From positions 1-38,431 of IMG/VR virus record IMGVR_UViG_3300047560_000465: 38,431 nt of DNA, one strand, 5' to 3'. This stretch comes from a virus. This document shows positions 1-38,431 of the stretch, piece after piece. Each line of letters starts with the position of its first letter. The first letter of the stretch is position 1. Below the pieces are notes generated by a model, which was not told the origin of the DNA, did no database searches, and was given only the letters and a program-made list of their open reading frames with translations. Both the position numbers and the translations under genes were made by a program.

Positions 1-127
1 CCAAGGCGGTCAACTGCAAATGGCACAGAGGCTGGCAATATGATGCAAAACGGGTATCGCAAACTGAAGTTTTTTGGTAAGCAATATTTGACACATCGAA
101 TTGCTTGGTTCTTGCATTATGGAAGGT
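1..127. repeat. Terminal direct repeat, left copy (circular closure)
   Basis: These 127 bases are identical to 38305..38431. An exact overlap of 127 bases is the usual signature of a circular or terminally redundant molecule assembled with a 127-base k-mer. The simplest reading is a complete circular contig of 38,304 unique bases. It does not by itself show the physical ends of the virion DNA. Confidence 0.95.
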
Positions 128-381
128 GGCCTGCGGGGGATATAGATCACATAGATGGAAATCCAGCCAATAACAAACTTTCAAATCTTCGAGATGTAAC
201 GCATTGCGTAAACATTCAGAACAGAAAATCAGCAACTCCCAAAAATAAGACTGGATTTTTGGGAGTTGTTAAACGTAAAAACAAGTTTGCTGCTCATGTT
301 CATCGCAACGGAAAACAAATTTATCTTGGATTATTTGAAACAGCAGAGCTTGCCCATCAAGCATATAAGGAGAACACATGA
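1..381 (+). CDS. HNH homing endonuclease with AP2 domain (3' part; gene crosses the contig join)
   Basis: Free-standing HNH nuclease, expected to cut phage DNA lacking the gene and promote its own spread. The reading frame is open from base 1. The true start is the ATG at 38230, so the joined protein is 151 aa. The HNH core is the DHIDGNPANNKLSNLR stretch near residues 74-89, preceded by the RIAWFLHYGRWP lead-in typical of the family. The C-terminal 40 residues (GFLGV...LGLFETAELAHQAY) form an AP2-like DNA-binding domain. The stop overlaps the next start (ATGA), so downstream translation is probably coupled. It is a paralogue in type of the gene at 2459..2941. The function is inferred from the motifs; the target is unknown. 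Confidence 0.9.
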   Translation, partial: PRRSTANGTEAGNMMQNGYRKLKFFGKQYLTHRIAWFLHYGRWPAGDIDHIDGNPANNKLSNLRDVTHCVNIQNRKSATPKNKTGFLGVVKRKNKFAAHVHRNGKQIYLGLFETAELAHQAYKENT

Positions 382-641
382 CAGACGGAGGAAAAGGCTC
401 CAAGAGACGTAATGAAGATGTAAGTAAAGTCAAATCTAATTGGGACTTGATTGACTGGTCAAAGAAACAAACACACAGGATTGACATGCGTGATAATGGC
501 GATGATGTTGAAGAAGACTACGAAGAAGAACTATGTGTTCTCTGTAATGGAACAGGTGAAGGCACATATGATGGCTCACGATGCCATCGTTGTAACTGTA
601 CTGGCTTAGAACCAAGGGATTTTAACGATGTTGACATCTAA
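378..641 (+). CDS. Small acidic protein with DnaJ-type zinc knuckle
   Basis: An 87-aa protein with a basic N-terminus, an acidic middle (DDVEEDYEEE) and a C-terminal paired CxxC motif, CVLCNGTG followed by CHRCNCTG. The CxxCxGxG-like spacing resembles the zinc-binding cysteine-rich repeats of DnaJ, here as one zinc module. The start overlaps the preceding HNH stop by four bases. The end overlaps the primase-helicase start by 14 bases, so it is translated as part of the replication block. Its exact role is unknown. A zinc knuckle next to the primase fits a nucleic-acid or protein contact, but that is inference. Confidence 0.75.
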   Translation: MTDGGKGSKRRNEDVSKVKSNWDLIDWSKKQTHRIDMRDNGDDVEEDYEEELCVLCNGTGEGTYDGSRCHRCNCTGLEPRDFNDVDI

Positions 642-2244
642 CTTAAAAGTAGCCTCTAAGTTTCTTCGTCATGGGCCTTGTGACACCTGTGGTAGCTCAG
701 ATGCTAATAGCTTCTATGATGATGGACATTCCTATTGTCATAGTTGTCAGACTTATTCACAAGGTGAAGATAACGTAGGTGCTTATTCAGAAGTACAGAC
801 AAAAAAGACTAAGGTATTTCAGATGAAGACAACAGGTGAATCAAAAGCCATTGTAGATCGGGGGATCTTACGAGAAACTTGTGAATACTTTGGTGTTACT
901 CAAGCTGAGGGACGACACTACTATCCTTATTTTGATGAATCAGGGGCTAAGGTAGCTGAGAAGATTCGCTCTGTTGAAAGTAAGCAGTTCTCCATTGCTG
1001 GTAATTTCAACAAAGCTACTCTCTTTGGACAAAATCTGTTTCAAAAAGATGGGAAATACATCACCATTGTCGAAGGTGAGCTAGATGCTCTTGCAAGCTA
1101 TCAGATGACAGGAAGCAAGTGGCCTACTGTGAGCATCCGTAATGGAGCTCAGGCTGCTGTTAAGGACTGCAAAGCACAGTATGAGTACCTGGATAGCTTT
1201 GAGACTATTGTGCTCTGTTTTGATGGTGATGAACCTGGACAGAAAGCAGCTAAGGAAGTTGCTGAATTGTTCGGCAACAAAGTTAAAATTGTTAAACACT
1301 TGAAAGGTTTTAAAGATGCCTGTGACTATCTCTCTAACGGCAGAGGAGCTGAATACGTTAACCAATGGTGGAGAGCTGAGAGTTACGTTCCTGACGGAAT
1401 CATTGCAGCTTCATCCCTTTGGGATAGCGTATCTACACCTGAACCCGTTGCAGAAGCCTTCTATCCCTTCAAAGGACTCAATGAGCTGCTCTACGGTCTC
1501 CGATCAGCTGAACTCATTACAGTCACGGCTGGATCAGGCCTTGGAAAGAGTCAGTTTCTTAGAGAAATCCTTTTCAGAATACTCGAAACAACCAAGTGGA
1601 ACATCGGAGGAATGTTCCTTGAGGAATCAGTGCGAAAGACTGCAAGATCCATCATGTCTCTCCATGCAAACAAAAAGCTGCATCTACCGGACACACAAGT
1701 AACTGAACGAGAACTAAAGGAGGCTTTTGATGCTACTCTTGGCACTAATCGTGTTTTCTTGTTTGATCATTTCGGTTCCCTTGCTATTGATAACGTGCTT
1801 AATAGGATTCGATACATGGCCCGCGCTTGTGATTGCCGTGTTGTTTTCTTGGATCACATTAGCCTCGTTGTGTCTGGTATGGATGGGAATGATGAGCGCA
1901 AGAGCATTGATGTCTTGATGACTCGGTTGCGTACATTGGTACAGGAGACAGGAATCACTCTCATCTGTGTATCACATCTTAAACGACCTAACACTGACAA
2001 AGGACATGAGGACGGTTCTGCTGTATCATTGTCTCAGTTGCGGGGCTCCGGTGCTATTGCTCAACTAAGCGATGCTGTTATCACATTAGAGCGTAACTCT
2101 ATGAGTGATGATCCTACAGTGCGACACACTACTAAGGTAGCAGTTGCAAAGAATCGGTATAATGGTCTCACAGGGCCCGCTTGTTCACTTCGTTACGATA
2201 TGGACACTGGGCGTATGATTGAAGTTACTATGGAGCCTCTTTGA
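628..2244 (+). CDS. DNA primase-helicase, T7 gp4-like
   Basis: A 538-aa bifunctional replication protein, close in length to T7 gp4 (566 aa). It synthesises primers and unwinds DNA ahead of the polymerase encoded at 3217..4929. The N-terminal zinc finger has C18/C21 and C37/C40 (CDTCGSSD ... CHSC). The TOPRIM fold has the EGELDA motif near 149-154 and CFDGDEPG near 197-204. The RecA-like helicase domain has Walker A GSGLGKS at 302-308, a Walker B-type strand VVFLDH near 405-410, the VSHLKRP motif and an SQLRGSGAIAQ stretch of the hexameric helicase class. All key motifs are intact. The two halves are fused in one reading frame, as in T7-like phages. Confidence 0.96.
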   Translation: MLTSNLKVASKFLRHGPCDTCGSSDANSFYDDGHSYCHSCQTYSQGEDNVGAYSEVQTKKTKVFQMKTTGESKAIVDRGILRETCEYFGVTQAEGRHYYPYFDESGAKVAEKIRSVESKQFSIAGNFNKATLFGQNLFQKDGKYITIVEGELDALASYQMTGSKWPTVSIRNGAQAAVKDCKAQYEYLDSFETIVLCFDGDEPGQKAAKEVAELFGNKVKIVKHLKGFKDACDYLSNGRGAEYVNQWWRAESYVPDGIIAASSLWDSVSTPEPVAEAFYPFKGLNELLYGLRSAELITVTAGSGLGKSQFLREILFRILETTKWNIGGMFLEESVRKTARSIMSLHANKKLHLPDTQVTERELKEAFDATLGTNRVFLFDHFGSLAIDNVLNRIRYMARACDCRVVFLDHISLVVSGMDGNDERKSIDVLMTRLRTLVQETGITLICVSHLKRPNTDKGHEDGSAVSLSQLRGSGAIAQLSDAVITLERNSMSDDPTVRHTTKVAVAKNRYNGLTGPACSLRYDMDTGRMIEVTMEPL

Positions 2245-2258
2245 GGCGTGGAGGAATT

Positions 2259-2405
2259 ATGATTGAGATGATTATCGTAGGCACTATTGGCGTAGGCTAC
2301 AGTGTTGTAGGTGTGCTCCAGTGGCTCAAAGGTGACATGGGTGCAGGTATCATGTGGATAGGGTACTCGCTGGCGCAGATCGGCCTCTTTATGAATCTCA
2401 AATAA
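2259..2405 (+). CDS. Small membrane protein, 48 aa
   Basis: A short reading frame with a good ribosome site (GGAGGAATT before ATG). The protein begins MIEMIIVGTIGVGYSVVGV and is hydrophobic almost throughout, with one clear membrane-spanning helix near residues 3-20 and a second possible one near 30-44, split by WLKGDMG. It sits directly between the primase-helicase and an HNH gene. No family is recognised. The ribosome site and strong hydrophobic pattern support a real gene; the function is unknown. Confidence 0.6.
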   Translation: MIEMIIVGTIGVGYSVVGVLQWLKGDMGAGIMWIGYSLAQIGLFMNLK

Positions 2406-2408
2406 AAC

Positions 2409-2437
2409 TTGACAACGGCTATACTTCAAGGTATAGT
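2409..2437 (+). promoter_or_regulatory. Strong sigma70 promoter for the HNH gene at 2459
   Basis: TTGACA (2409..2414), a 17-base spacer and TATAGT (2432..2437): a perfect -35, optimal spacing and a 5/6 -10. The expected start is near 2444, giving a leader of about 15 bases to the ATG at 2459. An inverted repeat, CTATAC-6-GTATAG (2419..2436), overlaps the spacer and -10, so it could also serve as an operator or a hairpin. Confidence 0.8.
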
Positions 2438-2458
2438 AGAGCTTTTAACGGAGATTCT

Positions 2459-2941
2459 ATGATTACATTTGAAAAATCCCACGAGTTGTTTGAATACCTT
2501 CCAGATGGGACACTTAGACGAAAAGTAACCACAAGCAATAGGTCAAAAGCAGGGACTATCGTAGGATACGAACGCTATGATGGATATTCTGTGGTTTACT
2601 ACAACAAGTTTTGGTATCGCATTCATCGTTTGGTTTACTTTATGCACACAGGTGAGTGGCCTGAAGAAGTAGACCATATTGATGGTAATCCGAAAAACAA
2701 CAGAATTGAAAATCTAAGGGCTTGTACGCATAAACAAAACTTACGAAACACTGGTAATTTCTCTCACAATACTTCAGGTGTTAAAGGGGTAACTTGGCAG
2801 GAGGATCGTAAGAAGTGGTATGCTTACATCACCGTAGATGGAAAAATGAAAAGTCTAGGACGACACGATGATTTTGAAACAGCGGCTAAACTTGCCACTG
2901 AAGCTCGTAAAGCAGCTTATGGTGAGTTTTTAAGGAAATAA
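2459..2941 (+). CDS. HNH homing endonuclease with AP2 domain
   Basis: A 160-aa nuclease from the ATG at 2459, chosen because GGAGATTCT lies just upstream and the protein begins with the usual MITFEKSHELFEY lead. The frame is open further upstream to 2354, but that would overlap the promoter and the preceding gene. The RIHRLVYFMHTGEWP lead and the core DHIDGNPKNN (about 72-81) are followed by an AP2-like domain (SGVKGV...SLGRHDDFETAA, about 107-150). It lies between the primase-helicase and polymerase genes, a common homing site in phages. It has its own sigma70 promoter at 2409..2437. Confidence 0.9.
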   Translation: MITFEKSHELFEYLPDGTLRRKVTTSNRSKAGTIVGYERYDGYSVVYYNKFWYRIHRLVYFMHTGEWPEEVDHIDGNPKNNRIENLRACTHKQNLRNTGNFSHNTSGVKGVTWQEDRKKWYAYITVDGKMKSLGRHDDFETAAKLATEARKAAYGEFLRK

Positions 2942-2942
2942 C

Positions 2943-3071
2943 ATGAAGAATCTGTTTGCAATTATTGGTTGTTTGACTCTTGTCCTAGGTTTGCTTGGCT
3001 CTTTTGGCATAGGTAACTTTGTCTATATGTACAGTGATAAACCGATTAACTGTATTAAGGAAAACACATGA
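2943..3071 (+). CDS. Small membrane protein, 42 aa
   Basis: It starts MKNLFAIIGCLTLVLGLLGS, a single long hydrophobic segment after a lysine, then a short polar tail with one cysteine (SDKPINCIKENT). It could be a signal-anchor peptide; the tail has no good lipobox. The stop shares bases with the next start (ATGA). The two-base gap to the HNH stop and tight coupling to the gene at 3068 support translation. Function unknown. Confidence 0.55.
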   Translation: MKNLFAIIGCLTLVLGLLGSFGIGNFVYMYSDKPINCIKENT

Positions 3072-3220
3072 GTGAAATCAAAACTGAGATAAAAGCTAAT
3101 GCTGATGGAAGTTTTACCATTACTGATGCACATTCAACAGCCGATATTATTCGATGGCTTTTGACACAAGATACAAAAGAGACGATTGTATATTTGCTAA
3201 ATAACGAGAAGACGGGATGA
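3068..3220 (+). CDS. Small hypothetical protein, 50 aa
   Basis: A short protein, MSEIKTEIKANADGSFTITD then AHSTADIIRW..., with no recognised motif. Both ends overlap neighbours by the ATGA arrangement: it starts on the stop of the 42-aa membrane protein and ends on the start of the DNA polymerase. Such chained overlaps are typical of real, co-translated phage genes. Function unknown. Confidence 0.6.
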   Translation: MSEIKTEIKANADGSFTITDAHSTADIIRWLLTQDTKETIVYLLNNEKTG

Positions 3221-4929
3221 GAATTGCACTGGACATCGAGACGAACATGGCTCACGATACGATCCATTTGTGCGTAACTCAGAACATTGACACAGGAGAA
3301 GTAAAAGTATGGAAAGCTCCAGACGGCCTTTGGGATTACTTAAAGGACGCTACGTTGATCGCAGCTCACAACGGAATAGGCTTCGATTTCCCGATATTGA
3401 ATCGCTTGTGGAAGACGAAGATTGGATTGAAACAAGCATACGATACACTTATAGTATCAAGGCTGCTAGAACCAACGAGAGAGGGAGGCCACAGCCTAGA
3501 CGCATGGGGAAAGACCCTAGGCGTACAGAAGCTGGACTACAAAGCAACTTGGCAATGGATGATGAACAGAAGGGAAAACTATGAAGGAGAATGTTTTGAT
3601 AACCCTATTGAAAACTTACTTGTATTTTATTGTACAAATGATGTTATGGTGTTGTGCAGTCTTTATCGGAACCTTGACAGCGATGTTACTGATAAAGGCT
3701 TTTCTGTGGATAGCGTTATTCTTGAACATTCTGTAGCAGCTATTATAGCCAAGCAAGAGAAGAACGGTTTCAAATTAGACACCGTTCACGCTACTTGCTT
3801 ACTAGTTGAACTCAAAGGAAAGATGAGCGCTATCAATGACAGGATGCAGGAAGAGTATCCACCATACGAGGTTGAGCGTATCTCTGAGAAGACAGGGAAA
3901 AAGTTGAAGCCTGAGTTGGTGGTATTCAATCCTGCCTCTAGACAGCAGATAGCTGAGAAGCTTATAGCTCTTGGTTGGAAACCTAAGAAGTTTACTGAGC
4001 CAACTAAGATGCATCCTCAAGGCCAAGCTATTGTAGATGAAACTACTTTAGCTGGTTTGAAGTATCCTTTAGCTCAATTCGTAGCTGAGTACATGATGCT
4101 AGGTAAGCGTATTGCTCAGATTGAATCTTGGTTCTCTTTCTTAGGAGAAGATGGACGAGTACACGGACGTGTGATCACTAATGGGGCTATTACAGGTCGT
4201 GCAACACACTCTAGTCCTAATATGGGGCAGATTCCTAATTCGTCGAGTCCTTACGGTAAGGAGTGCCGACAATGTTGGACAGTCGAGGAAGGAATGGTTC
4301 AAGTAGGTATTGATTTATCAGGTATTGAGCTTCGATGTTTTGCCCATTACTTGAATGATGATGACTATACAAAGGAAGTAGTTTATGGCGATGTCCATAC
4401 GAGAAATCAGCAAGCGTTTGGTGTTGATTCACGAAATGACGCAAAGACAGTATTGTACGCCACCTTGTACGGGGCTTCGCCTGCCAAGATCGGGACAATT
4501 ATTGGTGCTAACGCTAAAAGAGGGCAAACCATTATTAGTAATTTTGAGCGAAGCGTACCTGCGTATGCCAAACTTAAAAACAAAGTTGCTTCGTATGCTG
4601 CGAAAGGATGGCTACCGGGACTTGACGGAAGAAAGCTATGGGTGCGGTCTGAACACAGTGCGCTTAACACTCTTCTCCAATCGGCTGGTGCTATTATCTC
4701 TAAGCAATGGATTGTATGCGCTAATCGAAAACTCACTGAATCAAAGATTCCGTTCAAGTTCATTGCATGGGTACACGATGAGATCCAAATCGAAACTGAA
4801 CCGCAGTACGCTGAACAAGTTGGCTTGCTCGTGGTAGAATCTGCTAAAGAAGCGGGTGAGCTCTTAAAGTTTCGGTGTCCTGTAGGCGCTGAATGGAAAT
4901 CTGGAAAGAACTGGTATGACTGTCACTAA
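3217..4929 (+). CDS. DNA polymerase, family A (T7-like)
   Basis: A 570-aa replicative polymerase with a 3'-5' proofreading domain, shorter than T7 gp5 (704 aa) but of the size seen in marine podoviruses. Exo I is D6/E8 (ALDIETN), Exo II is around D57 (HNGIGFDFP) and Exo III is Y138/D142 (YCTND). Polymerase motif A is VGIDLSGIELR with D366. Motif B is RNDAKTVLYATLYG with R406, K410 and the YG at 418-419. Motif C is WVHDE with H520/D521. All catalytic residues are present. It is expected to work with the primase-helicase, SSB and exonuclease of the same block. The start overlaps the previous stop by four bases. Confidence 0.97.
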   Translation: MRIALDIETNMAHDTIHLCVTQNIDTGEVKVWKAPDGLWDYLKDATLIAAHNGIGFDFPILNRLWKTKIGLKQAYDTLIVSRLLEPTREGGHSLDAWGKTLGVQKLDYKATWQWMMNRRENYEGECFDNPIENLLVFYCTNDVMVLCSLYRNLDSDVTDKGFSVDSVILEHSVAAIIAKQEKNGFKLDTVHATCLLVELKGKMSAINDRMQEEYPPYEVERISEKTGKKLKPELVVFNPASRQQIAEKLIALGWKPKKFTEPTKMHPQGQAIVDETTLAGLKYPLAQFVAEYMMLGKRIAQIESWFSFLGEDGRVHGRVITNGAITGRATHSSPNMGQIPNSSSPYGKECRQCWTVEEGMVQVGIDLSGIELRCFAHYLNDDDYTKEVVYGDVHTRNQQAFGVDSRNDAKTVLYATLYGASPAKIGTIIGANAKRGQTIISNFERSVPAYAKLKNKVASYAAKGWLPGLDGRKLWVRSEHSALNTLLQSAGAIISKQWIVCANRKLTESKIPFKFIAWVHDEIQIETEPQYAEQVGLLVVESAKEAGELLKFRCPVGAEWKSGKNWYDCH

Positions 4930-5111
4930 GTTTAAGTATCCTAATGGGTACTTTAAAGATAAAGATTGTAAAACTGGCAGTTGACCATTGTCACGACACA
5001 GGGAAAGTTCGCAGACTTTTATGTCATAATTGCAACAGAGCGTTAGGACTATTCAAAGATAATTCGGATATTCTAAGAAAAGCAGCAGACTATGTTGAGG
5101 AATACATGTGA
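4916..5111 (+). pseudogene. Remnant of a recombination endonuclease VII gene (internal deletion and frameshift)
   Basis: Both ends of a phage endonuclease VII-like protein survive in different frames. From the ATG at 4916 the frame reads MTVTKFKYPNGYFKDKDC and then stops at 4982. From 4944 to 5111 another frame reads VDHCHDTGKVRRLLCHNCNR followed by ALGLFKDNSDILRKAADYVE, the very characteristic C-terminal half of the family, with the catalytic DHCH and one zinc CxxC. The middle of the protein, which should carry the other CxxC, is missing between them. The most economical reading is an out-of-frame deletion of roughly 60-70 codons. The 55-aa C-terminal frame might still be translated from the ATG at 4944 but lacks half of the zinc site. 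Confidence 0.75.
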
Positions 5112-5308
5112 AAGACAAAACAAACAAAGACGTAAAAGAACAAATCATCTTGAACATTACAGATGAAGCTTTCACTATCATGCACAGTGAAACGATGGAC
5201 ATTCTTGATGTATACTTGGTGCTCTCAGCAGCCCTTGACTACATTGAGGATGAAGCGGAAGCTCTCTCTCTCGCAAAGAGGGGCAATATTTACAATGAAG
5301 GAACTTAA
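5108..5308 (+). CDS. Hypothetical protein, 66 aa (GTG start)
   Basis: The GTG start overlaps the stop of the endonuclease VII remnant and is preceded by GAGGAATACAT. The protein is acidic and probably helical (ILDVYLVLSAALDYIEDEAE), with no recognised motif. Its place between polymerase and SSB suggests an accessory replication-block protein; that is context only. Confidence 0.65.
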   Translation: MKDKTNKDVKEQIILNITDEAFTIMHSETMDILDVYLVLSAALDYIEDEAEALSLAKRGNIYNEGT

Positions 5309-5310
5309 CA

Positions 5311-5475
5311 ATGAACATCCGACTAGAACAAAATGAAGTACAATTTATTCTTCAAGTGCTTGGAGAGCTGCCAACTAAGACAGGCGCTTTCATGCTCTTG
5401 AAGAACATTGAAGAGCAAGTAACTGCTCAATCTCCTGCGCAAGCAAACACCAACGGAGCTACGGCTCAATCCTAA
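5311..5475 (+). CDS. Small conserved-type phage protein, 54 aa
   Basis: It starts MNIRLEQNEVQFILQVLGEL, an amphipathic helix-rich N-terminus, and ends with a Gln/Ala/Asn-rich tail (AQSPAQANTNGATAQS). Short proteins with this MNVRLE-NEVQ-IL-start are common beside SSB genes in podoviruses, as I recall them; no function is known. It lies two bases after the previous stop, and AGGAACTTAACA precedes its ATG. Confidence 0.65.
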   Translation: MNIRLEQNEVQFILQVLGELPTKTGAFMLLKNIEEQVTAQSPAQANTNGATAQS

Positions 5476-5489
5476 AAGGAAAACAAGAC

Positions 5490-5906
5490 ATGTCAGATCT
5501 TAAGCCCGTTCGAATCACCGCTGAACTCTTTTGGAGCAAGTGGATGGCCGAATTCAACAAAGCCTTCAACACGGATAATGATCGTTACGAGTGTACTCTT
5601 GGCAACATCTCTGATGATGATGCAGCGAAGCTTACAAGCTTGGGTATCAAGGTGAAACACAAAGACTCAATGGGTAACTTCATTGTCGCTAAGAGCAAGT
5701 ACTTGTTTAAGCCCACAGGTGAAGACTTGAAAGAAGTTCCTATTGACTTGCTTGGTAATGGTTCTAAGTGTACTGCTATTGTGGGCTCGTACACTCACCG
5801 CATGTCTGCTAAGCACGGTAATGCTCCTTCGTTGAAAGCCATTACTGTCACCGAGATCAAGACTTACGTTCCAGAAGCAACCACTGCGGACGATGGCGCT
5901 CTCTAA
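5490..5906 (+). CDS. Single-stranded DNA-binding protein, podovirus type
   Basis: A 138-aa protein resembling the SSB/DUF2815-like proteins of aquatic phages. It has an N-terminal FWSKWMAEFN segment, a central GNFIVAKSKYLFKP strand region, and the conserved run LLGNGSKCTAIVGSY followed by LKAITVTEIKTYVPE. The C-terminus is acidic (TTADDGAL), as expected for an SSB that contacts polymerase and helicase. It has a good ribosome site (AAAAGGAAAAC) and sits between the polymerase and exonuclease genes. It should coat single strands at the fork. The assignment rests on pattern and context; there is no catalytic motif to test. Confidence 0.75.
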   Translation: MSDLKPVRITAELFWSKWMAEFNKAFNTDNDRYECTLGNISDDDAAKLTSLGIKVKHKDSMGNFIVAKSKYLFKPTGEDLKEVPIDLLGNGSKCTAIVGSYTHRMSAKHGNAPSLKAITVTEIKTYVPEATTADDGAL

Positions 5907-5913
5907 ATAAGTG

Positions 5914-5942
5914 TCGACTTTTCCTATTCTATATGCTACAAT
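5914..5942 (+). promoter_or_regulatory. Sigma70 promoter for the HNH gene at 5970
   Basis: TCGACT (5914..5919, 4/6), a 17-base spacer and TACAAT (5937..5942, 5/6), with a TGC just before the -10 that makes it an extended -10. The predicted start near 5949 gives a leader of about 20 bases. It lies in the 63-base gap after the SSB gene. Confidence 0.6.
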
Positions 5943-5969
5943 TTTAGTATTATTGTTTAGGAGAAGTTA

Positions 5970-6476
5970 ATGTTTACACGGTTAATTAAAGAACGAGACG
6001 AACAAGGTAAAATCTTAAGTTATGTTTTGCTGTTTGATGGGAAACCTATACCAGAAGGTAAAAAGTACTGTCCAGCTTGCGAACAACTTTTAGATGTAGC
6101 ATCCTTCACTAAAAAAGGCAATGCCTGTGGCCCTTGTGCTAACAAACGAGCAAAAGATTGGAGACTCGTTCATAGACAAGACCCAGAATTTGTTAAAAAG
6201 TTTAATAAGCGTGTTACTGACAAAAACAAAACTCGAAAGTTAGAAGCGATTGAGTTTATGGGTGGTGCTTGTCAAGACTGTGGTGGAAAGTTTCCTCCAA
6301 GTGTCTACGACTTTCATCATGTTGACATGGCGACAAAGGATAAGAACCCCTCTTACGTGTTAAAAGGTGGTTTAGAAAAAGCAAAGGAAGAACTAGCAAA
6401 ATGTGTTCTACTTTGTTCCAACTGTCATAGAATCAGGCATTTTGAAGGAGGTAAGAATGATACCGGCAAAACCTAA
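5970..6476 (+). CDS. HNH homing endonuclease with N-terminal zinc ribbon
   Basis: A 168-aa nuclease. The N-terminal zinc ribbon has C34/C37 (CPAC) and C53/C56 (CGPC). The nuclease core has CQDC at 101-104, FHHVD with H116/H117, and LCSNCH at 148-153, a complete His-Cys-bound HNH fold. AGGAGAAGTTA precedes the ATG, and it has its own promoter at 5914..5942. Its 3' end overlaps the start of the flap exonuclease gene by 20 bases and contains that gene's ribosome site. It is therefore a likely homing intruder at the exonuclease start, and may be tied to the odd stop codon there. Confidence 0.9.
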   Translation: MFTRLIKERDEQGKILSYVLLFDGKPIPEGKKYCPACEQLLDVASFTKKGNACGPCANKRAKDWRLVHRQDPEFVKKFNKRVTDKNKTRKLEAIEFMGGACQDCGGKFPPSVYDFHHVDMATKDKNPSYVLKGGLEKAKEELAKCVLLCSNCHRIRHFEGGKNDTGKT

Positions 6477-7173
6477 TTTAGCAATTATTGACGCTGATAT
6501 CCTTTAGCTGGTGTATCGTGTAGGTTTCGCTAGTGAAGACGTTGATGAAGCTATCTGTATGGCTCGCGTGACTCAGTTAGTACATGAGATAGTGTTTGAT
6601 AAATTGAAATGTGACGATTACAAAGCTTACATTACAGGTAAAACAAACTATCGAAATGAATTAGCAATCACTGAGCCTTACAAAGGGAATCGAAAGGGAG
6701 CTAAAAAGCCTGTTCATTATGAAGCTATTCGTCACCATCTCCAGCGCCTTGGTGCAGAACTGGTAGAGGGGCAAGAAGCTGATGATGCAGTGGCTATTGA
6801 GGCTACTAAAACAGGTGGATGGATTGTTTCCATTGACAAAGACCTAGATCAAGTTGCTGGTTGGCATTACAACTTTGTGAAGCATGAGGAATACTACATT
6901 ACTGAAGAACAAGGGCTTCGTAATCTATTTACTCAGGTGCTCACAGGAGATCGTATTGACAACATTATTGGCTTGCAGGGCATAGGGCCTAAGAAGGCTG
7001 AGAAGCTTTTGAAGGATTGTAAAACTGAAAGGGAATACTATGACGCTTGTATCAAAGCTTACGACGGTAATCAACTTCGTGTCGATGAAAATCTGCAACT
7101 TCTATGGTTAAGACGAGAACCCAACCAAGTGTGCCCTCTTCTTTCTTCCTCGTTGGGTGTCAATGGACAGTGA
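6457..7173 (+). CDS. 5'-3' exonuclease / flap endonuclease, interrupted by an in-frame amber codon
   Basis: A FEN-family nuclease that would remove primers and process 5' ends. The ATG at 6457 has an excellent ribosome site (GGAGGTAAGA). It begins MIPAKPNLAIIDADIL, including the metal-binding IDAD of the active site, then meets TAG at 6505..6507. It continues in the same frame LVYRVGFASED to 7173. The body is intact: EGQEADDA and SIDKDLDQV acidic motifs and the helix-hairpin-helix LQGIGPKKAEKLL. Starting at the GTG at 6511 would drop the catalytic aspartates and has no ribosome site. Removing the six bases CTTTAG gives the family-standard DADILVYRVGF. It may be read through, bypassed, or broken; see findings. 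Confidence 0.85.
6502..6510 (+). other. CTT TAG CTG: possible stop-codon hop site in the exonuclease gene
   Basis: A leucine codon, an amber stop and a second leucine codon. A peptidyl-tRNA-Leu moving from CTT to CTG would skip the stop and yield exactly the canonical DADILVYR sequence. Short hops of this kind between matching codons flanking a stop are known from E. coli experiments. Whether it happens here is untested. Confidence 0.4.
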
Positions 7174-7391
7174 AGTACGTTGAAGACTTGAGTGAATATG
7201 GTAAGTGTGATTGTTCCAACTTCACTGTGTATCTTCGCTCAGGTATGAACAAGAACTTCACTGAACAGACATTCTTCCATGAGCTAGTACATGCGATCAT
7301 GTTTGCAATGGGGCATACACAGCACGATGAGGTCTTTGTAGATGCCTTTGGTGCTTTGTTGCATCAATATGAAAAAACGAAATTTTTGTAG
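7104..7391 (+). CDS. Small zinc metallopeptidase (HExxH), ImmA/IrrE-like
   Basis: A protein of up to 95 aa with the zinc motif FHELVHAIMFAMGH (HELVH) and a downstream acidic residue (HDEVFVDAF) that could be the third ligand. Short HExxH proteins of this kind occur beside exonuclease and resolvase genes in many podoviruses; the substrate is not known. The start is uncertain: ATG at 7104, GTG at 7131 or GTG at 7170 (which overlaps the exonuclease stop as GTGA) are all in frame. None has a strong ribosome site. The VGCQWTVKYVED segment looks like part of the fold and favours one of the first two. The stop is TAG. Confidence 0.7.
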   Translation: MVKTRTQPSVPSSFFLVGCQWTVKYVEDLSEYGKCDCSNFTVYLRSGMNKNFTEQTFFHELVHAIMFAMGHTQHDEVFVDAFGALLHQYEKTKFL

Positions 7392-7404
7392 AAAGGACTA
7401 AGCT

Positions 7405-7608
7405 ATGAAAATGTATATTGATGAAGACGAGTGGTATCCTGTTCTTACCTTGCGCAAGAAACGATATACTTATCTAACTGATACAGCTGTTGAAGTAGAT
7501 CAAAATTTTTTGGACGAATATAAACGTATTATGGATGAGTTTGACGCTCTTCAAGATATTTTGAATAAACTTCCTAAAAGTAGAGTTGAAGCAACGGAAA
7601 AGTTCTAA
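7405..7608 (+). CDS. Hypothetical protein, 67 aa
   Basis: An acidic, probably helical protein (EYKRIMDEFDALQDILNKL) beginning MKMYIDEDEWYPVLTLRKK. GAAAGGACTAAGCT precedes the ATG. It ends on the start of the resolvase gene. No motif is recognised; it is probably co-translated with the resolvase. Confidence 0.65.
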   Translation: MKMYIDEDEWYPVLTLRKKRYTYLTDTAVEVDQNFLDEYKRIMDEFDALQDILNKLPKSRVEATEKF

Positions 7609-8078
7609 TGGTAACTCGTAAAACAACAAGCTCTAAACGAGCTAATGCAATGAAACACGGGTGGCGTAGCGGCCTCGAAGAAGATGTAGCTAAAGCTCTC
7701 ACTGAGGCAGGTGTTCCCTTTACCTACGAAGAGGTCAAGATCAAGTACATTAAGCCAGCGAGTGAGCATCAATATACTCCTGACTTTGTGCTTGATAACG
7801 GAATCATCGTCGAGACTAAGGGACGATTCCTCATTGCTGACCGTAAGAAACATATGCTCATCAAGAGACAACAACCACACTTGGACATTCGTTTTGTATT
7901 CTCTAATAGCAAACAAAAGCTAAACAAGGGTTCATACACAACATATGCTCAATGGTGTGAAAAGAATGGATTTCTTTACGCTGATAAGTCAATCCCAGAT
8001 CATTGGATCAAAGAACGTCGAAAGAGTGTTTATGATGGACAAAGAATCAACACAGAAACAAAAGGAACAAAACAGTGA
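7608..8078 (+). CDS. Holliday junction resolvase, T7 gp3 endonuclease I family
   Basis: A 156-aa protein closely patterned on T7 endonuclease I. It resolves branched DNA before packaging and helps degrade host DNA. The nuclease residues are in place: E24/E25 (SGLEEDV), E41/E42 (TYEEVKIKY), D59 (YTPDF), and E69/K71 (IVETKG). The downstream RKKHMLIKRQQPHLDIRFVF and DKSIPDHWIKE stretches match the family along its length. It overlaps the start of thyX (GTGA). All catalytic positions look intact. Confidence 0.95.
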   Translation: MVTRKTTSSKRANAMKHGWRSGLEEDVAKALTEAGVPFTYEEVKIKYIKPASEHQYTPDFVLDNGIIVETKGRFLIADRKKHMLIKRQQPHLDIRFVFSNSKQKLNKGSYTTYAQWCEKNGFLYADKSIPDHWIKERRKSVYDGQRINTETKGTKQ

Positions 8079-8728
8079 CAAGTCAAGTGAAACTCGTGTG
8101 GGTAACCCCGGATGCGGAGAACCTAGTTGCAACTATGGCCCGTGTATCAAATCCGGGAAATCAGAACAACCCTGCTACTGCTCCGAAACTACTCAAGTAC
8201 CTTATTAAAAATAAGCACTGGAGTCCTTTTGAGATGGTTAATCTTTGTATGGAGCTTGAAACCACTCGTGATGTAGCTAGGCAGATCCTTAGACACCGTA
8301 GTTTTAGCTTCCAGGAATTCTCACAGCGTTACGCAGTCACTGAAGGGTTCATTGAAAATTCTCAGGCTCGCTTACAGGATGAGAAGAATCGACAGAACAG
8401 TTTGTACACTGATGACATCAGCTTACAGAATTGGTTTGAAGGGGCTCAACGACGATTAGTTAATGAGGCTAAGTTTCTGTACACAGCAGCATTGGACAAA
8501 GGTATCGCTAAAGAGTGTGCTAGAGTGTTTCTTCCTGAAGGTTTAACTGTCTCCAGGATGTACATGAATGGCACTCTGCGTAGCTGGTTACACTACATCG
8601 ATATTCGTTGTGATAAAGCAACACAAAAGGAGCATCGCGATGTAGCTGACCAATGTCGTGATATCATCTTTTCTGAGTTTCCATCAATCAAAGAAGTTTT
8701 GAATGTCGAAGTTAATAGTTCACTATAA
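8075..8728 (+). CDS. thyX: Flavin-dependent thymidylate synthase ThyX
   Basis: A 217-aa enzyme that makes dTMP from dUMP with FAD and NADPH, using methylene-tetrahydrofolate as carbon donor. The ThyX signature RHRSFSFQEFSQRY is complete (R73, H74, R75, S78, S83, R85). The start is GTG, overlapping the resolvase stop. Together with the class II ribonucleotide reductase and glutaredoxin it forms a phage deoxynucleotide supply set. The usual length is 210-260 aa, so it is complete. Confidence 0.95.
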   Translation: MTSQVKLVWVTPDAENLVATMARVSNPGNQNNPATAPKLLKYLIKNKHWSPFEMVNLCMELETTRDVARQILRHRSFSFQEFSQRYAVTEGFIENSQARLQDEKNRQNSLYTDDISLQNWFEGAQRRLVNEAKFLYTAALDKGIAKECARVFLPEGLTVSRMYMNGTLRSWLHYIDIRCDKATQKEHRDVADQCRDIIFSEFPSIKEVLNVEVNSSL

Positions 8729-8909
8729 GCCTCCACTGTTCAAGCCTGATTGGACTAACGGGTGCTACAAAGTGTACGTAACTGACCATCCTAGGCTAGG
8801 TTGTCGTCTAATTACAACATCTAAAGTGTTAAAGGATTACGGTAACGGTATTTTTGAGACACAATGGGTAGTCTATCATCCAGTTAACGAGGATTTCAAT
8901 GACACTTAA
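8703..8909 (+). CDS. Hypothetical protein, 68 aa
   Basis: It overlaps the end of thyX by 26 bases and the next gene by 11. The sequence (MSKLIVHYKPPLFKPDWTNG) is rich in aromatic and beta-forming residues, with no known motif. The nested overlaps match the style of this gene block. Function unknown. Confidence 0.6.
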   Translation: MSKLIVHYKPPLFKPDWTNGCYKVYVTDHPRLGCRLITTSKVLKDYGNGIFETQWVVYHPVNEDFNDT

Positions 8910-9408
8910 TGCACACAAAGAACTAGAAGAATATTTTCATAAAATCGTAAATGCAACACCAAAGGAGTTAACAATGTTTGAAAGCAGTGTAGAGTACATC
9001 AAAAACAAGTGGAATGAGTTCTTCAAAACGAAGTACGTATTTGTTGAAGCGCCTGAACAAGAAGAGAACTATTGGGCATTTGAGATGGTGACAAGTGAGT
9101 GGATTGATGAATGCGAAGAGTTTCACCCTAAAAAAGAAACTTTCATTGTGGAGCCTAATGACACAACTTGGATGGATGTTATCGACAAAGTGGCTGATGA
9201 ACTTGAGAAGCATTACGGCTATAACATCAAAAATCAGATCTACTACTCAGTTCAATTTCCTTTCAATGAGCTTGATGATGTGACAGGAGAGCCTTATGCA
9301 GGCTACGGTCGTAAAGTTAATGATGAGTTGTTTCAACAAGTTCTCCTAGCTTTCCCTGAACTGTATGAGCCACGGGCTTTAGGCCCATCGAAAGGTGTAT
9401 TTGAATGA
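8899..9408 (+). CDS. Hypothetical acidic protein, 169 aa
   Basis: A strongly acidic protein with no recognised domain. It includes the regions EEYFHKIVNATPKELTMFES and NEFFKTKYVFVEAPEQEE, and a C-terminal VNDELFQQVLLAFPELYEP. The start overlaps the previous gene and the stop overlaps the phosphoesterase start (ATGA). An internal ATG at 8974 preceded by AAGGAGTTAACA could be a second start giving about 144 aa. Confidence 0.65.
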   Translation: MTLNAHKELEEYFHKIVNATPKELTMFESSVEYIKNKWNEFFKTKYVFVEAPEQEENYWAFEMVTSEWIDECEEFHPKKETFIVEPNDTTWMDVIDKVADELEKHYGYNIKNQIYYSVQFPFNELDDVTGEPYAGYGRKVNDELFQQVLLAFPELYEPRALGPSKGVFE

Positions 9409-10184
9409 GAATCTTGATTATTCCTGATACTCAGTGTAAACCTGATGCTCCACAAGAGCATCTTACATGGGCTGGTAAAGCTATCTGTGAATACCGTCCT
9501 GATGTTGTTGTTCATCTAGGGGATCATTGGGATTTCCCTAGTCTTAGCAGCCACGACAAAGCAGGCAGCAAGTACTTTGAAGGTAAACGCTACCTAGCTG
9601 ATGTAGAGGCTGGCAATAAAGGCATGGAAGTGCTTTTAAAGCCTCTTAAAGATCTTCAGGATACTCAAAAGAAGTCCAAACACAAGCCTTATAAGCCTCG
9701 TATGGTCTTCTTGAAGGGTAACCATGAGAATCGTTTATCGAGGGCTGTTAACAACAATCCTATGCTCGAGGGCTTGTTAACCTATAATGACTTGGATTTG
9801 AAAGGTTGGGAAATATATGAATTCTTACATCCTGTTTTTATTAATGGTGTTGGATTTAGCCATTATTGGCCTGTTGGTGCGATGGGCCGCCCCGCTGCCT
9901 CTCCTGCTGCTATCATTAGCAAGCTACATATGTCTTGTGTGGCAGGACATCAGCAGGGAAAACAGATCGCTTATGGCAAACGTGCTGACGGTAAGCCTAT
10001 CTGCGCTATTGTCGCTGGCAGTTATTACCTCCATGATGAAGATTACATGGATCAGCTAAGCAATCGTCACTGGCGAGGTTTGGTTGTTTTAAATGATGTG
10101 CAAGACGGTCACTTTGATGAAATGATGCTCTCAATTGAGTATCTGGAAAGGAAATATGGACAAGCCGACAATCAAACAAATTGA
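9405..10184 (+). CDS. Calcineurin-like metallophosphoesterase
   Basis: A 259-aa two-metal phosphoesterase. Motifs in order: D8 in IIPDTQ (DxQ instead of DxH), GDHWD at 39-43, GNHENR at 105-110, H153 in FSHYWPVG, and GHQQG at 181-185. The set is complete for metal binding and hydrolysis. Phage enzymes of this family occur beside nucleotide metabolism genes. The substrate (nucleotide, nucleic acid end or phosphoprotein) cannot be told from the sequence. Confidence 0.9.
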   Translation: MRILIIPDTQCKPDAPQEHLTWAGKAICEYRPDVVVHLGDHWDFPSLSSHDKAGSKYFEGKRYLADVEAGNKGMEVLLKPLKDLQDTQKKSKHKPYKPRMVFLKGNHENRLSRAVNNNPMLEGLLTYNDLDLKGWEIYEFLHPVFINGVGFSHYWPVGAMGRPAASPAAIISKLHMSCVAGHQQGKQIAYGKRADGKPICAIVAGSYYLHDEDYMDQLSNRHWRGLVVLNDVQDGHFDEMMLSIEYLERKYGQADNQTN

Positions 10185-10503
10185 GGAATACAAAGCAGGA
10201 CTTAAAATCTTAGCTGAAGGACCCAATGGAACAGCAGCCTACGATATAATTAGTAAACCAAAGCATTACATGCTTTTCAATGCAGAAACTGTTATTTTCT
10301 TTGCAGATACCAATAAAGGCATTGAAGTACGTGATGTAATTACACAATTGGTAGAAAAACTAAGGGTTGATAAAGACTCTGGTATGTTTGTAGCTGATTA
10401 TGTACAGCTTATGCAGTACTTAATGAGATTCATGGACAAAAACGGTGTAGAAGATCTCAAAAAAGCTCGTTGGTATCTTGACAGGATGATTGAATCATAT
10501 TAA
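10156..10503 (+). CDS. DUF3310-type phage protein, 115 aa
   Basis: The start at 10156 is chosen because AAAGGAAAT precedes it; an ATG at 10135 in the same frame lies within the phosphoesterase gene. The DUF3310 pattern is clear: ISKPKHYMLF early, IEVRDVI in the middle and VQLMQYLMRFMDKNG ending in KKARWYLDRMI. Proteins of this family are often labelled nucleotide kinase in phage genomes, but no P-loop is visible and the activity is unproven. Its location before the ribonucleotide reductase agrees with a nucleotide role only by context. Confidence 0.85.
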   Translation: MDKPTIKQIEEYKAGLKILAEGPNGTAAYDIISKPKHYMLFNAETVIFFADTNKGIEVRDVITQLVEKLRVDKDSGMFVADYVQLMQYLMRFMDKNGVEDLKKARWYLDRMIESY

Positions 10504-10543
10504 GATAAGCGCCCTCCAAAAATAACACCAATTGAAAGAAGAA

Positions 10544-12454
10544 ATGACAAACACAAATAAGATGACTCCATACCAGACTTGGATAGCAAAATCGAGATAC
10601 AGCCGCTACTTGGACGATAAAAGTCGTCGTGAGCACTGGCCTGAGACAGTTAAGCGTTACTTTGATTTTATGGAGAAACAGCTCAATGACAAGAATAGCT
10701 ATGTCTTGACTGGTGAGCTTCGTAATCGTCTTGAAACTGCTGTATTAAACTTGGATGTAATGCCTTCCATGCGTAGTTTGATGACTGCTGGTGATGCTCT
10801 TGATCGTCAGAACGTAGCTGGCTACAACTGTTCATACTTGCCTATTGATGATCCTAAAGCCTTTGATGAGGCTATGTATATCCTCTTGTGTGGTACAGGT
10901 GTTGGTTTCTCAGTGGAGCAAAAGTATGTCAACCGTCTTCCAGACATTCCAGAAAAGCTGTATGAGTCTAATACTGTGGTTCACGTTAAAGACTCCAAAG
11001 AAGGATGGGCTAAGGCACTACGACAGGTTATGGCCCTCCTATGGGCAGGTGAAGTACCTAAATGGGATGTTTCGGCTGTGCGGGCTGCGGGAACTCGACT
11101 TAAAACGTTTGGGGGCCGTGCGAGTGGCCCTGATCCTTTGGTCGAACTATTCAAATATGTTGTGGGTAAATTCAAAGGTGCTCAAGGACGTAAGCTCTTT
11201 TCAATCGAAGCGCATGATATCCTGTGTAAAATCGGGGAAGTCGTTGTGGTTGGAGGTGTTCGCCGTTCCGCTATGATATCTTTGTCTGACCTTGGTGATG
11301 ATCGTATGGCTCACGCTAAAGCAGGAAACTGGTGGGACGGTAATGGTCAGCGAGCCCTGGCTAACAACTCAGCAGTGTACGATGTCAAGCCCGATGTGGG
11401 TCAATTTATGCGTGAATGGAGCAATATTTATGAAAGCCACTCAGGGGAACGTGGGATTTTTAACCGCTATGCTTCGGAAGATCAGGCATCAAAGAATGGC
11501 CGCCGTGTATTGGGTAAAGAATGGGGTACTAACCCTTGTTCTGAAATTATTCTCCGGCCTTACCAATTCTGTAACCTCTCTTCAGTTATTGTTCGTGCGG
11601 GGGATACATTGGAGTCTCTTAAAGAAAAAGTCACTATTGCGACAATCTTGGGAACCTTCCAATCGACCTTGACTAACTTCCCCTATCTTCGTAAAGTATG
11701 GCAAACTAACACTGAAGAGGAGCGTCTACTGGGTGTGTCGATGACAGGCATCTTGGACAATCCTTTGTTGAACAATGCCTACGATGCTGACTTGCCTAAA
11801 CGACTTGAGGAACTGAAGAATGTTGCTGTGGATACTAACAAGCATCTTGCTGCTGAATTGGGCATCAGTGCTTCTGCTGCGATCACCTGTGTCAAGCCTG
11901 AGGGAACTGTTAGTCAGCTCACTGGTACTGCTAGCGGCATTCATCCTCAACACAGTGCTTATTTCATTCGTCGTGTGCGCTCTGATTCCAAAGATCCGCT
12001 TACCCAGTTTCTAAAGGACTCAGGATTTCCTTGGGAGCCTTGTGTGATGAAGCCTGAATCTACTGTGATTTTTAGCTTTCCTATGAAGGTTGAAAAAGGT
12101 GCTAAGCTTCGTGAAGATTTGTCAGCTATTGAACACTTGGATTTGTGGTTGACATTTCAGCGTCATTGGACAGAACACAAACCTTCTGTTACAATTTCTG
12201 TTAATGAACACGAATGGCCTAAAGTAGGCGCCTGGGTGTGGGAAAAGTTTGACGAGATTACAGGCGTATCTTTCCTGCCCCTAGACGGGGGAAGCTACCG
12301 CCAAGCGCCTTATGAGGCCTGTACCAAAGAGCAGTATGAGGAAGCTTTGGCTAATACTCCTACGACTATCGATTGGGAAGCCATGACGGAAAACACAGAT
12401 AATGTGGAAGGCGCTCAAATGTTGAGTTGTACAGCAGGAAATTGTGAAATATGA
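10544..12454 (+). CDS. Class II (adenosylcobalamin-dependent) ribonucleotide reductase, monomeric
   Basis: A 636-aa enzyme of the RTPR type that reduces ribonucleotides with a B12-generated thiyl radical. The start at 10544 follows GAAAGAAGAA; an in-frame TTG lies 12 bases upstream. Active-site cysteines align with those of the Lactobacillus enzyme: C96 (GYNCSYLP), C332 in TNPCSEI for the thiyl radical, and C343 eleven residues later (FCNLSS), the partner of C96. The C-terminal redox pair is C629/C634 in SCTAGNC. The central GTGVGFSV motif is present. It depends on host cobalamin and on a dithiol donor, plausibly the glutaredoxin at 12915. It is complete, with no intein. Its stop overlaps an HNH start. 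Confidence 0.96.
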   Translation: MTNTNKMTPYQTWIAKSRYSRYLDDKSRREHWPETVKRYFDFMEKQLNDKNSYVLTGELRNRLETAVLNLDVMPSMRSLMTAGDALDRQNVAGYNCSYLPIDDPKAFDEAMYILLCGTGVGFSVEQKYVNRLPDIPEKLYESNTVVHVKDSKEGWAKALRQVMALLWAGEVPKWDVSAVRAAGTRLKTFGGRASGPDPLVELFKYVVGKFKGAQGRKLFSIEAHDILCKIGEVVVVGGVRRSAMISLSDLGDDRMAHAKAGNWWDGNGQRALANNSAVYDVKPDVGQFMREWSNIYESHSGERGIFNRYASEDQASKNGRRVLGKEWGTNPCSEIILRPYQFCNLSSVIVRAGDTLESLKEKVTIATILGTFQSTLTNFPYLRKVWQTNTEEERLLGVSMTGILDNPLLNNAYDADLPKRLEELKNVAVDTNKHLAAELGISASAAITCVKPEGTVSQLTGTASGIHPQHSAYFIRRVRSDSKDPLTQFLKDSGFPWEPCVMKPESTVIFSFPMKVEKGAKLREDLSAIEHLDLWLTFQRHWTEHKPSVTISVNEHEWPKVGAWVWEKFDEITGVSFLPLDGGSYRQAPYEACTKEQYEEALANTPTTIDWEAMTENTDNVEGAQMLSCTAGNCEI

Positions 12455-12918
12455 AAAAATGCAGTCGTTGTGATACCGTAAAATCCCTTGAGTTCTTTCC
12501 TAAAAAGAAAGAAAACAAAGACGGGTATCATAGCCACTGCAAACAATGTCGATCTGGTTATGATAGGTCTCGTTATGATGCTAAGAAGCGTAGCGAGGCT
12601 TATCATTCCAATTTAGAGCTAGAACGACAAGCACGTAGAGAATACTACAGCGATAACAAAGCAGATTATTATGTTAGGAAAGCAAAGCGAAGGGCTGAGT
12701 TGTTAAACCGAACTCCCGCATGGCTTATGGAGTATGATTTTCTTCGTATCAAATGTATTTATTCTGTATGTAGTATGCTTAATAAAGAAGGAACAGGGCC
12801 TTATGAAGTCGATCACATTATTCCTTTACAAGGTAAAAATGTTAGCGGTTTACATGTACCTTGGAATCTAAGAATCGTATCTAGATTTGAGAATCGTTCG
12901 AAAGGAAACAAATATTGA
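12451..12918 (+). CDS. HNH homing endonuclease with N-terminal zinc ribbon
   Basis: A 155-aa nuclease. The N-terminal zinc ribbon CSRC ... CKQC (about residues 4-34) is followed by a very basic linker (QARREYYSDN, RKAKRRAELL) and the HNH core VDHIIPLQGKNVSGLHVPWN followed by LRIVSRFENRSKGNK. It sits between the ribonucleotide reductase and its likely reductant glutaredoxin, overlapping both by four bases (ATGA at the start, TTGA at the end). It is therefore inserted seamlessly into a functional pair. The shared N-terminal plan with the gene at 5970 suggests the same endonuclease class. Confidence 0.9.
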   Translation: MKKCSRCDTVKSLEFFPKKKENKDGYHSHCKQCRSGYDRSRYDAKKRSEAYHSNLELERQARREYYSDNKADYYVRKAKRRAELLNRTPAWLMEYDFLRIKCIYSVCSMLNKEGTGPYEVDHIIPLQGKNVSGLHVPWNLRIVSRFENRSKGNKY

Positions 12919-13106
12919 AAACAATCGTATATAGCAAGCCAAACTGTCCGGGCTGCGTAACATTGAAAAATAAACTTAAAGCCGAAGGCGTAGAGTTCGT
13001 GGAAATCGAACTCGGCAAAGACATGAGCATTGAAGCATTTAAGGAGAAATTCCCTACAGTGCGTTCAGTACCTTACATGGAATACACAAAGGATACAACA
13101 TGGTGA
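12915..13106 (+). CDS. Glutaredoxin/NrdH-like redoxin
   Basis: A 63-aa thioredoxin-fold protein, TTG start overlapping the HNH stop, with AAAGGAAAC upstream. The CPGC active site is C11/C14 (KPNCPGCVTLK), and SVPYMEY carries the cis-proline. It is shorter than usual (70-85 aa), ending just after the cis-Pro strand, so the last helix is reduced or missing. Its likely job is to re-reduce the class II reductase. The neighbouring gene order supports this. Confidence 0.85.
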   Translation: MKTIVYSKPNCPGCVTLKNKLKAEGVEFVEIELGKDMSIEAFKEKFPTVRSVPYMEYTKDTTW

Positions 13107-13122
13107 ACGGAGTGAACATACG

Positions 13123-13272
13123 GTGATCGATTTCTCATGGACAGGCGGAGTAGTCTTCGGTATTAATCACACTGAAGAAGCTATCATTGAAGTAGATGAA
13201 GATGAATACGAAATGACTAATGCTGTTTTACTTCATCTAGGACTAATTACAATAGCTTTTGTATTTGTGTAG
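13123..13272 (+). CDS. Small conserved-type phage protein, 49 aa (GTG start)
   Basis: The reading frame is open from 13030, but the natural start is the GTG at 13123, giving VIDFSWTGGVVFGINHTEEA and a C-terminus of short beta strands (LHLGLITIAFVFV). Similar short proteins (MIDF-W-GG-VFGI-HT) occur at the end of replication blocks in podoviruses, as I recall them. It is the last gene before the terminator, ending in TAG. Function unknown. Confidence 0.6.
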   Translation: MIDFSWTGGVVFGINHTEEAIIEVDEDEYEMTNAVLLHLGLITIAFVFV

Positions 13273-13284
13273 CACTAAAACATT

Positions 13285-13309
13285 AAAGGCCCTCAGAAGG
13301 GCCTTTTTT
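13285..13309 (+). terminator. Rho-independent terminator ending the rightward block
   Basis: A perfect 8-bp stem, AAAGGCCC / GGGCCTTT, with a 6-base loop TCAGAA, followed by three more Ts. It sits 13 bases after the last rightward stop and 16 bases before the leftward block ends, so it separates the converging operons. The minus-strand T run is weaker, so leftward termination here is less sure. Confidence 0.9.
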
Positions 13310-13324
13310 GTTGTACCTTACAGC

Positions 13325-13777
13325 TTATGCTTTATGGTACTCTTCCTCAGTCAATAGTCCTGGCTTATATTTATTCTCAGGTCTAAATATAGTAAGGATC
13401 TGTTGTCGTTTTTCAGGTGCAAAGCTGATGTGCATCCAGCGTCCATACTCATAGATCATCTGATCAAACTTGATTCCAGCTTTAATGACTTCCTGGCACA
13501 GTTGGTAAGGGTTCAACTTAGATGAAGAGACATCAATAGCCCACCCATCCATGTGAGAACTTACTTTAGAGCCTCCAACAGCTACGTTAACAGCGGGTAA
13601 TCGTAGCCAAGAGTTTACATTCAAAGGCCCTGTAACAGCTCTTACAAGCTCTAGATTCTTAGCTGCTACCTTCATATTCTCCAATTGAAGCGTAGAAGGT
13701 TGATTATCGATACCTTGACGGATAGCTGTATCGCTATAAGTAGCTTCGTCTAATGAAAAATGTTCGCTTAAGTTCAT
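13325..13777 (-). CDS. Endolysin, peptidase M15 family
   Basis: A 150-aa zinc peptidase that cuts peptidoglycan cross-links at lysis. It starts MNLSEHFSLDEATYSDTA, as in the M15_3 endolysins. The zinc ligands are H75 and D82 in SSHMDGWAIDV and H116 in WMHISF. It has no signal peptide, so release needs the holins encoded just upstream at 13774 and 13977. It overlaps the holin stop by four bases, forming a lysis cassette as the last leftward genes. Confidence 0.93.
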   Translation of the reverse strand: MNLSEHFSLDEATYSDTAIRQGIDNQPSTLQLENMKVAAKNLELVRAVTGPLNVNSWLRLPAVNVAVGGSKVSSHMDGWAIDVSSSKLNPYQLCQEVIKAGIKFDQMIYEYGRWMHISFAPEKRQQILTIFRPENKYKPGLLTEEEYHKA

Positions 13778-13980
13778 TCCTTCTCTCCCACTTTAATCCC
13801 TGTAATCAGGCCAATAAAACCACCTACAATTGTTTGAAAACCAGGGCCTACGATACCAAAGACCAAAGAATCATCCACAGCAGGGTCAATAATAGCGATC
13901 ACAAACATAATCATCATGCCTGCAACAACTGCTACCAACGACACTGTAGCAGTGATAATACAAATATCTTTTACATTCAT
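13774..13980 (-). CDS. Putative holin, two membrane segments
   Basis: A 68-aa membrane protein. The first helix is about residues 6-29 (IITATVSLVAVVAGMMIMFV), followed by a short acidic turn (DPAVDDS), then a second helix about 40-62 rich in Gly and Ile, and a charged end (KVGEKE). Size, topology and position directly before the endolysin fit a class II-like holin or pinholin. It overlaps both neighbours by four bases. No family name can be assigned by eye. Confidence 0.7.
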   Translation of the reverse strand: MNVKDICIITATVSLVAVVAGMMIMFVIAIIDPAVDDSLVFGIVGPGFQTIVGGFIGLITGIKVGEKE

Positions 13981-14435
13981 TTAGTTTTACTCCGCATTTC
14001 TGTAATTTTCTCTAAGCTACGTGATCCAAAATAAGCACCAAACACCAACATTCCCCAATTACCAAGCAAAGTAACATAGGACTCATTGGCGTTATAACCA
14101 AAAGCTGACATCATTGCAAAGATGAAATATCCACCTAGAATAGCGATAAGCGACATAGGTCGAATATTCTTAGACAGCCAGCTATCGGAATTCATATCTG
14201 CTGTCCAACGATCCGATATAGATTTCTGTTCAACTTCAAAATCCTTAGAGTCAATCTCTTTAAGTTTTAAAGCAAGTTCAGGATTATCTTTTAGTGTTTG
14301 AGCTACAACACTAGGTACAGGTTCTACACCTAACTTAGCAGCAATAGCATTCATCGCTAGTCCACCTAAGGGGCCTGCAACAGCAGTAGCTAAAGCAGGG
14401 GCTGCTCCTTTGAGCATCTTCAGTAATTCGTCCAT
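13977..14435 (-). CDS. Holin of the 3TM / GTA-release type
   Basis: A 152-aa protein. A hydrophobic N-terminal segment (APALATAVAGPLGGLAMNA) is followed by a polar helix region. The hallmark SDSWLSKNIRP (83-93) then leads into two membrane helices (about 94-111 and 120-136). This layout matches the holin family found in gene transfer agents and many podoviruses. AGGAGATAATT precedes the ATG. With the 68-aa gene downstream, the phage has two hole-forming candidates; one may be an antiholin. Confidence 0.8.
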   Translation of the reverse strand: MDELLKMLKGAAPALATAVAGPLGGLAMNAIAAKLGVEPVPSVVAQTLKDNPELALKLKEIDSKDFEVEQKSISDRWTADMNSDSWLSKNIRPMSLIAILGGYFIFAMMSAFGYNANESYVTLLGNWGMLVFGAYFGSRSLEKITEMRSKTK

Positions 14436-14439
14436 ATAA

Positions 14440-14661
14440 TTATCTCCTATAACACATTGCTACAGCATCTTTAACAATAATATAAAGATAGATTTCAAAA
14501 GGTAAAACAAGACAAAACAACAAAGTAAGTATTATTGTCAGTATGATAAAGCCTTCATCACCGCTATTAGAATCGCCCATGTCTCCCCTGCTATCAGAAG
14601 TGCTACTACGACCCACAGCACCCTGTTTTGAGCTTGATAAACCAGTTGGTCTCGTCGCCAT
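14440..14661 (-). CDS. Small membrane protein overlapping the upstream gene
   Basis: A 73-aa frame in a different frame from the 241-aa gene, whose last 124 bases it overlaps. The N-terminus is Ser/Gly-rich and polar (SSSKQGAVGRSSTSDSRGD), followed by a strong membrane helix (about 38-63) and a short basic end. AGGGAAGATAA precedes the ATG, and it fills the gap up to the holin start four bases away. Nested membrane proteins in lysis regions are often spanin parts, but there is no lipobox and the helix is C-terminal, so this is only a possibility. Confidence 0.5.
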   Translation of the reverse strand: MATRPTGLSSSKQGAVGRSSTSDSRGDMGDSNSGDEGFIILTIILTLLFCLVLPFEIYLYIIVKDAVAMCYRR

Positions 14662-15263
14662 TTATCTTCCCTTGCTTTCTTTACTCTAGCTAAACGAGCT
14701 AATTCTTGTTGTTCCTGTATTACTCCTACTCTATTAACTACCCTTGTATATAGATCACCTAGTTCCTTTGGTGAGTTATACACCATAGTTTCTCTGATCT
14801 GCTTTTGAAGCTCCTGAACCTTAGACATGGCATATTCAATGTCCAAAGCTGACTCTAAAGTATTACTATTTACATCTAGAGATCGTTCCTCAGCTTCCTC
14901 TACTTTCTTTTGTAGTTCCTCAAGACATTTAAAGAATATCTTCAAATTCTTAATGAGATCCGTTGTAATGGAGATCTCATCATGTTGCTCTACTTGGTTT
15001 CTTTTTGTCTTCCTAGGCTTAGGTATAGGCTCATCTAGCTTAATTTCTTCCTTGGGTGAAACCTTTTCAGTTGAAAAGAATTTAGACTTTAAAAAGCCCC
15101 AGAGGCCTGTTGAGACCTCTGAGACTTCTTTTGCTATCCCTTTTACCTCATCAAAGGTAGCTTTAGCTTTAAGAACTGTACCTTTATATTCCTTGTAAAG
15201 CTCACAGCCTTGTTGAATCGCAGCTACGGCGGCATTCGCAGCAGCTAGGATTGTTAGAGGCAT
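14538..15263 (-). CDS. Coiled-coil protein with C-terminal membrane helix, 241 aa
   Basis: It starts MPLTILAAANAAVAAIQQGC, a mildly hydrophobic helix, followed by a Lys/Pro-rich linker (EPIPKPRKTKRNQ) and a long coiled coil (LKIFFKCLEELQKKVEEAEE onward). It ends in a membrane helix (VLWVVVALLIAGETWAILIA). A gene of this plan lies between internal virion proteins and holins in related podoviruses. It could be a small virion or lysis-related protein. It abuts the 503-aa gene by a one-base overlap. Confidence 0.7.
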   Translation of the reverse strand: MPLTILAAANAAVAAIQQGCELYKEYKGTVLKAKATFDEVKGIAKEVSEVSTGLWGFLKSKFFSTEKVSPKEEIKLDEPIPKPRKTKRNQVEQHDEISITTDLIKNLKIFFKCLEELQKKVEEAEERSLDVNSNTLESALDIEYAMSKVQELQKQIRETMVYNSPKELGDLYTRVVNRVGVIQEQQELARLARVKKAREDKWRRDQLVYQAQNRVLWVVVALLIAGETWAILIAVMKALSY

Positions 15264-16774
15264 TACTGTCCCTGTGTAGGATTCAAACTACCTTGAAAAA
15301 GCCCACGCCAAGCAAAGTTAGGAGGATTTGGTCGAGTAGCGCCCGACACAATCTCTTTGACTGCTTTTTCAGCAGCTTGTTTACGCAACACTCCTTGGGC
15401 TAAGTCAGCAGCTAAACCTGTGCCAGCAGTGCCCGCAGCAAGATAGGGATTCTGAGAAGCTGCCATGATCTCGCCACCCATTGCAAGATGACTACGCATA
15501 GGATTAAAACGACCAAGAATAGACAGCAAAGGATCTAAACTTCCACCCTTAGCAACAGATTTAATTACATTTTGCTCAGTCTCAGAGAATTGACCCATCT
15601 TGTCTTTATTAGATGCAATATTGATGAAACCTCGGCGGATAAGCTCAGATTCAGAAGCTTTAGGATCAAGTGCTTTTGCTTCTGCGACATTAAGAGCATC
15701 TTCTAAAACACTTGCACGGCTAAGATTACGCCAATCCTTACGAGCGTTCATTACGCTTTTTACAGCAGTATCAAGTCCTTCTTTTCCTGCGATAATGTCT
15801 TTACCGGACAATTTAGCCATGTACTCGTCAATACCTTTGACCATTTCACGAGACAGTCGTTTGACATCATCAGTAGGGGCTTCGCTGCTAAGCTTAGTAG
15901 CCATGCTACGGAACTTTTCTACTGTAGTAAAAGGAACTCGTTCAGTACCAATAATTGAATCATACTTTTTTAGCATGTTTTCAATTGCTGGCGCATTCTC
16001 GGAAATGTAGCCCGCATTATCTAAACGACTACGGAGACTCTCAACCATATTAAGAGCACTTTGAGGTTTTACAGAAACACCTTGATCTGCCATAGTTGTA
16101 TAGGCTTTTTGAGCACGTTGCTTAACCTCATCCATGGTCATCAAGTTAGGCTTTTCAGTAGCCATAGCTCCTGCTGCACGTCCTGTAGCACCTGCTGCCA
16201 ACGCACCAACACCAATACCAGCCAAAGTCGCAGCAAGATCACTGCCTGTGAACTGTTTTGTTTGTTCGGCTGTAGCTTGACCTGCGGCGGCTCCTGCACC
16301 TGCCGCGGGAATCTGCTGAGCAAGATTAGCAGCCAATGCAGGAACTTGTGGTGCAAGTTTAGCCAATCCGGCTGTAGATCCCATAGCTTGAGCCCCCGCC
16401 TGAGCAGCACGTTCAGTTGTTGTCTCCGGTACAGGAACACCGGCGCTTGTCAGCATCTGCTCTTGAGCTTTAGCAAACTCTGGAGCACGACTAGATGAAC
16501 CTACCAACTGAGCACCTACGTTATATAAGCTCTTACCTGCTTCCAAAGCAGCCGTAGCTGGTGCTGTAAAGGCTTCATAAGCAGCACGTCCTGTCAGCCC
16601 AACTTGACGAGCCAGCGCTTGAGGCAGTGAACGTCCCTGAGCTTCTTGTGGTTGTTCAGTCTGAGCTGGCGCAGCTGCTTTACCTAAGTAAGATTCAATC
16701 TTAGCAATAGCTTGCTCATTAGACAAACCTTCAGGTAAATCAAAATGCTGACCTTCGTATTGATATACTGGCAT
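15263..16774 (-). CDS. Internal virion / DNA ejection protein, 503 aa
   Basis: It begins MPVYQYEGQHFDLPEGLSNE, a short domain (an LPEGLSNEQAIAKIE-type motif) seen at the N-terminus of many phage internal proteins. Then comes an Ala/Gln/Gly-rich stretch with membrane-active character (ANLAQQIPAAGAGAAAGQAT, IGVGALAAGATGRAAGAMAT) and a helical C-terminal half. Proteins with this composition are packed inside podovirus heads and enter the cell envelope during ejection. No lytic domain is visible. It is one of three such genes in a row. Confidence 0.7.
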   Translation of the reverse strand: MPVYQYEGQHFDLPEGLSNEQAIAKIESYLGKAAAPAQTEQPQEAQGRSLPQALARQVGLTGRAAYEAFTAPATAALEAGKSLYNVGAQLVGSSSRAPEFAKAQEQMLTSAGVPVPETTTERAAQAGAQAMGSTAGLAKLAPQVPALAANLAQQIPAAGAGAAAGQATAEQTKQFTGSDLAATLAGIGVGALAAGATGRAAGAMATEKPNLMTMDEVKQRAQKAYTTMADQGVSVKPQSALNMVESLRSRLDNAGYISENAPAIENMLKKYDSIIGTERVPFTTVEKFRSMATKLSSEAPTDDVKRLSREMVKGIDEYMAKLSGKDIIAGKEGLDTAVKSVMNARKDWRNLSRASVLEDALNVAEAKALDPKASESELIRRGFINIASNKDKMGQFSETEQNVIKSVAKGGSLDPLLSILGRFNPMRSHLAMGGEIMAASQNPYLAAGTAGTGLAADLAQGVLRKQAAEKAVKEIVSGATRPNPPNFAWRGLFQGSLNPTQGQ

Positions 16775-16782
16775 GTCTTTCC

Positions 16783-18000
16783 TTATTTCAAGACAATTGG
16801 ATTTTCTTTAGTTCCCACATTTGCTGTAGGTTCAACAAATTCAAAGCCTTGTAAACTACCTTTCTTTTCAGCATAAGTCTGCATACGCTTTGCATAGTTA
16901 ATATTTTTAGCGTGTATTTCTTGCAGTTTAGTAAGCAGTTCAGTGCGTGCTTTAGGGCTGGTTGTCAACTGAGGGATACGAGATTCAACATAATCACGAT
17001 CAGAATTAGATACTTGAGCACCCAGTTTACCACCAAGATCTTTCATTACCAAATCTTTAGCCAGTTTACTGTACACTTCTGAATTAGATAACTTGTTTGC
17101 TTCTTCTTTACTAACCAGTCCAATACTGTTCAACAAATTAGCTGTAGTAACAGTGGCATTAGCTTGTGGGCCACTATACAAAGTCCCTGTGTCGTTCAAT
17201 TTTTTCATCTGAGACAGACGATTCAAAGCGTCAGATGAAGTGGTCGCTTGGTCAATAGCTCCTGTAAGTTTCTTAGCTTGCTCAGCACCCAAAGTTTTAG
17301 CGAATTCGCTTTCTTGTTGAAATACAGTAGTAGCCCGTCCTGCTTGTGCTTTAGCAATGCTTTGTTGAAACAGCTTATTATTTACTGCCGCAACTTGTTC
17401 AGGAGTGTAATCATTGAACGAACGAGCAGCAGGAAGACCTAATTCTTTAGCTGTACCCAGCCATTCAGCACTTGGTTTAGCTGTTTGATCAATTACTTCT
17501 AAATCCTTTGAATTATTTGTTGTTTGGAACTTTGCAATAGATTCGGGAGTATATTTACCTGTCTGTAAAAGTTTTGCTGAAATGCCTTCGGCAGAAAGTT
17601 GTGCAGTTTTTACCGCCGTGTCTGCCTGTTTTGCCCCAATCTCAGCATATTTAAAAGCTGATTCACGAGCCATTTGAGCCAACTGAGCAGCACCTTGCTG
17701 ATCCCCGGCTTGAGCTAATGATTGTGCTGCTTGAGCAATAGAATTAGGGTCATTAGGGTTCAAACCTTGCAGCACTTGTTGACGCATTGCAGCAAGACGC
17801 ATCTGTGGGTCTTGAGCGCCCATCAAACCACCTACTGCATTACCAGCACGTTGAAATCCACCACGAATGTCAGCTTGAGCACGTTGCTCAGGAGACAACT
17901 GAGCCATCTGAATAGCTTGCTGTTGAGCCAACTGGTCTTGCTGTTGCTGATACATCTCAGGAGTTGCGAACAACCCTGCCACCATAGAATCTGTAGCCAT
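16783..18000 (-). CDS. Internal virion protein, 405 aa
   Basis: A helical, Gln- and Ala-rich protein from the N-terminus (MYQQQQDQLAQQQAIQMAQL) through most of its length, with many Gln-Ala helices (AQLAQMARESAFKYAEIGAK). There is no enzymatic motif. Composition and position between two other ejection-type proteins suggest a virion core or ejectosome component, analogous in place to T7 gp14-16. The identity of each of the three genes cannot be settled by eye. Confidence 0.65.
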   Translation of the reverse strand: MATDSMVAGLFATPEMYQQQQDQLAQQQAIQMAQLSPEQRAQADIRGGFQRAGNAVGGLMGAQDPQMRLAAMRQQVLQGLNPNDPNSIAQAAQSLAQAGDQQGAAQLAQMARESAFKYAEIGAKQADTAVKTAQLSAEGISAKLLQTGKYTPESIAKFQTTNNSKDLEVIDQTAKPSAEWLGTAKELGLPAARSFNDYTPEQVAAVNNKLFQQSIAKAQAGRATTVFQQESEFAKTLGAEQAKKLTGAIDQATTSSDALNRLSQMKKLNDTGTLYSGPQANATVTTANLLNSIGLVSKEEANKLSNSEVYSKLAKDLVMKDLGGKLGAQVSNSDRDYVESRIPQLTTSPKARTELLTKLQEIHAKNINYAKRMQTYAEKKGSLQGFEFVEPTANVGTKENPIVLK

Positions 18001-18016
18001 GTCTAATTATCCTTTA

Positions 18017-20377
18017 TTAAAGACCCAGGAGGGATTGGAGGTCTGGACTCAGCAAACTAGCGCCACCGCCAGCGTAGGTACTTGCTGGAGTAATGTCTGA
18101 GTTTTGGGACATCCAACCACTTGCTGCTGAGTTAAGCTGATCTGGGCTCAAGCCTTGCAGCCAGCTACCCAAAGCACCACCTAAACCAGTATTACCTACA
18201 ACATTGCCCATAGCGTTATTAAACAATGAGCTACCACCCAAACCAGACAGCACAGTTGCGTAAGGATTATATTGGTTAGACAGAGCTGCGTTAGCTGCTG
18301 CTGTGTTAGCTGTCAAGCCCAACTGACCAGCTCGAGCACCGGAAGCAGAAGACTGCTGAGCCAACCCAGAAGATAATCCCAGCGGCTGTTGACCAAGCTG
18401 TTCCACATTCGAGGCTGTAGTTAGACCTGCGTTGAATGGTTGATAAGCTGAAGACAACAAACCTTGACCGAAGTTAACTTGTTGTTGACCGTATTGTTGT
18501 GCATTAGCAGCCATCTGAGCATCAGCCATGGCACGAGCATTAGCCAGAGCAGCTTGTTCAGGGTTAGCAGCTTGCAAGTTACCGCCTTGAGCTACTGACA
18601 CACCTGTACGACCTGTTTGTTGCAGCTGATTAGCCAATCGAGCAGATTCAACATCACGACTAGGAGCCAACAAAGCTTGTTGTTGGTTATACCACTGTGA
18701 AGCTACATCGTTAGGATTCTGACCAATGTAGCTACGTCCCAAGTTCTGCAAGTTAGCTGCATCAGTCAATGATTGACGATTAGCACCCATGATCTGATCT
18801 TGATACGCTTGCAAAGCAGGAGACAGAGTATACCCGGCGCTAGTCAATTGACCTGTAGTAGGATCAACTTGGAAGTTAGACGTACCAAAGGTTGTCGTAG
18901 TGCCCACAGGACGGAACTGTGAAGAAGCTACAGCAGTCTGTCCAGCTTGACGCAGAGCATCAGCTTGAGCTTGTTGAGCTTGGCTGGTAGTGTTACCTTG
19001 GAGCAGACCCCCAACAGCGCTTGTAACACCTCCCAAAAGACCCCCTAAAAGGTTATTGTTTGCTGTGGTAGTTGCCATGTTGTTAGTTCCTGTTTGTCCT
19101 GCAATTGCTGATAAAAGTAATTTACTTAAAAAATCCTGTGTTGAAGGATTCGTTCCTGATGTTGTAGCAGCTTCTGAGGTAGCGCCAATAGATCCTAAAG
19201 TTGTTCCACTTGTCGGAGTAGCTGTTACACCTGTTAACCCCTGTGCTCCACCCATACTAGACAGATTAGGCGTAGAGCTCTGAGTGAGTCCTAACCCGCC
19301 TGTTGAAGCTGCTGTGGTATCAAAGTAGTAAGGATTTGAGAGATCTAAAGGAGCTAAATCAGCTTGTAAACCTGTCGATTGACCAAGAGGAGACAAAGAG
19401 TAATCAGTACCGCTTGTGTAATCAGTCGTAGGCGTATATGCTGGAGTCTCAGTTGGAGTCTCAGTTGGAGTCTCAGTTGGAGTTGACGCAGAACTAAGCA
19501 GCCCACCAGCAGCTTGATTAGCACCTGTAGCCAAAGCAGCATTAGTCAAAGACGAGCTCAGATCTTGTCCTGACAGTAAGCCGGAAGCTGTATTTCCTGC
19601 TAACTGACCAGCAGCTGTGCCATAATCGGAACCCACTGCCGATCCTAATTGACTCCCTGCATAACTTGCTGCTAGACTGGGAAGAACATTAGAAAGACTT
19701 TCTCCAGAACCTACAGCCTGTCCTGTATTTGCTCCCGAGATTGCTGCGCCTGCGACAGGACTGACAGCCGAAATAGCTGCGATTCCTACAGGGCCTAAAC
19801 TATTTACAGCAGATAGTCCCTCATTAAAAGCATCAGCTAAACCTTGACCCAAACCTCCAAAAACATCTCCAAATAAGCTACTGTATGTCGTAGTTGGATT
19901 GTGAACTTCCCCGGCTTGATTTAAATAGCGGCTTCCACCTCCGCCTGATAACCCAATAACAATCTCACCATTATTATTTTTTAAGCCTGTGAGCGTCCCG
20001 CCTAGTGTTGAAGAGGGTTGAGTATTTACGCTACTATCAAAAGGAACAGCGTCTGCTTTTACAAGGTAGCCCTGTGTTCCAATATTATTATTTTTTAAAT
20101 AGTTTGCAAAACCTACATCCCCTAAATCCACTAAAGAAGCATTGGATGTAAATGTTTTTAGGTTATCAGCATTAGCCAACCAAGGAAACAAATAAGCATT
20201 GTCTCCTGAAATAACGCCGCCGTTTTTAACAATGTCTTTAGGAACATATTTATATGTTGTTCCTCCTATTGTCATATCTAGACCATAGGTACTACCATCA
20301 CCAAATTGGTCTGCGTAAATAGGCGCTTTTGAAGTATCTAAATCTCCAAAAGAAGTTTTAATAATACTATTAGACAT
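18017..20377 (-). CDS. Large internal virion protein with TPTE repeats, 786 aa
   Basis: The N-terminal third is beta-rich (YGLDMTIGGTTYKYVPKDIV) with Gly-rich stretches. The centre carries a short perfect repeat of the tetrapeptide TPTE (encoded at 19443..19478) in a Thr/Pro/Ser linker. The C-terminal half is rich in Gln, Ala, Asn and Gly (QAQADALRQAGQTAVASSQF). A segment SQWYNQQQALLAPSRDVESA resembles conserved parts of podovirus internal core proteins. It is probably an ejection protein crossing the envelope. It is the longest gene in the window and abuts the 91-aa fibre-like gene by one base. Confidence 0.65.
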   Translation of the reverse strand: MSNSIIKTSFGDLDTSKAPIYADQFGDGSTYGLDMTIGGTTYKYVPKDIVKNGGVISGDNAYLFPWLANADNLKTFTSNASLVDLGDVGFANYLKNNNIGTQGYLVKADAVPFDSSVNTQPSSTLGGTLTGLKNNNGEIVIGLSGGGGSRYLNQAGEVHNPTTTYSSLFGDVFGGLGQGLADAFNEGLSAVNSLGPVGIAAISAVSPVAGAAISGANTGQAVGSGESLSNVLPSLAASYAGSQLGSAVGSDYGTAAGQLAGNTASGLLSGQDLSSSLTNAALATGANQAAGGLLSSASTPTETPTETPTETPAYTPTTDYTSGTDYSLSPLGQSTGLQADLAPLDLSNPYYFDTTAASTGGLGLTQSSTPNLSSMGGAQGLTGVTATPTSGTTLGSIGATSEAATTSGTNPSTQDFLSKLLLSAIAGQTGTNNMATTTANNNLLGGLLGGVTSAVGGLLQGNTTSQAQQAQADALRQAGQTAVASSQFRPVGTTTTFGTSNFQVDPTTGQLTSAGYTLSPALQAYQDQIMGANRQSLTDAANLQNLGRSYIGQNPNDVASQWYNQQQALLAPSRDVESARLANQLQQTGRTGVSVAQGGNLQAANPEQAALANARAMADAQMAANAQQYGQQQVNFGQGLLSSAYQPFNAGLTTASNVEQLGQQPLGLSSGLAQQSSASGARAGQLGLTANTAAANAALSNQYNPYATVLSGLGGSSLFNNAMGNVVGNTGLGGALGSWLQGLSPDQLNSAASGWMSQNSDITPASTYAGGGASLLSPDLQSLLGL
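19443..19478 (-). repeat. Three perfect 12-base tandem repeats inside the 786-aa gene
   Basis: The 12-base unit GGAGTCTCAGTT (plus strand) occurs three times without change and encodes TPTE-type repeats on the minus strand. Perfect conservation at DNA level suggests recent slippage, so copy number may vary within the population. Confidence 0.9.
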
Positions 20378-20652
20378 TAAATAGTGCCGTTAGAGATCAC
20401 ATTACCCAAGACCGTCAAGTTACCTGAGCTATCAACTTTAAACACGTTAGTTCCGCTAGCTTGGACATAAAGTACTCCAGCCGCTTCAATAAACTTAAAA
20501 TTAGTAAACGTACCGTCAGCTTTGGTGGCAATAGCTGCTGAGATGTTATCAAACTCAGTATTGATCTCAGTACCTTTAACAATCTTAGCAGGGTTACCAT
20601 GCAGCAGACTGTCTTTAGCAGCAAAGTTAGTTGATTTGGTATAGTTTGACAT
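20377..20652 (-). CDS. Small tail appendage protein, 91 aa
   Basis: It starts MSNYTKSTNFAAKDSLLHGN followed by PAKIVKGTEINTEFDNIS, a highly conserved opening in podovirus tail proteins. It ends in a beta-rich segment (FKVDSSGNLTVLGNVISNGT) like the ends of tail fibres; the 581-aa fibre at 28556 ends similarly (NIVSNGTP). It is probably a small tail spike or fibre connector. It lies between the nozzle-like gene and the internal virion proteins. Confidence 0.7.
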   Translation of the reverse strand: MSNYTKSTNFAAKDSLLHGNPAKIVKGTEINTEFDNISAAIATKADGTFTNFKFIEAAGVLYVQASGTNVFKVDSSGNLTVLGNVISNGTI

Positions 20653-20654
20653 GA

Positions 20655-22205
20655 TTAAAGTATCTTTCCATTCTTAGCCCAGATTTCAATCTTTTGAATA
20701 CTCAAAGGTGAGCCGTTAATATAAGCTTCGTAGCCAGTTTGAATAACTTTACCTGATCCTGTTGGATAAGCTTTCAAAACTGATAAAACCTGACCGCTAG
20801 AATAGTCAGCGTCATTATAATCACTTTCCCCATAATAAGCAATATTATTAGGAGGAATGTTGACGTTTTGTGAATAGAATTGACCACTAAAGTCATATCC
20901 CCACTTAAATGTCAAAGGCTGACCATTACCTCCAATTACTGTGACCATCAATGTCTTTAAGATTGAGGTAACTGATGGAGCACCAAAATCAGTGTGGTTA
21001 GTGTGATACTGAAGTAGATAATTAGAAGTATTATCTAAATATGTTGAATACGAAGCAACATAGCCAGCCTTACCCAACAATAACGTACCATCTTGTTTAA
21101 CACAAAAACTTACAGGATTGATACTATCCCAAGTAGTTACTCGTGCAGCTCCGTCTTGCAGTTGAGCCTTAGTGTCAAAACAATAGACTTGATGCGAAGT
21201 AGGGAAAGACAACAAATAGAAAGCATCTACTGGAGAGTGAATAGCTTTAATGTTGTTAGGATTAGATTCAGTAGAGATGTAAGCAAGCAAATCATTGCGG
21301 ACATTCTTACTCAGTTCACGGAAAGGGGCACTCTTTTCCTGAATAGTTCGCAAGACACTACGTACACCCGTTTGAGACAAGAAAATAATGTCTGTACCAG
21401 TGTAAGCAATACTGTCACGAGAGATACAGCCAATACCTGTGATAACGTCTTGCAAAGCAAAAGTAGTTGCTGATGGGTCAGTAGCGCCTTGATAAACAAG
21501 AATATTGTTCTTACCAAAGATAAACAAGTAACCGTTGTGAGCACCCAGACCAACAATAGTATCACCGCCTTTAGGCCATACGGTAGTTGTATCTAAAGTA
21601 CCTGCTGTACCTGTAGACCAGTTATAAGGCTGCTTTGTATTAGACCATTGAACAGTAACTTTATCAGACGCTGTACTTACGTTCCACAGACGACCATAAG
21701 CACTGATAACTGCGTTAGCTTGCTGTACTGTACCAGAATAGCCAGCCATCTCCGAGATACGACGATATTGTGTTGTAGATGTTGTAGGATTGAATTCAAG
21801 AGGATCGTAGCCTTCTTGGAACAGATAAATACCCCCACCAAGGGAAGCCATCTGCCAGTTACTAGCGGTGATTGTAGGAGCTGTACCCCCACCACCATAG
21901 GTAAGTTCAGTCAGTGTTGATCCAACGAGCTTAAACAGCTTATTGTTACCAGCACAAATAGTCCAACTTGTCCCATCAACAGTGATCAGTTCACCAATAG
22001 CTTTAACGTCTTCAGTGCCAAGCGTAGCAGACGTAGAGTGTAGAGGGCTCCAGCCTTTACGAGCACCGATTCGTCCATACTGGTCAATAACACAGTTAAT
22101 AGCAGTTAGAGCAAAGCCTGAAGCTAAGTCTAAACTACTATCTTGTGTATTAAGACCGAAGAATCCCGGTGCTGTAATAGCGTAAGGAATGATTTGTTGA
22201 GCCAT
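20655..22205 (-). CDS. Tail nozzle / tubular protein B-like, 516 aa
   Basis: Start MAQQIIPYAITAPGFFGLNT, chosen because its ATG overlaps the preceding stop (TAATG); the frame is open five codons further. LNTQDSSLDL and VIDQYGRIGARKGW are typical of the short-tail proteins that close or extend the podovirus tail. The rest is a long series of beta strands with repeated small blades (IGELITVDGTSWTICAGNNK, GLGAHNGYLFIFGKNNILVY), suggesting a propeller-like fold. It is expected to sit below the adaptor encoded just upstream. Confidence 0.75.
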   Translation of the reverse strand: MAQQIIPYAITAPGFFGLNTQDSSLDLASGFALTAINCVIDQYGRIGARKGWSPLHSTSATLGTEDVKAIGELITVDGTSWTICAGNNKLFKLVGSTLTELTYGGGGTAPTITASNWQMASLGGGIYLFQEGYDPLEFNPTTSTTQYRRISEMAGYSGTVQQANAVISAYGRLWNVSTASDKVTVQWSNTKQPYNWSTGTAGTLDTTTVWPKGGDTIVGLGAHNGYLFIFGKNNILVYQGATDPSATTFALQDVITGIGCISRDSIAYTGTDIIFLSQTGVRSVLRTIQEKSAPFRELSKNVRNDLLAYISTESNPNNIKAIHSPVDAFYLLSFPTSHQVYCFDTKAQLQDGAARVTTWDSINPVSFCVKQDGTLLLGKAGYVASYSTYLDNTSNYLLQYHTNHTDFGAPSVTSILKTLMVTVIGGNGQPLTFKWGYDFSGQFYSQNVNIPPNNIAYYGESDYNDADYSSGQVLSVLKAYPTGSGKVIQTGYEAYINGSPLSIQKIEIWAKNGKIL

Positions 22206-22867
22206 TAGGTAGGAACCCAAGCATCGTTTTCAGGGGAACGAGCAAGTTCAAGGGCAATTAAGTCACCCAAAGACTTACGAGCAAGAATATAAGCTTCTGA
22301 GCTAGCCAAACCACCGTCTTCACCGCGTTCAACCAAGGCACGAGCCAGGGCATTCAATACGATAGGTTCTTTAGGAAGTTTAGTCGTGTCAGCATCCAAT
22401 ACCAGATCATTCTCAGGAACAATCAAACTAAATCGGATGTTATATGCTGCATCTGGAATAGGCCAAAACTTGACCATTGCATCGCCATTAGAATCTACAC
22501 CACCAAAGATATAGTTAAAAGGTGTTGTCTTCTGAGGATTCAGTGTTCCGAAAGCTTGAATATCAAGACTTGCGTGATCCATTGGCTCAAGGATGTACTG
22601 ACGGCTTGTGTTGATCACATCCATGATCTTACAGCGTACACCAGCGCCAGTAATGCTGTAACCATCATATTGGTTAGCAATCGTGGCTACAGTGATAGCT
22701 GTATTAAATGCATCCCAATCGTAAGCATCTGCAATTTCACGTTTAGCGTCATTGACAAACTTACCGATAAGGTTACTCAGTGTGTTCTCTGAAACAGAAC
22801 TCACTGTAGGCTCACGAAGACGTACAAGGACGTCATTCACGAGAGTTAAAAAGGAAGGCAAAGCCAT
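22205..22867 (-). CDS. Head-tail adaptor (tail tubular protein A-like), 220 aa
   Basis: MALPSFLTLVNDVLVRLREP followed by a region with DAKREIADAYDWDAFN is the usual N-terminal pattern of T7 gp11-type adaptors. The central beta region (VKFWPIPDAAYNIRFSLIVP) and C-terminal helices (LNALARALVERGEDGG) complete it. Twelve copies would join the portal to the nozzle. It is translationally coupled to the next gene by TAATG. It is complete in length (T7 gp11 is 196 aa). Confidence 0.85.
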   Translation of the reverse strand: MALPSFLTLVNDVLVRLREPTVSSVSENTLSNLIGKFVNDAKREIADAYDWDAFNTAITVATIANQYDGYSITGAGVRCKIMDVINTSRQYILEPMDHASLDIQAFGTLNPQKTTPFNYIFGGVDSNGDAMVKFWPIPDAAYNIRFSLIVPENDLVLDADTTKLPKEPIVLNALARALVERGEDGGLASSEAYILARKSLGDLIALELARSPENDAWVPT

Positions 22868-22869
22868 GA

Positions 22870-23061
22870 TTAATAGCCTTGTTTCTTAGGCTTCTTCTTG
22901 GACATGCCCGCTTCAGACATAGCGATTGCTACAGCTTGCTTCTGTGATTTCACAGCAGGGCCTGATTTAGAACCAGAGTGCAATTCACCAGCTTTCCACT
23001 CTTTCATCACTTTGCCCACTTTAGCCATCTTACCAGATTTAGTTTTAGGTTTAGTTGCCAT
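22870..23061 (-). CDS. Small basic DUF6496-like protein, 63 aa
   Basis: A very lysine-rich protein with the conserved block KVMKEWKAGELHSGSKSGP leading to KQAVAIAMSEA. This pattern occurs in small phage and bacterial proteins grouped as DUF6496; function is unknown. It lies between structural genes and is probably carried in the virion or assists head assembly. The family name is from memory. Confidence 0.75.
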   Translation of the reverse strand: MATKPKTKSGKMAKVGKVMKEWKAGELHSGSKSGPAVKSQKQAVAIAMSEAGMSKKKPKKQGY

Positions 23062-23072
23062 GATATATGTCC

Positions 23073-23444
23073 TTATTTAAGAAAGCGCAGGTGATATTTA
23101 GCTTGATCATAGACGCCTACAGCTTCGTCAATGATGTTGTGAAGAGCAGTGTTAGCACGAGGGCAAATCTTTTCACGGTTGTCTTCAATCCACTGTGTGT
23201 GCTTCTCAAGGATGTCCAATAGATTGCCCTTATATTCATTAGCCATCAAAGGCACATCAATCAAGACACCATAACAACCTTCAAACTTCTGAGCGAACTC
23301 ATCAGCCAATGGGATAATATCGTTATAGAAAGTGTCTGTAGCCATATGCTCAGAAAAAGAACGAGTCTTTAGATGAACACGATGAGCAAGATCACGAGCA
23401 AGGAAAAGAAGGGCAACATATTTGCCAGCATACAAAGTATTCAT
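23073..23444 (-). CDS. Helical phage protein, 123 aa (ferritin-like/DUF5856-like pattern)
   Basis: An all-helical protein beginning MNTLYAGKYVALLFLARDLA. It has the pattern HRVHLKTRSFSEHMATDTFY followed by NDIIPLADEFAQKFEG, which looks like the HW-K-T-S-A-H-A opening of Dps/ferritin-like or DUF5856 proteins. Metal ligands cannot be assigned with certainty. The C-terminus overlaps nothing known. The role in the structural block is unknown. Confidence 0.6.
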   Translation of the reverse strand: MNTLYAGKYVALLFLARDLAHRVHLKTRSFSEHMATDTFYNDIIPLADEFAQKFEGCYGVLIDVPLMANEYKGNLLDILEKHTQWIEDNREKICPRANTALHNIIDEAVGVYDQAKYHLRFLK

Positions 23445-23644
23445 TTAAAGAACCGATCAACAAAGAATGTAACAATACCACCGACACCAGAAGCAATAGT
23501 CATTCCCATCCAGAACCCGCCCTTAGACTTGTTGGCAAGCTCCAGTAGGCATTTGACATCTTTGCTAAGACTATGAACCTCAGTCTGGAGGGCTTCTACT
23601 TGGGCTTCTAATCGTCCAAACTCACGAGCTGAAACGTCTTCCAT
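23441..23644 (-). CDS. XhlA-like coiled-coil membrane protein, 67 aa
   Basis: An N-terminal coiled coil (EFGRLEAQVEALQTEVHSLS) is followed by a membrane helix (GFWMGMTIASGVGGIVTFFV) and a short basic end. This layout is like haemolysin XhlA-type holin accessory proteins, found in many podoviruses near capsid genes. It overlaps the 123-aa gene by four bases. It may act in lysis although far from the main cassette, or be a minor virion component. Confidence 0.65.
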   Translation of the reverse strand: MEDVSAREFGRLEAQVEALQTEVHSLSKDVKCLLELANKSKGGFWMGMTIASGVGGIVTFFVDRFFK

Positions 23645-23649
23645 TGAAG

Positions 23650-23820
23650 TTACTCCTCAGCAGGTTTCTTAGCGCGTGGGGCCTTTTTAACAGGCTCTTC
23701 TGCTTGAGTTTCTTCTACCACTGGCTCGTAGTCAGGATGATTCTTCATCGAATCAATATCTACTTGGTGAATAAAGGTGACTGTTTGCCCACTAAGTAGG
23801 CATCGGAATGTGGCTGTCAT
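23650..23820 (-). CDS. Small hypothetical protein after the capsid gene, 56 aa
   Basis: MTATFRCLLSGQTVTFIHQV opens with two beta strands. The middle is IDSMKNHPDYEPV, and the tail alternates acidic and basic blocks (EETQAEEPVKKAPRAKKPAE). Comparable short proteins with an M-V-F-C-SG-TV-F opening follow major capsid genes in related phages, as I recall. The function is unknown; the charged tail would suit capsid decoration or contact. The frame is too short for many gene callers. Confidence 0.6.
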   Translation of the reverse strand: MTATFRCLLSGQTVTFIHQVDIDSMKNHPDYEPVVEETQAEEPVKKAPRAKKPAEE

Positions 23821-23849
23821 ACTAAGGTAGTCCTGCTAATGGATAGATC

Positions 23850-23879
23850 AAAGGAGCCACCCTTTTGAGGTAGCCCCTT
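23850..23879 (-). terminator. Terminator-like hairpin after the major capsid gene
   Basis: On the leftward transcript an 11-bp stem forms (AAGGGGCTACC with GGTGGCTCCTT) around a 7-base loop. Two of its pairs are G-U on the minus-strand RNA but A-C mismatches on the plus-strand RNA, so it is built for leftward reading. The T run after it is short, so it may slow or partly end transcription after the capsid gene, as T7's terminator does after gene 10. Confidence 0.55.
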
Positions 23880-23893
23880 CAATCTAGCTATTA

Positions 23894-24838
23894 TTAAGCT
23901 GGAACAGCCAAAGCAACTGTCGAGTAGTCGCGCAGCTCAGCCACACCGTACAGAGTGTCAGCAGTAAACAGAGTACCGAGATATTCTTGTTTGTACTGAG
24001 TCTGTGAACGGATGCCTTGTTGCTCAACCAGCACGTAAGCGTCTTTATGGCCCATCAAGCAGATACGGTCGGTAGCAGACGTACCAGCAGCAGTATCGGC
24101 ATTGGTAGACACGTACACTTTAACGCCGTACACATCACCGATTTCACCGTTACGGATGGTGTTGTTACCGCCTTGTTCACCCACGAAAGCTTGCTCAGTA
24201 AAACGAGCCAAGCCCATCAGCGTGTTACGGCTAGAAGGAGGAACAATGAAGAAACGACCGTCCATAGGCACATCGTTGTCGTCCAAACGTTGGATAGTGC
24301 GACGGATAGCAGCATCAGTCAAAGCAGCAGCGTTAGAGGTAGAGCTGTTGTACACAGTCGTACCATTAGAGCCGATGAAAGCATTGGTGCTAGAAGCAGC
24401 AGTAGCGTAGTCCGAAGTACCGACAACACCGCCGTTAGACACACGACCCAGACGGATCAGATCGGTATCAACTTGCTTAGCCAAGGCATAACCAGCGTCG
24501 TCAGTATAGAACGAACGCAGGCTCGACAGAGCTTGAGCTTCAACGATGTCTTCGATCATGCGGCTATATTCATAGTGCTTGTTGATCGACACAACGACTT
24601 CAGATTCAGTTGCTGCAATCAGGGTAACTTGCGTAGAAGCAGCCTTAGCAGAAGCGGAACCACGGGTAGGGCTAGGAATGTGAATGGTATCACCCTTCTT
24701 GCCTTTGAAGTTCATCTTCTTGATCAGGTTAGCAGCGACCAAGTTGCGCTTGTAAGCAGCCACGATTTCATCAGACCAAATTGCTGGAATGAACGTTGCT
24801 GCGGTGGTTTTAGTTACGTGGTTAGTACCGAGACCCAT
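23894..24838 (-). CDS. Major capsid protein
   Basis: A 314-aa protein, the shell subunit. It starts MGLGTNHVTKTTAATFIPAI followed by WSDEIVAAYKRNLVAANLIK, the standard opening of podovirus capsid proteins. KGDTIHIPSPTRG and IEDIVEAQALSSLRSFYTDD are also typical of the HK97-fold families. The C-terminal half has VVPPS-like, DVYGVKVYVS and LGTLFTADTLYGV segments. AGGAG precedes the ATG. The scaffold gene is upstream, with a LAGLIDADG gene inserted between them. The terminator-like hairpin follows directly. Confidence 0.93.
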   Translation of the reverse strand: MGLGTNHVTKTTAATFIPAIWSDEIVAAYKRNLVAANLIKKMNFKGKKGDTIHIPSPTRGSASAKAASTQVTLIAATESEVVVSINKHYEYSRMIEDIVEAQALSSLRSFYTDDAGYALAKQVDTDLIRLGRVSNGGVVGTSDYATAASSTNAFIGSNGTTVYNSSTSNAAALTDAAIRRTIQRLDDNDVPMDGRFFIVPPSSRNTLMGLARFTEQAFVGEQGGNNTIRNGEIGDVYGVKVYVSTNADTAAGTSATDRICLMGHKDAYVLVEQQGIRSQTQYKQEYLGTLFTADTLYGVAELRDYSTVALAVPA

Positions 24839-24850
24839 TTTAAATACTCC

Positions 24851-24888
24851 TAATAATTACAAATTATATAAATTAATGATTACAAATT
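24851..24888. repeat. Imperfect 15-base direct repeat flanking the LAGLIDADG gene end
   Basis: TAATAATTACAAATT (24851..24865) and TAATGATTACAAATT (24874..24888) differ by one base and are 23 bases apart. One copy overlaps the stop codon of the endonuclease gene, and the other lies at the capsid ribosome site. It may be a scar of the endonuclease gene's arrival. Confidence 0.8.
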
Positions 24889-25297
24889 AATTGACTCTAC
24901 CGCGTTGGTTAAGTAACCTAATGTTAGGTAAGAAATTTTCTAATGTATCGTCTTTCTTACGTTTATCCTGACTACACCAATCTAAAACTAACTTTGCTTG
25001 TTCTCTTTTTGAAACCAAGTAAGGCAGTATAAGATTTAAAGTAGCAATTACACGTGGTCTAGCTTCCATTGATAATTCCCATGCAGGTTTAGCATTCTTT
25101 CGATCGCCTCTATCTGAATATCTAATATAATATTCAATACCCGCTTCTTCCAAAACTTGCTTACATTTATTAATTAAGAGTTCGTTTGTATTAGCTATCT
25201 TAACAGAGGGTGTAAAAACAGTTCCTCGTTTAAAAATAGAAATACAACCTTCACCATCAATAATACCTGCAAACCAAGCTTTGTCAGTCTCTAACAT
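24887..25297 (-). CDS. LAGLIDADG homing endonuclease, free-standing
   Basis: A 136-aa protein with a single LAGLIDADG helix near the N-terminus (WFAGIIDGEG, residues 8-17, followed by CISI). The single motif means it would act as a homodimer. The following strands (FTPSVKIANTNELLINKCKQ, GIEYYIRYSDRGDRKNAKPA) and helix LPYLVSKREQAKLVLDWC fit the LAGLIDADG fold. It is squeezed between scaffold and capsid genes with a one-base overlap upstream. It is AT-richer than its neighbours. Free-standing genes of this class are uncommon in phages compared with HNH types. Confidence 0.9.
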   Translation of the reverse strand: MLETDKAWFAGIIDGEGCISIFKRGTVFTPSVKIANTNELLINKCKQVLEEAGIEYYIRYSDRGDRKNAKPAWELSMEARPRVIATLNLILPYLVSKREQAKLVLDWCSQDKRKKDDTLENFLPNIRLLNQRGRVN

Positions 25298-26067
25298 TAT
25301 CGGACTCTCCCTTCAGCGTACGCTTGCATGATGTCGTCTTGAAGACTTTCATAGCGTTCACGGTCAGTCAACTGTAGCCGAATAAGGTCGGCCCTGCGAT
25401 AGACTCGCTTAGATGATTCACCAGTACCGCCAGTATCAACAGCAGCAGCTTTCAAGTTCTGCTTCAATGTCTCTTTACCTTGGGCTTCTACCTGTTGCGT
25501 CTTAATTTGCTTAAGTTGCTTAAAGGTAGACAACAATTCATTTGCACTGTCGTAATCAAACTCACCATCAGCTTTTGCGTACAAACCGAGACGGACGGGT
25601 GATTGTTTTACCCAGTCAGTAAACTCAGGATCTTGGACAATATTGCCAAAGTCAGGATGATTCTGTGCCAATTTCTGTTGAATCTGCATCTTCTTAAATT
25701 CTTGTGCACTTTGACGTGCAGCTAGAACATCCGGATGCTTATCAATAGAATTACGAATTGCTTTCTGAGGATCTTCAAAGAAATCAATTTCAGGCTCTAC
25801 TTCAGTAAGAGCAGGTTTAGCAGCTAGACTTTGTTTCAACAATTCATCAGCAAGTTTTCGAACCTCGCCGACTTCTTGTGCCTGTTTACCAATAAGCTTT
25901 TCAGCCTCTTGGTGCATCTTGATGATCTCCTGTGCACTTTTCCCCTGGTATTTCGCAGGAATGCTATCTTCAGGTGCGTGATCATCTTCAATCTTGGGCG
26001 GTGCGGTGAGTTGTTCAACTACGTCGAGTTCACCTAAAGTACTATCTTCGCTATCATCTACTATCAT
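25297..26067 (-). CDS. Capsid scaffold protein
   Basis: The start at 26067 (MIVDDSEDSTLGELDVVEQL) is preferred since AAGGAAACAGT precedes it; a GTG seven codons upstream is also in frame. The protein is about 256 aa, acidic at the N-terminus, then largely helical and Gln/Lys-rich (SAQEIIKMHQEAEKLIGKQA; KKMQIQQKLAQNHPDF). It ends with a basic segment (KRVYRRADLIRLQLTDRERY) that probably contacts the shell. Position before the capsid gene and composition are as expected for a podovirus scaffold, which leaves the head before packaging. Confidence 0.85.
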   Translation of the reverse strand: MIVDDSEDSTLGELDVVEQLTAPPKIEDDHAPEDSIPAKYQGKSAQEIIKMHQEAEKLIGKQAQEVGEVRKLADELLKQSLAAKPALTEVEPEIDFFEDPQKAIRNSIDKHPDVLAARQSAQEFKKMQIQQKLAQNHPDFGNIVQDPEFTDWVKQSPVRLGLYAKADGEFDYDSANELLSTFKQLKQIKTQQVEAQGKETLKQNLKAAAVDTGGTGESSKRVYRRADLIRLQLTDRERYESLQDDIMQAYAEGRVR

Positions 26068-26168
26068 ACTGTTTCCTTGTCCTGCCACGCGTTAACATGG
26101 TTCTAGGAGATACTATTTAAAATGAACCCGATACCGAATAAGGGTATTTATGAGTTCGCTTACACTAA

Positions 26169-26402
26169 CTAAGCGTTAGCTTTCTGTTCTTGGGCGAGCT
26201 TTTCAGATCGCTTACGAACCCATGCGTCAGCGGCTGTCGGAAAAGAGCCTGACCAGCCTTCTAACTTCATGTTCGGTGCACTAATTACTCTTGCTGCCTC
26301 AGAGCCACATTCCTTACAAGGAGTTGCGTGGCATTCCGTGTCTACAAAAGCTTCAGTACGATGAGCATTCTCACAAACAAATTCATAGATTCTGCGAGGC
26401 AT
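26169..26402 (-). CDS. FmdB-like zinc ribbon protein, 77 aa
   Basis: A small protein starting MPRRIYEFVCENAHRTEAFV. C10 with H14, then C24 (DTECHATP) and CKEC later, fit a zinc ribbon like the FmdB family. The pattern RVISAPNMKLEGWSGSFP is the usual continuation in phage members. It ends in TAG. It lies between the 91-aa protein and the scaffold, separated from the latter by about 100 bases. The role is unknown; it may act in head assembly or regulation. Confidence 0.75.
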   Translation of the reverse strand: MPRRIYEFVCENAHRTEAFVDTECHATPCKECGSEAARVISAPNMKLEGWSGSFPTAADAWVRKRSEKLAQEQKANA

Positions 26403-26404
26403 AT

Positions 26405-26680
26405 TTAAACCTCACCAGTCTCTTGCAAATCTTTGTAGGTTCGCTCATAGGCTCCCTTTAGGCCATATAACCAGTTCAAAATATCCATCTGTCCACGACG
26501 AAAGTCTAAAGGATGTGTTTCCGTGACAGAAGATAGTTTGTCGTAGCTATCCTTTACTTTGAGGATGTCTTCCATAAGATCTTTCCACCCCTGAGTGGAC
26601 ATCATATTAAAGGCATCGTCATAAAACTTGCTTAAGTCCGTAACGGACGTAAAATCTTGTGTATTCGAGGATTGTTCCAT
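26405..26680 (-). CDS. Hypothetical head-region protein, 91 aa
   Basis: An acidic helical protein (MMSTQGWKDLMEDILKVKDS) with the conserved-looking block HPLDFRRGQMDILNWLYGLK. Proteins of this size and pattern lie beside the zinc ribbon and scaffold genes in related phages. It is the first gene of a group driven by the promoter at 26711..26739. Function unknown. Confidence 0.65.
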   Translation of the reverse strand: MEQSSNTQDFTSVTDLSKFYDDAFNMMSTQGWKDLMEDILKVKDSYDKLSSVTETHPLDFRRGQMDILNWLYGLKGAYERTYKDLQETGEV

Positions 26681-26710
26681 TACTGGAGTCCTTATAGTTA
26701 ATAAGTAGAT

Positions 26711-26739
26711 ACTGTATAGTACTTTTATTAACTTGTCAA
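26711..26739 (-). promoter_or_regulatory. Sigma70 promoter for the head gene group
   Basis: On the minus strand: TTGACA (26734..26739), a 17-base spacer and TACAGT (26711..26716, 4/6). It lies in the 89-base AT-rich gap before the 91-aa gene, so it would raise expression of the zinc ribbon, scaffold and capsid genes. Confidence 0.75.
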
Positions 26740-26769
26740 GAGATAAATGATATTTTTACTATATTAAAT

Positions 26770-27060
26770 TTACCAAGGAACGCCAGCAGCTTTTACTGGA
26801 TGTTTTTGGAGTTCAATTTGAGCTGCTAAATTCTTTTCAACAGCTTCTTTATCAACCCCATGAGTCCAACACCAGTCCAAAACCTGTTGTTCCGTAACTT
26901 GGTCATAAGGAATACTAGGTGTTCCAGCAGGAAATGAGCAGGTAGAATAAACAGAAGCTGTGTATTCACCTTCAATAGCGGTAGCAGTCCAGTGCGCTGT
27001 GGTGATGAAGCCGTCTGAAGTGAGACGTTCACATTGTTGAATTGTCCAAGTAGTAGTCAT
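26770..27060 (-). CDS. Conserved-type tail region protein, 96 aa
   Basis: It starts MTTTWTIQQCERLTSDGFIT, then WTATAIEGEYTASVYSTCSF and TPYDQ-like VTEQQVLDWCW, ending KHPVKAAGVPW. This W-I-...-G-V-Y-T-C-F pattern is a common small protein beside phage tail fibres (DUF7936-like, from memory). The role is unknown; fibre attachment or assembly is possible. It follows the S74 fibre gene by 13 bases. Confidence 0.65.
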   Translation of the reverse strand: MTTTWTIQQCERLTSDGFITTAHWTATAIEGEYTASVYSTCSFPAGTPSIPYDQVTEQQVLDWCWTHGVDKEAVEKNLAAQIELQKHPVKAAGVPW

Positions 27061-27073
27061 AATTTTCCTTTAT

Positions 27074-28540
27074 TTAGATGCCTGCGTTTGCAAGACGTTT
27101 ACGGAGAGATTGAATTTCAGCAACGAGATCAGCAATAACCTCTGAAGTGCTGGCTTGCATTGCTTGGTATACGGGTTTGCCATCAACGTCTACGGCATCC
27201 TTTTCACCGCTTACACTATTTGGATACACCTCTTGGAACTTGTGTGCCAAGAAACCACGAGTTATTTCTCCACTAGATTTCCACGCATAGTCAATCGGTT
27301 GCAAAGCATCAATACGTTCACCAGAACCCGACACAGCACCAATAACTTCTTTCAGTCGATAGTCAGATGTGACGTTGTACAAGACCCCTGTTGTGCCTGC
27401 TTGAGTAATGTTCCCAATTAATCCTCCGTTATACGAGAAGATTAAAAATGATGACCCACTACCTGCGCCAGAAGGATGACATAGAGCAGCATACGATCCT
27501 CCAGGATTTACAACAAAACCTGTGGAAGAGGTATAACTATTAGTTGTAGTCCCAACCAACAGATTACCACTAGCATCAAGCGTCATTGCTTGAGTGAAGG
27601 TGATTGCTGTGCCCTGAGTTCCAGAAGGAGCCACATACCATTGATGGGCTCCTCCTCCAATTTCATAACGAGCTGCCACGTAGGTTTCTAAGTATTTCCA
27701 TGTGTTAGAACCGTAAGCATAGGCATTACTGGTTAGATTAAGGCCATCATTGGTTTGAATGCTGGCAATAGCTGTAAGGCCACCAAACTGTAATGCCTTA
27801 TATCCTCCGTACCAAGCACTAGGAGTAACTCCCAAGCCTAGGTTGCCGGAGGTGTCTAAAGTTGCGGCGACAGTGTTGTTAGTTCCGAATTCAATAGCTT
27901 TACCAGAAAGCCCATAAATTAAAACTTTTCCTGTGTCCCACGACAATATTCCGTCTGCGCCCGTAGTACCCCAATTAAACGTACCGCTTGATCCAATATA
28001 TGCTTTGCCATTCGATCTGATATTTCCAGTTGAACTAATGGCTCCCACAACATCCAACTTAACAGCAGGAGAGCTTGTACCAATACCCAGACCTGTGCTG
28101 GTTAGGCGCATTTGTTCTGAAGAAATATTCCAAGAATGATAGCTTGCTGCGCCGCTTGCATAAGTTGCAGAACCATTACTGGAATAGAACAAATTTGTAT
28201 TTGTGTTGTCCCAGTAAATCGAAGCCTTCACCGTTCCAGCGTTTGCAATATCAATTTCAGTATATTGCTGCCCACCGTTGTCCACACGAAGGCTGTTTGC
28301 GTTGCCGCCAACAACAGTAAAACGAGTCCCGTCAAACGTCAGCGCAGAACCAGTAGTAACTACTTTAGAGCCGTTGAGATAAGCAACACCGTTAGCAGTA
28401 CCACTTGTAAGTACAGGATTCTGAGCCAAAGTAGCTACTTGACCTGTGGAGATTCCAATGGCCTCTGTAGTACCGTTGGACTGCAACGACAGAGCTCCGG
28501 TACTTGCTACGCCTGTCGAATTAAGAGAAGTTTGTGACAT
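27074..28540 (-). CDS. Tail fibre with C-terminal self-cleaving S74 chaperone
   Basis: A 488-aa fibre. The N-terminal region has repeats of the form LTSGTANGVAYLNGSKVVTT. The middle holds beta repeats of the GLGIGTSSPAVKLDVVGAIS and LDASGNLLVGTTTNSY type. The intramolecular chaperone starts at SDYRLKEVIGAV, with the cleavage serine near residue 392, and ends in a trimerising helix (EVIADLVAEIQSLRKRL). The chaperone trims itself after folding the trimer. This gene is probably the host-range determinant, together with the collagen-like fibre upstream. Confidence 0.9.
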   Translation of the reverse strand: MSQTSLNSTGVASTGALSLQSNGTTEAIGISTGQVATLAQNPVLTSGTANGVAYLNGSKVVTTGSALTFDGTRFTVVGGNANSLRVDNGGQQYTEIDIANAGTVKASIYWDNTNTNLFYSSNGSATYASGAASYHSWNISSEQMRLTSTGLGIGTSSPAVKLDVVGAISSTGNIRSNGKAYIGSSGTFNWGTTGADGILSWDTGKVLIYGLSGKAIEFGTNNTVAATLDTSGNLGLGVTPSAWYGGYKALQFGGLTAIASIQTNDGLNLTSNAYAYGSNTWKYLETYVAARYEIGGGAHQWYVAPSGTQGTAITFTQAMTLDASGNLLVGTTTNSYTSSTGFVVNPGGSYAALCHPSGAGSGSSFLIFSYNGGLIGNITQAGTTGVLYNVTSDYRLKEVIGAVSGSGERIDALQPIDYAWKSSGEITRGFLAHKFQEVYPNSVSGEKDAVDVDGKPVYQAMQASTSEVIADLVAEIQSLRKRLANAGI

Positions 28541-28555
28541 ATTTAAAGTTATCCT

Positions 28556-30301
28556 TTAAGGAGTACCATTAGAAACGATATTAACAGCCGATGTAATTAC
28601 GCCTGTAGAAGAAATAGAAGCGATAGTTGTTGCACCATACTTAATAAGCAACTTATCACCACTCTCAACGATGCTAAAGTTAGTAGTTGACAATGAACCT
28701 GCTGAACCAGTAGTATTTTGATTAAACGTAGGCCAAGTAAACGTACCTGAACTAAAGTTACCTGATACTGGAGTACCTAATACAGGAGCAGTTAAAGTAG
28801 GGCTAGTTAAAGTTTTATTTGTCAGTGTCTGAGTATCTGTCGTACCAACAAATGCTCCTGTAGGGCCTGTTACGTTCTCCCAACGAGTATTAGCACTATT
28901 ACGTTGAAGGACGTTATAAGCCGCTACACTGCTGATATTAACGTCACCTTCGTACTGGCCTAAGACACCACCAAAGGAAGGACGGATAAACAAAGAACCG
29001 TTAGAACCTGCTTTAACAACAGCCGCTACAACAATCTTAGCATTAGGAGCAACAGGCAAGACTTTAGTTAAGCCGCCTGCATAAGCCGGATTGTAGTAAA
29101 GAATATCACCATCAGCCCATGTTTCACCAACGCTAGAACCTGTTGTGTCAATGTTACGCACAAGGCCAAACTCAGTAACGTAACCCCAGCCGTTCAAAGC
29201 AATAGATTCAGTAGCTACGCCCATGACATATTGAGCTGTAGAAGCAATCAAGCCTGCCGCTGGAGCCCCTGTCAAAGCACCTGAGTTACCTACAGTGCCT
29301 GTAAACATAACACAGCTGCCCTCAGCAATAGCTGAAGTTGCTTTAATCCTGAAATAGGATTCTTCACCAATCTGCAAGGTAGCGTTAGAACCCGCCATGC
29401 CCAAGTTCAAGGTCTGGATACTATCGCTATTATCCCACCACAGACGACCAGATTGACGGGTAACAGAGGTAGTTACGGTGTCAAAGTCAATATAATCAAC
29501 TGTAGAGATACCGCCAGTAATGCCTGACAAACTTGTAATGTCTGAGTTAGTTCCTGCCTGAGCCCAAGACTGATCTACTTTTTGCCAAACAGTACCATTA
29601 AAGATCAACCAATCTCCTGGCTGCCAATCAGTGATACCGTCGAGGTTAGTAGAGCCAGCAACGGATACAACGTAATAGTTATTTGTAGTACCAATGCCTG
29701 AAGTTAATGTCGGAGTGTTTGTAGAAGCATTCCAAGTACCTTTATACTTCAACCCTCCTTGAATAGCATTAATTTGAGCCTGCAAAGCTGCGATAGCATC
29801 GAGAACATACTGAGAAGTTCCGCCACCATTGCCAATAACTTTGATTTTCTCAGCTACATCAAATGGGACTACTTCACCAGCATTGATTTCCTGTCCTGTG
29901 GACAAGGTAATGATCAAAGCACCATCAAAGTCAACATGAGCGTCAACAACACCATTACCATCGACCCCATCAGCCCCGTCTTTTCCATCCTTGCCGTCTT
30001 TTCCGTCAAGTCCATTACGTCCAGGGAGCCCTGTATCACCTTTTTCACCTTTAGCGCCTTGTAAACCGTCTTTACCATCTTTAATTGACGCAGATTTCGA
30101 GGCAATATCAGCGCTAATAGCTGCGTAACGCTCTTCTAGATCAGTTTTGATCTTCTTAATAGCGTCTACAACAAGTTTAGCGTACTGGCCAGCCTCCTCA
30201 GACACTTGTCGTGCCTTGGAGGATGCAACATTCTCTTGAAGAGCCTTAACCAGCGCTAATTTCTCAGCATCGGTCAGATTCTCAATGTCTTTCAGTATCA
30301 T
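28556..30301 (-). CDS. Tail fibre with collagen-like stalk
   Basis: A 581-aa protein. The N-terminal helix (about 1-70) probably forms a trimeric coiled coil joining the tail. About 14 Gly-X-Y triplets (76-117, rich in GKDGKDGKD) form a collagen-like stalk. The following part includes a carbohydrate-type WNASTNTPTLTSGIG-like segment and several beta repeats. It ends in TTNFSIVESGDKLLIKYGAT and SNGTP. It overlaps the portal gene by four bases (ATGA), which puts fibre genes unusually between portal and scaffold. Confidence 0.85.
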   Translation of the reverse strand: MILKDIENLTDAEKLALVKALQENVASSKARQVSEEAGQYAKLVVDAIKKIKTDLEERYAAISADIASKSASIKDGKDGLQGAKGEKGDTGLPGRNGLDGKDGKDGKDGADGVDGNGVVDAHVDFDGALIITLSTGQEINAGEVVPFDVAEKIKVIGNGGGTSQYVLDAIAALQAQINAIQGGLKYKGTWNASTNTPTLTSGIGTTNNYYVVSVAGSTNLDGITDWQPGDWLIFNGTVWQKVDQSWAQAGTNSDITSLSGITGGISTVDYIDFDTVTTSVTRQSGRLWWDNSDSIQTLNLGMAGSNATLQIGEESYFRIKATSAIAEGSCVMFTGTVGNSGALTGAPAAGLIASTAQYVMGVATESIALNGWGYVTEFGLVRNIDTTGSSVGETWADGDILYYNPAYAGGLTKVLPVAPNAKIVVAAVVKAGSNGSLFIRPSFGGVLGQYEGDVNISSVAAYNVLQRNSANTRWENVTGPTGAFVGTTDTQTLTNKTLTSPTLTAPVLGTPVSGNFSSGTFTWPTFNQNTTGSAGSLSTTNFSIVESGDKLLIKYGATTIASISSTGVITSAVNIVSNGTP

Positions 30302-32358
30302 TTATTGAGGCTTTCAGTGAGTTGCTTCAAGAAATCAGCTTCTTTTGCCATACTGTCTTGCTTATGCTGACTCATTTGAAGCTCAACAATCTTAGATTTA
30401 TTTTTCATGTCGGCTTCTTTAAGCATTAAGTCAGCAATTTTAACACGTCTATCAAACTCTTTGCTAGCTAAATCATCATTATTTGGCAAATTATTTGTAG
30501 TTGACGAGATAATCTTGGCTTGGACTTCCTGAGGCTTCAACTGAGTCTCAATCATAGTGTTCATTGCCTCAGCTTTGTTACGTTCAGCCTGAGTAGTGTT
30601 CACTGCTATCTGAGCCTGAGCAGCTTGAATAGCCAACATTTGCTGTTGTTGCTGCATTGCCTGAGCTTGTGGGTCAGGTTGAGCCATCTTCGTCAAAGCT
30701 TCGATCATCTCAGCACGATTAGACAGAGAAGAGTTCTGAATTACACCTTTCAAGATCAAAGGCAACACTGGAGTGTTAGGGCCTAAGGTCTGCAACAGAG
30801 CAATGAACTGAGATTGTTCGTACTCACGAGCCATAATACCCAAAGTAGCTGTAGGAACAAAGTTTAAGTCAGCTGAAGGGTAACGCTCAGGATCAAACTG
30901 CATGAAGCGGAATGCTGCCTTCTTGATGAAAGGAGACAGGAAATCCTCTTGGAAGTTAGTTAAAGTACGCTTGTTCTTCTTGATCAAAGAAGCTACAGCC
31001 ATTGAGATACCGCCTTGTGAGGCATCACGAGCTACTTGGCTGATCATGCCATTGGTATCCATCGTACCTGTGGCTTGCAACAACATACGCTCAAAGTTTT
31101 GAGCAGCCGCTGGAGCATTACCATCGGTAGTACCAAACTTGAACGGCATCATAATCTCAGCAGGATTACCGTTGGTCAGGAGAGCTTTACCGGGCTTAAC
31201 TTCGAACTTAGCACCACGAGGCAAACGAGTTGCATCCATGGCGATCATAGGAGACGTTGTAAGGGCCAGAGAGTCCAAATAGGCACGGTACTGTGCATCA
31301 ATGGCTTTCTGCATGTTGTAGGCCTTCTCAACCACGCCACGGCCCAATAAACGGTTAGGTACAGTGTCGTCCTGATAAGACATCACTGGGCGATCCTTCA
31401 TCATGTAAGGATTCTCTTCAGCCTTCAACAACAAGTTACCATTACCGATCACTACAATGGCTTCAACCAAGTCAGAGTATTCATCAGCAGCAGAATCTTC
31501 AGGGAACAGATCAACAATGTCTTTCTGTGTTCCGGCAGAATCCAGCAACTCACGAGGAACCAATCCATAGTAAGTCAACATTGTTGCTTTACCGTCTTGG
31601 AACTGACGAACTTCCTGAGTAGCTTCTAAGCTTTCATCGTCCATGTACGGAGCAATGTCTACCTTACGGTAGATACCTGACTCCATGCCTGCAACAATCT
31701 TATGCAAGCTCACAGGCTTCTCAATAGCTACTCCCATACAGTCATCCACCGATGTACCGTTAGGGTCAAACAAGAAGTTTTTAGGATTGATAGGGTTGAG
31801 AGTTACCGAGATACGGTCTTTTTCAACAACACCGATGGCTGCTTGACCGACAACACCAGGGATAGGCTGAGTGCTAGGGATGTACTCTTTAGCTGTTTTA
31901 ACTACGATCTCACCAATACCTGTACCGTAAATCTTAGCCATCAAGCCAATTTGGTCAATAGACTTACGGATCTTGTCTTTAGCGAAATCCTCAGTCATCT
32001 GAAGTTTAAGCTTTTCTACGTCGATAGGATTACCGTTAACGTCTTGAACGTCATCCTTGATGTCAAAGTACTCACCTTGCCCAAAGATAGCTTCCATGAT
32101 CTCAGCATGGCTTGTTTCAACTGCTTGCTGAGTAGCTGGGGAAATGATACGTGAACGCTCAGACTCACGGGTAGAGTCGGCTTCAGCCCATTGACCACGG
32201 AAGATACGCTCGTACTCTTCCCATGCGTCCATGTAGTTGTTATCACGGAAGTCACGCCAACGCTCAACGTGATCCATGATCCACGATACTAGCTCTTTGT
32301 CGTTCTCCGTAGGCGTCTCAAAAGGAGGCGCTTCTTTTTCATTTTCCATATCAGCCAT
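30298..32358 (-). CDS. Portal protein
   Basis: A 686-aa protein, the dodecameric gate for DNA. Patterns such as WEEYERIFRGQWAEADSTRE, SRIISPATQQAVETSHAEIM and EAIFGQGEYFDI are typical of the large portals of aquatic podoviruses. DRPVMSYQDDTVPNRLLGRG and GGISMAVASLIKKNKRTLTN lie in the stem and clip part. The last 130 residues form a Gln/Ala/Lys-rich helical barrel (AMQQQQQMLAIQAAQAQIAV). It has its own strong promoter just upstream (32388..32416) and AGGAAATACCTA before the ATG. Confidence 0.9.
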   Translation of the reverse strand: MADMENEKEAPPFETPTENDKELVSWIMDHVERWRDFRDNNYMDAWEEYERIFRGQWAEADSTRESERSRIISPATQQAVETSHAEIMEAIFGQGEYFDIKDDVQDVNGNPIDVEKLKLQMTEDFAKDKIRKSIDQIGLMAKIYGTGIGEIVVKTAKEYIPSTQPIPGVVGQAAIGVVEKDRISVTLNPINPKNFLFDPNGTSVDDCMGVAIEKPVSLHKIVAGMESGIYRKVDIAPYMDDESLEATQEVRQFQDGKATMLTYYGLVPRELLDSAGTQKDIVDLFPEDSAADEYSDLVEAIVVIGNGNLLLKAEENPYMMKDRPVMSYQDDTVPNRLLGRGVVEKAYNMQKAIDAQYRAYLDSLALTTSPMIAMDATRLPRGAKFEVKPGKALLTNGNPAEIMMPFKFGTTDGNAPAAAQNFERMLLQATGTMDTNGMISQVARDASQGGISMAVASLIKKNKRTLTNFQEDFLSPFIKKAAFRFMQFDPERYPSADLNFVPTATLGIMAREYEQSQFIALLQTLGPNTPVLPLILKGVIQNSSLSNRAEMIEALTKMAQPDPQAQAMQQQQQMLAIQAAQAQIAVNTTQAERNKAEAMNTMIETQLKPQEVQAKIISSTTNNLPNNDDLASKEFDRRVKIADLMLKEADMKNKSKIVELQMSQHKQDSMAKEADFLKQLTESLNK

Positions 32359-32387
32359 TAGGTATTTCCTGTTTTAGGATTTGTAGC

Positions 32388-32416
32388 ACTATATCAGTAA
32401 CCTGAGATAATGTCAA
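32388..32416 (-). promoter_or_regulatory. Strong sigma70 promoter for the portal gene
   Basis: On the minus strand: TTGACA (32411..32416), exactly 17 bases, then TATAGT (32388..32393). The -35 lies inside the terminase coding end and the -10 ends beside the terminase stop codon. The expected start is near 32381, about 23 bases from the portal ATG. Both hexamers are identical to those of the promoter at 2409..2437. Confidence 0.85.
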
Positions 32417-33650
32417 GTACTTCGTGTGAATCTTCTTCGTAATCTTGCTGGTAATTAGACATAGCCAGCTGATCAACGTAAGCAAGGGAGTCAATTAAGT
32501 CATCGTGTACACCAGAAGTAGGGAACATAATGTACTGATCCTCGAACTCTTTCCAGTTCTTATCGCTATTCAAGCTAATCCTACCGTGCTCAAACCGCCC
32601 TTGAAGAGCCCAGACAACACGATCAGTTTTCTTCTTATTCCCGTGTGTTAGGTCTGTGATGTGAGAGTAAACATTGTTTTTTCTCATCAGGTCTTCAAGG
32701 TAATGCATCACAGCATTCTTCAATGCTCCACGCTCAATACCTACAGCGATAGGTCTATGCTCACGTACAGCTAGAAGAATCTTGGAAGCAGTCTCTCTAA
32801 TGTCCCAGCGCCCATGTACAATGTCTTTGACCCACCAGTCACCATTGTCTAGGATTTTACAGATAGTGATAGCTGACTCGTCTAGTCTTTTCTTAGAAGC
32901 TCCTGCATTCTTAGCGACATCTTCGAAGCCAGCCAAGTCAATGGCAATCACGTAGTCACCGTACTGAGGCTCTTCCCTGTATTTCAACCATTCCTCTTTG
33001 AATAGATCGGAACCTGCTGTATCGAAGGAGGACAGGTATTCCTGTTTAAATGCAAAAGAGCTAAGAGTACGCTCAGCAGCTTCAATTTCCTTAGGATCGA
33101 TAGTCTCGTTGTCCTTGGTCGTGTAGTGCCATGAACACCATTCCTCATCTACGTCCTGACCTAGGTTATAGACATCGTAGAACCAGTTACGTCCACTAGG
33201 GGTACTAATGAATAAAGCTCTACCTTTTTTGTCAGACAAAGAAGCTCGAATAATCTTTTGCCAGACATCTTCTTTGATAAATGCACACTCGTCAAGGACT
33301 ACGTAGGTAAGAGATACACCCCGTAGAGAATCAGGGTTATCAGCACCTCGAACAAGAATCTTCCTACCGTTGACCAACGTGATCTCAAGGTTATTAACGT
33401 GTGAAGACTTAATAACAGGACGACCAAGATCAAGTAACAAGTCCCACATAATAGTTCTAGCTTGTCCTAAGGTAGGAGCTATGTACATCACAGCTGAACC
33501 TTCAGGACAGTTAAGAGCTTCAATGAGCAGGGTCACCGCAGAAAGCCTAGACTTCCCACAGCGACGCCCTGCTGCAACTACTTTAAACCTATGGGTATCT
33601 TTGAAGACCTCTTGCTGCCATTTCAACAGTTGAAAGTTAAGAGCAGTCAT
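32394..33650 (-). CDS. Terminase large subunit
   Basis: A 418-aa packaging motor and nuclease. Walker A is AAGRRCGKSR (K33/S34), Walker B is TYVVLDECAF (D119/E120) and the coupling motif STPSGR is near 149-153. The RNase H-like nuclease has D237 (YVIAIDLAG), E305 (GIERGALKN) and D382/D383/D386 (GVHDDLIDSLAY). It is complete. It overlaps the small subunit stop by four bases. The family type cannot be fixed by eye, so the packaging mode (terminal repeats or headful) remains open. Confidence 0.95.
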   Translation of the reverse strand: MTALNFQLLKWQQEVFKDTHRFKVVAAGRRCGKSRLSAVTLLIEALNCPEGSAVMYIAPTLGQARTIMWDLLLDLGRPVIKSSHVNNLEITLVNGRKILVRGADNPDSLRGVSLTYVVLDECAFIKEDVWQKIIRASLSDKKGRALFISTPSGRNWFYDVYNLGQDVDEEWCSWHYTTKDNETIDPKEIEAAERTLSSFAFKQEYLSSFDTAGSDLFKEEWLKYREEPQYGDYVIAIDLAGFEDVAKNAGASKKRLDESAITICKILDNGDWWVKDIVHGRWDIRETASKILLAVREHRPIAVGIERGALKNAVMHYLEDLMRKNNVYSHITDLTHGNKKKTDRVVWALQGRFEHGRISLNSDKNWKEFEDQYIMFPTSGVHDDLIDSLAYVDQLAMSNYQQDYEEDSHEVLDIISGY

Positions 33651-34051
33651 AGCTCGTCTTCTTTGATTTGAACATCCTCAACATCGTAGCTAATCTCTTC
33701 AGCATCGATGGTAGGAGTACCAAGACCAGATATATTAATACTGATAGAGGGTACAGAACCTCCCTGCTTTGTCTGCTCAAACGCTGATACAGGCATGATC
33801 CTATCGACAACAAGCTTCCATGCTGCTGCTTGGTTTTTATGGTCATCGTTTAAGGCTGCATTAAGAATAGACTCTAAAACCTTAGCTGACTTAGGGGAAT
33901 TAAGCATACGAGCCTTGTACTCGTCAATGATAGCTTTATCACCCTTAGGTCTACCTAATGTCCCTCTGTTCTTAGACTTCTTGGCTACAATCTCACCCTT
34001 CTTAGGACGACCTCTACCACGCTTTGTTTCTGGTTGTTCTGCTTGTTCCAT
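33647..34051 (-). CDS. Terminase small subunit (putative)
   Basis: A 134-aa protein. The N-terminus is rich in basic AT-hook-like motifs (KRGRGRPKKGE, GRPKGDKA), suiting DNA recognition. The centre is helical (SAKVLESILNAALNDDHKNQ followed by AAAWKLVVDRIMPVSAFE) and the C-terminus acidic. The position immediately before the large subunit and an SVPSISINISGL-like strand pattern are as in other small terminases of aquatic podoviruses. AAGGACAAAG precedes the ATG. It is the first gene of the leftward block. Confidence 0.8.
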   Translation of the reverse strand: MEQAEQPETKRGRGRPKKGEIVAKKSKNRGTLGRPKGDKAIIDEYKARMLNSPKSAKVLESILNAALNDDHKNQAAAWKLVVDRIMPVSAFEQTKQGGSVPSISINISGLGTPTIDAEEISYDVEDVQIKEDEL

Positions 34052-34333
34052 CTTTGTCCTTAAAGGAGATGTACTTATATAAAGTAAGGAATAACAATAA
34101 GGATACCCACTACTGTGAGTACTCTAAAGTAACTATCTAATTTAACATTACGACTTAAAAGCCTTTAATGCAAGAATCTAAATGAAGTATATACTTACTT
34201 ATATTACCTCTTGTGAACACTTTAGTGAAACTAAGGTCAATTCAGTTACTCATTTAGAAACTTCCTGTATTAACTGATCAGCCTGTCTAATCAGTCTTCA
34301 TTTGAGTTCTTGGAAGGATTACCTTCATAGAGC

Positions 34334-34361
34334 ATTGTACAGTGCTTTTCTAAGAAGTCAA
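34334..34361 (-). promoter_or_regulatory. Leftward sigma70 promoter with overlapping palindrome (late block)
   Basis: On the minus strand: TTGACT (34356..34361, 5/6), a 16-base spacer and TACAAT (34334..34339, 5/6). A very AT-rich stretch directly upstream (34362..34400) could act as an UP element. A near-perfect palindrome, AGCATTGTACAGTGCT (34331..34346), covers the -10 and could be an operator. A weaker tandem copy is TTGCAT-17-TACAAT at 34444..34472. Both would feed the terminase genes through a long leader. Confidence 0.6.
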
Positions 34362-34724
34362 GCATTATTTATATTTATTTGTCTTTATTTACTAACTTTA
34401 CAATTCTTTACATTAGCTATCTTCATAGACCTCTTGTGAATACATTGTAGTCCCTCAAGAGACCCTATGCAAGGCCTCCTGTGCACATTTTCCAGTCTCC
34501 GTTACACCCCTGATCTAATCTGTCCCTAATTATTATGTTAAGTTATTTGATTTTTATAGACTTTTTAGTTCTATTCTGTCCTTTCTTAATTCTTCTTTTT
34601 TGTGTACTTAATAGGCTCCCACAAAAGTAAAACATTAGTGATACCCCTCCCCCCATATCTTTATAGTCTCAATATAGTTATAAATCATAACGATCTAAGA
34701 AGTAACTACAGAGAATTAAGCATG

Positions 34725-34779
34725 AGGAGCTATGAAGCTCCTATTAAGTACTACCTATACCTATTTAGTACTACCTATA
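34725..34779. repeat. Perfect hairpin followed by a 13-base direct repeat
   Basis: AGGAGCT-4-AGCTCCT (34725..34742) is a perfect 7-bp inverted repeat. It is followed by AGTACTACCTATA twice (34747..34759 and 34767..34779), 20 bases apart. The hairpin has no T run, so it is unlikely to be a simple terminator. The spaced repeats look like protein binding sites in the control region. Confidence 0.75.
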
Positions 34780-34830
34780 AAGCTACACCTGAGACCTAGA
34801 AGACATAAGGGTAAATACTTAGAGATTAAG

Positions 34831-34947
34831 TTATCCACTCAGTGGATGTATAACTTGTTAGTAACTGCGTAGTTATTCACAGGCTAATCAAAGTGGTGCA
34901 TAACAGTCCCATTAATGGTGCACAATAATCACAAAAGTAGTGCACAA
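34831..34947. promoter_or_regulatory. DnaA-box-like sites and three 22-base-spaced repeats (enhancer and/or origin)
   Basis: TTATTCACA (34873..34881) matches the DnaA box TTATNCACA, and TTATCCACT (34831..34839) differs by one base. The latter lies within the palindrome TCCACTCAGTGGA (34833..34845). Next come GGTGCATAA (34895), GGTGCACAA (34917) and AGTGCACAA (34939), exactly 22 bases apart, thus on one face of the helix. The first two include TGGTGCA, the half-site of NtrC-type activators. They lie about 155, 133 and 111 bases before the expected sigma54 start. They could be activator sites, iterons, or both. Confidence 0.6.
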
Positions 34948-35027
34948 TAGATAGCTAAGTGTTGGTATTTTACAACAAACAAGGAGATAACATCAATAAT
35001 GAGTACTTGAGTATTACATAAGCAAGG

Positions 35028-35044
35028 CTGGCACGGTGCTTGCA
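35028..35044 (+). promoter_or_regulatory. Sigma54 (RpoN) promoter for the rightward early block
   Basis: CTGGCACGGTGCTTGCA matches every position of the consensus YTGGCACGRNNNTTGCW. The expected start is near 35055, leaving about 45 bases to the first gene at 35100. I find no TTGACA/TATAAT pair ahead of the early genes. The phase-spaced repeats upstream are where an enhancer-binding protein would sit. The protein is not encoded in this window, so it would have to come from the host. Confidence 0.7.
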
Positions 35045-35099
35045 ATAGTCTAACCATCATCAACAGGCTCTTGTGGCCCAAACCAGAAAGGTAAACACC

Positions 35100-35285
35100 A
35101 TGTCATGTAACACACACTCAACTGATAATTATAGCTGCACATTCTGGATTGAATACTCAGATGGTACACGCACTGAGTGGAGAAGCCTCACTAAAGCTGA
35201 AGCGATTAAGACATACAAGACACTGTCTAAAAGCTATCCTGGTAATGTTACTGGGATAGGTTGGGATGTAGACTTTGTTATCTAA
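35100..35285 (+). CDS. First early gene, hypothetical protein, 61 aa
   Basis: The ATG at 35100 is preceded by AAAGG; the frame is open back to 35073 but with no ribosome site there. The protein is MSCNTHSTDNYSCTFWIEYS followed by DGTRTEWRSLTKAEAIKTY, a single small alpha/beta domain with no known motif. As the first gene after the early promoter it may act on host functions. The function is unknown. Confidence 0.65.
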   Translation: MSCNTHSTDNYSCTFWIEYSDGTRTEWRSLTKAEAIKTYKTLSKSYPGNVTGIGWDVDFVI

Positions 35286-35313
35286 TCAATACACACTTAA
35301 AGGAATTACTATC

Positions 35314-35394
35314 ATGTCAAACAATCAATTAGCTGATCAAGTCATCTATGTCTTAGGGTTTATCGCTATCCTAGTTGTCTGGATGACAGCTTAA
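35314..35394 (+). CDS. Membrane micropeptide, 26 aa
   Basis: MSNNQLADQVIYVLGFIAIL then VVWMTA: a short polar start and one complete membrane helix. AAAGGAATTACT precedes the ATG at good distance. It lies between two early genes in otherwise unused sequence. The small size keeps confidence modest. Confidence 0.5.
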   Translation: MSNNQLADQVIYVLGFIAILVVWMTA

Positions 35395-35438
35395 GCCGTT
35401 CACAATCAACTCTCTAACTTGTTAAGGATCAACATATC

Positions 35439-35726
35439 ATGTCAACAGATACAAAATTCAACGGCTGGACTAACTACGCTACATGGCGAATCAACCTGGA
35501 AATCTTTGATGGTTTCGACCCACGTGAGCACTTCTCACGCTACGACAGGGACGAAGCATACAACCTAGCTCACGACCTTAAAGAATACGCTCTAGAGGTT
35601 GTTATTGGCTCTAGTGTCGGTCTAATGGCAGACTATGCCTCTGCTTTCATCGATGATGTCAACTTCTATGAGATAGCTGAGCACATGATCACTGAATGTA
35701 ACCAAGATGAGGATGAGACATGCTAA
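35439..35726 (+). CDS. Early protein of the NGWTNYATW family, 95 aa
   Basis: The opening FNGWTNYATWRINLEIFDGF is a well-known signature of small plasmid and phage proteins (DUF7249-like, from memory), followed by acidic helices (EAYNLAHDLKEYALEVVIGS; YEIAEHMITE). In plasmids such proteins accompany anti-restriction or replication genes; function is unproven. It overlaps the next gene by seven bases. Confidence 0.75.
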   Translation: MSTDTKFNGWTNYATWRINLEIFDGFDPREHFSRYDRDEAYNLAHDLKEYALEVVIGSSVGLMADYASAFIDDVNFYEIAEHMITECNQDEDETC

Positions 35727-35974
35727 ACAATCAAGACTTTATCAACCTTGAACGCCGCCTTTGGCGCGAAGGTAATCCTTTGTGCGATGAATTAGTATCA
35801 ACTAGGGATGAATTGTCACTATTGATCCATGAATGTCGATTAGTTCTAGCTAAGTATTCGCCTATGTTGAACAAGGTAGCTGGACTAGACTTGGACTACA
35901 TGCGAGAATGGGACAATCTAGGGGACTACTTAGACAATGTTCAATACGCACTTGAAGGAAAGGTTTCATCATGA
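35720..35974 (+). CDS. Hypothetical helical protein, 84 aa
   Basis: The protein is mostly helical (RDELSLLIHECRLVLAKYSP; LDLDYMREWDNLGDYLDNVQ), acidic, with no motif recognised. It is linked to both neighbours by short overlaps (ATGA at its end). Confidence 0.65.
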   Translation: MLNNQDFINLERRLWREGNPLCDELVSTRDELSLLIHECRLVLAKYSPMLNKVAGLDLDYMREWDNLGDYLDNVQYALEGKVSS

Positions 35975-36120
35975 TCAACACTGCACCTAGACCTTCAGAT
36001 GAGATGCCGCCATCATGGCCATTCCCTACCAAAGAGCACCCATTAAAGCCTTGGACACCTAAGCAAATCAAGGAGTACAATCAACAAGTGTTAGCAAACA
36101 CTCAAGAAAGCCCTTTATAG
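35971..36120 (+). CDS. Proline-rich small protein, 49 aa
   Basis: It starts on the previous stop (ATGA). MINTAPRPSDEMPPSWPFPT then KEHPLKPWTPKQIKEYNQQV: a proline-rich, probably extended N-terminus followed by a short helix. There are no homologues I can name. It ends in TAG. The 12-base repeat CTCAAGAAAGCC occurs at its 3' end (36101) and again just after the stop (36122). Confidence 0.55.
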   Translation: MINTAPRPSDEMPPSWPFPTKEHPLKPWTPKQIKEYNQQVLANTQESPL

Positions 36121-36176
36121 CCTCAAGAAAGCCTATAAAATCATCAACCAATGCCCTGATAGGGTGGAGAACTAAA

Positions 36177-36431
36177 ATGCATTGTAGCTGCTGTGATAGA
36201 TTGTTGACTGATTATGAGGCAACCAGAAAGGATGCGCATACATTCAAATTTATTGACCTATGCAAGAACTGTTTTGAAGAGGTTAAACCCTTCATGTCGG
36301 TCATTGACAGGAAAGACTTGATCACTGAACAAGACCTAGATGTTGTCGAAGATGATGCTGATCTAGATACCACGGAAGATTGGGAAGATTTGAGTTACTT
36401 TGATGCTCAATTTTATAGAGGATTCATATGA
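36177..36431 (+). CDS. Zinc-finger early protein, 84 aa
   Basis: An N-terminal treble-clef-like zinc site has CSCC (residues 3-6) and CKNC (29-32), with the conserved YEATRKDAHT between them. The C-terminal half is very acidic (DLDVVEDDADLDTTEDWEDL), mimicking nucleic acid charge. Similar C-x2-C-LSDFEATRK proteins occur in T7-like aquatic phages, where the function is unknown. A role in binding host RNA polymerase or DNA-binding proteins is possible, but inferred only from composition. Confidence 0.75.
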   Translation: MHCSCCDRLLTDYEATRKDAHTFKFIDLCKNCFEEVKPFMSVIDRKDLITEQDLDVVEDDADLDTTEDWEDLSYFDAQFYRGFI

Positions 36432-36518
36432 AAAATAACTTTGATGGTGTAGACGTGGCACACTTCTTGCAATCTCTAAAGAACTTAGAAGACATCAAAG
36501 ACTCTAGTGATGACTAAA
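36429..36518 (+). CDS. Micropeptide, 29 aa
   Basis: MKNNFDGVDVAHFLQSLKNL followed by EDIKDSSDD, acidic and probably helical. It overlaps the zinc-finger gene's stop (ATGA) and GAGGATTCAT precedes the ATG. It contains the second sigma54-like motif, so this stretch could be regulatory instead of, or besides, coding. Confidence 0.4.
36456..36471 (+). promoter_or_regulatory. Second sigma54-like motif
   Basis: TGGCAC-ACTTC-TTGCA has correct cores and the right 5-base spacing, but lacks the G and R after TGGCAC. It lies in the same orientation as the main sigma54 promoter, 1.4 kb downstream, ahead of the gap at 36519..36616. It lies within a possible 29-aa coding frame, so chance is not excluded. 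Confidence 0.35.
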
Positions 36519-36548
36519 ATGTTTAAGAACATCTATGACATTAAAGGA

Positions 36549-36603
36549 TACATTAAAGTAAATACTACTTTATTGTTTATCATTAAACCTACATTAAAGT
36601 AAA
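36549..36603. repeat. Direct 14-base repeats and hairpin in an early intergenic gap
   Basis: TACATTAAAGTAAA occurs at 36549..36562 and 36590..36603, 41 bases apart (about four helical turns). A shorter copy, ACATTAAAG, is at 36538. Between them TAAAGTA-5-TACTTTA (36554..36572) forms a perfect 7-bp inverted repeat. This looks like a regulatory protein site before the gene at 36617. Confidence 0.65.
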
Positions 36604-36616
36604 AGGGGATAACAAA

Positions 36617-36781
36617 ATGAAACAACTGGAAGACAATAAAACAGGTGATATGTTTGATATCGATCTTAAAGAAGCCCATTATGCCCATACGATCAATGAT
36701 TTTATTGGTCTTATTGATGAATATGGCTTTGAGACTGTAATGTTTGACTTTAGGCGTATGATGGGGGAAAGAGAATGGTGA
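36617..36781 (+). CDS. Hypothetical early protein, 54 aa
   Basis: AAAGGGGATAACAAA precedes the ATG. MKQLEDNKTGDMFDIDLKEA then HYAHTINDFIGLIDEYGFET and an ending of RRMMGEREW. It is acidic with a basic end. No motif is known. It lies between two palindromic or repeat-containing gaps, suggesting separate control. Confidence 0.6.
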   Translation: MKQLEDNKTGDMFDIDLKEAHYAHTINDFIGLIDEYGFETVMFDFRRMMGEREW

Positions 36782-36829
36782 CACAATGTTAATCTCTCTC
36801 TTTGTTTTTGTCTTAACTTTGATAAAAAT

Positions 36830-36843
36830 GTCACTTAAGTGAC
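36830..36843. promoter_or_regulatory. Perfect 14-base palindrome, operator-like
   Basis: GTCACTTAAGTGAC is fully self-complementary and lies 15 bases before the gene at 36859, just upstream of its ribosome site. No T run follows. It could be a repressor or activator site. An 18-codon hydrophobic frame (36786..36842) also covers it but is too short to call. Confidence 0.5.
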
Positions 36844-36858
36844 TGAAAGGAATGTAAA

Positions 36859-37044
36859 ATGAAAGTTCGTATTGTAAAAGATCCTGTGTATCGTACACTT
36901 TTTTTGGTGCAGGTTAAAAGGTGGTGGCTTCCTCTGTGGCTTACAACTTTTTATGGTAGTCGGATCGAAGCTGATAACGCTTATAAAAACTTAATTGAAC
37001 ACGGAACAAGACTAGGAATTATTGAGGAAGGATATGTAAAATGA
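36859..37044 (+). CDS. Hypothetical early protein, 61 aa
   Basis: MKVRIVKDPVYRTLFLVQVK then RWWLPLWLTTFYGSRIEADN, a basic, aromatic-rich small domain that looks like a three-stranded sheet plus helix. AAAGGAATGTAAA precedes the ATG. It is coupled to the next gene (ATGA). No function is known. Confidence 0.65.
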   Translation: MKVRIVKDPVYRTLFLVQVKRWWLPLWLTTFYGSRIEADNAYKNLIEHGTRLGIIEEGYVK

Positions 37045-37250
37045 GTGGAACAGTTACTTTAACCTATGATTTGAGCAAACCAGATCAGGTCTATGCGTAC
37101 AAGTGTGCATCCAAGGGCCTAGAAGCCTGCCAGATGCTCGAAAGTCTCAAAGCCTATACCCAAGGGTACACAGCATACAAAGGGATCTCAGAAAGGGTTC
37201 TAGCTGAGATCATCAGTGATTTGAATAAATGGGATACAGTCTCATTGTGA
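37041..37250 (+). CDS. Hypothetical early protein, 69 aa
   Basis: It begins MSGTVTLTYDLSKPDQVYAY and continues with helices (CASKGLEACQMLESLKAYTQ; ISERVLAEIISDLNKWDTVS). It is small and alpha/beta, with no motif recognised. It starts on the previous stop. Confidence 0.65.
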   Translation: MSGTVTLTYDLSKPDQVYAYKCASKGLEACQMLESLKAYTQGYTAYKGISERVLAEIISDLNKWDTVSL

Positions 37251-37272
37251 TAACTTTATTAAAGGAACAACT

Positions 37273-37881
37273 ATGAAAGATTACGAAGACGAAGCCTTTG
37301 ATGAGCTTGAAAAAGCACAACAACGTAAGGTAGCTACTGGTGTTACTGATGGCAGCAAAACAGAAGCAAATAGCACATTAAGTGCGTTGAAACTGGCGCT
37401 TGAGAAGGCGTATCAGCTTGGTCAAAAACTGTGTGAACCCAGCGAAAGCCCCTATCACGACAAGCTTGTCGCTCAAGAGTTCAATGAGCTGATTGAGCAG
37501 GCTTGCGGGGAGCCGGCCGAAGAGCCAGCCAAGCAAGAACATGTCGCCGCCAACGACATGACCCAAGAACGTGTCGATGAAACGGGTAAAAAGGTACATG
37601 AGGTTGTAATTTGTCCCTATTGTTATAACTCACATACGCTCGGCGCAGTTTACTTTGACCAGAACTGTTCAGGATGTGTAAAAAGAATGTCCCGCCCACT
37701 CGCAGCACAGCCATCCAAGCAAGAGCGTAAGCCGCTGACGGATGAGCAGATTGCAGAGATAACGGTTGGTTTTTATGGTTCAGCGATTCACCATGATGAT
37801 TATGAATTTGCCCGAGCAATTGAAGCCGCCCACGGCATACACCCTATAGGTTTTACGTCCGAAACGGACTTTAAGGAGTAA
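37273..37881 (+). CDS. Mosaic protein with zinc site and AIEAAHGI tail, 202 aa
   Basis: TTAAAGGAACAACT precedes the ATG. An N-terminal acidic helical part (ALKLALEKAYQLGQKLCEPS) and an EPAEEPAKQ linker are followed by a zinc-like site (CPYCYNS ... CSGC). The C-terminal PLTDEQIAEITVGFYGS ... DYEFARAIEAAHGI motif is widespread in betaproteobacterial proteins and prophages, often at the C-terminus of unrelated proteins. The DNA around 37490..37560 is visibly GC-richer than neighbouring genes, suggesting recent gain from a host or prophage. The function is unknown. Confidence 0.75.
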   Translation: MKDYEDEAFDELEKAQQRKVATGVTDGSKTEANSTLSALKLALEKAYQLGQKLCEPSESPYHDKLVAQEFNELIEQACGEPAEEPAKQEHVAANDMTQERVDETGKKVHEVVICPYCYNSHTLGAVYFDQNCSGCVKRMSRPLAAQPSKQERKPLTDEQIAEITVGFYGSAIHHDDYEFARAIEAAHGIHPIGFTSETDFKE

Positions 37882-37884
37882 GAT

Positions 37885-38208
37885 ATGCTAGACAAAGAAG
37901 ACATTGCAACAGCAAAAGAAATAGCCAAGGTTTTTAGCGAAAGCAAAAACGACGAACTTGTTGTGGCAGGCAACTTGATTACCGTTTTGCTTGCAGAGCG
38001 TGAGAAACAACGTCCGTCACGGAGTGACATGACATGGGCAGGGCTGACGGATATAGAAAAACGAAGCATATGCAGGATTGGCCCGGTGTATGCGCCAGAT
38101 GGTGTTGTTACCCTGAATCCGCTTGAATACCGCAAAGAACTTAAGGGTGTTGCATTGATGGCTGTGCGGAAAGCCGAAGCCAAACTCAAGGAGAAGAACA
38201 GTTTATAA
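37885..38208 (+). CDS. Hypothetical protein, 107 aa
   Basis: MLDKEDIATAKEIAKVFSES then a helical N-terminus, followed by WAGLTDIEKRSICRIGP, a short segment resembling the GLTD-E repeats seen beside AIEAAHGI proteins, and a Lys-rich end. AAGGAGTAAGAT precedes the ATG. It was probably gained together with the preceding gene. No function is known. Confidence 0.65.
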   Translation: MLDKEDIATAKEIAKVFSESKNDELVVAGNLITVLLAEREKQRPSRSDMTWAGLTDIEKRSICRIGPVYAPDGVVTLNPLEYRKELKGVALMAVRKAEAKLKEKNSL

Positions 38209-38229
38209 TGAAACTGAAGTAGAGTCATT

Positions 38230-38431
38230 ATGAACATTGAAATACAGATGCTTAAGCATTTGAAATATACGCCTGAAGATGGAAAGATCTGGTGGGTTAA
38301 GCATCCAAGGCGGTCAACTGCAAATGGCACAGAGGCTGGCAATATGATGCAAAACGGGTATCGCAAACTGAAGTTTTTTGGTAAGCAATATTTGACACAT
38401 CGAATTGCTTGGTTCTTGCATTATGGAAGGT
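38230..38431 (+). CDS. HNH endonuclease with AP2 domain (5' part, continues at the window start)
   Basis: The ATG at 38230 begins MNIEIQMLKHLKYTPEDGKI then WWVKHPRRSTANGTEAGN, the usual N-terminal domain (LKHLKY-P-DGKIWW) of phage HNH-AP2 proteins. It runs into the terminal repeat in the same frame as 1..381. Joined through the repeat the protein is 151 aa and complete. This continuity is good evidence that the repeat is a true circular join. The ribosome site is weak. Confidence 0.9.
   Translation, partial: MNIEIQMLKHLKYTPEDGKIWWVKHPRRSTANGTEAGNMMQNGYRKLKFFGKQYLTHRIAWFLHYGR
38305..38431. repeat. Terminal direct repeat, right copy
   Basis: Identical to 1..127. It lies within the HNH-AP2 coding sequence, which stays open across the join. 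Confidence 0.95.

Follow-up and report, generated by a model that had tools for sequence, protein, structure and literature searches.

Small stop-codon inserts beside HNH genes at the active-site codon of phage FEN-type exonucleases: probable homing cassettes with proposed minimal ribosomal stop-hops

Weiss et al. (1987), whose title names +5 and +6 ribosomal hops, reportedly obtained them with synthetic sequences. Those hops belong to laboratory constructs, whereas the sites in phage exonuclease genes described here are natural, conserved and tied to a mobile element. In gene 60 of phage T4 a stop directly follows the take-off codon and the peptidyl-tRNA re-pairs at a downstream codon (PMC5009743). 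Its insert, which interrupts an essential-type replication gene next to the HNH homing gene mobA, has been proposed to protect against the mobA nuclease (PMC5009743, PMC3014915, PMC11194080). The exonuclease loci are alike in their adjacent HNH gene, in the type of gene interrupted and in the position of the stop, and re-pairing at a downstream codon is proposed for them as well. They differ in that the gap is 50 nt in T4 and 5 to 8 nt here (in frame for the +6 class), in that the HNH gene lies beside the start codon of the target gene itself, and in that gene 60 has been described as a single case while the exonuclease inserts recur in many phages and in a different gene. Small inserts in coding genes are also tolerated through bypassing in the mitochondria of Magnusiomyces (PMC5009743), but there 81 positions are affected, the mitochondrial system is a relaxed one and the codon matches are imperfect, in contrast to one fixed site accompanied by an HNH gene. 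The RF2 gene (prfB), with CUU UGA C, likewise places a Leu CUU codon in the P site and a stop in the A site; there the outcome is autoregulation through +1 slippage, and a +1 shift fails for the +6 and +5 exonuclease classes. A 2016 review of recoding stated that in-frame stop hopping had been shown with synthetic constructs and that natural occurrences were unknown (PMC5009743), and we found no later report of natural in-frame stop hopping in the literature searched, which lay mostly outside subscription journals.

The window, that is, the whole stretch of 38,431 nt analyzed here (IMG/VR record IMGVR_UViG_3300047560_000465, a virus of bacteria), contains an HNH gene that runs into the start of an exonuclease gene (Table 1). 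The HNH protein has zinc-ribbon-like CxxC pairs and an intact HNH motif (YDFHHVD...LCSNCHRIRH), and its last codons, FEGG, embed the Shine-Dalgarno sequence of the exonuclease; the GGAGG is kept in every CTTTAG locus inspected. The preliminary description had the HNH gene both overlapping the exonuclease start and carrying a promoter of its own; the overlap holds, and the promoter is a weak candidate. The exonuclease reads GAC GCT GAT ATC CTT TAG CTG GTG TAT CGT, with the TAG at 6505-6507, and both halves match one PHROG exonuclease family. Any of the equivalent six-base deletions yields DADILVYRVGF. The earlier observations of a start at 6457 with a ribosome site, an IDAD motif, a TAG between two Leu codons, a family-standard product after removal of six bases and an intact remainder were all confirmed. 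A group I or II intron or an intein was rejected, since positions 5400-7600 of the window gave no Rfam match and the insert measures six bases.

Table 1. Features of the HNH-exonuclease locus in the window
Feature	Coordinates	Strand	Evidence and remarks
Candidate sigma-70-like promoter, HNH gene	5914..5942	+	TCGACT-17-TACAAT; consensus scan, 9/12 matches, TG before -10; weak evidence
HNH endonuclease gene, 168 aa	5970..6476	+	ORF; PHROG 2255, E 1.2e-29; homologues beside stop-bearing exonucleases
Exonuclease Shine-Dalgarno AAGGAGGT	6445..6452	+	Sequence; upstream of ATG 6457
Exonuclease 5' coding segment MIPAKPNLAIIDADIL	6457..6504	+	First catalytic Asp motif IDAD; 16 codons before TAG
Insert CTTTAG (take-off codon CTT + stop TAG)	6502..6507	+	Missing in HNH-less sisters; found in 24 other contigs
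Proposed landing codon CTG, native Leu position	6508..6510	+	CTN always in CTTTAG loci
Remaining exonuclease frame (5'-3' exonuclease/FEN family)	6508..7173	+	221 open codons + TGA 7171; PHROG 107 exonuclease, E 7e-59

A search for relatives with the window exonuclease returned 407 viral stretches, of which 80 were kept, and nearly all of these read IDxD-xxx-YR without an insert. One of them (L057), whose protein is 79% identical to that of the window, carries the identical GATATCCTTTAGCTGGT. When IMG/VR was scanned for any stop at the insert codon, 16 exonuclease contigs were recovered, all 16 with CTT TAG CTN; pattern scans followed by alignment-based scans of the exonuclease and the HNH protein raised the total to 25 viral contigs, including the window, with CTT-TAG-CTN at the same active-site codon. 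The stop is TAG and the take-off codon CTT in 25/25, and the landing codon is CTG in 7, CTT in 11, CTA in 6 and CTC in 1; the 163 insert-free relatives have CTN at this position in 24.5% of cases, versus all CTTTAG loci. The viral scans revealed no six-base insert in which a sense codon replaces the stop, though a single mutation would suffice. In each of the 24 CTTTAG contigs with upstream DNA, an HNH frame extends into the start of the exonuclease; the 25th (L374) begins 149 bases upstream, and its HNH status falls outside this count. A match in Limnohabitans phage DC31 was discarded as an HNH gene with no exonuclease nearby, and 116 stretches of bacterial genomes matching a similar but too loose pattern included no exonuclease.

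We used a set of 181 exonucleases to build a tree, of which 18 had both insert and HNH gene, 154 had neither and 9 had a related HNH gene without the insert. An HNH gene thus lies directly upstream in 18/18 genes with the insert and in 9/163 without it (Fisher 2e-18, on the tree set with near-copies counted), and the insert requires seven gains or losses on the tree, seven of which are forced by well-supported branches. L106 and L157 have nearly identical flanks, between which L106 has the HNH gene and exactly CTTTAG in addition; L189 and L181 again differ by the HNH gene and CTTTAG (GATTTC[CTTTAG]CTAGTT versus GACTTT CTAGTT). In both pairs the landing codon is the native Leu codon of the sister and the hexamer is constant. 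The 3' border of the copied stretch falls exactly between CTTTAG and CTN, and in a clade of eight sequences the roughly 180 bases before the landing codon hardly vary, variation restarting at the third base of that codon. Where HNH-only alleles were compared they shared this border, and mostly silent changes stood in place of the insert. These sister differences and the sharp border bear the marks of homing with co-conversion, in which the HNH enzyme would cleave the empty site, and the locus has what is expected of a free-standing HNH homing cassette: an intact adjacent HNH gene, a patchy distribution and near-identical empty sites. In the L107-L130 clade, nucleotide identity is nearly complete over the HNH 3' end and the exonuclease start, with divergence on both sides; its conserved stretch of about 180 bases may reflect either recent conversion or constraint at the nucleotide level.

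The preliminary description had tied the insert to the HNH gene. This stands for the 18 carriers and the sister pairs, but 9 of the 27 HNH-preceded YR-type exonucleases have related, diverged HNH genes and no insert, a finding that the description itself had named as counting against its idea, so the insert is not obligatory for every HNH gene of the family, and a strictly obligatory link was rejected. In two isolates, Escherichia phage Bas93 (L382) and Salmonella phage PKM.Hi.22.6 (L385), an intact, insert-free exonuclease follows directly on a related HNH gene; therefore some alleles must avoid self-cutting in another way. The link between HNH gene and insert is strong, not absolute. Shared ancestry of the cassettes may inflate the constancy of CTTTAG, the bias toward CTN and the association tests, and the insert-linked HNH genes may or may not have had a single origin.

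Other small inserts occupy the same site. L275 and PQ867848.1 have CTG-TGA-CTA (+6), and L305 and L323 have GAT-TA-GAT (+5), where the landing codon overlaps the UAG. Vibrio phage Phriendly (MN062185.1), a cultured isolate on Vibrio natriegens, reads GAC ATT CTT TGAC CTA CGT TAT (+7), and three sister isolates with no HNH gene, the Vibrio phages IME271, VP506 and KIT05, lack the seven bases and read GAC ATC, CTA or TTA, CGT TAT. The stop immediately follows the take-off codon in all +5, +6, +7 and +8 loci, and for the pairs CTT/CTN, CTG/CTA, GAT/GAT and CTT/CTA re-pairing at the landing codon is possible and would give a product of exactly the family length. L348 (+8, ATT/GTC) and L304 (+5, GAC/GTC, with an AP2-HNH gene), the latter with a mismatched landing codon, fit this rule imperfectly. 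Five further loci (L278, L280, L289, L324 and L329) have +1 or +4 disruptions at the same codon, with an HNH gene upstream in four; two of them look like +1 shift sites (CTT C in L278, TTT C in L324), the other three follow no simple rule, and all five fit a stop-hop poorly. In L329 and L304 the first residues of the nuclease ORF are left over from the exonuclease start (MQPLIDG..., PLIDADVLR...), and that start is present afresh after the nuclease, which indicates that the homing gene went into the exonuclease gene itself and rebuilt its 5' end. Taking the loci together, we lean toward the view that several HNH genes, and one AP2-HNH gene, have independently colonized the active-site codon of FEN exonucleases, each protecting its site with an insert of 5 to 8 nt that natural minimal stop-hops make harmless, which would make this class of mobile mini-bypass elements widespread.

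The interrupted exonucleases are under purifying selection. Between insert-bearing genes, dN/dS downstream of the stop is 0.10-0.13 at dS 0.5-1.0, and among relatives the exonuclease dN/dS is 0.07-0.13; upstream of the stop the IDxD amino acids are retained although the codons for them differ. The spacing from DxD to Tyr is three residues in 162/162 insert-free genes, and the insert-free sister L157 aligns with Taq polymerase without gaps over VDGHHLAYR, at the insert site. The selection and the retained IDxD motif point to a gene that works despite its stop.

As the best explanation, and one we hold with reasonable confidence, the exonucleases would be targets of HNH homing cassettes whose protective micro-inserts are tolerated through minimal ribosomal stop-hops. 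Together the HNH gene and CTTTAG would make up a single mobile cassette, with the codons immediately downstream of the IDxD motif in phage FEN-type exonuclease genes as its homing site. The insert would break the HNH target and thereby leave the carrier's own gene uncut. With the stop in the A site, the peptidyl-tRNA-Leu would leave CTT and re-pair six bases downstream on the native CTN, so that the nine bases CTT TAG CTG give one Leu and the family-standard product DADI-L-VYR; because of this hop the exonuclease would stay functional. The principle would extend to related cassettes whose small inserts differ (+5, +6, +7 and possibly +8). Three observations argue for hopping: the fixed three-residue spacing, to which readthrough would add two residues, the lack of any sense codon in place of the stop within inserts, and the single take-off, stop and landing rule obeyed by inserts of different length. 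Folding of the site gave no excess structure (z -0.6 to 1.1 in eight folds) and no stem-loop, and 10 to 19 codons precede the stop across loci, compared with a nascent peptide of 46 aa in T4 gene 60; for these reasons we propose a minimal stop-hop, not a stimulated bypass of the T4 kind. CTTTAG may be so constant partly because a single ancestral cassette was copied, the landing CTN could belong to the HNH target instead of being a requirement of hopping, and the efficiency of an unstimulated hop may be low. The Leu-to-Leu hop, the HNH linkage and the analogy with T4 gene 60/mobA suggested in the preliminary description gain support from the linked gains, the sisters, selection and the variants, all of them comparisons of sequences.

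Programmed or suppressor-mediated readthrough, in which a tRNA reads the UAG and X-Leu is added after the catalytic Asp motif, seems unlikely. The frame is open on both sides of the TAG, none of the 25 CTT-TAG cases has a stop other than UAG and host suppressors are possible, but the inserts are in frame for the +6 class only, and readthrough does not restore the frame in the +5 and +7 variants found at this site. No amber-suppressor tRNA with a CUA anticodon was found in 12 carrier contigs, some of them fragments; the tRNAs detected among the carrier phages were for Leu (UAA), Thr and Trp only. Two extra residues would also break the fixed spacing, and the flanking Leu codons and the lack of sense-codon inserts would be left unexplained. 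Reassignment of the code was rejected, as TAG is the normal terminator of 5/55 ORFs in the window and ends many of the stop-bearing exonucleases, and the amber suppression earlier listed as an alternative is accordingly improbable. The tRNA-Leu (UAA) is found in L215, L216, L218, L219 and L221, and the window and several other carriers do not have it.

It is very doubtful that the homing element has inactivated the exonuclease, or that reinitiation downstream gives an N-terminally truncated protein. There is a stop in the 0 frame and, in the window, a GTG (6511) three bases past the TAG, but this codon is GTT, GTC or ACT in relatives, and the truncated protein would be without the catalytic Asp motif. 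Inactivation is at odds with a dN/dS of about 0.1 over many insert-bearing genes, and neither version explains why IDxD is kept before the stop despite codon variation. About as doubtful is the idea that each insert is decoded by an ordinary frameshift or readthrough of its own, with two extra residues tolerated. The CTT TGA C of Phriendly is indeed the +1 shift site of RF2 (the CUU_U site in PMC5009743), and the +1 cases L278 and L324 look similar, but a separate mechanism would be needed for each insert length, with two extra active-site residues in +5, +6 and +7, while hopping covers these three by one rule and with exact length. Finally, an error of sequencing or assembly, or a nonsense mutation private to a single phage, also listed earlier, is excluded, because many separate metagenomes have yielded contigs with the insert and an isolate genome has a related one.

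If this reading is true, in-frame stop hopping would for the first time be known from nature. The loci supply natural candidates by the dozen whose take-off and landing codons are defined, along with naturally insert-free controls and a phage in culture (Phriendly). With them one can test how little sequence suffices for a ribosome to hop over a stop, and whether homing elements generally render their protective inserts harmless through bypassing or T4 is an oddity.

Gene callers miss or truncate such exonucleases. The annotation of MN062185.1 (L503, 21142-22121) begins the exonuclease at an internal start, labels it only as a hypothetical protein and truncates the HNH gene, and in PQ867848.1 (L383) the exonuclease is mis-started in the same way. 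The window has a further HNH endonuclease gene between the primase/helicase and the DNA polymerase (2354-2941), with no scar in the polymerase beside it, the start of which reads intact, and an endonuclease VII-like gene after the ribonucleotide reductase (12451-12918).
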